A stretch of DNA of 37,180 bases from a virus, in IMG/VR virus record IMGVR_UViG_3300036908_000044, positions 1 to 37,180 of that record, one strand, 5' to 3'. Numbering within the stretch: the stretch's first letter is position 1; the number at the start of each line of letters is the position of its first letter. Below the pieces are notes generated by a model. It was not told the DNA's origin, searched no databases, and was given only the letters and a program-made list of their open reading frames with translations. Made by a program: the position numbers and the translations under genes. Below are positions 1 through 37,180 of the stretch, one piece after another.

Positions 1-1
1 C

Positions 2-16
2 TACGGCTACGCATGA
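2..16 (+). CDS. 3' end of an upstream Gly-Tyr repeat gene (partial)
   Basis: The first bases read Tyr-Gly-Tyr-Ala-stop, with the TGA at 14-16. The complete Gly-X repeat gene at 320-796 ends with almost the same codons, so the window opens inside a second copy of that gene. Only the last four codons are present. Confidence 0.55.
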   Translation, partial: YGYA

Positions 17-40
17 AAAAACGGCGCGCGACGCGCGCGC

Positions 41-109
41 ATGCCGATCGAGGCATCCGCCGTCGTGGCGGGTGCCATCCTCTCAAGCCTTGGAGCTTTC
101 ACGTCATGA
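41..109 (+). CDS. Tiny hydrophobic protein, copy 1 (22 aa)
   Basis: A 22-residue ORF beginning Met-Pro-Ile-Glu-Ala, followed by one hydrophobic stretch (VVAGAILSSLGAF). It ends in TGA overlapping the ATG at 106, so translation is probably coupled. It corresponds to the 32-residue ORF at 793-891. A 2-base difference here breaks the upstream reading frame but creates this new ATG, keeping the hydrophobic segment in frame. Function unknown; it may be a membrane-inserted peptide. The start is inferred from the frame comparison and no clear Shine-Dalgarno is visible. Confidence 0.4.
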   Translation: MPIEASAVVAGAILSSLGAFTS

Positions 110-336
110 GCACCCCTCAGCCGGGAGAACGCCGTATCTTTCGCTACATCCCAATCCGCCAGACGGACCCAGGCAACCCATACGCCATCCACAACGGGCA
201 AGTCGTCACCGTTTGCCGCGAATTCTGCATCAGCGCCCGCGTCAAAAAGATCAACCTCCGCAAGATCACCTCAGTTGCTGAGGTCTCGCCAGACGCGACC
301 GAGAAATGGGAGTCCGCAAATGTCCATCGCGGGTAG
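106..336 (+). CDS. Small hypothetical protein, copy 1 with divergent tail (76 aa)
   Basis: The first 43 residues (MSTPQPGERRIFRYIPIRQ onward) are identical to those of the 73-residue protein at 888-1109. The C-terminal 33 residues are unrelated and basic (RVKKINLRKI). The stop TAG at 334-336 lies inside the 5' end of the repeat gene starting at 320. The switch between a shared N-terminus and a new tail falls exactly at the end of the direct repeat, suggesting a recombination junction. I do not recognise the family. The short CTCAG-TTG-CTGAG inverted repeat at 270-282 lies within the unique tail. Confidence 0.6.
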   Translation: MSTPQPGERRIFRYIPIRQTDPGNPYAIHNGQVVTVCREFCISARVKKINLRKITSVAEVSPDATEKWESANVHRG

Positions 337-796
337 CTACGGCTACGGCTCCGGCTACGGCGACGGCTACGGCTCCGGCGAAGGCTACGGCGACGGCTCC
401 GGCTCCGGCTCCGGCTACGGCTACGGCTACGGCTACGGCGACGGCGACGGCTCCGGCTACGGCTCCGGCTACGGCGACGGCTACGGCGACGGCTACGGCT
501 ACGGCACCGGCTACGGCGACGGCGACGGCTTCGGCGACGGCTACGGCTACGGCTACGGCGACGGCTCCGGCTCCGGCTACGGCTCCGGCTACGGCGACGG
601 CTACGGCGACGGCTCCGGCTCCGGCGAAGGCTCCGGCTACGGCTACGGCTCCGGCTCCGGCTCCGGCTACGGCTCCGGCTACGGCGAAGGCTACGGCGAC
701 GGCTCCGGCTCCGGCGAAGGCTTCGGCTACGGCTCCGGCTCCGGCGACGGCTCCGGCTCCGGCGACGGCTCCGGCTACGGCTCCGGCTACGCATGA
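320..796 (+). CDS. Gly-Tyr/Ser/Asp dipeptide-repeat protein (158 aa)
   Basis: After the leader MSIAGS the protein is almost entirely Gly-X dipeptides, where X is Tyr, Ser or Asp and rarely Glu, Phe or Thr; it ends GYA. The ATG at 320 was chosen because GGGAG at 308-312 gives a well-spaced ribosome binding site. The stop overlaps the next ATG (ATGA at 793-796). The product should be acidic, disordered and rich in tyrosine, resembling low-complexity adhesive or phase-separating proteins in composition only. No signal peptide is seen. Several other frames also stay open, but the binding site and the coupled stop support this one. Function unknown. Replication slippage could change its length. 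Confidence 0.65.
   Translation: MSIAGSYGYGSGYGDGYGSGEGYGDGSGSGSGYGYGYGYGDGDGSGYGSGYGDGYGDGYGYGTGYGDGDGFGDGYGYGYGDGSGSGYGSGYGDGYGDGSGSGEGSGYGYGSGSGSGYGSGYGEGYGDGSGSGEGFGYGSGSGDGSGSGDGSGYGSGYA
337..792 (+). repeat. Degenerate hexanucleotide tandem repeat (GGCNNN)
   Basis: About 75 consecutive hexamers, mostly GGCTAC, GGCTCC and GGCGAC, with occasional GGCGAA, GGCTTC and GGCACC. Larger blocks recur, for example the segment encoding SGYGSGYGDGYGDG. Every unit keeps the GGC glycine codon and varies the second codon. Confidence 0.95.
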
Positions 797-1016
797 AAAA
801 ACGGCGCGCGACGCGCGCGCCTCCGCCGATCGAGGCATCCGCCGTCGTGGCGGGTGCCATCCTCTCAAGCCTTGGAGCTTTCACGTCATGAGCACCCCTC
901 AGCCGGGAGAACGCCGTATCTTTCGCTACATCCCAATCCGCCAGACGGACCCAGGCAACCCATACGCCATCCACAACGGGCAAGTCGTCACCGTTTGCCG
1001 CGAATTCTGCATCAGC
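781..1016 (+). repeat. Direct repeat, copy 2
   Basis: Second copy of the 1-234 segment. It starts in the last repeat codons of the Gly-X gene and ends inside the gene at 888. Each copy therefore carries the tail of a Gly-X gene, a tiny hydrophobic ORF and the 5' part of a small gene, the pattern expected of a tandem array expanded by unequal recombination. Confidence 0.92.
793..891 (+). CDS. Tiny membrane protein, copy 2 (32 aa)
   Basis: A 32-residue ORF starting MKKRRATRAPPPIEAS, followed by one hydrophobic helix (AVVAGAILSSLGAF) and Thr-Ser. The positively charged N-terminus before a single hydrophobic segment is typical of a small inner-membrane protein. Its ATG overlaps the stop of the Gly-X gene and its TGA overlaps the ATG of the next gene, so it fits the coupled operon precisely. 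Function unknown. Confidence 0.55.
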   Translation: MKKRRATRAPPPIEASAVVAGAILSSLGAFTS

Positions 1017-1109
1017 AGCAACATTCCGCGAGAGCTTTACTACGTTGACGCCGCCGACGGCTGGCGCGGCGCTGTTTTCACCGACGAACTGGAGGAGATC
1101 GCGGCTTGA
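888..1109 (+). CDS. Small hypothetical protein, copy 2 (73 aa)
   Basis: A soluble 73-residue protein with mixed charge and an acidic C-terminus (DELEEIAA). Residues 1-43 are the same as in the copy starting at 106. The remainder (SNIPRELYYVDAADGW onward) is probably the ancestral tail, because this copy flows directly into the rest of the operon. The longer in-frame extension through the repeat region was rejected because it would translate the hexamers in an Ala-Thr/Ala-Pro frame. I do not recognise the family. Confidence 0.65.
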   Translation: MSTPQPGERRIFRYIPIRQTDPGNPYAIHNGQVVTVCREFCISSNIPRELYYVDAADGWRGAVFTDELEEIAA

Positions 1110-1225
1110 TCGACTTCCTTATCGACCACCCGTTTCTGTCTTTGGGCGCGGCCGCGTGGCTCGTCATCGTTGTATTCGGCTGGCTCTTCATCGCGGGAGC
1201 CGCCATCGCTAGCGGGAAAAACTAA
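1106..1225 (+). CDS. Small single-pass membrane protein with TTG start (39 aa)
   Basis: The TTG at 1106 overlaps the previous stop (TTGA). It is preceded by a near-perfect Shine-Dalgarno, GGAGGAG at 1091-1097, with 8-base spacing, which decides this start. The product begins IDFLIDHPFLSL and has one strongly hydrophobic helix (residues about 13-35) ending in a Ser-Gly-Lys-Asn tail. The stop TAA shares a base with the ATG of the next gene. Its function is unknown; it is one of several tiny membrane proteins in this operon. Confidence 0.65.
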   Translation: MIDFLIDHPFLSLGAAAWLVIVVFGWLFIAGAAIASGKN

Positions 1226-1695
1226 TGAACGCCCACCTAAAACGCACGCGCGGCAAAGCGCTTCGACCCGTCAATACCCTCACCTTCACCCAGCGGCTCA
1301 CAGCCCATGCGCTTCTAACGGAGCGCATCGAGCTTCTAGAGAGTGGCCTTTGTAAATACAAAGACCCCAACGCCAACGATACGACGATCGCGGCCGAACT
1401 TGGCCCTGAATACAACAACTCCAACATTAAAAGCATCCGGGCCGAGTGCTTTGGGCGCATCTGGAAACAGCCAGCAGCGCCGGTGCAACAACTCGCGCCA
1501 GCGCAAGACTTCGCGCCCGACATTCAACGATTGTTCGAGGCGCACGACCAGATGGCCGAAGCCACAAATAAAGCGAACCGAGACGCCGCCACAAAAATCG
1601 AGGCTTTGACCACCCGCTACCATCACGCGATGGAGCGCATAGAAGTGCTCGAAAAGCGCTTCACCGGCCTACTGGAGAAGGTAAACCGCAGATGA
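1225..1695 (+). CDS. Hypothetical protein with possible HTH and coiled coil (156 aa)
   Basis: The N-terminus is basic. Residues about 50-80 (NDTTIAAELGPEYNNSNIKS and the following arginine-rich helix) look like a helix-turn-helix. Residues about 100-155 form a charged coiled coil. The product may bind DNA, but I recognise no named family. It sits between the tiny membrane genes and the recombination genes, with overlaps at both ends, so it belongs to the same early operon. Confidence 0.75.
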   Translation: MNAHLKRTRGKALRPVNTLTFTQRLTAHALLTERIELLESGLCKYKDPNANDTTIAAELGPEYNNSNIKSIRAECFGRIWKQPAAPVQQLAPAQDFAPDIQRLFEAHDQMAEATNKANRDAATKIEALTTRYHHAMERIEVLEKRFTGLLEKVNRR

Positions 1696-2675
1696 ACCAG
1701 GCCGACTACGACTTCTGGAAGGCCGCCATGCGAGGGGAGCGGCCGGAAATGACGCCGGGAACGCCGCATTGCGGATTCTATCGCGACAGCAACAAGCGCG
1801 CCGTGGCGATATGGAAGGAGGACGGAGAATACGTCTGTCAGGTGACGAGCGGTTACACGCCGCGCCACCTTGACGAGATCGACGACCTTTTTGGCTTCAT
1901 TGGCCGGACCCCCATCACGCGCGAGGTTTATCTCGCGAAGCAGCGCGGCGAGCCGTGGCCCGAGCAAGTGCCCGCAATCGTCACAAGCGGGCACAACAAC
2001 CCGCCCGAGGACGCGCCCGCGCCGACACCCGACGCCGCGCTGTTGGCAGAGATCGAGGCCCACGCGAAGGCCGTCGTCGAATGGCTCGCGGAGTTGCCGG
2101 GCCGATTGCCGACGACTCAGGCCGAGGCCGACAAGTGCGAGAATTACGCGATCGAATTCGGCAAGCTGGAGAACAAGGCGAAGGCGCTTCACAAGGAGGA
2201 AAAGGCCCCGCACCTGGAGGCCGGCCGGCAGATCGACGCGAAATGGTTCGGCCCCATCATTGAAAAGGCCACCGCCCTAAAAATCCGCATCCGCTCGATC
2301 GGGCTCGACTGGCTCAAGGCCGAGAACAAGCGCCGCGAGCAGGCCGCGTATGAGGCGAACCGGCTCGCGCGCATCGAGCACGAGAAGGCTCAAGCCGCAG
2401 CCGCACACGACGCCGCGGTGTTTCAAGCGCCGCCGCCAGCCCCCGAGCCGTTCAAGGAGATCGAGGCGAAGGCCGCCACGGTCGGAACCGTCCGCGTCAC
2501 CCACAAGGCCCGCAAGTCCGTAACTTACGAAGTTGACGACTTGCCGGCCGCTTGCGCGTTTTTCGCCACGCAAGACGAAGTGGCCGACGAGCTCGTTAAG
2601 ACGATCACCACCCTTGCCAAGCGCGCCGGCGCCGCAGGGATAACCGTGCCCGGAATCCGCAGAATAGAGACTTAA
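1692..2675 (+). CDS. Coiled-coil phage protein upstream of RecT (327 aa)
   Basis: Residues 1-90 form a compact N-terminal region with several Trp and Tyr residues. A GHNNPPED linker follows at about 100-107; GHNxPP segments are common in Rhizobiales phage proteins. Residues 118-250 are a long Glu/Lys/Ala coiled coil. The C-terminal domain (255-327) begins with TVRVTHKARKSVTYEVDDL. Proteins of this kind often precede RecT or Erf genes in alphaproteobacterial phages. A role as partner or regulator of the annealing protein is inference from position. It overlaps the upstream gene by ATGA. Confidence 0.8.
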   Translation: MNQADYDFWKAAMRGERPEMTPGTPHCGFYRDSNKRAVAIWKEDGEYVCQVTSGYTPRHLDEIDDLFGFIGRTPITREVYLAKQRGEPWPEQVPAIVTSGHNNPPEDAPAPTPDAALLAEIEAHAKAVVEWLAELPGRLPTTQAEADKCENYAIEFGKLENKAKALHKEEKAPHLEAGRQIDAKWFGPIIEKATALKIRIRSIGLDWLKAENKRREQAAYEANRLARIEHEKAQAAAAHDAAVFQAPPPAPEPFKEIEAKAATVGTVRVTHKARKSVTYEVDDLPAACAFFATQDEVADELVKTITTLAKRAGAAGITVPGIRRIET

Positions 2676-2730
2676 CCGCAGCATATCAGGACGCGGCCAC
2701 AAAACTTCACGGACAATTCAGGAGATTTGC

Positions 2731-4005
2731 ATGAACGCCCTTGTAACCCAAGCCCCCGCCGTCTCGCGCGCCCCGGAGCGCCTCATCGTGCACGATCCTG
2801 TAGGCGTGCTCGATACTGCTCGCTTCGAGCACCTTATGCGCATTGCGAAAGTCATGGCATGCAGCAGCCTTATCCCGGACTCGCTCACCATCAAGGACAA
2901 GAAGCCCCTCGAATTCGACGCTGTTTTGGGGAACTGCTTTCTGGTCGTAAATCAGGCCGCGCGATGGAACGCCGACCCCTTCGCCGTGGCGCAATGCGTT
3001 TCCGTTGTGCGCGGAAAGATTTGCTACGAGGGCAAGTTGATTGCCGCGATCATCGCCGCCAAGCTGGGCGTCCGCCTAGCCTATGTGTGGAATGATCTTC
3101 CCGGCGACAATTTCGGGATCATCGTCAGCGGGATAATTCCCGGCGAAACAGAACCGCGTTCCATCTCCGGGACCGTTGGCCAGTGGAAAACCGAAAACGA
3201 GCAGTGGAAAAAGAACCCGCGCAATATGCTCGCATATCGCGGGTCGCGCGAATGGGGCCGACTACACGCCGCCGACATCATGCTGGGCGTCTATTCGCCC
3301 GACGAACTCGAAGACCTCACCGACAACATGAAGGCGACGCGCGCGCGGGACGTGACGCGCAAGGAGCCGCCCGCGCCCCCGCAGGACGAGCCGAAGCAGA
3401 ACGCGAAGGAGCCAGAGCCCGAGAGCTTCCAAGACGAACTAGCCGAACTCGCCAAGCAGCGCGAGGCGGCGCAGGCGGAGGCCGACGCGATGGAGCGCGC
3501 CGCGGCCTTCGCCAAGATGCGCGAGGAAGAAGCCGCCCGCGTCGCCAACGCCCTCGCAGAGCAGAAGCGAACCGCAGCCGCGATCAAAGCCGGGTACGAC
3601 GCCGAGGAAGCCGCCCAATTCAAGCGCGCAAAGGCTAACGCAGAAGAACGCCGAGAGGCTGAGGAAGAAGCCGCGCTCGCCGCCGTGGAGGCCAATCAGC
3701 GCGCCATTGCGGCCGAGGAAGCCGCCGCAGCGAAGCGCACGCCGCCGAACCCCGACGACGGGCTCGAACTGACAGACGAGCTTATGGCCGACTTGACCGC
3801 CAAGGCGCAGGCGAGAGAAGCCCCAAACCCCGCGCTAAAGGCCTTGATCGAGGAAGGGACCGCCCACGCGGAGAACGGCCGCAAAGCGCCGGACGGGCTT
3901 GACCGCTGGTATAACGGGCTGTGCGTCAAAGACCTCGACATCATCAACCCACACATGCGGCAGCTTATCGCCGTCGCGAAGAAGGCAGACGGGAGGGCGC
4001 TGTGA
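2731..4005 (+). CDS. recT: RecT-family single-strand annealing protein with C-terminal extension (424 aa)
   Basis: Residues about 30-205 carry RecT-family features: FEHLMRIAKVMACSSLIPD, the FLVVNQAARWNADPFAVAQ segment, the GKICYEGKLIAA segment and SREWGRLHAADIMLGVYSPD. RecT proteins coat single-stranded DNA and anneal complementary strands in phage recombination. Residues about 220-345 are a long Ala/Glu/Arg coiled coil, and a conserved-looking globular tail follows (GLDRWYNGLCVKDLDIINPH), so the protein is longer than typical RecT (about 270-320 residues). The ATG has a strong site, AGGAGA, 6 bases upstream. No RecE/lambda-Exo-type nuclease is visible nearby. Confidence 0.88.
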   Translation: MNALVTQAPAVSRAPERLIVHDPVGVLDTARFEHLMRIAKVMACSSLIPDSLTIKDKKPLEFDAVLGNCFLVVNQAARWNADPFAVAQCVSVVRGKICYEGKLIAAIIAAKLGVRLAYVWNDLPGDNFGIIVSGIIPGETEPRSISGTVGQWKTENEQWKKNPRNMLAYRGSREWGRLHAADIMLGVYSPDELEDLTDNMKATRARDVTRKEPPAPPQDEPKQNAKEPEPESFQDELAELAKQREAAQAEADAMERAAAFAKMREEEAARVANALAEQKRTAAAIKAGYDAEEAAQFKRAKANAEERREAEEEAALAAVEANQRAIAAEEAAAAKRTPPNPDDGLELTDELMADLTAKAQAREAPNPALKALIEEGTAHAENGRKAPDGLDRWYNGLCVKDLDIINPHMRQLIAVAKKADGRAL

Positions 4006-4256
4006 TGGAAGAAACGGCATTGAAGCGCGAGGCGGAACGCGCCGCCCCAATCTACGAGACGCGGCCACCGAGCCCCGGCAGGGGCTACGCCGTGGGCGAC
4101 GACGTTTACATAAACGCAGGCGGCCGAGTCACGCTACCCGAGGGCGCGGTCGTCACCACGCCGGGCGGCAAGCGCTACGTCGTCACGGGGACAAACCTTA
4201 GCGAAGACCCCGGGAACCGGGCGGCGCGCCGCAAGGCAGGGAGCCAGCGCAAATGA
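4005..4256 (+). CDS. Small hypothetical protein (83 aa)
   Basis: The ATG overlaps the RecT stop (TGATG), so it is translationally coupled. The middle of the protein (GYAVGDDVYINAGGRVTLPE, then GAVVTTPGGKRYVV) looks like a small beta-rich fold, and the C-terminus is basic (RAARRKAGSQRK), compatible with nucleic-acid binding. No family recognised. Confidence 0.65.
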   Translation: MEETALKREAERAAPIYETRPPSPGRGYAVGDDVYINAGGRVTLPEGAVVTTPGGKRYVVTGTNLSEDPGNRAARRKAGSQRK

Positions 4257-4471
4257 GCGAGTGTGACGATAGGGAGATCGAGCGCTTAAAGGCGGTCGTC
4301 GAGCGCCAACACGACACGATCGAGCGCAACGGCCGCATAATAGCGGCCTACGCCGCCGAGCACGACGAGATAAACGCCATCAACGCGGCGCTCGTCGGGC
4401 GCGAACTCCCGATCTTGGAACGCGCGCGCCTCGTCGCTTCTCGCTTCGCTGAGTTGGAGGCCTCTAAATGA
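4253..4471 (+). CDS. Small coiled-coil protein (72 aa)
   Basis: A short, charged, helical protein. Residues 5-50 form a heptad-like coiled coil (REIERLKAVVERQHDTIERN). It overlaps its neighbours at both ends by ATGA-type junctions. Function unknown. Its final codons contain the GGAGGCCTCTAAATG module that serves as ribosome binding site for the next gene. Confidence 0.65.
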   Translation: MSECDDREIERLKAVVERQHDTIERNGRIIAAYAAEHDEINAINAALVGRELPILERARLVASRFAELEASK

Positions 4472-4776
4472 CGCGCCGCGCCGCCCGCGAGAGGTTGGCG
4501 CGGCAGGCTATGGGGAAGCTATCGCGGGACGATAGCGAGAACGAACCTAAGCCCGCACCAGAACCGGGTGCGGGAATTCCCGCGCTAAGTATCGGAAAAA
4601 TAAAGGAAGCAAAAATGATAATGGCAGGCTTTGAAATGGCAATCGGCGCCGCGCTGGCAATTGGGGCCGGATATTTAGCCCTATTCGCGATTGCGCTGGT
4701 GTTTGCGTTGATACATCGGCTGTTTTTCGCCTTCGCGGACTCGCGCGTCGGCCAATGGTTATTGGGGCACATGTGA
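4468..4776 (+). CDS. Small membrane protein, two possible starts (102 or 53 aa)
   Basis: The long form starts at 4468 behind GGAGG (4456-4460). It has a basic, proline-rich N-terminal 45 residues, then two hydrophobic segments (AIGAALAIGAGYLALFAIAL and the helix ending RLFFAF). An internal ATG at 4615 has a good site of its own (AAAGGAAG at 4602-4609) and would give a 53-residue membrane protein without the cytoplasmic leader. Dual starts of this sort occur in holin/antiholin pairs, but nothing else here shows a lysis role. It is the last gene of the rightward operon. Confidence 0.6.
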   Translation: MTRRAARERLARQAMGKLSRDDSENEPKPAPEPGAGIPALSIGKIKEAKMIMAGFEMAIGAALAIGAGYLALFAIALVFALIHRLFFAFADSRVGQWLLGHM

Positions 4777-4793
4777 GCGCCCCCCCCCACCCA

Positions 4794-5060
4794 CTAATCG
4801 ACCTTGATGTGACCGCCCCAAAGAGCAGCGCCCCAGCCGGCGATCATCAGCATCCCCAGCGCGAGCGCCGTTAAAAAGGCGTTCCCTATCTTATAGGCGA
4901 TCGAGTCCCATCGCCGCTTCCAGGTGGCCGCCCACATGAGCGATTGATAGGCGTCCGCGCGCCCCTTTGCCGTGCGGAAATCGAGCCCCGCGCCGTCCGC
5001 TTCCCGAAGGAAGGCGTCGAGGCAGCAGCCCGCCTCGTCTCTCTCTTGTGTGCCCGGCAT
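4794..5060 (-). CDS. Membrane protein at the end of the lysis region (88 aa)
   Basis: Residues 1-55 are soluble with a basic/aromatic patch (SLMWAATWKRRWDSIAYK). Residues about 58-82 form one transmembrane helix (FLTALALGMLMIAGWGAALW). It is the last leftward gene and lies just downstream of the holin-like protein, so a lysis-accessory role is possible from position alone. Its Shine-Dalgarno is weak, so the start is uncertain. It converges with the rightward operon across a 17-base gap. Confidence 0.6.
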   Translation of the reverse strand: MPGTQERDEAGCCLDAFLREADGAGLDFRTAKGRADAYQSLMWAATWKRRWDSIAYKIGNAFLTALALGMLMIAGWGAALWGGHIKVD

Positions 5061-5084
5061 GGCCGCAGCCCCATCGTTCGAGTG

Positions 5085-5303
5085 TTAGGAGGCGAGTGCA
5101 CCGGGCTTGGGGCTCGACAGGCCGTGCAGCGCGGAGTTGACCGAGCCAAGCAACAGCGCCGCGAGGGCCGCCGAGGCCGCCATTTTCGCGCCCGGCCCCT
5201 GGCCGAGCAGCGTTGTAAATTCCGCCGTAGCGCCGCCCAGCGCCCCAGCGACAGCCACGCCCACATTGAGCAAAGCCGAGACATTAGGATTGATCGAGAA
5301 CAT
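5085..5303 (-). CDS. Holin-like small membrane protein (72 aa)
   Basis: This is a small hydrophobic protein with two probable membrane helices (residues about 8-28, NVGVAVAGALGGATAEF, and about 40-62, MAASAALAALLLGSVNSAL). Its size, topology and position two genes after an endolysin suggest a holin, which would form inner-membrane lesions to release the endolysin. AAAGG lies 7 bases before the ATG. No holin family signature could be confirmed. Confidence 0.55.
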   Translation of the reverse strand: MFSINPNVSALLNVGVAVAGALGGATAEFTTLLGQGPGAKMAASAALAALLLGSVNSALHGLSSPKPGALAS

Positions 5304-5314
5304 TTTTGAACCTT

Positions 5315-5422
5315 TCAGAGCCGGTCTATGTCGGCGACGAACCGAGGATAGGAATAGACGCAGAATTCGAGGGCGAGGCAGAGGGTAAAAACCCCGTAGT
5401 CATTGAAGATCAGATGCACCAT
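5315..5422 (-). CDS. Very short membrane protein between endolysin and holin (35 aa)
   Basis: A 35-residue ORF (MVHLIFNDYGVFTLCLALEF, then a Tyr/Arg tail) with one hydrophobic helix. AGGGGG lies 8 bases before the ATG; an in-frame GTG two codons upstream is an alternative start. It fills the gap between endolysin and holin-like genes exactly, which favours a real lysis-cassette gene. Function not known. Confidence 0.45.
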   Translation of the reverse strand: MVHLIFNDYGVFTLCLALEFCVYSYPRFVADIDRL

Positions 5423-5435
5423 TTTCACCACCCCC

Positions 5436-5894
5436 TCAAGCCGCCTTTGCGAACGGAGAAACGCGGAACGCGGCGAGCGCCGAGCGCGCGTATTTGATGC
5501 GGTCCGACAGCGCGACCACGCCCGCCATTTCGTAGGTTTTCTCGAATGAGCGCGTGGCGTCTTCGACCGTCTTCGCGGCGCGCAGGCCGATCGCCGTGGC
5601 TTTGAAGTTGGTCGATAGTTCGAGAATCAGAAAGCCAAGATTGGCCTCATCGGACTCCCAAAAACAGCCGTGCTTTCCGCACCACGCATGGAACGCCAGA
5701 CGGCGCGGGCCAGTCCACATCGCCCAGCCGTCGCCGCCCTCATTCGCGGGCTTGCCTATTTCGTGCAGGATGACGAGCCCCGCCGACTCGCGGCCGAAGT
5801 TGCCGAGCGCGCCGGCCGACTGGAAATCCTTGAGCCCAAAATGATCCATCAGCACCCGCATGATGCGCGGGCTTTTCACGTCGAATTCAGCCAT
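5436..5894 (-). CDS. Endolysin, phage-lysozyme2-like (152 aa)
   Basis: Residues 10-60 match the phage tail-lysozyme type (Phage_lysozyme2): IMRVLMDHFGLKDFQSAGAL, then GNFGRESAGL and GWAMWTGPRR near residue 56. Glu36 in the GRES motif is the likely catalytic acid for cleaving the peptidoglycan glycan strand. No signal peptide or membrane anchor is seen, so a holin would be needed for export. GGGAG lies just before the start. The gene begins about 20 bases after a strong terminator, so its transcription needs readthrough or a promoter inside that short gap. Confidence 0.8.
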   Translation of the reverse strand: MAEFDVKSPRIMRVLMDHFGLKDFQSAGALGNFGRESAGLVILHEIGKPANEGGDGWAMWTGPRRLAFHAWCGKHGCFWESDEANLGFLILELSTNFKATAIGLRAAKTVEDATRSFEKTYEMAGVVALSDRIKYARSALAAFRVSPFAKAA

Positions 5895-5914
5895 TTTCCA
5901 CTCCCAAAAGTTAC

Positions 5915-5949
5915 AAAAAACGCCGCGCGAGTTTTTGGATCACGCGGCG
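5915..5949 (-). terminator. Rho-independent terminator after the outer-membrane protein gene
   Basis: On the minus strand a GC-rich stem (CGCCGCG at 5949-5943 paired with CGCGGCG at 5927-5921, 15-base loop) is followed directly by TTTTTT (5920-5915). This is a textbook intrinsic terminator, 21 bases beyond the stop of the gene ending at 5970. Confidence 0.85.
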
Positions 5950-5969
5950 CAAGGTTCGACCAAGGGGTA

Positions 5970-6950
5970 TTACTTGATCGGGATGGGAAGGGTGGAAAGC
6001 GTCACCGGAACCGGCAGGCCGCTGGCGTAAGTCTGCAACTGCGCGGCGCTCACCGGCGCATAAGGCAAGCCCGCGATCGTCGGCGCGGCGAAGGCGTTGA
6101 AGTGATAATTCAAGCCGACCGTCACGACATGCTCTTGCGGGCGATACGAGACGAGATAAGTGGACAGCGCGCCCGTGCCGGGAGCATCGCCGTAGGAGAA
6201 CCCGCCAAAGCTGGCCGTCTGTTTCGCCAGCGAGACGAATTTATATTCGGCCTTGACTGACCAGCCCGAGCCGATCAGCGCCTCGACGCCCGCGCCGAGG
6301 TTCCATCCGGCGACGAGCGAAGACGACGCGGCGTTGCCGTAGGTCGCGGCCATAGCCGAGCCGAACGACTGAACGCCGGTATTTTCATGCGCCCAGGCGA
6401 GGCCGCCCTTGCCGTAGACCAGCACCCCCGGCGAGACGAGGTAGCCAAGGCGGACGTCAGCCGTGCCGGCATAATTCCAGGCGCGGCCAATCTGGGCCAC
6501 GGAGGGAGCAACGCCGAGGCCCGGCGTAACGAAGGTCGAGGTTCCCGCAGGCGTCACGTTCGACACCGCGTCGAACTCAGCGCCATAGACGAACGAGCCG
6601 GTATGGAAATTGTAACCGAGCGTTCCGCCCGTCAGAAAGCCGTCGGTGTTCGGCTTGACGGTCGCCGGGACGCCGAGGGCGTAGGCCGTATAAACCGGAT
6701 AGGGGCCGTTAAGGCCGGACTGATAGACGCCGTTTGAGAAGGCTTCCAGATTGCCGACGCCGGTCGAGAACCCGACGCCCGCGAGAATTCCGCCGTAGCC
6801 GCCCGACCACAGATCGACCGGGGCGACCACCAGGAGGGGCGCGGGAGGGGCCTTCGTTGACGGAAGGTCCGCCGCATTGGCCTGGAAGCAGTAGCCGAGG
6901 CCGACCAGCGACGCGAACAGCGCCACCGCGATAAACAAGCGAGTTTTCAT
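5970..6950 (-). CDS. Outer-membrane beta-barrel protein, opacity-porin type (326 aa)
   Basis: A signal peptide (residues 1-26, cleaved after QANA) is followed by a proline-rich linker (ADLPSTKAPPAPLLV) and alternating beta-strands with many Gly, Tyr and Phe residues, for example TLGYNFHTGSFVYGAEF and WSVKAEYKFVSLAK. This is the layout of Rhizobiales opacity-like outer-membrane porins (OMP_b-brl). Near the end VVTVGLNYHFN is a typical barrel strand, but about 45 residues follow it, so the barrel may not close at the C-terminus. It is a cargo gene in a virion/lysis operon. Altering the host surface to block superinfection is inference. It is insulated by a strong terminator downstream. Confidence 0.8.
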   Translation of the reverse strand: MKTRLFIAVALFASLVGLGYCFQANAADLPSTKAPPAPLLVVAPVDLWSGGYGGILAGVGFSTGVGNLEAFSNGVYQSGLNGPYPVYTAYALGVPATVKPNTDGFLTGGTLGYNFHTGSFVYGAEFDAVSNVTPAGTSTFVTPGLGVAPSVAQIGRAWNYAGTADVRLGYLVSPGVLVYGKGGLAWAHENTGVQSFGSAMAATYGNAASSSLVAGWNLGAGVEALIGSGWSVKAEYKFVSLAKQTASFGGFSYGDAPGTGALSTYLVSYRPQEHVVTVGLNYHFNAFAAPTIAGLPYAPVSAAQLQTYASGLPVPVTLSTLPIPIK

Positions 6951-7083
6951 GATTTGCCCTCAGTTTTTGGGGAGCGAAGCGAGTAGAGCGCGGAGCACTA
7001 TGCGGCCAAGATCGCGGCGCGCGGGGGCGGTTTCCCGGCTATCCACAGCGGCTTACCCGCGAGTGTTGCAAAAATACATCAGT

Positions 7084-7106
7084 TGACGCGCAGGGGATAT
7101 GCGTCA
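7084..7106 (-). terminator. Weak terminator-like hairpin after the tail spike gene
   Basis: The arms TGACGC and GCGTCA surround an 11-base loop, and ATTTTTG follows about 10 bases later on the minus strand. The first arm overlaps the spike stop codon. The distance to the T-run makes it a weak candidate. The rest of the 153-base gap (6951-7103) shows no gene or clear promoter. Confidence 0.35.
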
Positions 7107-9098
7107 GTGATAAGTCCAACTAGTGCCGTCGCAAAACACCAATTGCCTTGTGGTTCCCGTTGTCGATACCGCTTGGCGATAGGTTGGCGACGCAATGCCA
7201 TTGCTGATTACCTGAGTTGTCCCAGGATATGCGCTGCAAGTATTGAGTGTCGCGATCGTAACTACATTATAAATATAGCCGCCCGCAACCGACGCATCGA
7301 GGTAGAGGAAAGCGCCGGATAAAGCGTTGCCAGTAAGGCTTGGCAATCCTGCAATAGAGACAGACGTTGGCCCTATTGAGAGTGCCTTAACTGTCCCACC
7401 CTCAGCGGGATTCGAGGGGTTGGTATTGTATGGGTCGGTGGAGTTTCCGCAACTTCCATTTGGGCTATTTTGATAATAGCCGAAAAACGTAGACTTGTTG
7501 CTGTCGTTGCAGTTTAGCACAACGTCAGTATAAGCAGTCCCGCTTTCGTATCCCTCGTAAGTCTCACCGATATAATAGCTTCCAAGCGACCCTCCCTCTA
7601 ATATACCAAAACGCAAACTGGTGTTATAAAACCCTCCAACAGAAAGCGACGAGCCCGTGTTGTTGCCTCCAACCCATCGCCCGACTATGGAGCGCTCGCT
7701 TCCGAAGCCGTAGTCCCGGCTATTGTCGCAATTTGTGCTTCCACCACTATTGCATGACATTTGCATGCCGGTCGGCCACCCAATCTCATATACGTTGTGA
7801 CTTTCCCCGGATGCTCGCCGCTTAAACGCGGCGGGAATCAGCCACATCTTTCCGCTGCCGGCAGTGTGGGTTTTCGTGGCGAGAACCGTCGCGTCCATAT
7901 AGGCGTTGGTCATAGTGAGCGTTTGAGCGCCTAAAGAGCCGACCGTCGTCGAAACGGTCGTGCCATAGGGGAATGCGTCAGACCAAATCAGGTCGCCCGG
8001 AACCCATAGATATGGACCTCCCGTCGTGGTGACGGTAGTGCTACCGGTGGTCGTCGTCACCGTCGAGGCCTTGGCGGCCGGTAGGCGGAAAAGATACGCG
8101 GATTGGTAAACGGGCGTCGTGGTAACGGCGAATCCCGTCGCGAGAGTTACCGTCGCTCCACTGACCGAGGCTAGATAGGCCCCGGGCGGCGTCGCCAATG
8201 CGACATCGGTTTCGGTTCCGCCCAGCATAATTACGCCGTCACCGGCGGCGAAAAATGGGACCGTTAGGTCTGTCACAGCAAAGGAAGTAACGGCTGGGAT
8301 CACCGTGATCCCGGACGTGATCGGCCCTGCACTCGAAAATATCCCCAGGGAAATAATCGAACACCCGCGAACATCGGAGGTAGAGCCCCAATCCTCGATT
8401 ACACCATCGACGCCCGCCGCGAAAACAAGATGGACATTGTCGGCGCGGAAACCACCGCCGCCGCAGTCGATGTTAAGACCGAAGTTGGCAAGATCAAGCG
8501 GTGACGAGAAGTAATATTCCACGCCGCCAACCGTATTTGGCGAATTGAGGGAGTAAAGCCCACTCGGATTTGTCGCCATCCAAGCCACGGATAGAGGGCC
8601 GTTATCAGTTCCGCCCGCCGTGAAGATGGCGCGCAAGTCAAAGGACGGATACGCGGAGCCGCCCGAACCGCAAGCCGATCCTGTCCCCGACAAAACGCCG
8701 GCCGTGAATGTGGCGCAGCCAGTCCCCGCCCCGGTCAACGCAATGTCGCCGACCCCGAAAGTTTGCAGGGAAGACCAAGAATTCGCGTGCGCGGGATTGA
8801 GCAGCAAATTGACGGGTCCCGTCGTCGGGCTGACTGTCAATGAGCCGTTGGAACTGCCGACCGATGCAACCGGACTCCCGGAGCCGCCAGAACTGGGCGT
8901 CCAAGCCCCGGTTAAAAGATTCGCCGTGCCGATTTGAATGAGACAAGTCCCATTTTTCATCAGGCAGACGGGCGCGGCAGTCGGCGACGCGCGATTGACG
9001 CCCCACGTCAGAGACGTAAAGACCTGGCCCGAGGCGGGAGCCGAGCAAGCCAGCAGCGCGCCCGCGACCAGCAGCCGCAGGAATTGAACGATTTTCAT
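7104..9098 (-). CDS. Tail spike or fibre, receptor-binding, with signal-like N-terminus (664 aa)
   Basis: The N-terminus is a convincing signal peptide (MKIVQFLRLLVAGALLACSA, cleavage near PASGQ). It is followed by the tail-fibre-like SLTWGVNRASPTAAPVCLMK and a Gly/Ser/Thr-rich linker. From about residue 150 the protein has the short beta-strand periodicity of a right-handed beta-helix spike, including many Asn/Gly turns. The last 150 residues (LSIGPTSVSIAGLPSLTGNA) look like a fibre tip. It follows the tail collar genes, so it most likely binds or degrades the host surface. A signal peptide on a virion protein is unusual. Parts of the gene are less GC-rich than the genes around it. Confidence 0.7.
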   Translation of the reverse strand: MKIVQFLRLLVAGALLACSAPASGQVFTSLTWGVNRASPTAAPVCLMKNGTCLIQIGTANLLTGAWTPSSGGSGSPVASVGSSNGSLTVSPTTGPVNLLLNPAHANSWSSLQTFGVGDIALTGAGTGCATFTAGVLSGTGSACGSGGSAYPSFDLRAIFTAGGTDNGPLSVAWMATNPSGLYSLNSPNTVGGVEYYFSSPLDLANFGLNIDCGGGGFRADNVHLVFAAGVDGVIEDWGSTSDVRGCSIISLGIFSSAGPITSGITVIPAVTSFAVTDLTVPFFAAGDGVIMLGGTETDVALATPPGAYLASVSGATVTLATGFAVTTTPVYQSAYLFRLPAAKASTVTTTTGSTTVTTTGGPYLWVPGDLIWSDAFPYGTTVSTTVGSLGAQTLTMTNAYMDATVLATKTHTAGSGKMWLIPAAFKRRASGESHNVYEIGWPTGMQMSCNSGGSTNCDNSRDYGFGSERSIVGRWVGGNNTGSSLSVGGFYNTSLRFGILEGGSLGSYYIGETYEGYESGTAYTDVVLNCNDSNKSTFFGYYQNSPNGSCGNSTDPYNTNPSNPAEGGTVKALSIGPTSVSIAGLPSLTGNALSGAFLYLDASVAGGYIYNVVTIATLNTCSAYPGTTQVISNGIASPTYRQAVSTTGTTRQLVFCDGTSWTYH

Positions 9099-9107
9099 GT
9101 GTTCGCC

Positions 9108-9383
9108 TCAGTAGGTGAAGGTCGCGGCCAGCGCGAAAAGCGTGTTCATTTGCGCCGTGGTGTAGGCCAGCGTCGATTGGATGAACGCGGCGGCTGGCCC
9201 CGTTGAAGTGAGCAACGGCCCCGTCATGTAAGCGGACGAGGCGACGTTGTTCGCGGCTGGCGTCGCTTCATCGACGGTTTCAAGGACGCCTTGCGCGAGA
9301 AGGGCTTGGCGCATTTGATCGCGCGTGACCACGGCAGCAGCCGACGCGGGAGGGAAATTGACGGTTTGCGGAGTGTAGGTCAT
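9108..9383 (-). CDS. Small tail-associated protein (91 aa)
   Basis: Starts MTYTPQTVNFPPASAAAVVT and is rich in Ala, Thr and Ser. It lies between the collar fibre and the spike, so a tail-fibre connector or trimerising accessory is likely by position. The ATG at 9383 was chosen over the longer ORF because the extension overlaps the collar gene; AAGG lies upstream. No family recognised. Confidence 0.65.
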   Translation of the reverse strand: MTYTPQTVNFPPASAAAVVTRDQMRQALLAQGVLETVDEATPAANNVASSAYMTGPLLTSTGPAAAFIQSTLAYTTAQMNTLFALAATFTY

Positions 9384-9393
9384 GCGCGCGGCC

Positions 9394-9987
9394 TTATGTT
9401 TTGATGTAGCCGGCAAAATAGCCCGATGGATCAAATGTCGCGTAGTTGGGGAGTTGGAATGTCGTGGAACCGTCGCCGGCCCCGTAGTTAACCCCGATAA
9501 CCGCGAACAACGCCGCGTAAGTAGTCCGCGATACGAGCGCCCCATTGCAAGCCAGATAACCGGTCGGAAGATAAGTCTCTCCTGTGAAAATAATCATTCC
9601 TGTGAATATCGGGAAGTTCGCCGCGACTGACGCAGCGACGGCCGCCGCTATCGCCGCCGTGACGGTCGCCGGGACGGTAGAAGGATTATCGACATATTCC
9701 TTCGTCGCGGCATCGGTCGCGGCGATCGGGTCCGCCATGCCGACGATGCGATTAGCCCCCATTGGAAAATTCGCCTCCATCGCGCCCCGCCCGAGGCGGT
9801 CGAGCGAATTAGTCAGTTCGGCCGCGAAATCGCTATTTTGGCCGTTGTATGCGAGGCTTGAGATTGGCCCACCGGGGACCGCCGCGTCGCCGGGCGGAAG
9901 GGTGTATTGGCCGCTCGAATTTCTTGCCACAGGGGAGCCTCGAATGTTGCTTAAGGGGATTGTTTGCTCAGTCGTGCTTATCGCCAT
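9394..9987 (-). CDS. Tail collar domain fibre protein (197 aa)
   Basis: Residues about 70-100 (ANRIVGMADPIAATDAATKE) are the repeat-like stem segment common in tail fibres. Residues 140-190 (GETYLPTGYLACNGALVSRT, then FAVIGVNYGAGDGSTTFQLP) match the phage tail collar domain. It is therefore a short tail fibre or collar subunit. The ATG lacks a visible Shine-Dalgarno, and its 5' end is overlapped on the opposite strand by the ORF at 9944-10177. Confidence 0.82.
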   Translation of the reverse strand: MAISTTEQTIPLSNIRGSPVARNSSGQYTLPPGDAAVPGGPISSLAYNGQNSDFAAELTNSLDRLGRGAMEANFPMGANRIVGMADPIAATDAATKEYVDNPSTVPATVTAAIAAAVAASVAANFPIFTGMIIFTGETYLPTGYLACNGALVSRTTYAALFAVIGVNYGAGDGSTTFQLPNYATFDPSGYFAGYIKT

Positions 9988-10177
9988 CTTGAAGTTGATG
10001 GCGGTCGGCTTGAACGGCGTTTTCGCGGATTATGGTTTCGCTGTAGGCATGGCGGTTTGTGCCGTCAGTTGCCTAGCCTTACTCGCCTGGGGTTGGCTTT
10101 GGGACCGGAGTGAAGCGCGCCATTCGCAAGCAGAGCAGCCGCCAGAGCCGACCGATCCCCGATCTTTTGACCTGTAG
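9944..10177 (+). CDS. Possible antisense small membrane protein (77 aa)
   Basis: A rightward ORF inside an otherwise leftward cluster. AGGGGAG lies 6 bases before the ATG. The product has two hydrophobic helices (GIVCSVVLIAILKLMAVGL and AVGMAVCAVSCLALLAWGW) and a charged, proline-rich tail. It covers the 77-base gap between two leftward genes and overlaps both: the collar gene by 44 bases and the ejection-protein gene by 113 bases. The binding site and coherent topology suggest it could be expressed, but a chance ORF cannot be excluded. Function unknown. Confidence 0.38.
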   Translation: MLLKGIVCSVVLIAILKLMAVGLNGVFADYGFAVGMAVCAVSCLALLAWGWLWDRSEARHSQAEQPPEPTDPRSFDL

Positions 10178-12545
10178 CCGCCGCCGCCTCGCTTCGCGTT
10201 TCGCTGGCGCGGAGAGCCCGGACATAGGCGTCGCGCTGGGGGCCGCTCGACGAGAGGATTCGCGCGACCTCCGGGTAGCTTTTCGTCACGCCAAAAACCT
10301 TGTCGATCGCGCCGCCGCCAAATTTGCCGATTCCCTTAGAGATCGCATGGCCGATCGTCGAAACCGTCCCGATTCTAAAGGGCGCCATTTCCTTGATGGC
10401 TTGCGCGCGTGGGGCGGTTTCCGAGTTGTTGAGAAGCCGGGCCGCAGTGTCCGCGAATTTCCTTTCGCGATCCACGGAGCCGACGAAGTTTTGCGTTGGC
10501 TCTTGGCCGAAAACATGCCCCAGCGTGTCGCGGTTGAAATCGCCCTCTCCGCCGATGATGTATTTTCCCGCCGTAATGTCGTTCGCCGTGTTGCGGATTT
10601 TCCCTTCCATCGCGCCGCGCAGGCCCATCGCTTGCGCCGCGCGCTCGCCCGGTTCCATCCCAGCGCGATCGAGCGCAACCCGATCGGGCCAGGGAGCATC
10701 GGCGCGCAGGAGCTTGGAGCCAGACGCCACCGCCTCGCCGCGCTTCGCTAGGGCCGCGCTGGCCGCGTTCGCCTCCGCATAGCCCGGCACTTGCGTTTCA
10801 AGCGCGTCATTCAGCGAAAAGCGCGCCTGTTTCAAGCGGGCCTGCCCCGTCTTGAGCGCCCCGCCCGGCAATCCAAGCGCCGCGTCATCCGGGTATTCTA
10901 TCGCCTTGTCGAGTTCCTTTTTGACCTCGTGGAGAAGGTCAGCGCGCGTTTGCGGGATCGTCGACGGCGCTACGGTCGAGCCGTCGCGCCCGGTAAACCG
11001 CGCCCGATATTCCGCCGCCGACATGCGGTCGCCGTTCGGATTTGTCCGCGCATCGTTTGCCGCATTCCATGCGTCAACCACATCGGAGTCATGCGCCGAA
11101 TACGTCGGATGCTCGCCGAGCTTGTCGAGCATATCCTGGACGGTCGTTTCGCCGATCGAGTCTGAGGTTCCGTCGCCGAGAAACCCCGCCTCGTGGACCA
11201 TTTCGCGCATCAGGTCCGGGTGAAGCCCATCTTTCCTGACCAAGCCGGGGAACCGATCAAGACCGAGTGATTTAAGATCGCCGTTCACGTCGCGCATCCC
11301 GCCCGCGCCATTAATAAAATTGACCATGTTTTGAGGCTTGGGCGGCATGGAAGGCGCGGCCGACAGTGGCATGGCGCTTGATACGAGGGCGTCGGCGTCC
11401 GGGTTCGGCGCGTGCAGCATATCGTGCACGCGCGTCAGCGCCTTGTGAATATCCGTCCCAGGGGCCGACTCGCTAATCAGGCCGTTCACCCGATCAATGA
11501 CCGGCTGCACGTCCACCGGAGGCGGGGCCGGATGCGCGAGGCTTTGCCCGAGGGCGGCGCCATAATTCGCGCTATCGACCGTGGAGCGATGGTCCGCAAT
11601 GTCCTGTTGCGCCTGTATGGGCTCGACAGCCGTCCCAAAATTGTCGTTAACGTCCGAGGTAAGCCGACCCGTCGTCGCCGCCTCGCGCTTGCGGAGCGCC
11701 GCCGCCAGGATGTTTTGCGCTTCCTCTGAGTTGCCGGCCGCGCCCTGCCCCTTGCGAAGCATCGAAGGGGCCGTATCCAAAAGCATGGCGTCAGGGCCGA
11801 GCGTCGCGGCTTGCGATTCCACCGCGCCCGGCTCGGAAGCCCGCAACGCCTTCGCCAGGATACTGCCGGCCGGCTTGGATATGTCGGGGCCGAAATCGCC
11901 CCGCGAGTCAACGAGCGCCGAATAGCCCTTGCCGATGGCCGCGCCAACCGGAGCGACAGCGCCGCCGAGGATCGCGCCAGAGCCCGCGCCCTTGAACCCG
12001 CTATTAACGGTCGCGCCGACGTCAGACCAGTCCGGCGCATCATTGACGCCCTGGACCGCGCCGACCGCCGCGCCGCCCGCCATTCCCTGCCCGATCTTGC
12101 CGAGCATCGTAGGAGCCGCATCAGGCAGCGAAGCAGCAACGCCGGGGATCGTCGCCGCCGCAGCGAGGCCGCCGACATTGCCGACGATGTTTCCTGCCGC
12201 GTTGGCGATAGGATGTTCCGTCGCATAGGCATTCGTCAGGTCGCGCTGCTTCGCTAGATTGCCCTCATAGTCGCCCGCATCGCCGCCGACGCCGGTTTTC
12301 GAGCCGAGGAAGGCAGCGAGCCGATCCGCGCCGCCGAAGGTGATCCCGTTTGCCAGCGAGCGAACGACGTTATCGACCGACAGCGCGCCCTTGTCTTCGA
12401 CCGGGGCCGAGTCTGGACCGCCGCGAGGCGTCGAGCCGTCCGACCACCCGTAATGCTTGGCAAGCGCGCCGCGCACCACGTCCGGGGGCGTCCCGTCAGG
12501 GAAGGAGAAGGTCGAGCCATCGGGGCCGGAAGCTGTGACGCTCAT
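10065..12545 (-). CDS. Large internal virion (ejection-type) protein (826 aa)
   Basis: The N-terminus (DGSTFSFPDGTPPDVVRGAL) is a small module often found at the start of phage internal virion proteins. A Gly/Ala-rich stretch (residues about 110-215, with AGNIVGNVGGLAAAATIPGV) looks membrane-active. The rest is long, helical and charged. It is coupled (ATGA) to the transglycosylase-bearing protein upstream and precedes the tail fibres. This matches the ejection proteins that podoviruses release into the cell envelope with their DNA. Assignment rests on size, composition and order. Confidence 0.65.
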   Translation of the reverse strand: MSVTASGPDGSTFSFPDGTPPDVVRGALAKHYGWSDGSTPRGGPDSAPVEDKGALSVDNVVRSLANGITFGGADRLAAFLGSKTGVGGDAGDYEGNLAKQRDLTNAYATEHPIANAAGNIVGNVGGLAAAATIPGVAASLPDAAPTMLGKIGQGMAGGAAVGAVQGVNDAPDWSDVGATVNSGFKGAGSGAILGGAVAPVGAAIGKGYSALVDSRGDFGPDISKPAGSILAKALRASEPGAVESQAATLGPDAMLLDTAPSMLRKGQGAAGNSEEAQNILAAALRKREAATTGRLTSDVNDNFGTAVEPIQAQQDIADHRSTVDSANYGAALGQSLAHPAPPPVDVQPVIDRVNGLISESAPGTDIHKALTRVHDMLHAPNPDADALVSSAMPLSAAPSMPPKPQNMVNFINGAGGMRDVNGDLKSLGLDRFPGLVRKDGLHPDLMREMVHEAGFLGDGTSDSIGETTVQDMLDKLGEHPTYSAHDSDVVDAWNAANDARTNPNGDRMSAAEYRARFTGRDGSTVAPSTIPQTRADLLHEVKKELDKAIEYPDDAALGLPGGALKTGQARLKQARFSLNDALETQVPGYAEANAASAALAKRGEAVASGSKLLRADAPWPDRVALDRAGMEPGERAAQAMGLRGAMEGKIRNTANDITAGKYIIGGEGDFNRDTLGHVFGQEPTQNFVGSVDRERKFADTAARLLNNSETAPRAQAIKEMAPFRIGTVSTIGHAISKGIGKFGGGAIDKVFGVTKSYPEVARILSSSGPQRDAYVRALRASETRSEAAAATGQKIGDRSALAAALLANGALHSGPKANPRRVRLGN

Positions 12546-15052
12546 TGAATGAGGTTCCCTTTAGCGTCAAAATTGTAATGAGCCGGGCCGGCAGGGGCGG
12601 GAGCCGCGACGGGAGCCGCAGGAGTCGCGCCACCCGGCGGAGGCGTTTGGAGCGGAGGCAATTCGCCAACGACGCCGCCTTGCAGATTGGTTTTCGTGTC
12701 CTGAATCGCCCGATGCGTGTTTGCGATTTCCTTGTGCATCATGCGCGCAACCGCGTCATAAACCTCTGGTGATTGCGCCGTCCCAAGCATCGATTCCGCA
12801 TGCGAGCGTTGCGAGTCGGTCGGGACGCCAACGGGCGTCGTAGCCTTGGCGTAGTCATTGATTAGCGTATTCGTCGCCGTCGCGAACGCAGCAAGCTTCG
12901 GGTCGGAAAGGGCCGTTTGCCCCATTTGCATAACTTGGTTCCACGGACGCCATTGACCCCGGGGAACCTCCGCCGAAGCCCGCAGCGCCGTGTCGATCGT
13001 CGAGGCCGCCGCGTTGCCGTAAAGCGCATTGTTAGCGACGGCCGGCCCGAGCGCGCGTTGTTCCGAGTTTTCGCCTACCCAATTCGCGCGATTTTGACCG
13101 CGTTGGTGCGCCTCAAGCACCGGGTCTTGATTGCCAACCGCAGACGAATAATCGACTGCTCCACGGATAAGCGCCGCGCCTTCCTTTGTCCGAGACAGCC
13201 CAGGAGGGACGGGGAGCCCTTGGCGCAGCATTTCGCCGAGCGTCTTTTCGGACTGAGAATAAATCGGAGCGCCGTTTTCGTCGACGGCGCGAGGCGTCAC
13301 GAGAGAGGCAGGCGACTGATAGAGGACATGCCCTTGATTATCTACCAGCGCGCCATTGACGACATGCGCTTTCGACGCCTCCGCCCCGTGGGTTTGCTGA
13401 TATTTTGTGAAATCCGGGTGCGTTAGAGAATATTCAAAGTTTTTCTGTTCCGCCGTTTGCGTTTCTTTGTCCGCGTTGGCGATCGTCGTAAATTTCCCCG
13501 TCGAGTCGTATTGCCCGAATTGCCCCGTTGTCGGGTCTTTCACAATAGCGCCAGTCGTCGCGCCTTTGAGCCTCGCGGCCAACAGCGTCGCCGCGACTTG
13601 CTTCGTCCCGTCATCCGCCCACGGGTCCGACATCGCGCCCACCAGCGATGCGATTTGCGCCCTGTCTTTGGGACTGCGAAGCGCCGCCGCGAGAGCCGGC
13701 GCGTTTGGCGCGGGAGCAGCTGGCGCGACGGCCGGGACCGCGACAGGCTGTGAAGTCGCGCCGGGAACCGGAACGCCAGCGCTCGCCGGGATGTTGAGCC
13801 CCGCGCCGACCGGAACGGGATTTGTCGGCGCGTCGTCGCCCTCGTCGCCTTGAGCGATCACGGGAGCGGGAGCCGCCGCGACAGCTACCGGGGGCGCTTG
13901 CGGAGGGGCCGTCATCGAGGGCGGCAGCGCGCCGACGCCAGCGCCAGCGAAGGCTTGCGGGCCGGGAGCCGGCGAAGCAGCTTGCGCCGCGGCCACGCCG
14001 CCGATTTCAGCCGGGGGCGTCCAAGCGCCAGGGGCGCGCAGACTGGCAGCGAGGGCCGCACGTTGCGCCGCTTGTTGCGCGGCGACAGCCGGCGCTATTT
14101 CGCCAGGAGGCGACCAGCCACCGCCCGCAGCGGCGGGAGCAGCCGTCGCCAGAGCGGGCGGCATGGTCGCGCCGAGCGCGGGAGGCGAGAAGCCATCCGT
14201 TTGAATGGGCGGCAGCGGCGCAGGGGCGGCAGATGGAGACGCGACGGGCGCGGGAGCGGCGAGAGGGGCCGAGGCGACTTGCGGGCCGCCAGCGCCATAG
14301 AGCGCAGCGACTCCCTTGGGATCGTAATGCCGCAGCACGTTAGCGACATAATTTGGATCACCACCGCCATTGTATGAATTTAGCGCCTTCGTGAGTTGCG
14401 CCGGGTCATTCCAGTCAATCCCCGGATTTCGCGCGGCGAGATACTTCAAGCCAAAACGCGCGTTCGCGAGCGGGTCATTGACTTTCGACATATCGAACGG
14501 CGCGAGGCCGTAGCCGGGATCGGCCGCCGTTCCTTGCGTGATTTGGAACAGGCCGCCAGTCGGAGCGTTCGGGTTTAGCCGACTCTCTTGCGTCGCCATC
14601 GCGTGCGCGACCGGGAGAGGGATTCCGTTTTCATTCGCCGCCGTTTGGATGGCCGACAGAACAGCGGGCGAGCCCGGAGCCGCCACACCGGCCGCAGCCG
14701 GCGCCGCGCTATCGTCCGACGCGACCGCCGCGCCAGGGGCCGCAGGCGTCGCGCTGTTGTCGTTTCCGAGCGCCGCAGCCAGGACCGCCGCTTGCGTCTT
14801 CGCGGATTGCGCCGCGCCGGCTTGTTCGGCTTGGTCCGCCTGCCCCGAGTAATATCCGCCCAGCAGCCCTTGAGCGACGCGCGCCGCCGCCTGCCACCCC
14901 GAGCGAACGGGCGAAGCGTCGGAAGCCTCTTTCGCCAGCGCGTCGGCGAGCGCCTGGCGCCGCTTCACCGCGTCAGGCGTGAGCACCGTTTGCGGGTTGT
15001 TCGGATCGAGGCGTTGCGGCGCGGGAGCGGCGAAACCGTCAAAAAGGGACAT
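12542..15052 (-). CDS. Virion-associated lytic transglycosylase / ejection protein (836 aa)
   Basis: Residues about 131-243 form an SLT-type lytic transglycosylase domain: ENGIPLPVAHAMATQESRLN with likely catalytic Glu156, then GGLFQITQGTA and LTKALNSYNGGGDPNYVANV. Such a domain opens peptidoglycan during DNA entry. Residues about 245-470 are a long Pro/Ala-rich low-complexity linker. The C-terminal half is helical (KTLGEMLRQGLPVPPGLSRT region), ending in a Pro/Ala tail. It is coupled to neighbours on both sides within the virion operon. Confidence 0.78.
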   Translation of the reverse strand: MSLFDGFAAPAPQRLDPNNPQTVLTPDAVKRRQALADALAKEASDASPVRSGWQAAARVAQGLLGGYYSGQADQAEQAGAAQSAKTQAAVLAAALGNDNSATPAAPGAAVASDDSAAPAAAGVAAPGSPAVLSAIQTAANENGIPLPVAHAMATQESRLNPNAPTGGLFQITQGTAADPGYGLAPFDMSKVNDPLANARFGLKYLAARNPGIDWNDPAQLTKALNSYNGGGDPNYVANVLRHYDPKGVAALYGAGGPQVASAPLAAPAPVASPSAAPAPLPPIQTDGFSPPALGATMPPALATAAPAAAGGGWSPPGEIAPAVAAQQAAQRAALAASLRAPGAWTPPAEIGGVAAAQAASPAPGPQAFAGAGVGALPPSMTAPPQAPPVAVAAAPAPVIAQGDEGDDAPTNPVPVGAGLNIPASAGVPVPGATSQPVAVPAVAPAAPAPNAPALAAALRSPKDRAQIASLVGAMSDPWADDGTKQVAATLLAARLKGATTGAIVKDPTTGQFGQYDSTGKFTTIANADKETQTAEQKNFEYSLTHPDFTKYQQTHGAEASKAHVVNGALVDNQGHVLYQSPASLVTPRAVDENGAPIYSQSEKTLGEMLRQGLPVPPGLSRTKEGAALIRGAVDYSSAVGNQDPVLEAHQRGQNRANWVGENSEQRALGPAVANNALYGNAAASTIDTALRASAEVPRGQWRPWNQVMQMGQTALSDPKLAAFATATNTLINDYAKATTPVGVPTDSQRSHAESMLGTAQSPEVYDAVARMMHKEIANTHRAIQDTKTNLQGGVVGELPPLQTPPPGGATPAAPVAAPAPAGPAHYNFDAKGNLIQ

Positions 15053-16038
15053 TAAGCGGCCCTCCGGCGCGCGATGACGCCGAGGCCGCCGGGCGTTACG
15101 ACCTTATGGCCGCCGATCGACCGCACCGCGCCAGGGGCCTTTTTCTCAATCTCTTGCGCCATCGGCCCCACGGTTTTCGGATAGCTTTTCGGGTCGCCCT
15201 TGTAGCGATACGCATACATTTCAAGCCCGGTTTTTGAGTCCTTGCCGAGCTTGGAAATGTCGGTTTTGTCTTCGCGGTCGGACGAGAAAGCCTTAATCCC
15301 CGCGCCGCCGAGGGTCCCGCCGAGCGATGCAAGGCCGCCAAGCGCCGCGTCATATTGCGCCGTGGCGTTGTTGTAATTCGCTTGCGTCGCGCCCATCGTG
15401 TTCGGGGCCGTGATCGACTCTTGCGGCGTGGCGACGAGCGACGAATTCGGCGTCGTGACTTGCGAGCCGCTTTGCAGCGCCGTGAGGGCGTTCAGAGGGG
15501 CGTCATAGGCGGTTAGCGCCTCTTGCTGGGCCTGCGCCTGATCGCCGACGAACATTTGATCGTAAGCCGTGTTTTTGGAGTTGTTGAACTGCTGCATTTG
15601 CGTCGTGTATTCTTCCGAGCCCGGCATGACGCCTTCCGCCGCCAGCGTGGCGGCTTCCTGATTGCCGGCCGCCGCCCATTGCGGGTTTAGGGTGTTTTCC
15701 TCATCGGAATTCACCTGAGCGTTGATTCCGCTAAAGCCGAGGTCCGGCCCCTGGCCGGAAAGCGCGCCGGCGCCGGACGACGCGAGCGTGTTCGCAATTC
15801 CGCCCTCCGTCGCCTGGGCTTGCGTGCCCTCGTTGAAAATTTGCTGTTCAATCGGGGAGAGCGTCGTGTTCGCCGCATAGCCGCTCGGAGACGCCGAGTC
15901 TGGCGAGTAGGTCAAACTCCCATAGGCGTTATTCTGATCGACCATGTTCATTTGCTGTTGCTGCGTAGCCGCCGCCGTGTTCGCCTGAGTTTGCATCAGG
16001 GTTTCGAGTGCGACATTGGGCTGTTGCGGTGAATTCAT
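15052..16038 (-). CDS. Virion protein with C-terminal S74-like domain (328 aa)
   Basis: Residues 1-250 are Gln/Asn/Ala-rich, helical and polar. Residues about 255-320 (FSSDREDKTDISKLGKDSKT, then MAQEIEKKAPGAV) resemble the Peptidase_S74 intramolecular chaperone, which trimerises fibres and cleaves itself with a Ser-Lys dyad. The Ser-Asp-Arg and a following Lys are present. The domain sits on a small protein next to ejection-type genes rather than on a fibre. It may act as an assembly module; autocleavage is uncertain. The ATG at 16038 was chosen because the longer ORF overlaps the GNAT gene. Confidence 0.62.
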   Translation of the reverse strand: MNSPQQPNVALETLMQTQANTAAATQQQQMNMVDQNNAYGSLTYSPDSASPSGYAANTTLSPIEQQIFNEGTQAQATEGGIANTLASSGAGALSGQGPDLGFSGINAQVNSDEENTLNPQWAAAGNQEAATLAAEGVMPGSEEYTTQMQQFNNSKNTAYDQMFVGDQAQAQQEALTAYDAPLNALTALQSGSQVTTPNSSLVATPQESITAPNTMGATQANYNNATAQYDAALGGLASLGGTLGGAGIKAFSSDREDKTDISKLGKDSKTGLEMYAYRYKGDPKSYPKTVGPMAQEIEKKAPGAVRSIGGHKVVTPGGLGVIARRRAA

Positions 16039-16442
16039 GGAGTGTCCTTGATGATGGTTTGAGAGCGCCGGAGCAGCACATAACGCGCGCCATGTTGATC
16101 GTGGCCGAAATAGTCGAGCGCGATTCCCTCGCTCACAAATCCGAGCAAGCGCATTCCGCGAATTGCCGCGTGGTTGTCGTGGCGCGTCACACACGACACC
16201 CGGCAGACGTCGAGCGGGGCTCCAAACGCCTTGCGAAAGATCGCGCGGAGATCGCGGCGCGACACGGCGGGACCAAGCGCCGCCGTCATTTGCACGTCAG
16301 AGAGCGTCCAAGAGTTGTAAACGACCGCGCCCGTCGCCTCGCCCCCGACCGAGATCAGATAGCCGACGAACGGCGGAACAAGGCGAATTCCAAGGCGCGC
16401 GTCGAGATAGGCTTTAGCGCCCGCGTTATCGTGGACGATCAC
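16035..16442 (-). CDS. GNAT-like acetyltransferase fold protein in virion operon (135 aa)
   Basis: The pattern is GNAT-like: a strand with GGEATGAVVYNSWTLSDVQM, a helix SRRDLRAIFRKAFG, a strand DVCRVSCVTRHDN, then the helix AAIRGMRLLGFVSEGI and a final YVLLRR strand. The usual Q/RxxGxG/A acetyl-CoA loop is not clear, so it may bind but not use the cofactor. Phages often carry such a gene among head and tail genes; the target is unknown. It overlaps neighbours by ATGA on both sides. Confidence 0.65.
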   Translation of the reverse strand: MIVHDNAGAKAYLDARLGIRLVPPFVGYLISVGGEATGAVVYNSWTLSDVQMTAALGPAVSRRDLRAIFRKAFGAPLDVCRVSCVTRHDNHAAIRGMRLLGFVSEGIALDYFGHDQHGARYVLLRRSQTIIKDTP

Positions 16443-18442
16443 GCCATCAGACTCCCGTCCTCGTAAAGAACGGTCGTCGAAAGCAGCCGAATGTCAGGCT
16501 GCACCGCTGAATTTATCGAGCCCGAAAGGATAGGCGCGACAGCAAACCCGAGCCCGTAGCAGGGGGACCACTGCGAGAAGGTTTTTAGCGTCGCGCCCCA
16601 CGTCGCCACATCCCACAGCGATACATCCCACGTCGCGCCCGCGAGAGGGCCGCCAAGGACGCCAGCGGGCAGCGGCATCGTAATGTCGAAATTCACATTC
16701 ACATTGACTTGCAGCGGGGCGGAAAAGTTGGCGAGCAAGTTGGGCCGCACCATACGGACAATCTTGCCGTGCGCGTCATCGGCGCCGAGCGTCGAGAACG
16801 ACGGGAAGATGACCACGGAATAGGCCGCGCCGTTATCGGAACCGCCGCTTTCGCCGGCCATGACCACGCCGGCCGAGGTTCCGAAATAAAGCTGATTTTC
16901 GAGGACGGCGTAAGACTGCGAGTCCCACCCGACATAGCTCGCCCAGGCCCCGGAGCGCGTATTCGTGACGAACTGCGTCCGATCGGATGGCGTCGCTTGC
17001 GGCAAGTTGACGATCGCGAAAGATTCGCGCGGCCATATACAGACCGCCCAACCAGACAGCCCGCCGCGCGCGACAACGGCGTCGTGCCAAGCCGGCGCGA
17101 TTGACGCCGTGAGAGCTTGGTTCTGCAGCGACAATTGATCCAACTGCATCACGTTTGACATAGCCACTATGCCATCTTCCGTGAGAATAATCAGATCGCC
17201 GCCGCTCTTGAAAAGGCAGCGAATCCCCAGCGGCTTGGAAATCTGGAATACGCCTTGCAGCGCCCAGGCCGTATCACCGGGCCACAGCCCGGAATAGATC
17301 GCGACTTCGCCCTCGCTTGTGACAAAACAGCAGGCGTCGTAAGGGCCGGAAACGGCAGTAACCGACCACGCGCCGCCCGCAACGAGGTTGCCGCCCTTGT
17401 GAAATATGCCCGCCAGCGGCAGCAGCGTCGCAACGCCGCCGATCGAGGCGACCGGGAGGTAATAGGCGTTGAGCGAATCCGCTTGGCAGAAATAAAGACG
17501 ATCCTTGAACGTCCAGACTTGCGACATCCCCGCGCCCGCGAGCCCCCACACAGGGGGCGTCGAATAGGCCGTGATGGCGACACCAACGCCGGTCGCGGTG
17601 ACGGGCTGAGTCAGCGTCAGATAGCCCGACCCAGGAACCAGCGAGGCGATAAAGGTTCCGTCCGGGATTCCGCTCGTGGTCGGGTTTCCCGTGGTTATCG
17701 CCTGCCCCACCGCGAGGTTCGCGAACGAGGCCACGGCGGAAACGCGAAAGCCATTGATAGTGATGGTTTCGGCGGTTGAGCCGCCCGTCGCCGGCAGGCT
17801 TATCGTGATGGTGAGCCCGACAGAATCCCAAGAGAGGATCGTCGCCCCGATCGGGATTCCAGAACCGGAAATCGGGCAGTTCGCCGCGAGTTGCGTCCAG
17901 TCAGAGCAGACAATGGCGGTAATCGTCGGCGAGCCGCTGGACGGGGTTCCCGTGACCGTGAAAACGCCAAGCGTGCCCGTCGTCGAATAGGTTTTCGTGA
18001 ATTGCGTTCCGTCATAGGTCATCGGCAGATCGACGCCATCGACGATCGACAGAACCGTGTTGCCGGCGAAATTCGTGAAGTTGGCCGCCTCGATATTCGC
18101 CGCGCCGAGGCCCGATAGCAGCGGAGAACCGACCGCGCCATCAGCCGTTACGTCATAGATATTATTCGCGCACGCGGCGATCATTTTGGAAAGAGCGCCG
18201 TTCGTCCAAACCCACAGCGAAGTGACCGGACTCGCCGGCATCCCCGTAGCCCAATTGAACGATCCGTAGCGCGCGCGCACATAGTCCAGGCGCGGAAAGG
18301 CGTTCTGCAGGACGTAGGCGGTCCCGGCCGGGGCTTGAGACATATTGCCGCCGACCCACCAGCCCTTAGTCGGGGCCGGCAGGGTGAACGGCTTTGCGAC
18401 CTCGACGCCGCGAGGCTTGGAGGCGACGGGCTTTAGCCTCAC
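16439..18442 (-). CDS. Large tail/head-completion protein, possibly gp10-like (667 aa)
   Basis: The N-terminus (KGWWVGGNMSQAPAGTAYVL, NAFPRLDYVRARYGSFNW) and the repeated Trp/Gly beta-strands suggest a beta-propeller-like tail hub or packaged-DNA stabilisation protein of the P22 gp10 kind. Residues about 155-300 hold inserted modules with GSGIPIGATILSW and GIPDGTFIASL motifs also found in other virion proteins here. It follows the adaptor gene, as in P22-like clusters. Assignment is by order and composition. Confidence 0.6.
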   Translation of the reverse strand: MRLKPVASKPRGVEVAKPFTLPAPTKGWWVGGNMSQAPAGTAYVLQNAFPRLDYVRARYGSFNWATGMPASPVTSLWVWTNGALSKMIAACANNIYDVTADGAVGSPLLSGLGAANIEAANFTNFAGNTVLSIVDGVDLPMTYDGTQFTKTYSTTGTLGVFTVTGTPSSGSPTITAIVCSDWTQLAANCPISGSGIPIGATILSWDSVGLTITISLPATGGSTAETITINGFRVSAVASFANLAVGQAITTGNPTTSGIPDGTFIASLVPGSGYLTLTQPVTATGVGVAITAYSTPPVWGLAGAGMSQVWTFKDRLYFCQADSLNAYYLPVASIGGVATLLPLAGIFHKGGNLVAGGAWSVTAVSGPYDACCFVTSEGEVAIYSGLWPGDTAWALQGVFQISKPLGIRCLFKSGGDLIILTEDGIVAMSNVMQLDQLSLQNQALTASIAPAWHDAVVARGGLSGWAVCIWPRESFAIVNLPQATPSDRTQFVTNTRSGAWASYVGWDSQSYAVLENQLYFGTSAGVVMAGESGGSDNGAAYSVVIFPSFSTLGADDAHGKIVRMVRPNLLANFSAPLQVNVNVNFDITMPLPAGVLGGPLAGATWDVSLWDVATWGATLKTFSQWSPCYGLGFAVAPILSGSINSAVQPDIRLLSTTVLYEDGSLMA

Positions 18443-19179
18443 GAGAATTGCCCCGACGATCCGGCATCGGAATTGTCGGCGATCAGACCAGGGAAGAACG
18501 CGGACGGGTCAAAAGTTCCGCCCTTGTTCGACATGGACACCATGCGGCCCGTATCTTCCTGCCCGGCCGTCGCGTCAAAGCGCCGCTCATATTCCGCGAA
18601 ACGCTCCGCGTATTGCAGCCCCTTGGCCTCTTTCCACCGCCAAATCACCCCGAGCTCGATCAGGCTTTCGTCAATCAGCGACGTGTTGAGGTCGGCTGTC
18701 CATCGCGGGCGCCGCGTCGCGCCATCGACATCGAGCACCCAGCAGGAGGACCGATATTCCAGCGTCACGAGTTCGCCGGCCGCCAGCGCGGGCCAGATTT
18801 CAATATTGCCGCCGATCATGCGCCACAGCGGGCGAATAGGCATCGCCGGCAGCGCTTTCAACAAAAGCAGCCGCTCCGGCATGATCGGGCCAGCCAGCGG
18901 CAGCAGCGGGTAAAGGTTCGAGACGAGAAGCGACGACTCGCCGAGCGACGCCCAATCGGCGGGGAGCGCCCATACCGTTGTTTTTCCGTCGCCGGTAATG
19001 CCGCCCGGCACCTTGAGATTTTTCCATCCCCAGCGCCGCGCCACGTCGTCACCCGTCCGCTGAGCAAGCTGCATCAGCAGCGCCGCAGAGGAATCGAGAC
19101 TCGCATAGACAGACGAATAGTTATTCGCCACTCCCGACAGTTCCAAAAAGGCATTATTGACGATCGAGAGCAGCGACAT
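18439..19179 (-). CDS. Head-tail adaptor, tail-tubular-A/gp4-like (246 aa)
   Basis: The N-terminal helices (SLLSIVNNAFLELSGVANNY), an ARRWGWKNL segment and VWALPADWASLGES resemble the adaptors below the portal in podoviruses (T7 gp11 or P22 gp4 type). The C-terminal helix (LIELGVIWRWKEAKGLQYAE) also fits. It would form the ring joining portal and tail. The start codon is directly preceded by a 14-base palindrome that supplies its AGAGG ribosome binding sequence. Confidence 0.65.
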   Translation of the reverse strand: MSLLSIVNNAFLELSGVANNYSSVYASLDSSAALLMQLAQRTGDDVARRWGWKNLKVPGGITGDGKTTVWALPADWASLGESSLLVSNLYPLLPLAGPIMPERLLLLKALPAMPIRPLWRMIGGNIEIWPALAAGELVTLEYRSSCWVLDVDGATRRPRWTADLNTSLIDESLIELGVIWRWKEAKGLQYAERFAEYERRFDATAGQEDTGRMVSMSNKGGTFDPSAFFPGLIADNSDAGSSGQFS

Positions 19180-19193
19180 TTAGAGGCCTCTAA
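19180..19193 (-). promoter_or_regulatory. Palindromic ribosome-binding element TTAGAGGCCTCTAA
   Basis: A perfect 14-base palindrome immediately upstream of the ATG at 19179; its AGAGG is the Shine-Dalgarno. The same GAGGCCTCTAAATG module precedes the ATG at 4468 on the other strand. A variant (AAGGCCTCTAAATT) lies at 24157-24170. Confidence 0.5.
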
Positions 19194-19231
19194 TTTGGAG
19201 AGGACGCCCGGCCGTGGCCGAGCGCGCCGGA

Positions 19232-19543
19232 TTAAGCCTTCGCGTCGTGCTTGGCTGCTTGGCCCTTCTGGAATGGCATCCATTCGGCCCACATACCATT
19301 GCCGCCGGGCAATTCCTCATCCTGCAACAGTGAGACAGAAGTAAACGAGAACCGCTCGCCGTTGTGGTCAGTGACGGACAGATTGACGCATCGGTCGCCG
19401 TGCACATATACCACCGTCGCCGCCATAGGCTGCTTTGGATCGCGGCTGATGGAGCCGCGCTTGTCGCCGCCAAGGCGCAAGTGTTTCAATTGTTCGTCGG
19501 TCATGTGAAACAACACGATGCGACCAACCGTGGGAGAAATCAT
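19232..19543 (-). CDS. Small conserved phage protein (103 aa)
   Basis: Starts MISPTVGRIVLFHM and is beta-rich, with AATVVYVHGDRCVNLSVTDH. Small proteins with a PTVGRIV opening are common among Rhizobiales phages and sit near the structural genes. Role unknown; the location between adaptor and capsid-accessory genes suggests a head-completion or regulatory part. Confidence 0.7.
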   Translation of the reverse strand: MISPTVGRIVLFHMTDEQLKHLRLGGDKRGSISRDPKQPMAATVVYVHGDRCVNLSVTDHNGERFSFTSVSLLQDEELPGGNGMWAEWMPFQKGQAAKHDAKA

Positions 19544-19582
19544 AAGGAGAAGCCTTCTATTAGAGGGAGGGAGGGTTGCGGG

Positions 19583-20200
19583 TTAAGCCGCAGCCTTGCG
19601 CTTGCCGTCGCTTTCGAGGCTTTTCAGCCGGGCCGCCAGCGACGCCATTTCAGACTTGAGTTCCGCGTTGCTTTCGCGGAGCCGCTCGTTTTCGGCGCCG
19701 AACTTCGCGGCCGCCGCATTGTCCTTGGCCGAGGCGAGCCACGCCTCCGCCTTCGAGCGCCACACGCGGCCATCCTGGATTTTCGTCACGAGATGGTCCG
19801 AGAGGCCCGCGACGTGCTCGACTGAATAAATGCCGAGCGAGTCGAATTCCGCAATCTGAATCGGGGAGAGCAGCGGCCACTCTTTCAGCGGCGTTCCATC
19901 AACCGTGCGCGCGACGCGGCTCGTTTTCCATTTCTCATACTGAGCGGCGAACCGCTCCTTAATCGCGTCATCGACCGGATGCGCCGCGACGCTGTTCATA
20001 TCGCCAGCCACGCGAATCTGAACGATCTCGAATTCCTTGTAAGTCGCCTTCCCGGTCTCTTCCGTGGCGCGCTCATCCTTGACCGGAATCGCCATGAAGA
20101 TCGGCGTCACACCCTTGTTCATCTGGCCGTAATCGACCGTTCCCCACTGATCGACGCTCGCCGTGGGATCACCGATCGCAATCTGAGAAATATCATCCAT
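19583..20200 (-). CDS. Capsid-region protein with C-terminal coiled coil (205 aa)
   Basis: Residues 1-100 look like a compact domain (NKGVTPIFMAIPVKDERATE, then FEIVQIRVAGDMNSV). Residues 105-150 contain GTPLKEWPLLSPIQIAEFDS and a helix with VEHVAGLSDHL. Residues 155-200 are a coiled coil (ENERLRESNAELKSEMASLA). Such proteins occur beside capsid genes in alphaproteobacterial phages; I know no defined function. Confidence 0.7.
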   Translation of the reverse strand: MDDISQIAIGDPTASVDQWGTVDYGQMNKGVTPIFMAIPVKDERATEETGKATYKEFEIVQIRVAGDMNSVAAHPVDDAIKERFAAQYEKWKTSRVARTVDGTPLKEWPLLSPIQIAEFDSLGIYSVEHVAGLSDHLVTKIQDGRVWRSKAEAWLASAKDNAAAAKFGAENERLRESNAELKSEMASLAARLKSLESDGKRKAAA

Positions 20201-20281
20201 TGTTGAAGCGCCTTGCGCATGAGGGGAAAGCCGGCCGGGCGCGATTAAGCGTCCGACCGGGAGCAGCGCGAGCCGCTAAGA

Positions 20282-20302
20282 CGCGGGCAGGAGTGACCCG
20301 CG
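20282..20302 (-). other. Hairpin downstream of the decoration-protein gene
   Basis: CGCGGG and CCCGCG surround a 9-base loop, starting 7 bases beyond the gene's stop. No T-run follows, so this is more likely an mRNA-stabilising or pausing hairpin than a full terminator. The rest of the 109-base gap (20201-20309) shows nothing else. Confidence 0.35.
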
Positions 20303-20309
20303 AATTCTG

Positions 20310-21299
20310 TTAGTTCTGGACGCTGATTTGCGGCCAGCGAAGCAACGCCTCGATGTAGATGGTGGTGGTGAAGTTGATCGAGGCCGCCGTAGCCGTGGCC
20401 GCCGCAGACATATTGATCGTGTAGTTGCCGGGCGCGCCCGTGATGCTCAGGATGGTCGTCGAGGCGGGAATCCCCGTGCCAGCGATCGTCTGATTGGGGT
20501 AAATTCCGGGGATATTCGGGACGCTCGTCAGAGCGGCCGACAGGTTGGTCGTCGCGCCCCACGTCGAGTTATTGGCCGCCGTGACAGTGGTTCCGGTGTT
20601 CGTCGCCGTCGCCGCCGCCGACATCACGATAATGCCGCCCTGAATATCCTTGATGTAAGTGCCGTTCGGGATACCCGTTCCAGAAAGCGTCTGGCCGATA
20701 ACCTGGCCTTTCGACTGCGACACGTTCGTCAGGTTGACTGAGCCCGTTACCGTGTTCGCCGTGAAGGTCCAAGAGGTCGGGGCCGCCCAGGCGTTCTGAA
20801 TGCCCATCGAGCCGACCAGAGCCGACGCGGGGGCGTTCACCTGACCGTTGACGGCCGTGGTGTTGAGTGGCTTGCTCTGAGCGTTGACGGTCGCGATATT
20901 CATGAGCGAAACGCCGGCGCGCTGCACCCACACGCCATAGACGCCGGCAGCGGGGAACGTGTAGGACCACTGGCCGCCCGAGGCGAATTCCTCGATGCAA
21001 TCGAGATTGCCGCCAAGGAAGAACGTGCCGACGCTGGCGCCGAACGGATGCACCCCCGTGCCGGTCTGAGAAACGACAGCCTGGAAGCTGTTGTCCCACA
21101 CCAGCACGTCGCCCTGATTGAGCGTCAGAGACGTTTCGACGGTGAGTGCCAGGAAGACGAATTCCGCTTCCGCCTCGCCGGCGACTACCGAGCCATACGC
21201 GAAATTAGGGAATGGCGTGTTGCCGGCCGAGCCGTAAGGCCCTTCGGGCAGATACGGCCGGACGCCGATCTGCTCGTATTGCTTCTTTGCGATAGTCAT
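20310..21299 (-). CDS. Capsid decoration or minor structural protein (329 aa)
   Basis: Residues 1-140 form a beta-rich domain (VLVWDNSFQAVVSQTGTGVH, WSYTFPAAGVYGVWVQR) that suits a capsid-surface protein. Residues about 200-240 and 267-310 are two copies of a module: GQTLSGTGIPNGTYI then MSAAATATNTGTTV, and NQTIAGTGIPASTTI then MSAAATATAAS. It is separated from the major capsid gene only by a homing endonuclease gene, so it was probably its immediate neighbour. Decoration role is inferred. Confidence 0.6.
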   Translation of the reverse strand: MTIAKKQYEQIGVRPYLPEGPYGSAGNTPFPNFAYGSVVAGEAEAEFVFLALTVETSLTLNQGDVLVWDNSFQAVVSQTGTGVHPFGASVGTFFLGGNLDCIEEFASGGQWSYTFPAAGVYGVWVQRAGVSLMNIATVNAQSKPLNTTAVNGQVNAPASALVGSMGIQNAWAAPTSWTFTANTVTGSVNLTNVSQSKGQVIGQTLSGTGIPNGTYIKDIQGGIIVMSAAATATNTGTTVTAANNSTWGATTNLSAALTSVPNIPGIYPNQTIAGTGIPASTTILSITGAPGNYTINMSAAATATAASINFTTTIYIEALLRWPQISVQN

Positions 21300-21311
21300 G
21301 GTGATTGACCT

Positions 21312-21821
21312 TTATGTGGTGCGAGAGAACGCCCCGTATTCTTTCTCGTGGGCGTCTGAAACAGCTTGGGCGGCTTCTCGAATCGTGTCGAAATACCCGA
21401 GGTGCTTTTGCTTGCCGCCGATTTGTGCATGTGCCTGGTATTTGCTGCCACGGACGCAGACGCCCTTAACGCCGAGATAATTGTTTTTGTAGGCTCGCCC
21501 GTTTGCCTTGTTTTGCGATTGAGTCGCAAGACGAAGGTTTGACCAACGATCGTCCCATTGCTTGCCGTTCTCATGATCGACCTGAAGCGGAGGCCACTCG
21601 CCGGTCATGAGAGCCCAGGCAATATTGGACCGGGGATACTGACGCCCGTTGAGGTTGATGCGCCAGTATCCCGCAGATTTACCCGTCCCAACGCGCCCGG
21701 CGGATTCACCCTTGCGGCATTTCCCGCCGAGCGTCGTGAGCCAAAAACAAAGACCGAGTTCGGGATCGTATTCGAGGCGTTGCCGCAATCCGTCGATGGA
21801 TATTCTTTCGCGCTCTGTCAC
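21312..21821 (-). CDS. HNH homing endonuclease with AP2 domain (169 aa)
   Basis: Residues about 50-110 carry an HNH motif: LQVDHENGKQWDDRWSNLRL with His83, Asn85 and Asn95, then Asn104. Residues about 115-165 resemble an AP2 DNA-binding domain (YLGVKGVCVRGSKYQAHAQI, LGYFDTIREAAQAVSDAH). Such free-standing genes cut DNA at or near sites lacking them and spread by recombination. It starts with GTG 6 bases after GGAGGG. It lies between the major capsid and decoration genes, a favoured position for conserved targets. Confidence 0.9.
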   Translation of the reverse strand: MTERERISIDGLRQRLEYDPELGLCFWLTTLGGKCRKGESAGRVGTGKSAGYWRINLNGRQYPRSNIAWALMTGEWPPLQVDHENGKQWDDRWSNLRLATQSQNKANGRAYKNNYLGVKGVCVRGSKYQAHAQIGGKQKHLGYFDTIREAAQAVSDAHEKEYGAFSRTT

Positions 21822-21845
21822 CTTATGCCCTCCTGTGTTATGGAG

Positions 21846-21875
21846 AGCGTAAGATTATTAACCCAAGCGCGTCAA
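21846..21875 (-). promoter_or_regulatory. Candidate sigma70-type promoter for the HNH gene
   Basis: TTGACG (21875-21870) and TACGCT (21851-21846) are separated by 18 bases on the minus strand, in the gap after the capsid stop codon. The -10 match is only moderate. An own promoter would be typical of an inserted homing endonuclease gene. Confidence 0.3.
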
Positions 21876-21885
21876 GCCCCATCAC

Positions 21886-22887
21886 TTATTGCCAAAGGAC
21901 TCCTTGTAGTGAGGAGTTCAGGCACGTCAGATTTCCCGCCCAAGCCATGATGCGAACGATGGCATCCTGGTTGACGTTCGACCGATCCTTGCCGATCACC
22001 TTGAAGTTACGGCGCGCGTGCGGCCGATACTGGATGTAATCCTCGTTGAGGAAATACATCGTGTTCGCCGAAATCTGACCGTTTTTGCCGCCGTCGAGCA
22101 CTACCGGGCAGCGCTTGCCCGCGCCGAAATACTCAAGAGCCGTGAAGCCGGCGCCGGCCATCTTGTCGTCGTTCGTGATGCGCTGAATCGCCTGGAGCGA
22201 AGTCAGATAGGCGGTGTAATAGTTCGAGTCCGCCACGATCAGGTTCACGCCATCGCTGTTGCGCTTCAACGCGATGGTGTTTTTATTCATGTAGGCCTGG
22301 ATATTCGTCGAGGTGACGACGCCCAGCGTGTCCGTGTTCGCGTTGTCGGCGGTGTTGCGCCACCAGACTTGCGCGCTCCGATCAATGCCGCCGACGACGC
22401 CCGAGGTCGGAACCTTGGACACCAGCAGCGACAGGCCGCCAATCTGCTTGCCGCCGTAGCCCGTGCCGTCCGAGTAGACGCCGGCAGACATGGCGTTCCA
22501 GAAAGTATCCTCGGCAGTGTCAACGCGCGCCTCGATGAGGTCGATCATCGCCTCTTCGCTGCTGTTCTGGAGCTCTTCGAGTCCCGACAGTGTGACCGCG
22601 ATGGACGCCTGCTTGAGCGGGAAGCGGGCCGCCGTCAACGTGTCGTTAAGCGACACGTTGAGGAATTCATAGCCCGAATACCACATGAACGTCTGGTTCT
22701 GGGCGTAACGGAGTTCCTGCATAATCTCGCGACCGCCGTCGAAAAACTTCTGTTTTCCTTTGGTGCGGAGGCGATAGAGCAGCGCGTTGTTGTTGGAGAT
22801 GTTGTCGGCGAGCTTCTTGGAGCGATTTTCTAGGGTGGTCGTGACCACATCGCCCCAGTCAACCGATACGACGAGAGGGGAAGCCAT
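21886..22887 (-). CDS. Major capsid protein (333 aa)
   Basis: The size and sequence features fit a major capsid protein of HK97-type fold as seen in Rhizobiales phages: an N-terminal helix (LENRSKKLADNISNNNALLY), FFDGGREIMQELRYAQNQTF, an alpha-helical spine (SSEEAMIDLIEARVDTAEDT), and a conserved loop (GGIDRSAQVWWRN). It follows the scaffold-like gene and lies between portal and adaptor genes. It forms the icosahedral shell. Confidence 0.82.
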   Translation of the reverse strand: MASPLVVSVDWGDVVTTTLENRSKKLADNISNNNALLYRLRTKGKQKFFDGGREIMQELRYAQNQTFMWYSGYEFLNVSLNDTLTAARFPLKQASIAVTLSGLEELQNSSEEAMIDLIEARVDTAEDTFWNAMSAGVYSDGTGYGGKQIGGLSLLVSKVPTSGVVGGIDRSAQVWWRNTADNANTDTLGVVTSTNIQAYMNKNTIALKRNSDGVNLIVADSNYYTAYLTSLQAIQRITNDDKMAGAGFTALEYFGAGKRCPVVLDGGKNGQISANTMYFLNEDYIQYRPHARRNFKVIGKDRSNVNQDAIVRIMAWAGNLTCLNSSLQGVLWQ

Positions 22888-22916
22888 GATGTATTTTCCT
22901 TACGGAATGAGGGGAT

Positions 22917-24023
22917 TTAGGCGCGGCCGACTGCGCGTTGCGCCGTGACGGCGGCGCGGATCGTGTCGCGAATGGAGGCGTTTTCGTCGTGGGGCTTGGC
23001 GGCGGGGGTGAGACCGGCGCGCGGAGCCCCGAGGACGTGCTTCGCGGCGGCAGCGGCTTTGAGAGCCGGGGCCGGCGAAGGACCGGCAGAAGGCGCGGCT
23101 TGTTTGAGCAGCAGCGCGCGAATGTCGGGACGAGCCCAGCACGCCATTTCGTAAGCGTCCTTGAGCGATTCCGCGTGACCGGCTTCTATGAGGGAAGCCA
23201 TGTGCTCGCGGACGTTTTCGTAGTAGCGATTTGCCGGGTCCGCCTTGAAAGTGGACAACGACTCATCGACCTGACGCGAAGCGTGTTCATCGCGAATTCT
23301 TTGGGCGGCGCGCTCCACTAGCGCGTCTTCGTCGATCGTCTTAGGGAGCGGCGCGAGGCTCGGAGCCTGCCCCTTAATCAGCCCGTATTTGGTGGCGATG
23401 GCGACGACCATCGCGCGCGGGTCCTTGCCATACCATTTGCAAATCGACTCAATGCCAGTGTTGAAATCGCGGCCGAGGCCGTTTTCCATTTCAGCGTAGT
23501 TTTTGAACGCCGTCGCGAGGTTCGTCCCGCTTTCCTTCGCCTGCTTGGCGTAGCCGCCGAGGCCCTCATATTGCTTGAAGCCGTCGGCGGCCTCGCGTTC
23601 GCGCCTGACAAAATCGGCTTGCACATGCGTTGGCAGCGTCGCCCAGGCAGCCTTAGACTCCGGAGACAGATAATGCGGCGCGTTGAGCGGAGGGCCGCCG
23701 TTGTGACCTACGCCGGGCGTCGCAGCAGGATCGACAGGGGCGGCGGGAACGGCAGGAGAAGCGCCAGCGGCCAAAGGCTTGCCGTCCGCCCCATGCGTAG
23801 CGGCCGGGGCCGTATAGCGACCGTCAGCCGTCCGCGCCGCGTCTGGACGCGGGGCGGCGTCGGGGCTTTCCTCGCCGGCTTTCTGCTTTTCGACCGCCGC
23901 GCGGATAATGTCGCGCGTCGTGAGTTCGGATTGTGGGGCCGGCTCGGCGGCAGGAGCCGCAGCCGGGGCCGCATCAGACAAAGCTGTAGCGTCGGCGGAA
24001 ATGCCGTCAAAATCGTCAGTCAT
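22917..24023 (-). CDS. Capsid scaffolding protein (368 aa)
   Basis: An Ala/Pro-rich, acidic N-terminus is followed by GVGHNGGPPLN, then a helical core (AWATLPTHVQADFVRREREA, RDFNTGIESICKWYGKDPRA) and a flexible Ala-rich C-terminus, as expected of a scaffold. A similar helix occurs near the start (TTRDIIRAAVEKQKA) and at the end (SIRDTIRAAVTAQRAVGRA). It precedes the capsid gene. The ATG at 24023 was preferred over a TTG at 24077; neither has a strong ribosome binding site. Confidence 0.7.
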   Translation of the reverse strand: MTDDFDGISADATALSDAAPAAAPAAEPAPQSELTTRDIIRAAVEKQKAGEESPDAAPRPDAARTADGRYTAPAATHGADGKPLAAGASPAVPAAPVDPAATPGVGHNGGPPLNAPHYLSPESKAAWATLPTHVQADFVRREREAADGFKQYEGLGGYAKQAKESGTNLATAFKNYAEMENGLGRDFNTGIESICKWYGKDPRAMVVAIATKYGLIKGQAPSLAPLPKTIDEDALVERAAQRIRDEHASRQVDESLSTFKADPANRYYENVREHMASLIEAGHAESLKDAYEMACWARPDIRALLLKQAAPSAGPSPAPALKAAAAAKHVLGAPRAGLTPAAKPHDENASIRDTIRAAVTAQRAVGRA

Positions 24024-24156
24024 GGAGTCTCGGGAGGTTGCGCGGCCCTTCTGATCGGGCGCGGAGGGGAATTGCAAAAGCCGCCGGATTTATGCAAATC
24101 CTATGCGGAAGCGCACGTATAAGTTGAAGGGAGGTATTGCTGCAACCCGACGATTT

Positions 24157-24170
24157 AAGGCCTCTAAATT
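24157..24170. repeat. Variant of the GGCCTCTAAAT palindromic element
   Basis: AAGGCCTCTAAATT overlaps the stop codon of the leftward gene ending at 24169. With its flanks it is an ATTTA-AGGCCT-TAAAT palindrome carrying one extra base. It is related to the elements at 4456-4470 and 19180-19193, but no start codon follows it here. The rest of the 91-base gap before the long scaffold ORF has no convincing promoter. Confidence 0.4.
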
Positions 24171-24564
24171 ACGCGGCGGCATCCGCCCAGGCGAGATCAT
24201 CGCCCGTGTCTTGCTCAATCGGGACTTCGGGCTTGTAGCCTTCCTTCACCTTGGCGACCGCTTGGGCGATTTCGTCGCAAGTGATTTTCTCGCGCGCCGG
24301 GCCGGTCGGGACCGAAGGCGCGTCGTTCCCCATTTCGCGCATACCGTGAGCCCGATACGAGGCCCGCAGCGCGCTCTTGCTGTCATAAGTCACGCCGTCC
24401 GCCATGCCCCGCACCGGAGACATTTCGTCGCGGATAATCGCCGGGGCCGGGAGGTCCGAGCGGCTTGTCGTATGTTCGCGCCAGTGACCGCGACAGGCCG
24501 AGGGCCAAGGGTCAAAGGTATCGTGCCAATCGCCGCAGACGCGGCATGAGCGCAGTTGCGCCAT
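24169..24564 (-). CDS. Conserved head-region protein with Cys motif (131 aa)
   Basis: The N-terminus MAQLRSCRVCGDWHD has a CxxC pair and further His and Cys residues (PWPSACRGHWREH), suggesting a zinc-binding knuckle. It continues with DLPAPAIIRDEMSPVRGMAD, a conserved-looking stretch in proteins between portal and capsid genes of many alphaproteobacterial phages, and ends in an acidic tail. Exact function unknown; a head-assembly role is inferred from position. Confidence 0.72.
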   Translation of the reverse strand: MAQLRSCRVCGDWHDTFDPWPSACRGHWREHTTSRSDLPAPAIIRDEMSPVRGMADGVTYDSKSALRASYRAHGMREMGNDAPSVPTGPAREKITCDEIAQAVAKVKEGYKPEVPIEQDTGDDLAWADAAA

Positions 24565-24581
24565 CGTGGATCGTCCGATCG

Positions 24582-25106
24582 TTAGAGGGTAAGTAGGAGC
24601 GCGGTTATCGCGTCTTCGTCGTCGTCCGCCGATGGCGCGACCTTTGATCGAGAGAAGTCGTCGAACGCCGCGACCGGTAGAGCAAGCAGGAGCGCGATTA
24701 TCGCGTCGTCGTCGTCTTCGGCCTCAAGCGCTTCCTTCGCGCTCGCGATCTTACCGAGTGGATCGGCCGGATCATCCCCAGCCGTAAGGACAACTGGCGG
24801 GGCTGGCCGTAGGTCGCCTTTTAAGTCAACGGCCGGAGCGGCGGCTGCCTTTTGCGCGCCGACAGCCGCCTCGACGGCCGCCCGCACGCTTTCCGAAGGC
24901 TTTTCGCGCCGGGCTTCCTCCGCAGCGTCGAGAGCCCGGCGCCGAGCCCGTTCCTTGGCTTCGTCAGCTTCGGACCAAATAACGAAGCCGGGGCCGCCAC
25001 CAGGAAGCGTCGCTGGAGGAGGAGGCGGGGGCGGAACAACCGGGAGAAGATCGCCCGCAATCGGTAGACCCGCGATCGGGAATCCGCCGATTGCTCCAAG
25101 GTTCAT
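24582..25106 (-). CDS. Pro-rich/acidic hypothetical protein (174 aa)
   Basis: The N-terminus is hydrophobic and proline-rich (GFPIAGLPIAG, then a seven-proline run). A charged helix (EADEAKERARRRALDAAEEA) follows. The C-terminal third holds a duplicated acidic-hydrophobic motif, EDDDDAIIALLLALP and DDDEDAITALLLTL. A RAAVEAAVGAQKA stretch resembles the paired helices of the scaffold. No family recognised. Confidence 0.6.
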   Translation of the reverse strand: MNLGAIGGFPIAGLPIAGDLLPVVPPPPPPPATLPGGGPGFVIWSEADEAKERARRRALDAAEEARREKPSESVRAAVEAAVGAQKAAAAPAVDLKGDLRPAPPVVLTAGDDPADPLGKIASAKEALEAEDDDDAIIALLLALPVAAFDDFSRSKVAPSADDDEDAITALLLTL

Positions 25107-25124
25107 TTATTGCCCCTATGCCTC

Positions 25125-25355
25125 TTATGTCACGGTAGGAGTTGCAGGGGGTATAATGGCGGCCAACGCGGCGCTCGTCGCTTGTGACTGCTGAACATTC
25201 ACCACCGTTTGCTGAATAAAACTAATAACTGTTAAGCGCGCGTTGGCCTCATCGGTTGATAATATTCCCGTAACGGCATAACCCCCAGCCAAACATAATG
25301 CTTGCGCGACCGCCGTTATTTCATCGTCTGGAATCGTTACCGAGAAAGCCGCCAT
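25125..25355 (-). CDS. Small conserved phage protein (76 aa)
   Basis: Begins MAAFSVTIPDDEITAVAQAL and is largely helical and Ala-rich, ending in Pro/Thr. It resembles small proteins encoded near portal genes of Rhizobiales phages. It could be a minor structural component; nothing more can be read from the sequence. Confidence 0.6.
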   Translation of the reverse strand: MAAFSVTIPDDEITAVAQALCLAGGYAVTGILSTDEANARLTVISFIQQTVVNVQQSQATSAALAAIIPPATPTVT

Positions 25356-25367
25356 GCTCCTTGTTCC

Positions 25368-26609
25368 TTATGTGTATTTCCAAGCGCCGGCCGCATAGAA
25401 GACGGGCGCGGCAACCGTTATCGACCCGCCGCCCGTGACCGCACCGTGCCAAGTCGGCGCTGCTAGAGCGACCGTATCCGACACAAACGCTTGCATCCCC
25501 GCGACTGGCGAAGCGATTGCCAGTAGTTGCGCTATGGTATAGGTAGGAAGAATGGGGGGCGTCGGAAACGTCCAAGCCCCCGGATTGGTTTTGTTATAAT
25601 CTAATTGGATTGTTCCGTCGCCAGTAGCAAGAATAACCGCTCCTGTAAGGGCGGCCGGAAGACCAGTTACTCCTGAGCCGATAATAGTATTATTGGAACC
25701 CGTGGTTATGCCGCCGCCCGTGCTACTCCCTATTGCGGTGTTATTGCCCCCACTTATGCTATTAAGTAACGCCTCGTAACCGATACCAATATTGTTATTT
25801 CCAGTAGTATTAGAATATAGCGTAATAAAACCAATACCGATATTAAAGTTTCCGCTCGTATTAAACGCAAGCGACTGCAAACCTACCGCGAAATTATAGC
25901 TCCCTCCAACATTACTGGAAAGCGCGTTGTATCCAAATGCTACATTATATGATCCGCTAATATTGGAACCTAGGATACTTGATCCGAATCCTACGTTATA
26001 ATTTCCCGATGTGTTTGCAAAAAGTGAGTTTGGTCCGGCGGCAATATTACCTGAGCCAATTGTATTTTTATATAGTGAGTTAATACCTAATGCTAAATTA
26101 TTTGACCCTGACGTAATGCTTTTTAAGGCATTAGTTCCAAATGACGTATTACTGTTGCCAACCGTTAGAGATGGCAATGCGCTACCAATAGAAATATTTG
26201 ATGTATCGTTCCAAGCGGGAAACGCTTGCACGAACGAACCGTCTGTAAATAAAAATCCCTTGGCCGTTCCGTTTGCGGGCGTAACTCCTATTTGAATGGC
26301 TCCGGTGGCGGCCGCAGGCTCAACGATATAAACGTCCTTTTGGCCGGCCGAAAACGACACCGCCGCGCCCCCATTCGACGAGTCAAAAATCGTCCCCAGC
26401 GTGATTTCGTTCGCGGCTGTAAAGGTTCCGAGAGCCGTGCACCATTCCGTAAGGGCCTGGCTCGAGACGCAAACATAAGTCGTATCCCCGACACTCATCT
26501 TTGAATTGAACGGTCGGAACCCCAGCGGGGAGACGCCCGTCAATTCGATTGGGCCGGAACCCGTTGTCGTCGAGCCATCCCAAACCCGATCAAACAGGCC
26601 AAACGCCAT
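25368..26609 (-). CDS. YadA-like beta-roll repeat virion protein (413 aa)
   Basis: Residues 1-150 form a beta-rich domain. Residues about 154-306 (25692-26150) are nine exact 17-residue repeats with consensus N-x-x-x-G-x-x-x-L-x-x-N-x-x-G-x-x, for example NVAFGYNALSSNVGGSY, then a partial copy. This NxxxGxxALxxNTTG pattern forms a trimeric left-handed beta-roll related to YadA heads and occurs in tail fibres. The C-terminus (about 345-413) is a small beta domain. It lies directly downstream of the portal gene, so it may be a capsid or collar fibre. The repeat DNA is clearly richer in A+T than its neighbours, suggesting acquisition. Confidence 0.7.
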   Translation of the reverse strand: MAFGLFDRVWDGSTTTGSGPIELTGVSPLGFRPFNSKMSVGDTTYVCVSSQALTEWCTALGTFTAANEITLGTIFDSSNGGAAVSFSAGQKDVYIVEPAAATGAIQIGVTPANGTAKGFLFTDGSFVQAFPAWNDTSNISIGSALPSLTVGNSNTSFGTNALKSITSGSNNLALGINSLYKNTIGSGNIAAGPNSLFANTSGNYNVGFGSSILGSNISGSYNVAFGYNALSSNVGGSYNFAVGLQSLAFNTSGNFNIGIGFITLYSNTTGNNNIGIGYEALLNSISGGNNTAIGSSTGGGITTGSNNTIIGSGVTGLPAALTGAVILATGDGTIQLDYNKTNPGAWTFPTPPILPTYTIAQLLAIASPVAGMQAFVSDTVALAAPTWHGAVTGGGSITVAAPVFYAAGAWKYT

Positions 26610-29155
26610 TACTGGACACCCGTTATTTTTCCGCTCTGGTCACGAATCACCTTACGCGGCTCGGACAGGCGGTCATGGATGGCTTTGAGCACGGACGAGC
26701 CTTCGTCCTTCCCGCCCTTGTCCTTCGCCGCCTTCGCCTCCCCCGCGCTTTCGTCCGCCTTGGCTTTGGTTGCGTTTCGCGTCTCTTGCATGGTCGCCGC
26801 GTGCTGCGCCTGGGCATGGGCTTGAGCCGCGCGCGAGGATTCGGCGCGATGCTTTTCCATTTCCATGCCGTGGCGTTCTCGATCGTGCGCGAGTTGCGTC
26901 ACGGCCCGCGCCTGTTCCAGATCATGCGCTTGCTGATCGCGCTGCATTTGCGCGGCGGCCTCTGCCTGTTTCAACTGGACTTGCGATTGCGTCGCGGCGA
27001 TCTTGGCTTGCGCATCGGCTTGCGAGGCTTGCAGATCGAGCGCGGCCTTTTGCCCTTCGGCTTGCGTCTTCGCCTGGACGCCTTGCAGCTTGACTTGCTC
27101 GGCTTGGACTTCTGGAGACGGGACGTTTGGCTTGGGCTGTCCCGCAATCTCTTCGAGCTTGTCGAACGCCTCTTCGAGCGTCTCTTCGAGTTCGCGGCCG
27201 CCACGAAACCCGCGCACTAGGAACAGCAGCATTTGCTTTGCGACCGGCAGGAGCGCCGTTTGCGCCTGGAGGATCGGCGCCCATTCCTTGACGAAATTCG
27301 TCACCGCCTCGACGAATGCCGCGCGATCGCTGCGCTCTTGGCTTTCGTCACCGGAGATTGTCGAGTCCGCCTCGACATCGAGCCGGAAGCGCCGCGTCAC
27401 GCCATCCTTGAATAACTCAAGCACATCGTCCCAGGTGACGGGCTGGCCGGGCTGAGGCTGTTGCGGGGGCTGGGGCGGCTTTGGCGCTTGGGAAGGTTGT
27501 CCGGGGGCGACAGCCCCCGGAGCCGCAGGAGCACCCATCGGCGGCGACTGAACCGCTTGTTGCGCCTGCATCTGGAATTGCTGCATCGCGTTGGTGTATT
27601 CGACCATCGCTTGCTGAAACTGTTGCTCGACCTCTTGCCGCGTCGGCAGAGACACGTTGGTCATCTTCGCCAGCGTCTCTTGCTGGAACTGCGTTGCGAT
27701 AATCTCGCCGACCAGCCTTACCATATCACGGCAGAAGCGCGAAAGCTCCTTTTGTCGCGTGCGAATCCGCATCGAGCCAAATTGCGCTTTAATGCCTTGC
27801 GCCTTCGCCGTTTCGTTCGCTTCGCCTTCGCCGCGCATAATGTCGGAAATGCCGAAGATTTGGTAAACGTCTTCGATAAGCTGCTTGCGAAGCTCGACGC
27901 ATCCCTGAATAATCTTCATGACTTCCTCGATAGGAAGCCAAACGATAGGCGCGCCGCCCTTGCCGCCCTCGACAAAGGCCGACCAAGACTTCACCGCGAT
28001 CATGCGGTTTTCAATCCCCGGCTTTACCGCCAGTTCAATCTCTGGGAAGCCTTCGCCTTGGGGGCCGCCAGGGTAAAACCCGACCAGCTTGAGAGAGTCC
28101 GTCAGAGAGGCAATGCGCTTCGTCAGACCGTCGATTTCGTCGCATTGATCCTGGTAGAAAATGAAGTCAGGGACCGGGGCCAGCGAATCATTCGTGCGCG
28201 TCCCATAGGCGGGCTCAGGGCACGGGAAAAAGCCTTCTAGCGTAAGATATGGCTCGGACTCATCGAGCACGCCGTCAACGCCCGTGGACACCCACAAAAC
28301 GCGATTGCCGGACTTGTCCCAAATCTCCCAAACAGCGGCCTTTTCCTCTTGCGCCTCTTGCGCCGCCGGATTGTCCGTCTTCGCCGCCGCGCCGTCCGCC
28401 GAAAAGGCGGCCGCCTGCTTGGGAAAGCGCTTGTCCCATTCGTCTTTCGATAGATAAGCGCGAAACGCGCACCAATCGACCTCGGACCAAATGCGGGCAG
28501 TCGAATGCGCGAAGTCGTCGAGATGGACGTATTTCATTTTGACGTGTTCAAAGTCGATCACGTCGGGCGCCTTGGCGGCGTCTGCGTCCGGGGCGGCAAT
28601 TCCTTCCGCGCCTTCCGTTGACTCCGCGTCGTCGGCCCCCGCCATCGCCTCGACGTCAGGCCCGAGCATATCGGAAACGTCGAGCTCCGCGCCTTCGTCC
28701 GCCGTGTCGTCGGCGGCTTCCTTCATGACGGGCTCGTAATAGACCCGAGCGAGCCCGCGAGCGAACAGCAGATAATCATGCCGGACTTGCTCAAAGCCCG
28801 AGTTGAAGTCGTTTAGATCGACCTGAAAGTTAATCCCGCGCTCAAGCACCTGGCAGGCTTCGCGCCCGATCGGGTCCGCGTCGCGAAAGCGCCGCTGCAC
28901 CACGCCCTTTGGAGTCTGCGAATAGACGGCGGGCTCAAGCGTTTCGATATTCGACCAGAGCATTGAATAACGGCGCGCCTTGGTTTCATGACTTTTCGTG
29001 TAGAGGTAATTTTCGCGAATGACCCCACACCGGCGCCGCCACTCGCGCATAGCCGGAGCCTCTTGCGCGCGCTCGATTTCAGCAAGCCAGCGGGAACCCT
29101 CGCCCCCTGTGTCTTTGGTCGCCTTGTCGTCACCGTCCGAGGCTTGATCGCTCAC
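26609..29155 (-). CDS. Portal protein, P22-type (848 aa)
   Basis: The N-terminal and middle regions match P22-like portals: MLWSNIETLEPAVYSQTPKG, the DLNDFNSGFEQVRHDYLLFA segment, FFPCPEPAYGTRTNDSLAPV, and FYQDQCDEIDGLTKRIASLT. A Pro/Gln-rich linker precedes WDDVLELFKDGVTRRFRLDV. Residues about 690-800 are a Gln/Ala coiled coil like the barrel extension of long P22 portals. The dodecameric portal is the DNA channel at one capsid vertex and binds terminase and adaptors. Its length is near the long end for the family. Confidence 0.88.
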   Translation of the reverse strand: MSDQASDGDDKATKDTGGEGSRWLAEIERAQEAPAMREWRRRCGVIRENYLYTKSHETKARRYSMLWSNIETLEPAVYSQTPKGVVQRRFRDADPIGREACQVLERGINFQVDLNDFNSGFEQVRHDYLLFARGLARVYYEPVMKEAADDTADEGAELDVSDMLGPDVEAMAGADDAESTEGAEGIAAPDADAAKAPDVIDFEHVKMKYVHLDDFAHSTARIWSEVDWCAFRAYLSKDEWDKRFPKQAAAFSADGAAAKTDNPAAQEAQEEKAAVWEIWDKSGNRVLWVSTGVDGVLDESEPYLTLEGFFPCPEPAYGTRTNDSLAPVPDFIFYQDQCDEIDGLTKRIASLTDSLKLVGFYPGGPQGEGFPEIELAVKPGIENRMIAVKSWSAFVEGGKGGAPIVWLPIEEVMKIIQGCVELRKQLIEDVYQIFGISDIMRGEGEANETAKAQGIKAQFGSMRIRTRQKELSRFCRDMVRLVGEIIATQFQQETLAKMTNVSLPTRQEVEQQFQQAMVEYTNAMQQFQMQAQQAVQSPPMGAPAAPGAVAPGQPSQAPKPPQPPQQPQPGQPVTWDDVLELFKDGVTRRFRLDVEADSTISGDESQERSDRAAFVEAVTNFVKEWAPILQAQTALLPVAKQMLLFLVRGFRGGRELEETLEEAFDKLEEIAGQPKPNVPSPEVQAEQVKLQGVQAKTQAEGQKAALDLQASQADAQAKIAATQSQVQLKQAEAAAQMQRDQQAHDLEQARAVTQLAHDRERHGMEMEKHRAESSRAAQAHAQAQHAATMQETRNATKAKADESAGEAKAAKDKGGKDEGSSVLKAIHDRLSEPRKVIRDQSGKITGVQ

Positions 29156-29382
29156 TGAGCCTGCCCCGCGAGGAACGCCGTGATTTCATCGCGCGTGATG
29201 CACGTCGGCAGGATCAGCAGCGCCTTGCGCAATAGGGCGCGCGCCTCGCCCCCGCCGTCGCCGGTGGACAGCAGATCGCCATTCGCGACCACCGCGTTGC
29301 CAGCAAGGCCGCGCAAGTGTTCCGCCGCGCAGTGAGAACAGCAGCCAGGGCCGCCGCAAGTCTCCGGATAGTGGCCGATCAT
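29152..29382 (-). CDS. Small Cys-rich phage protein (76 aa)
   Basis: The N-terminus MIGHYPETCGGPGCCSHC has four closely spaced cysteines and a histidine that could bind a metal. The rest is helical (EARALLRKALLIL). It overlaps the portal start and the upstream gene by ATGA. Function unknown. Confidence 0.55.
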   Translation of the reverse strand: MIGHYPETCGGPGCCSHCAAEHLRGLAGNAVVANGDLLSTGDGGGEARALLRKALLILPTCITRDEITAFLAGQAQ

Positions 29383-29669
29383 TTGAAAACCTTTGCGTTG
29401 GCGTGCGTCTCGCCGTATTCAACCGCCCGCACCAGCCCGCAGAGCCACACAGTAGCGGCGGCGGACGATCCGCCCTTGTTCGCGTCCGACATCTTCACCA
29501 GCCGCGCCACGAGCGCGTCGCGCTCAACCGTTCCAAGATCGAAGCGGGACAGATCGTCGCCATAGCCCCGCGCCCGCCATTCGGCCTTGCGTTGCTCAAG
29601 CGTCGAAACGAGGCGAGAGCGCCAATAGGCGTCGTCGAAAGTCGTGTTTCCAGGGAATTCCAAGGTCAC
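29379..29669 (-). CDS. Small phage protein with GTG start (96 aa)
   Basis: The GTG at 29669 overlaps the previous stop (GTGA), and the product starts TLEFPGNTTFDDAYWRSRLV. It is helical and charged, with no recognised domain. The longer ORF starting further upstream was not used because it runs through the preceding gene. It belongs to the small-gene cluster between terminase and portal. Confidence 0.6.
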   Translation of the reverse strand: MTLEFPGNTTFDDAYWRSRLVSTLEQRKAEWRARGYGDDLSRFDLGTVERDALVARLVKMSDANKGGSSAAATVWLCGLVRAVEYGETHANAKVFK

Positions 29670-29878
29670 GCGGCGAGCTCCGGCCGCACGAGATAGTTCG
29701 CCATCGCCTCTAAGGCGACCTCGCGCCCATGACGTCGCTCGATTTTGGCGAGCCGAGATGCGATCCAAACGACCTCGCCATAGCCAATCCGAACGACATC
29801 AGCGGCCGCGAGCCCACCAAGCCCGAGGCGGTCGCAAATGAACTGGCCGACGACGCCTTCCCAATTGATTGCTTTCAT
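29666..29878 (-). CDS. Small phage protein (70 aa)
   Basis: Starts MKAINWEGVVGQFICDRLGL and is a soluble helical protein ending NYLVRPELAA. It overlaps both neighbours by four bases. No family is recognised. Its position right after the large terminase suggests a packaging or head accessory. Confidence 0.6.
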   Translation of the reverse strand: MKAINWEGVVGQFICDRLGLGGLAAADVVRIGYGEVVWIASRLAKIERRHGREVALEAMANYLVRPELAA

Positions 29879-31281
29879 GCGCGCGCCGCCTTTTCATCCT
29901 CGACGCCAAACGAGCGCCATTCGTCAAAGGTCAGATCAGTAATTTGCCGGAACAGTTCGGGCGCGGGCTCATCGTGCGGGCGCATCGGAGCGCGCCACGA
30001 CAGCGAGAGGTAGCGCCAGGCGTCCGCCCCGTGCGACGCCCAGGAGTGATCCGGCGTCTTGAGGAACACCATCTTTTTGGCGTCCCACTTCACCTTATAT
30101 TCGCGCAGGCAATCGAGGCCCTTCGCGCAGCGCACCGAGTCAAAGCGGGCGAAGGGGAGAGTCAGACGCCCGGCGTTAATGCCATCCATCAAGCCTTGAT
30201 CCGGCACCAGTTTTGGTTTGCGGCCAAGCGAGAACAGCGTCTCAATTCGTGTTCGAGCGCCCGGCGCGCCGGCTTCGCGCACCTTAGCGTCGTGGGGAAC
30301 GTGGTCGATCCCGTGATAACCGCGCTCATCGAGCCAAGCGCAATAGTGGTCGAAACCCAGGCCCGAGTTTTCGTAGTAGTCAACCACATCGACATGATCC
30401 GGGTAGACCTGAAAACACCAAAGCGACATTGCGTCCGAAACGCCGATGTCCCACGCAGTTTGAACCGGCAGATCGGGATTGACCGGAACGCGGCAGATGC
30501 GCCCTTGCGCCTCCGCGATCCGCATTTCCTTGCCCCAGTAGGAGCCCAGGACAGCGGCATCGAACGAGCAATAATACTCTTGCTCGATTAGGGAGTCGGC
30601 CGCCTCTTGGCCGAAAATGCCAGCATATTCGAGACGCTGGACCTCAATCGCTCCCTTGGAAATCGCCCCGGTATCATCGGCGGATAATACCTCCGCAAAC
30701 CAGTCAGAGCGCGTCCGCGCCATATCGAGCATGGACTTGCAATGGTTGCGACCCCGCGACGTCGTAATGAACATCGCCCAACCATCGTTTTCAACGAGGA
30801 TCGGGGCCAGATAGCCATAAGCCGCAGGGTTACTAAGAGCCCACTCAGAAAACACCACACCAGCAGGAGGACTGCCGACCGTAGAATTGAAGTTGTCAGA
30901 GCCGACAACCTGCCACGTCGCGCCGTTTTTGAAGCGAATGAACATTTCCTGCTCATTCGTGCTCGCCCGCAGTTCTTTGGGAAAAGCCTCGTCTATGCGG
31001 CGTTTGCCCGTGTGGGGATTGACCGCCGCCCAAATCGCCTTGCGCCCCTGCGCATACTCCGGGAGCATGTGCCAGTAAGTCGCGGGCCGCTGTTGCGTGC
31101 AGATCGCCGCCCAGTGGAGACAAACTTCGTCCTTGCCCGATCGCCTATGCCACACCCCGAGGGCTCGCTTGCCGCCCCGCGCCATGTAGCGCAGCAACGG
31201 GACTTGATAGGAGCGAGGTTCCCAATTGTGCGGGAGCCTAATTTTCGATTGTGACTTTCGGTGCGTCAAGGTAGCCGGCAA
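29875..31281 (-). CDS. terL: Terminase large subunit (about 468 aa)
   Basis: An ATPase domain carries a variant Walker A (HRRSGKD, near residues 45-51) and a Walker B-like GVVFSEWAL with its acidic residue. The nuclease domain has TAWDIGVSDAMSLW, a VDVVDYYENSGLGF strand and the C-terminal SHGADAWRYL aspartate. It cuts concatemeric DNA and pumps it into the capsid through the portal. Conserved sequence begins at KIRLPHNWEPRSY. The ATG at 31344 would overlap terS by 107 bases, so a TTG at 31281 (44-base overlap, GAGG upstream) is preferred. The start remains uncertain. Confidence 0.88.
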   Translation of the reverse strand: MPATLTHRKSQSKIRLPHNWEPRSYQVPLLRYMARGGKRALGVWHRRSGKDEVCLHWAAICTQQRPATYWHMLPEYAQGRKAIWAAVNPHTGKRRIDEAFPKELRASTNEQEMFIRFKNGATWQVVGSDNFNSTVGSPPAGVVFSEWALSNPAAYGYLAPILVENDGWAMFITTSRGRNHCKSMLDMARTRSDWFAEVLSADDTGAISKGAIEVQRLEYAGIFGQEAADSLIEQEYYCSFDAAVLGSYWGKEMRIAEAQGRICRVPVNPDLPVQTAWDIGVSDAMSLWCFQVYPDHVDVVDYYENSGLGFDHYCAWLDERGYHGIDHVPHDAKVREAGAPGARTRIETLFSLGRKPKLVPDQGLMDGINAGRLTLPFARFDSVRCAKGLDCLREYKVKWDAKKMVFLKTPDHSWASHGADAWRYLSLSWRAPMRPHDEPAPELFRQITDLTFDEWRSFGVEDEKAARA

Positions 31282-31693
31282 AATTGACAACCTCGACAGT
31301 GATATTGCCGGCCGACTCTTGTTCCACCTTGGCGCGGAACTCATCAGGCAGGCGGTTCATCAACCAGAGACGCGCCGCGCCCACATCGGGCTGGACGTGC
31401 TCAACAAAATCCGTGCGGACGATCACGCCATCGGAGCAGAAGACCTTTTCCGACGTGAATGAATAGCCAACCGCGCGCTCGTAAAGCGCTCGCTTCACCC
31501 GCTCATCAGCGGTGCTCTTGCCAACCTTGACGGCCGCCGCGAACGCTGGATTATTCACCAGCCACTTTTTAACCGCGCGATCGGAGACGCCGAAAAACTC
31601 AGCAAGGTCAAACGTGGTCGCGCCGAGCTTGCAGAGCTTTTTCGCTTGCTCCATATAGGCGGCCTTGAATTTAGGATTTCCGCGCCCGGCCAT
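31238..31693 (-). CDS. terS: Terminase small subunit (151 aa)
   Basis: Residues 1-60 (MAGRGNPKFKAAYMEQAKKL, then TFDLAEFFGVSDRAVKKWLV) form a helix-turn-helix typical of small terminases that recognise packaging sites. ADERVKRALYERAVGYSFTS follows, common to the family. The C-terminus (DEFRAKVEQESAGNITVEVV) contacts TerL in related systems. GGGG lies 7 bases before the ATG. A short GCGAC-GAACC-GTCGC inverted repeat (31733-31747) occupies the gap upstream. Confidence 0.82.
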   Translation of the reverse strand: MAGRGNPKFKAAYMEQAKKLCKLGATTFDLAEFFGVSDRAVKKWLVNNPAFAAAVKVGKSTADERVKRALYERAVGYSFTSEKVFCSDGVIVRTDFVEHVQPDVGAARLWLMNRLPDEFRAKVEQESAGNITVEVVNFAGYLDAPKVTIEN

Positions 31694-31776
31694 TATCAAC
31701 CCCAGCGTAAACCGCCTCCCGAGACACAAGATGCGACGAACCGTCGCCATGCGTTATCCGATTGCAGGGGCCGGGA

Positions 31777-32085
31777 TCACTCATCGTCTGGCCCGATAAC
31801 CCTCCCACCGCACGAGCGGATAATGTGCATCGCAATCGCGAGCGCCGTATCACGGCTCATCGTGACCGAGGCGCGGGCGTGCGCGTGGAGGTTCGAGGCC
31901 GCGCCGCCCTTTTCCGTGAACGTCAGGCGGACTTCGTTCGGCCCAGCGAGAACATGCACGCCGTCGATGCGGACGGACGGCATTCGCAGCGCGTGGAACG
32001 TGTCAGCGTCGGCGAGCGCCGCCACATTCGGATCGGCGGCTGTCTTCGCGTTCGCTGCGTCAGTCGCGGCAGGATCAATTTCCAT
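31777..32085 (-). CDS. Hypothetical phage protein upstream of terS (102 aa)
   Basis: An acidic N-terminus (MEIDPAATDAANAKTAADPN) is followed by a domain with FHALRMPSVRIDGVHVLAGP and VRLTFTEKGGAASNLHAHAR. GGGGAG lies 4 bases before the ATG at 32085, which was chosen over a longer ORF. I recognise no family. Confidence 0.6.
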   Translation of the reverse strand: MEIDPAATDAANAKTAADPNVAALADADTFHALRMPSVRIDGVHVLAGPNEVRLTFTEKGGAASNLHAHARASVTMSRDTALAIAMHIIRSCGGRVIGPDDE

Positions 32086-32113
32086 CAGTCTCCCCAAAAG
32101 GATTTGGCCCGGG

Positions 32114-32356
32114 CTAAACCACCGGCGCCGAGGTTTCGTAAAGGCCGGCGAAGTCCGCCGACCCAACGTCGATGATTTCAGAGCCAGCCGGGATAACCCG
32201 CAAGCCCTCGCGCATCACAACGCCGTCGCGGTTTTTCGGCGCGTTGAAACCGATACCGGGACCGCAGGCCGCCTCAAGGGCGGCGAAGCGAGTGGTCGCG
32301 TCCGCGTCCGTATCCGAGGCGAACACCACGTAAAGGCGAGCGATGTATTCAGCCAT
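32114..32356 (-). CDS. Hypothetical phage protein (80 aa)
   Basis: MAEYIARLYVVFASDTDADA suggests a small alpha/beta protein with a strand near the N-terminus. The remainder contains GIGFNAPKNRDGVVMREGLR. It overlaps the KTSC gene by 8 bases. No family recognised. Confidence 0.6.
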   Translation of the reverse strand: MAEYIARLYVVFASDTDADATTRFAALEAACGPGIGFNAPKNRDGVVMREGLRVIPAGSEIIDVGSADFAGLYETSAPVV

Positions 32357-32573
32357 GCTTTCTCGCCGGGTAGCGCGTGCGAATGTTCGAGGCGAAATGC
32401 TTGCCGACGCTATCCGCCGAGATCAGCGCCGCGTGCTTTTCAGCCGAGACGCCCGAATAGACGTAGCGCACGCCGGTTTTGAATTCGACGTGCAGCTCGT
32501 CCGCGCCCGCGTCGTGACCCACCGCCGAAAGCGACGAAGACGTTACCGGGACCATTTCAAAGGCCTTGGACAT
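32349..32573 (-). CDS. KTSC-domain protein (74 aa)
   Basis: The whole protein fits the KTSC domain: FEMVPVTSSSLSAVGHD, LHVEFKTGVRYVYSGVSAEK, then SADSVGKHFASNIRTRYPA. KTSC domains are widespread in phages and bacteria and may bind nucleic acids, but their function is not settled. This is the first gene of the late run after the 290-base noncoding gap. The ATG at 32573 avoids extending into that gap. Confidence 0.8.
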   Translation of the reverse strand: MSKAFEMVPVTSSSLSAVGHDAGADELHVEFKTGVRYVYSGVSAEKHAALISADSVGKHFASNIRTRYPARKHG

Positions 32574-32863
32574 AGCGGCTCCTGTTAAATTTATCGCCGC
32601 CCCGCCCAGCCCACCACGACAGGGGGCGCGGGGAACGGTATGCGGGGCGGACGAAAGGCAACACCCTCTCGGCTTTCGCCTGCTGGGGATTACAAGCCAC
32701 GACAGACGCGCGCTCGCGCGAATTGGCCCCCTCAGTCGGAGCGCGATACCGGATCGCGTTCGGCTGAGAGGAACCCACCCTCTAGGTGCTGTGTTTGCGG
32801 CCGGAGGGTGGATCGCCCGACAACGGCTTAGGAGGCCGGGCGAATATGAAAGGGGAAATCCGC
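32574..32863 (-). ncRNA. Structured noncoding gap between antiterminator and late genes
   Basis: 290 bases with no convincing gene but several inverted repeats. Arms at 32731-32747 and 32753-32768 form a long stem with a 5-base loop, which pairs slightly better as plus-strand RNA. CCACCCTC (32775-32782) pairs with GAGGGTGG (32804-32811). GGACGAAAG (32649-32657) pairs with CTTTCGCC (32673-32680) with one bulge. No T-run follows any of them. The position suggests a leader, antiterminator-recognition element or small RNA; its nature is inference. Confidence 0.4.
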
Positions 32864-33511
32864 TCATGCGGCGGCAGCCGAAGCCAAATGGCCGGCTGGG
32901 TTTAGAACCGTCTTGCGGGAGTTATCCGGCTTGGCCTGGACTGCTTGCGAGACGTGGGAGGCTTCTGCGATCACTCTGGTAAATCGACCGAACAGAATTA
33001 GCTCTAGCTCGAATACCCCCTTCTGGTCAATCCCTCGAATTTGCGCCGCATGGCCCTGGAAGGGGCCTTTTGTGATTTCGACCTGAGAGCCTAGCACCGC
33101 CCAGTCGCGCCAAGTGGTCGAGCGCTGGACAGGTGGGGGCGACGCGCGGAGGAATTCTATTTGCTCGGGAGGGATCGGAACCGGCAAGCGCGAGCCAGTC
33201 GCGCAGACAAAGCCTCGGACGCCAGGGGCGTGCTGGATTTCCTGGAAGATGCACTCGGTAAGCCCGGCGTAAGCGAAAAAATACCGGCCGAAGCGCGGGC
33301 GCGATCTATCAGCGCGAGGCGCGCCCACAGTTTTAACCACGGGCTTTCCCTGTCTCGCCCGTGCGCCGGCACCCTGACGGCCAGCAGCGCGGCGCAGGTC
33401 AAACGGTCGCCAGACGGTAAGCCCAGCCACAGCGAGCCCGAGGCAAGCCTTCGAGTCCTGCCCTTCGACGGATTCGACGCAATACCAAGCTTTCTCGGCC
33501 AGCCCATCCAT
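32864..33511 (-). CDS. NusG/RfaH-like transcription antitermination protein (215 aa)
   Basis: Residues about 5-110 look like a NusG N-terminal (NGN) domain: KAWYCVESVEGQDSK at the start, RPRFGRYFFAYAG in the centre and GVRGFVCATG near the end, with a basic insertion at 40-70. Residues about 140-180 form a KOW domain (VLGSQVEITKGPFQGHAAQI, then LELILFGRFTRVI). NusG-like proteins bind RNA polymerase and alter pausing and termination. The gene stands alone after a candidate promoter and just before the late genes, so it is a good candidate for their specific antiterminator. Confidence 0.78.
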   Translation of the reverse strand: MDGLAEKAWYCVESVEGQDSKACLGLAVAGLTVWRPFDLRRAAGRQGAGARARQGKPVVKTVGAPRADRSRPRFGRYFFAYAGLTECIFQEIQHAPGVRGFVCATGSRLPVPIPPEQIEFLRASPPPVQRSTTWRDWAVLGSQVEITKGPFQGHAAQIRGIDQKGVFELELILFGRFTRVIAEASHVSQAVQAKPDNSRKTVLNPAGHLASAAAA

Positions 33512-33636
33512 GCAATCCCCCGATTTGCTGATTCGCTAAAACATCAAAGCCCCGAAGCGCGAGCGCGGCGCAAGCTAATCGCGAGGGCTGTCCACAGACG
33601 CCGAAGCGCCGACCCCATCACCGGGGAAAGCCCATA

Positions 33637-33656
33637 GAGCCCCGTGGGCTCGTTTT
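33637..33656 (+). terminator. Hairpin with T-run upstream of the NusG-like gene
   Basis: GAGCCC-CGT-GGGCTC followed by GTTTT on the plus strand has the form of an intrinsic terminator. An outer GCCCA/TGGGC pair surrounds it. No plus-strand gene leads into it. On the minus strand the same stem lies in the leader of the NusG-like gene without a T-run, and may be a regulatory hairpin there. Confidence 0.45.
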
Positions 33657-33702
33657 GTGGGCGGGGGGGCTATACCGCACCACCCGCCACCGCTTCGTCG
33701 AT

Positions 33703-33708
33703 ATTATA
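33703..33708 (-). promoter_or_regulatory. Candidate -10 element of a promoter for the NusG-like gene
   Basis: A perfect TATAAT on the minus strand, in a short A+T-rich patch of the 220-base gap 33512-33731. The -35 region is poor (GCCCGT at 17-base spacing), so the promoter may need an activator. It would give a leader of roughly 185 bases containing the GAGCCC hairpin. Confidence 0.4.
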
Positions 33709-33731
33709 CCTTATACGGATAGATTACGGGC

Positions 33732-33974
33732 CTATGCGCGCGGTGGAGGGAACCTAATCTTCCACTCGGGAACCTCCTGCCCCGCCATTCCGCAAAAACC
33801 CTCCCCCGGCACTTCGCGGAATTCGCCCCCATCCCACCGCCACGCCATGCAATCCGACGCGACGCAGCAAGCCGGCGAAGTCACCGCCCCATCTTTCGCC
33901 CGATTACCGCCCTCAGTCCCGAACGGAACTGCGAACGGGCACCATTTTTTCCGCGCTACCGCTTCCGTCATCAT
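33732..33974 (-). CDS. Small Cys-rich conserved phage protein (80 aa)
   Basis: KKWCPFAVPFGTEGGNR near the start, CCVASDCMAWRWDGGEF in the middle and GFCGMAG near the end give about five conserved-looking cysteines, suggesting a zinc- or cluster-binding fold. Similar proteins sit in replication regions of alphaproteobacterial phages. It overlaps the upstream replication gene by ATGA. Function unknown. Confidence 0.68.
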   Translation of the reverse strand: MMTEAVARKKWCPFAVPFGTEGGNRAKDGAVTSPACCVASDCMAWRWDGGEFREVPGEGFCGMAGQEVPEWKIRFPPPRA

Positions 33975-34717
33975 CGGCGTTGATCCTCGATCATTGCTGC
34001 TAATTCGGCCGAGATACGCACAGGGGACTGACCGTGGCCGCCAGCGTTTTCAACGAGCCAGGATTGCGCGGCTTCCTTGGTTTTGTCGGGAGTTTGCGAG
34101 GCTTTCGCCGTCGCACCCACGTTTTTGAACTCATCCACGGGTGAGTTTTTCCGCCCGGAATTGGCTTCGGCGCGCGTCAAAAACCCATATTCCCGCAGCA
34201 TTCCGTTGATCGCCGGGCGCATCGTGTAGGGCAGCATCCCCGGTTCGTTGATGATACGGTTCGGGTCGGCGAGTTGCTCATCGGACCAGCCATTCGTCGA
34301 GGCCTCCCCGAGTGAAAACTTAAAGTTCGCCATTCCTTTGGAATTTGCGACGGTTTCTATGATTCCAGCGACAGACGCGACGTTCGCCCGATGTTCCGGG
34401 GTCTGAATCGCAATCCGCTCTCGATAGGCCCGCGACTCGGCTGCTTCGTCCTGCAATTGCCGCTGTCGTTTGGCGACCATCAGGCGGTCGCTGATGCGTT
34501 TTTCGACCAACGCCCTAACCTCGCCGATCGACGGCGCGAAGGGGCTTCCATCGGGGCGCTTGTGGCGACCGGAGCGCCAATCCCCGAAGGATTTTATCAG
34601 TTCTTCAACGGGCAGGTCTTCGAGGTCCGAGCGGTAAGTTTGTTCCGTCAACGCCGCAGAAATCAAGCTCTCCTGGCGCTTCGGCATCATTCCGAGCATC
34701 GAGCGAAGCGCCGTCAT
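33971..34717 (-). CDS. Replication accessory protein, possible helicase loader (about 248 aa)
   Basis: Residues about 10-95 (MMPKRQESLISAALTEQTYR, LPVEELIKSFGDWRSGRHKR, FAPSIGEVRALVEKRISDRL) resemble phage replication proteins that follow the initiator and recruit the helicase. A charged helix and a C-terminal domain (NGWSDEQLADPNRIINEPGM, TMRPAINGMLREYGF) follow. No Walker A is seen, so it would not be a DnaC-type ATPase. Every plausible ATG (34807, 34717, 34699, 34690, 34687) overlaps the initiator gene by more than 80 bases, so the start is uncertain. A lambda P-like role is inferred from order. Confidence 0.6.
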   Translation of the reverse strand: MTALRSMLGMMPKRQESLISAALTEQTYRSDLEDLPVEELIKSFGDWRSGRHKRPDGSPFAPSIGEVRALVEKRISDRLMVAKRQRQLQDEAAESRAYRERIAIQTPEHRANVASVAGIIETVANSKGMANFKFSLGEASTNGWSDEQLADPNRIINEPGMLPYTMRPAINGMLREYGFLTRAEANSGRKNSPVDEFKNVGATAKASQTPDKTKEAAQSWLVENAGGHGQSPVRISAELAAMIEDQRR

Positions 34718-35540
34718 CCCCTGGTCGTGCTTCCCTCGGTTTTTTTCCCAAGAACACTTCCACGTCAAAAACTGGCTTTCCGTCGTGATTTCCGTTGCAT
34801 TTCGCATAATCTTCTCGCATTTCGTTGACTGCTAACTCCATGTGTCCATTGCGATATTTTTGTCCGTTAACGGGGCTAGCGCGAGCCTTGAATCGCCTGC
34901 TGTTGCGCAGCCAAGTTGACCATGCCAAATGCCAGTTTTTCATAAGGTTGCCGCGCGAGCAGTGATGGTCGCGGAAGGCTCGCCATTCGTCGCGAAACTC
35001 GCTTCCCGACACCCCGGCCTCGGAAGCTAGGCGCTTGTCGGCGTCCGATGGTTGGGCGTCTTCGCGGAGAGACGATTTTCGAACAGCCGGTTTCAGCTTT
35101 GCTTTTGACAACACCAAAGGTGTTGGTTTTATATCTATAGGTTCTGACTGAAAGGAAGAACCATTCGAGCAAACGCGCGCGCGCTCGCGGTTTTCTTTAT
35201 ATGGCTCGGGCTCTGTAACGCTTTTTGGCGTTACATCCCACGCTTCTGTAACGCTTTCGTGCGTTACAGCCGTGGCATCCGACGCCTCTGTAACGCTTTT
35301 TGGCGTTACATCCCACGCTTCTGTAACGCTTTCGTGCGTTACAGCCGTGGCATCTGGAACGCTTTTTGGCGTTACAGGCGTTAGGGACACGCGCTCATTT
35401 TCTCTGAATTTACGAACTCGAGCAGCCGTCACCCCGCGCTGGCGCGCACTTTTATCGACAGCCATTTGCTTAACGACAGCAAGTATCGCATCGGAGGAAT
35501 ATCCGAGCTTTTCCATTGCGGTCATGACGTCGCCGCTCAT
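34605..35540 (-). CDS. Phage replication initiator, lambda O-like organisation (311 aa)
   Basis: Residues 1-52 are a helical N-terminal region ending in a basic helix (GVTAARVRKFRENERVSL), a likely DNA-binding element. Residues 55-110 are repeats of VTPKSVTEA and ATAVTHESVTEAWD encoded by DNA iterons. A linker follows. Residues 180-215 (EFRDEWRAFRDHHCSRGNLM, NWHLAWSTWLRN) match the C-terminal motif common in phage replication proteins. Iterons embedded mid-gene and a putative loader gene downstream mirror lambda O and P. It would bind the iterons and start replication. Its 3' end overlaps the next gene extensively. Confidence 0.75.
   Translation of the reverse strand: MSGDVMTAMEKLGYSSDAILAVVKQMAVDKSARQRGVTAARVRKFRENERVSLTPVTPKSVPDATAVTHESVTEAWDVTPKSVTEASDATAVTHESVTEAWDVTPKSVTEPEPYKENRERARVCSNGSSFQSEPIDIKPTPLVLSKAKLKPAVRKSSLREDAQPSDADKRLASEAGVSGSEFRDEWRAFRDHHCSRGNLMKNWHLAWSTWLRNSRRFKARASPVNGQKYRNGHMELAVNEMREDYAKCNGNHDGKPVFDVEVFLGKKPREARPGDDGASLDARNDAEAPGELDFCGVDGTNLPLGPRRPAR
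35109..35139. other. Hairpin and A+T-rich stretch beside the iterons (possible unwinding element)
   Basis: CAACACC-AAA-GGTGTTG (35109-35125) is a perfect inverted repeat, followed by GTTTTATATCTATAG, one of the few A+T-rich patches in this region. It lies inside the initiator gene about 75 bases from the nearest iteron. In lambda an A+T-rich region beside the iterons is where strands open; the same role here is inference. Confidence 0.4.
35214..35383. other. Putative replication origin: five inverted-repeat iterons
   Basis: Five 22-base units of TGTAACGC-N6-GCGTTACA lie at 35214-35235, 35247-35268, 35289-35310, 35322-35343 and 35355-35376. The last has one mismatch (TGGAACGC), and a half-site GCGTTA follows at 35378-35383. 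The centres alternate TTTTTG and TTTCGT. Start spacings are 33, 42, 33 and 33 bases, and a 75-base unit is duplicated in tandem. All lie within the initiator gene. Position and symmetry match lambda ori within gene O. Confidence 0.75.
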
Positions 35541-35734
35541 GCCGCCCCCTCATGGGTTTTCATCGGCCGGGCGTCCCGCGCCTTTTCAATCCGCGCGATC
35601 AGATATTCCAACCGCTGGACGTGCACCGTTTGCTCAGATTGCGTGGCCTTAGCGCGCCCTTGGACACAGACGATCGCGAACCGCAGGGCCTCGATTTGCG
35701 CTGAATCGCTCAGCTTCTTTTGTGTGGCCGACAT
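35537..35734 (-). CDS. Small helical protein (65 aa)
   Basis: The ATG at 35734 starts MSATQKKLSDSAQIEALRFA. The protein is helical and charged, with a coiled-coil tendency (VQRLEYLIARIEKARDAR). It overlaps the DnaA-like gene by 86 bases and the initiator gene by four. No family recognised. Its place between two replication genes suggests an accessory role. Confidence 0.55.
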   Translation of the reverse strand: MSATQKKLSDSAQIEALRFAIVCVQGRAKATQSEQTVHVQRLEYLIARIEKARDARPMKTHEGAA

Positions 35735-36257
35735 AATCCGGATTCCTTGCGAGGGCCGTTTCGATCGAAAGAAGGTCGAGAAGCGTTTGAGGGTCGCCTG
35801 CCTCGACGAGAAGCGCGACCTTTCGGACCGCCCAAAAAATCGACGAATGGTCGCGGTCGTCAAACAGCACCCCGAGGCGTGGGTAAGAGCCGCCGAGGCG
35901 AACGCGCGCGAGATAGCACGCGGCGACGAGCGCCATTTTCGCGGGGCGGAATCGTCGCCGGGAGAGCATGTCGCCGAGCGTGGCCCCGTAATAGGCGGCG
36001 CACGCCTCTTGGATGCGAAACACAGCGACGCGCGAGGCCGGGTAATATCTGGTCGGGTCCGCGCGTGGGAACGTCGCCGGATCGACCGGGGACCCGACGG
36101 GCGCGGGCGACGCGACAGGCTCATAAACCGGCTTGAGTTCGGTGCGTAACGCGACTGCGAGAGCCGCTTGATTTTCTGCCTTGATCCTAGCCTCGCGCTC
36201 CAACTGCTTTCGATAGAGCGGCCCGCGCCGGTTTATCGAGAGAGAAAGGAGGCTCAT
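35649..36257 (-). CDS. DnaA domain IV-like DNA-binding protein (202 aa)
   Basis: Residues about 78-151 match the DnaA C-terminal (domain IV) helix-turn-helix: FRIQEACAAYYGATLGDMLS, RRRFRPAKMALVAACYLA, then LGVLFDDRDHSSIFWAVRKV with the diagnostic RDHSS at 135-139. In DnaA this domain binds DnaA boxes. The ATPase domain is absent; the N-terminus is helical and basic and the C-terminus is short. The protein may bind host or phage DnaA-box-like sites to control replication. It overlaps the RusA gene by ATGA. Confidence 0.85.
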   Translation of the reverse strand: MSLLSLSINRRGPLYRKQLEREARIKAENQAALAVALRTELKPVYEPVASPAPVGSPVDPATFPRADPTRYYPASRVAVFRIQEACAAYYGATLGDMLSRRRFRPAKMALVAACYLARVRLGGSYPRLGVLFDDRDHSSIFWAVRKVALLVEAGDPQTLLDLLSIETALARNPDYVGHTKEAERFSANRGPAVRDRLCPRAR

Positions 36258-36715
36258 TGCGCCGGCTCCAATTGCTCGATTGAAACCGTTACGCCCGCGA
36301 TCGCGCCAAAGCGCTTTGAGACGTGAAGCTCGCAGATTTGCGCGTCGTCGGCATAGGCGATTTCGTTGAGCGAGTCGGCTATCAGCTTCCCAACATTGTC
36401 AGCATCAGGAACAGAGGTCATGAACCGCCGCAGCCGATCCGCCGCCGTGTAGCTCTTAGGGAAGGCCCAGCAGGCCGCGACCGTCATCCGCAGCGGCCCA
36501 GGGAGAGGCCCAATTCCCGCGAAGGCCCGCGACGCGATCAGTCCCACCGCGCGCATGTAGGAGGCTTGCGAGGCGGGCGTATATCGGCGCTTCCCGTTCG
36601 TGCCGGCGCGTCGGAAGGCGAGCGGCTTTCCAGGGACAAAGAACGAGACGATTTCCCGCTCATCGCGCGGAACGGGAGACGCCCAAGGCGTCAGGAGATT
36701 TGCGCAAGGCTGCAT
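36254..36715 (-). CDS. rusA: RusA-family Holliday junction resolvase (153 aa)
   Basis: Residues 23-50 (VSFFVPGKPLAFRRAGTNGK) and especially 103-135 carry the RusA signature: PDADNVGKLIADSLNEIAYA, then DDAQICELHVSKRFG. The key acidic residues are Asp104, Asp106 and Asp123/124, with Lys110 and Lys134. RusA dimers cut four-way junctions and branched DNA, and phages use them to clean replicated DNA before packaging. It would complement the RecT pathway on the rightward operon. Confidence 0.92.
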   Translation of the reverse strand: MQPCANLLTPWASPVPRDEREIVSFFVPGKPLAFRRAGTNGKRRYTPASQASYMRAVGLIASRAFAGIGPLPGPLRMTVAACWAFPKSYTAADRLRRFMTSVPDADNVGKLIADSLNEIAYADDAQICELHVSKRFGAIAGVTVSIEQLEPAQ

Positions 36716-36975
36716 CAGAGCGGCTCCATTCCAAGAGCCGTGAGATAGACCGACAAAATCTCATTTTCCTCTTGTCGCTTGTGTTCGTCGACGCGGCGCA
36801 GCGCGACGAGCTTGCGAAGGACCTTCACATCGAACCCGCTAAATTTCGCCTCGTCGAACACGCGCTCGATGTCGCCGGAGAGCGCGGCTTTTTCTTCGGA
36901 TAATCTCTCAATGCGGTCCACAAACGCGCGCAGATGCGGGCCGTTCGGGGAATTCAGGCGTGCGTCATCAGACAT
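36715..36975 (-). CDS. gapR: GapR / DUF2312 family DNA-binding protein (86 aa)
   Basis: HLRAFVDRIERLSEEKAALS, then FSGFDVKVLRKLVALRRVDE and EENEILSVYLTALGM are typical of DUF2312/GapR. In Caulobacter GapR encircles overtwisted DNA ahead of forks and stimulates topoisomerases. Phages of alphaproteobacteria also carry copies. The ATG at 36975 was preferred to the one at 36993, as the family's conserved part begins shortly after. Its place in the early operon fits support of phage replication. Confidence 0.9.
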   Translation of the reverse strand: MSDDARLNSPNGPHLRAFVDRIERLSEEKAALSGDIERVFDEAKFSGFDVKVLRKLVALRRVDEHKRQEENEILSVYLTALGMEPL

Positions 36976-37045
36976 TTTGGTTACTCCAAGCATGCGTTTA
37001 GCCAGTGCGCTGAGTGAAGCGCCGTGAAAGATTGATTGAGGGCGA

Positions 37046-37174
37046 TTAGGCCGAGCGCGGATGTTTCGCGGAGTGGGCTGGCGACGCGCCAGGGCTCCAG
37101 TTGAGAACCCTGTCAGCCGAAATCCCCGTCACCTCGGAAGCCTTACGAAGAAGCTCCCCGGACGGGCTCCGCAT
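37046..37174 (-). CDS. Short or partial HTH-like protein at window edge (42 aa or longer)
   Basis: Reading leftward from 37174, RSPSGELLRKASEVTGISAD then RVLNW looks like a helix-turn-helix start resembling DnaA domain IV, followed by a Pro/Ala/Ser tail and a TAA at 37048-37046. The frame stays open to the window edge, so the gene may extend beyond it. The sudden low-complexity end suggests a truncated or frameshifted gene. The remaining gap to GapR (36976-37045) shows nothing else. Confidence 0.4.
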   Translation of the reverse strand: MRSPSGELLRKASEVTGISADRVLNWSPGASPAHSAKHPRSA

Positions 37175-37180
37175 TCCAAT

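Follow-up and report, generated by a model that had tools for sequence, protein, structure and literature searches.

A gene for a protein of the family DUF6948 (Pfam PF22253) and, overlapping its end, a gene for a chain of Gly-X dipeptides were recognised from sequence comparisons as a widespread phage cassette. The same comparisons indicate that selection acts on the amino-acid composition of the Gly-X chain, and that the order and number of its units turn over fast. With a probability of about 0.4, we consider that this chain, with Tyr as sticker and Gly, Ser and Asp as spacers, may form a multivalent assembly or condensate together with the Sm-like protein that DUF6948 is predicted to be.

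The window, that is, the whole stretch of DNA analysed, is the complete virus record IMGVR_UViG_3300036908_000044 of 37,180 bases, and Gly-X copies upstream of base 1 lie beyond its reach. The features at its left end, read from the sequence, from sequence comparison and, for the Gly-X gene, from its ORF and the array survey, are the following:

1-16, plus strand: tail of an upstream copy of the Gly-X gene (..YGYA stop; TAC GGC TAC GCA TGA), clipped at the edge of the record
26-234, plus strand: direct repeat copy 1, 99% alike to 806-1016, with the final 192 nt identical
106-336, plus strand: hybrid ORF of 76 aa that switches near base 234 from the MSTPQPGE N-terminus to a DUF6948 C-terminus (ARVKKINLRKIT..NVHRG); the parents are separate in the relative L003, at 5992-6219 and 3805-4107 respectively
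308-322, plus strand: Shine-Dalgarno-like GGGAG and Gly-X ATG (320-322), within the 3' end derived from DUF6948; the gene overlap is 17 nt
320-796, plus strand: Gly-X gene, 158 aa, 75 Gly-[Y/S/D] units
793-891, plus strand: small gene MKKRRATRAPPP..LSSLGAFTS, its ATG overlapping the Gly-X stop (ATGA)
806-1016, plus strand: direct repeat copy 2
888-1109, plus strand: intact MSTPQPGE gene, 73 aa, its ATG overlapping the stop of the 793-891 gene

The initial annotation had placed a Gly-X gene between direct repeats identical over 192 bases and had the window open in the tail of another such gene. Both observations were borne out, since the identity extends over exactly 192 nt with the gene at 320-796, and bases 1-16 carry the same GYA-stop end as 787-796. 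The identical run ends at 234 and 1016, beyond which the repeat copies diverge abruptly. A 2-nt indel near 40/820 separates the copies, and in copy 1 it sets the start of the small gene in frame with the STPQPGE ORF. The gene chain is tight, with the Gly-X gene starting in the preceding ORF, the small gene in the Gly-X stop and the MSTPQPGE gene in the stop of the small gene. The 75 uninterrupted units are the longest run among the 176 distinct arrays examined. Rfam scans of the window and of L003 gave no match, nor did a nucleotide search of window positions 1-6000 against phage records, and a hairpin past the Gly-X stop was not stronger than in shuffled sequences. At 35211-35387 of the window, a palindromic unit, TGTAACGC..GCGTTACA, recurs four to five times within a minus-strand ORF of 311 aa; the units are spaced 33/42 nt apart and resemble iterons or operator sites.

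L003, a relative from another metagenome, bears a single cassette, composed of an intact DUF6948 gene (3805-4107), a Gly-X gene (4091-4441) and then small genes. Its upstream protein is a DUF6948 member well above the cut-off (77.1 bits versus 27, E 1.2e-21), with residues 10-92 aligned to positions 2-85 of 85; Pfam assigns the family no function. On the other hand, the window holds the C-terminal part of DUF6948 alone, in the ORF 106-336, which gave no Pfam match.

The pairing was assessed from both genes. A DNA pattern for Gly-[Y/S/D/A] repeats matched at least 120 viral stretches, and 66 of 102 Gly-X arrays were preceded, at up to 2 kb and in the same orientation, by a DUF6948 ORF, mostly at 65 nt or less. 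Many of the rest begin at the edge of their locus, and several others follow an ORF that resembles DUF6948 by eye (VVVVDRGWIFAGDV..) below Pfam detection. The Pfam profile matched in 48 of 50 cassette-bearing records. The pattern for the reverse search was drawn from a DUF6948 subfamily, since the initial alignment of the family proved too diverse; a Gly-X gene lay directly downstream in 80/80 viral loci, these being the best 80 of 528 found with a query taken from Gly-X neighbours, so that the proportion may overstate the family at large. Among DUF6948 loci of prokaryotic genomes the proportion was 22/28, and four of the six negatives stop within 40 nt of DUF6948. A record of chromosome size from Neisseria gonorrhoeae (L242, NZ_CP119142.1), listed as a plasmid in PLSDB, has three DUF6948 places, and the place examined shows a Gly-[N/S/D/Y] frame in AAC/AGC codons. 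Additionally, all 14 phage records inspected are paired, seven at first (including Iodobacter PhiPLPE, Pectobacterium Ymer, Vibrio IKEMa6-1 and Chlorobiaceae CV-1-33) and then seven of the Pectobacterium/Dickeya group.

The junction between the two genes is also conserved. Of 150 distinct cassettes, 142 have the Gly-X start codon within DUF6948; the overlap is 13 nt in 98 of them, and there a conserved Trp codon near the DUF6948 terminus supplies the Gly-X ATG (xxA TGG). Ahead of the start, a Shine-Dalgarno-like motif was present in 47% versus 17% in shuffles. The Gly-X gene, its frame and its overlap are well supported. In one locus (L032) both proteins are fused in a single reading frame, and the profile of PHROG 18306 matches Gly-X at 57-136 and DUF6948 at 153-236. 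The profiles of PHROG 18306 and 10432 both contain Gly-X stretches, but these families are catalogued as of unknown function, with neither the pairing nor the hypervariability noted. No match above the cut-offs was obtained with NCBIfam. In the open-licence literature, which was the scope of the search, no paper described the pairing or named DUF6948, and nothing relevant on glycine-tyrosine repeats of phages came up. DUF6948 and the PHROG families were already catalogued as unknowns, and the description of the pairing of DUF6948 with Gly-X appears to be new in the open-licence literature, with priority unproven.

The structure of the window can be understood from its single-copy relative. The MSTPQPGE gene of L003 is separate, at 5992-6219, and the extent of the duplicated block, as given by L003, identifies ORF 106-336 as a hybrid. 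Its switch point is an 8-nt near-match, GCATC[A/G]GC, found at the breakpoint in both parent genes. These comparisons support a duplicated block composed of the 3' end of DUF6948, the Gly-X gene, the small gene and the start of MSTPQPGE; because of the 2-nt indel, the copies do not represent one copy assembled twice. The earlier proposal of a tandem array expanding by unequal recombination therefore stands as regards the tandem duplication, given the single copy in L003 and the hybrid junction; the DUF6948 pairing, the fixed overlap and the hypervariability within the array had escaped it. The right end of the window matches L003 near 3539 at 89% (position converted from contig coordinates), and from this match the window resembles a circular map opened here, in the Gly-X region, probably without some 900 bp relative to L003, in which a complete DUF6948 gene and the first Gly-X gene would presumably lie. 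Tandem Gly-X genes recur in other loci, with five copies each in L060 and L009. Those of L060 have identical 70-nt flanks and different arrays. In L091 the second Gly-X copy likewise stands behind a truncated DUF6948 tail.

Downstream of the Gly-X gene, L003 encodes a second repeat protein of the cluster, a DUF7666 protein (5003-5854) with about nine 27-nt repeats (SGDYAKNAS). This gene is absent from the window, and in L003 the stretch is bordered by a direct repeat of 42 bp; both facts suggest that it was deleted or gained by recombination.

The X residues of the 176 distinct arrays (5,225 units) were S 35%, Y 34%, D 23% and N 3%, with Tyr, Ser and Asp together accounting for 92%. The overall composition was Gly 50%, Tyr 17%, Ser 17% and Asp 12%, a low-complexity chain with regular aromatics among small polar residues, in which roughly every fourth X is acidic (net 0.23). 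Arrays range from about 13 to 75 units, in near-random order with block duplications. Repeated blocks were longer than in shuffles (6.9 versus 5.1 units, p ≤ 0.05 in 31% of arrays), as expected from block duplication; for the array of the window itself the excess was not significant. Within arrays the entropy was 0.14 and 0.19 bits at the two third positions, compared with.95-.97 at positions one and two of the X codon. The fixed third bases vary by phage (GGC+NNC, GGC+NNT, GGG+NNC, GGT+NNC, GGT+NNT, GGA+NNT) with the residues unchanged, and a Neisseria gonorrhoeae prophage cassette encodes the same kind of residues by AAC and AGC codons. Ala was observed at X 16 times versus 425 expected from independent positions, a 27-fold depletion, and its codons are one base from both Ser and Asp codons. 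In the simplest reading of these data, slippage or unequal crossing-over would homogenise neutral sites and selection would retain the Tyr/Ser/Asp mixture. An explanation by mutational bias (A:T to C:G) was set aside, since it would yield Ala too.

Two other candidates were rejected. The Pfam match of Gly-X to TrAA12 is below the cut-off and reflects the Gly-rich composition. A target of a diversity-generating retroelement disagrees with the variation pattern, because the arrays shift in length and unit order; X is nearly confined to TA, TC and GA codons with Ala almost absent, unlike adenine-directed substitution at fixed length.

The speed of turnover is best appreciated between close relatives. 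In the Pectobacterium phages Ymer, Abuela, Amona and Taid, the DUF6948 genes are 99.7-100% identical and the 700 nt downstream 100% identical. Ymer and Abuela have one array in common, and those of Amona and Taid differ in length and order, so phages alike over about 1.1 kb of flanks bear different arrays, a difference to be read in the light of their assembly from short reads (PMC11445585). The paper on the Ymer genus does not mention glycine (PMC11445585). On the other hand, the same array of 45-odd units was assembled independently in several samples (L086, L133-L140). One array (L152:2779-3412) has an internal out-of-frame stretch (RVRVRV), after which the frame is regained; L151, with an identical upstream flank, is without this break, and either compensated indels or sequencing error would explain it. 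The arrays break metagenomic assemblies: of 80 contigs, 19 stop in the array, at most 400 nt past DUF6948, and two start within 400 nt upstream of it. Phage contigs such as the window thus end there.

Some Gly-X chains run into a C-terminal domain (..YIDGVPT..LTGSCxxGR..), as in L019, L067, L069, L100, L130, L239 and others. A domain of this type (YIDGxPT..LTGSCxxGR) is also present in L074, L131 and L237; it was modelled with pLDDT 93 and gave no PDB match (best E 0.64). It also occurs after GGSLDL-type repeats instead of Gly-X, in L026:7605-8003 and L235:5012-5413. A different C-terminal domain (YWLxTI..LHATxxPxKWxGxRxWIVAL) follows the Gly-X chains of L065, L106 and L148. Where a globular C-terminal domain is present, Gly-X may be a linker only.

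In contrast to that C-terminal domain, the AlphaFold2 model of DUF6948, obtained from 44 sequences (pLDDT 95.2, pTM 0.87), had Sm/LSm-fold chains as the 50 best PDB matches listed, with probability 1.0 for most, modest E-values (best 3.8e-3) and TM 0.40-0.56 by query. The predicted fold has five strands in Sm order, as in archaeal SmAP and Lsm1-7, but carries an additional helix between strands 3 and 4 and another at the C-terminus, and there is no significant sequence match. Alignment by hhalign with five archaeal Sm sequences placed the Sm1 region in register at a probability of 5%, a PDB profile search with DUF6948 returned no Sm chain, and the Pfam scan of the L003 gene found DUF6948 only, with no Sm profile match. 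DUF6948 probably has a Sm/LSm-like fold, family membership not being claimed, and it may bind RNA.

The cassette is often near repressor, RusA, Erf/RecT or SSB genes, as in the window, L003 and several records; of 50 records, just 5 had a RecT match above the cut-off at a distance of up to about 4 kb from DUF6948. In phages of the Ymer genus an annotated tail-fibre gene stands beside the cassette on the other strand.

The favoured, tentative reading is that of condensate formation. The overlap would couple translation, so that the DUF6948 and Gly-X proteins would be produced together. The chain would be a disordered polymer acting by its composition and not by its exact sequence; length and order being free and composition fixed, a condensate or scaffold would fit better than a specific binding surface. 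With its Sm-like partner it could build a multivalent assembly early in infection, perhaps around RNA, the early timing being suggested by the neighbouring repressor, RusA, RecT/Erf or SSB genes. Hexamer slippage or unequal crossing-over would shuffle the array with the frame preserved, and the same recombination would occasionally duplicate the whole Gly-X gene, as in the window. Condensing prion-like domains frequently use Arg or Gln; both are nearly absent from Gly-X arrays, which counts against condensation. The sticker and spacer terms follow work on FET prion-like domains (PMC10850361, PMC7865556), in which Tyr stickers with Ser/Gly spacers drive condensation (PMC10850361). Gly-X resembles FUS/EWSR1-type domains in its regular Tyr among Gly/Ser and in the weight of composition over order (PMC10850361, PMC7865556), but it is a strict dipeptide with Asp and not Gln/Arg, usually in a separate gene, of phage origin and known from sequence.

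An unlikely alternative is that of a variable binding protein, in which Gly-X would display Tyr, Ser and Asp and reshuffling would track a changing target such as a receptor, a defence protein or a competitor. Such side chains are common in antibody paratopes, and the restriction of X to them, the hypervariability between phages with identical flanks and between the tandem copies of L060, and the tail-fibre neighbour of the Ymer genus agree with it. However, no fixed scaffold surrounds the variable residues, Gly-X has no sign of export, and the wide range of lengths and near-random order behave as if composition alone counts. Still less credit is given to a structural or adhesive polymer, whose strict alternation over up to 75 units would put the side chains on one beta-strand face and produce sheets or fibres like those of silk, either in virions or within cells; the acidic residues should counter stacking, and the cassette often adjoins the repressor and recombination genes rather than a tail module. 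Because of this usual neighbourhood adhesion or display is less favoured in general, although a tail-fibre gene is the neighbour in phages of the Ymer genus.

There is a slim chance that the act of translation is what matters, the coupled frame adjusting how well the DUF6948 mRNA is translated or how long it lasts, or draining glycyl-tRNA. The fixed overlap and a chain that is half Gly would suit it, but no selection for Tyr/Ser/Asp over Ala would be expected, and the fusions to DUF6948 or to C-terminal domains are not accounted for. A functionless microsatellite or an assembly artefact, to which the broken contigs might point, is hardly credible, given the array assembled independently in several samples, its presence in cultured phages, the position, frame and composition kept across very different phages, and, in the window, the difference between the copies and a junction of 8 nt, shorter than a k-mer chimera would need.

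Low-complexity aromatic domains with Sm-fold partners are found in eukaryotic RNA granules. Returning to the condensate reading, its fullest form, which we regard as doubtful, is that phages whose hosts differ widely share a ribonucleoprotein-condensate module of two genes, in which a Sm-like ring would be combined with a translationally coupled, FUS-like Gly-Tyr polymer, selected by composition for solubility and stickiness and reshuffled faster than single-base substitutions accrue in its flanks. If true, this compact phage counterpart would provide a minimal genetic system for composition-selected disorder. Carriers of the cassette include cultured phages of Iodobacter, Pectobacterium, Vibrio and green sulfur bacteria, and relatives with identical flanks and different arrays would serve as natural replicates for finding out what selection preserves in a disordered protein.

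Follow-up and report, generated by a model that had tools for sequence, protein, structure and literature searches.

A virus of bacteria appears to keep its replication origin inside the gene for the protein that recognizes it, and a short basic helix encoded just before the sites predicts the DNA word used there, both in this virus and in several other families of phage replication proteins. The window analysed is a virus record of 37,180 bases (IMG/VR IMGVR_UViG_3300036908_000044). Five 22-bp palindromes, four exact and one with a mismatch, lie inside a minus-strand gene for a 311-aa protein and encode its VTPKSVT/VTHESVT linker. We propose, with a probability of about 0.75, that this array is an in-gene origin whose iterons are pairs of GTAACG half-sites, read by the basic helix encoded just upstream (RVRKFR, aa 41-46). 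Among 160 distinct clusters from four viral scans that used no iteron or reader sequence, the motif R[VIAQ]xx[HYFSC][RK] goes with GTAACG (78 of 79) and RKxx[QE]R with GTCACG (22 of 22), while 57 of the 59 clusters with neither motif have neither site; the rules were partly shaped on these data.

The Iteron Array and Its Gene

The features of the region, in window coordinates, are as follows.

34605..35540 (-): initiator-type gene, 311 aa, with N-terminal helices, a putative basic reader helix, an iteron-coded linker and a DnaT-like C-terminal domain
35397..35426 (-): putative reader helix AARVRKFREN (aa 39-48), with the core RVRKFR (aa 41-46) at 35403-35420
35214..35376: five-iteron array TGTAACGC-N6-GCGTTACA, with starts at 35214, 35247, 35289, 35322 and 35355 (spacing 33, 42, 33, 33)
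35211..35279: two-iteron block, first copy (75-nt period)
35286..35354: two-iteron block, second copy
35121..35160: A+T-rich patch, candidate unwinding element, about 50 nt beyond the array in gene sense
35109..35125: hairpin CAACACC-AAA-GGTGTTG
34866..35078 (-): C-terminal DnaT-like domain (aa 155-225)
33971..34807 (-): next gene, 278 aa, unidentified, where some other phages carry the helicase loader

The original prediction described five inverted-repeat iterons in the middle of a replication-protein gene, arranged as a duplicated 75-base block, doubling as linker codons, and flanked by a hairpin and an A+T-rich patch; this observation is confirmed. The sequence TGTAACGC-N6-GCGTTACA occurs exactly at 35214-35235, 35247-35268, 35289-35310 and 35322-35343, and with one mismatch at 35355-35376. 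When three mismatches are allowed, there are 5 matches in the window against 0.11 expected, and none of 100 dinucleotide shuffles reached 5 (the largest number was 2). The stretches 35211-35279 and 35286-35354 are identical over 69 nt and lie 75 nt apart. The copies arose partly by duplication, so they are not five independent events. The hairpin exists (z = -2.95 for the 121-nt stretch; 2 of 200 shuffles fold as well). The A+T-rich patch exists also, with 0.68 A+T at 35121-35160, the highest 40-nt value in the gene, against 0.385 for the window. It starts, however, about 50 nt beyond the array, after a CG-repeat stretch, and the 50 nt right after the last iteron in gene sense are only 0.40 A+T. 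GC skew, which had been suggested as a check on the origin, was uninformative since the cumulative minimum coincides with the contig end.

The neighbours fit a phage replication and recombination region. Just upstream of the initiator gene, at 35649-36257 (-), lies a gene for a 202-aa protein with a DnaA C-terminal DNA-binding domain only (PF08299, E 6e-11), which may take part in initiation. A RusA gene, a GapR-like protein at 36715-36993 (-) (PF10073, E 4e-27) and a NusG-like protein at 32864-33511 (-), which matches a PHROGs antiterminator family, are also present. The gene at 33971-34807 matches no Pfam or NCBIfam family, and its best PHROGs match, of unknown function, has E 0.015, which leaves undecided whether a helicase-loader gene lies next door.

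The Initiator-Type Protein

The 311-aa protein has no Pfam or NCBIfam match (for Pfam, up to E 1, so that the PF09681 domain is absent), and its best PHROGs match has E 0.04. In tblastn searches, residues 146-254 match the C-termini of phage O-like and primosomal-protein-I proteins, with hits in 25 of 50,697 phage records at E up to 0.1, all under 60% identity. An AlphaFold2 model built with 30 sequences shows helices 2-11, 16-34 and 39-48, a stretch under pLDDT 50 at 50-89 within a poorly modelled linker, and a confident C-terminal domain at about 155-225 (pLDDT 93-96 over most blocks). The helix 39-48, AARVRKFREN, is modelled with low confidence (block pLDDT 69 and 59). The best Foldseek match of the C-terminal domain is 6aeq, the DnaT ssDNA-binding domain, with weak statistics (probability 0.89, E 0.18), and no meaningful PDB sequence match was found, so that the DnaT-like assignment could go either way.

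The original interpretation, a lambda-like origin inside an initiator gene, is partly supported. Phage lambda gene O contains its ori iterons in the same place, and the layout found here, with several iterons within the coding sequence of an initiator-type gene and doubling as linker codons, and with a possibly DnaT-like C-terminus, fits that plan. Membership in the lambda O type does not. Lambda O reads its iterons with its N-terminal domain, whereas only about 40 residues precede the putative reader here, and the model, at moderate confidence, shows two helices plus a short basic helix and no winged helix. An A+T-rich element next to the iterons is a further feature of the lambda plan; the patch was examined by composition only, and its distance of about 50 nt from the array, with 0.40 A+T between, does not settle the matter. 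Binding of the protein to the iterons and the start of replication there were not assayed.

A search for the repeat in related genes had been named beforehand as a test of the prediction. No close homologue of the window protein was found in viral contigs, and among 398 Pseudomonadota genomes only 2 matched, by the C-terminal part only. The half-site nevertheless recurs in other initiator families, where it goes with a short basic motif rather than with the N-terminal domain.

Scans for the Iteron

A scan for single iterons returned 18 viral stretches (loci are denoted below by L numbers), of which only L018 is clearly a multi-iteron initiator gene; several are non-coding pairs. A search for two neighbouring iterons found 21 viral loci. 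By our reading, 15 of these are long ORFs with different N-termini, each with a motif like DRVRRFREKQ, KRVAKHRERQQ or IRVANHRANKQ before a linker rich in VT or CNVT. The half-site was written in different frames, so the DNA word rather than the peptide seemed to be kept. By the same reading, 4 of 13 genome loci are reader-type genes. The rest of the viral and genome loci are non-coding arrays, zinc-protein or transporter surroundings, or unrelated proteins such as a PVTTP repeat. Five of the 21 viral loci are non-coding arrays to which we can assign no meaning; in viral contigs, L037 (6594-6957), L044 (682-1049) and L040 (6819-7112) are non-coding arrays of 14-17 GTTACA half-sites, often GTTACAATAA, and are possibly stand-alone origins or regulatory arrays. 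L053 (2540-2793), from a Selenomonadales contig, has 21 GTTACA/TGTAAC half-sites in about 250 bp, largely between genes.

In all, the half-site occurs in several initiator types (PF09681, CBW1004C type, MANSWLRLW type, weak DUF1376-like, and the window), each time with a basic motif just before the linker. One reader, NRLAQQKSRAKRK, looks like the basic region of a eukaryotic bZIP factor. Its linker holds TGTCAATGACA, however, not the AP-1 site that we had guessed, and while bZIP factors have a leucine zipper after the basic region, the reader helix is followed by a disordered linker. The bZIP analogy was therefore dropped.

Pairing of the Reader Motif with the Site Word

To examine the pairing without use of reader or linker sequences, 80 loci each were fetched by the N-domain of family A (PF09681 type), family B (CBW1004C type) and family C (MANSWLRLW type), and by the C-terminal domain with the window first (family D). 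The six query sequences of family A and two of the five of family C came from loci found by iterons. The 320 loci collapse to 35, 59, 21 and 48 protein clusters, 163 in total. With the reader rules R[VIAQ]xx[HYFSC][RK] (A-reader, for the A-site GTAACG) and R[KR]xx[QE]R (C-reader, for the C-site GTCACG), the counts are as follows: A-reader with A-site, 79; A-reader with C-site, 1 (L407, which has more GTCACG than GTAACG); C-reader with C-site, 22; C-reader without site, 5; both rules matched, A-site, 2; no reader but A-site, 2 (L137 and L404); neither and neither, 52. That is, A-readers have the A-site in 79 clusters and lack it in 1, and the other clusters have it in 4 and lack it in 79 (Fisher 2e-40; the second Fisher value for this table was 2e-21). 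Since the rules were shaped by looking at families A to C, the clusters are related and uncorrected for it, and reader and sites are neighbours that may be inherited as a block, these values overstate the evidence. Four of the five C-readers without sites are RRxxQR matches inside another reader class (YQxxRR or YKxxRR), which has its own word; the fifth is L410. With the stricter rule RKxx[QE]R, chosen after seeing this result, and without L352 and L363 (the same genes as L156 and L155) and L105 (the same gene as the iteron-scan locus L033), 160 clusters give A/A 78, A/C 1, C/C 22, none/none 57 and none/A 2. The window gene itself fits the A class, with RVRKFR followed by 9 half-sites.

Without a preset word, the top word in the 150 nt after the reader in families A to C was GTAACG for A-readers (247 against 43.6 expected, 74 genes), GTCACG for C-readers (66 against 20.4, 22 genes), TAACAG for YMxxYR/KR and GACGAT for the YxxxRR class. 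In family B (L155-L234), words such as TACCTA and AGAGAA, from the stretch coding ALPREEKRRE, are far above synonymous expectation and are perhaps part of the origin.

A further test used rules written down before a fifth family (weak DUF1376-like, 35 loci, 30 clusters) was fetched. A-readers with sites numbered 4 and A-readers without sites 2 (L436 and L459, probably a chance motif match); 1 cluster had sites without fitting the rule (L435, with the reader-like RVRRLR), and 23 had neither, so that 27 of 30 clusters were right. One of the four positives is the cluster of the query itself, which came from an iteron scan; without it the score is 26 of 29 clusters but only 3 of 5 readers. The three other positives are 59-64% relatives of the query, and most of the score comes from the negatives. 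In the same set, among initiator-like genes (L439-L464), 21 clusters with an SR[RK]xN-like motif all hold CATATG somewhere in the gene, 20 of them at least twice and often 11-12 bp apart, perhaps a further reader class. This was noticed afterwards; some copies lie before the motif, and the top words by synonymous score were AGCATA and ATATGC, with CATATG not among the ten best.

There are exceptions. Bacillus phage 055SW001 has RVAKYR but no GTAACG in its gene. The HTH-type initiators X29, SI8 and S107 show no reader and no such array. The rep genes of 80alpha, TP901-1 and Tuc2009 have no GTAACG or GTCACG, so these do not test the rule.

INDEPENDENCE

On a tree of family-A N-domains plus eight annotated phages (43 rows), reader and site each change 7 times. 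Seven independent pairs were counted on the best tree and 3 on well-supported branches; in those 3, the site goes with the reader every time, although three pairs cannot reach significance alone. The clearest case is phi11 against 187. Of the first 104 residues 103 agree, as do 297 of the first 312 nt, and then the genes diverge to RQQRYR with CGTAACGTTACCGTAACGTTACGTAACG in phi11 and to RKQKQR with GGTCACGTGACGTCACGTGACAGTCACG in 187. The arrangement of half-sites is nearly the same, and the changed base is A to C in each half-site (GTAACG against GTCACG). In family B, the one RKQKER gene (L171) has 0 GTAACG and 4 GTCACG, while the other 58 clusters have GTAACG.

These swaps bear on the alternative that, as in the classic lambda O plan, the N-terminal domain reads the iterons and the basic motif is an incidental neighbour. 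In its favour, SPP1 gp38 binds repeats in its own gene (PMC6316719), and family A has a winged-helix-like N-domain in an AlphaFold2 model and in Foldseek matches. In that model, one helix, 106-132, carries the reader and is followed by a disordered linker. However, phi11 and 187 share the N-domain but differ in sites, different N-domains share the same site, and the window protein has only two short helices before the reader. We consider this alternative unlikely.

Selection on the DNA Word

Synonymous-codon shuffling of the window gene gives 2.7 GTAACG half-sites on average against 9 observed, and 0.4 TGTAACGC against 9; 0 of 1000 shuffles reach either, so the amino acid sequence alone does not explain the DNA word. 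In each family and reader class tested the sites are in 2.9- to 4.5-fold excess over synonymous shuffles. Fewer than 5% of 200 shuffles reached the observed count in 19 of 19 A-family, 57 of 58 and 1 of 1 B-family, 21 of 21 C-family and 3 of 5 D-family genes. Distances under 45 bp between neighbouring half-sites in A-reader genes peak at 4, 13 and 24 (a few at 36) for one facing orientation, at 7-8 for the other, and at 10-12 for direct pairs (fewer at 22-24 and 33). This is close to helical repeat and only partly in multiples of 3, although many of the genes are relatives of one another. The window has 14 within an iteron and 33 or 42 between iteron starts. A protein-level repeat, in which a VT-rich linker grew by duplication and the palindrome is a by-product, is suggested by the 75-nt duplication in the window, but it is very unlikely given the excess of half-sites, their use of other reading frames elsewhere, and the many spacings (4, 7, 8, 10, 11 and 13 bp) that are not multiples of 3.

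A+T Content Beside the Sites

In the 50 bp after the sites, A+T is 0.75 against 0.63 for the gene in family A (18 genes), 0.57 against 0.46 in B (57), 0.71 against 0.48 in C (21) and 0.59 against 0.43 in D (5). Third-position A+T rises as well, with 0.87 against 0.64, 0.58 against 0.38, 0.78 against 0.48 and 0.62 against 0.41, respectively. This looks like an unwinding element coded as a D/E/K-rich tract; the window, with its patch about 50 nt from the array, differs from these relatives.

An operator or copy-control site, bound by the protein or another regulator to control the operon, is a further alternative, since palindromic arrays are typical of operators. TGTAACG palindromes lie in front of two CGNR zinc-finger genes, L048 (about 6597-6640) and L049 (about 1334-1393), whose ends read RVRAHR, close to the reader motif, and near a small zinc-protein gene. 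L048 and L049 were found by the site, however. Of 30 CGNR loci fetched without it, 15 could be parsed (one of them, L338, a misfit) and 15 were missed by the search expression, and none of the 15 parsed had GTAACG upstream, so the rule is not general for CGNR regulators. Other CGNR genes (L316, L317 and L320) show GTAACC, AACCAT or CAACCA inverted repeats near the gene start, perhaps their own operators or chance. Against an operator are the mid-gene position, the A+T rise beside the sites in relatives, the replication annotations of several relatives, the DnaD- or DnaT-like C-termini, and the genetics for an in-gene origin in another phage initiator, 80alpha ORF20 (PMC5499656), though that one has no reader. 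We regard the operator reading as improbable.

Comparison with Known In-Gene Origins

Phage lambda O and ori-lambda (mentioned in PMC5499656) share with the window the iterons inside the initiator gene, an A+T-rich stretch in the region, and, as inferred for the window, a C-terminal part for helicase recruitment, but the window protein lacks an N-terminal domain like that with which lambda O reads its iterons. SPP1 gp38/oriL has repeats in the initiator gene plus an A+T-rich unwinding element (PMC6316719); its repeats and reading domain were not compared with those described here. In Staphylococcus phage 80alpha (L425), the ORF20 deletion is not complemented in trans, which its authors took to suggest that the origin is embedded in the gene (PMC5499656), and the record annotates a putative origin in it; ORF20 has a weak HTH_36 match, no reader, and no GTAACG or GTCACG. 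The Phage_rep_org_N initiators (PF09681/TIGR01714; phi11 gp15, SM1 gp19 and A500 gp45) have a basic motif of the same class before GTAACG half-sites in the linker, but they carry the PF09681 N-domain (shown for phi11) and other C-termini, and the window protein has neither. Phage CBW1004C-Prop1 gp21 has the reader RVAAHK, a GTAACG array and a C-terminal domain like the window's (44% over 64 residues), with another N-domain and with G instead of T as the base before the core. In-gene origins are thus already known; the literature searched, which covered few subscription journals, yielded nothing on the GTAACG array or on a short helix beside it as the reader, and this is not proof of novelty.

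A Proposed Reader Helix and Origin Module

We propose that the array is the phage's replication origin, placed inside its own initiator gene, and that each 22-bp iteron is a pair of GTAACG half-sites facing each other. In this view, the half-sites are read by the short basic helix at aa 39-48, which lies directly N-terminal to the linker that the iterons encode; helices from several protein copies would load the array, a nearby A+T-rich stretch would melt, and the C-terminal DnaT-like domain would help to bring in the helicase. Our computations establish the sites, their excess over synonymous expectation, the pairing of helix type with site word in several initiator families, the near-helical spacing, and the A+T rise after the sites in relatives, whereas binding by the helix, melting, helicase loading and origin activity are inferences without binding or replication data. 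The claim that an origin lies inside the initiator gene is likely; the stronger claim, a reader helix with a code, has good comparative support and some exceptions.

It is tempting to go further and propose a portable reader-plus-origin module with a simple recognition code, a reading that we judge about as likely as not. Here, a solitary basic helix would read half-sites written in the codons just after it. In R-[2]-x-x-[5]-[6], residue 5 (together with 2) would choose the middle base (H/Y/F/S: GTAACG; Q/E with K at 2: GTCACG), and residue 6 the base before it (K: G or A, T in 0 of 145 in family B; R: T in 4 of 12). Other helix types would use other words (TAACAG, GACGAT, and perhaps CATATG-containing words). 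Phages could then change origin specificity in one small exchange, as phi11 and 187 appear to have done.

If the reading helix lies beside its own sites, the origin word of many uncharacterised phages and prophages could be predicted from about six residues, and origins could be annotated at scale, with natural pairs such as phi11 and 187 making the rule directly testable in vitro. It would also explain how initiators with different N- and C-terminal domains share one origin word.
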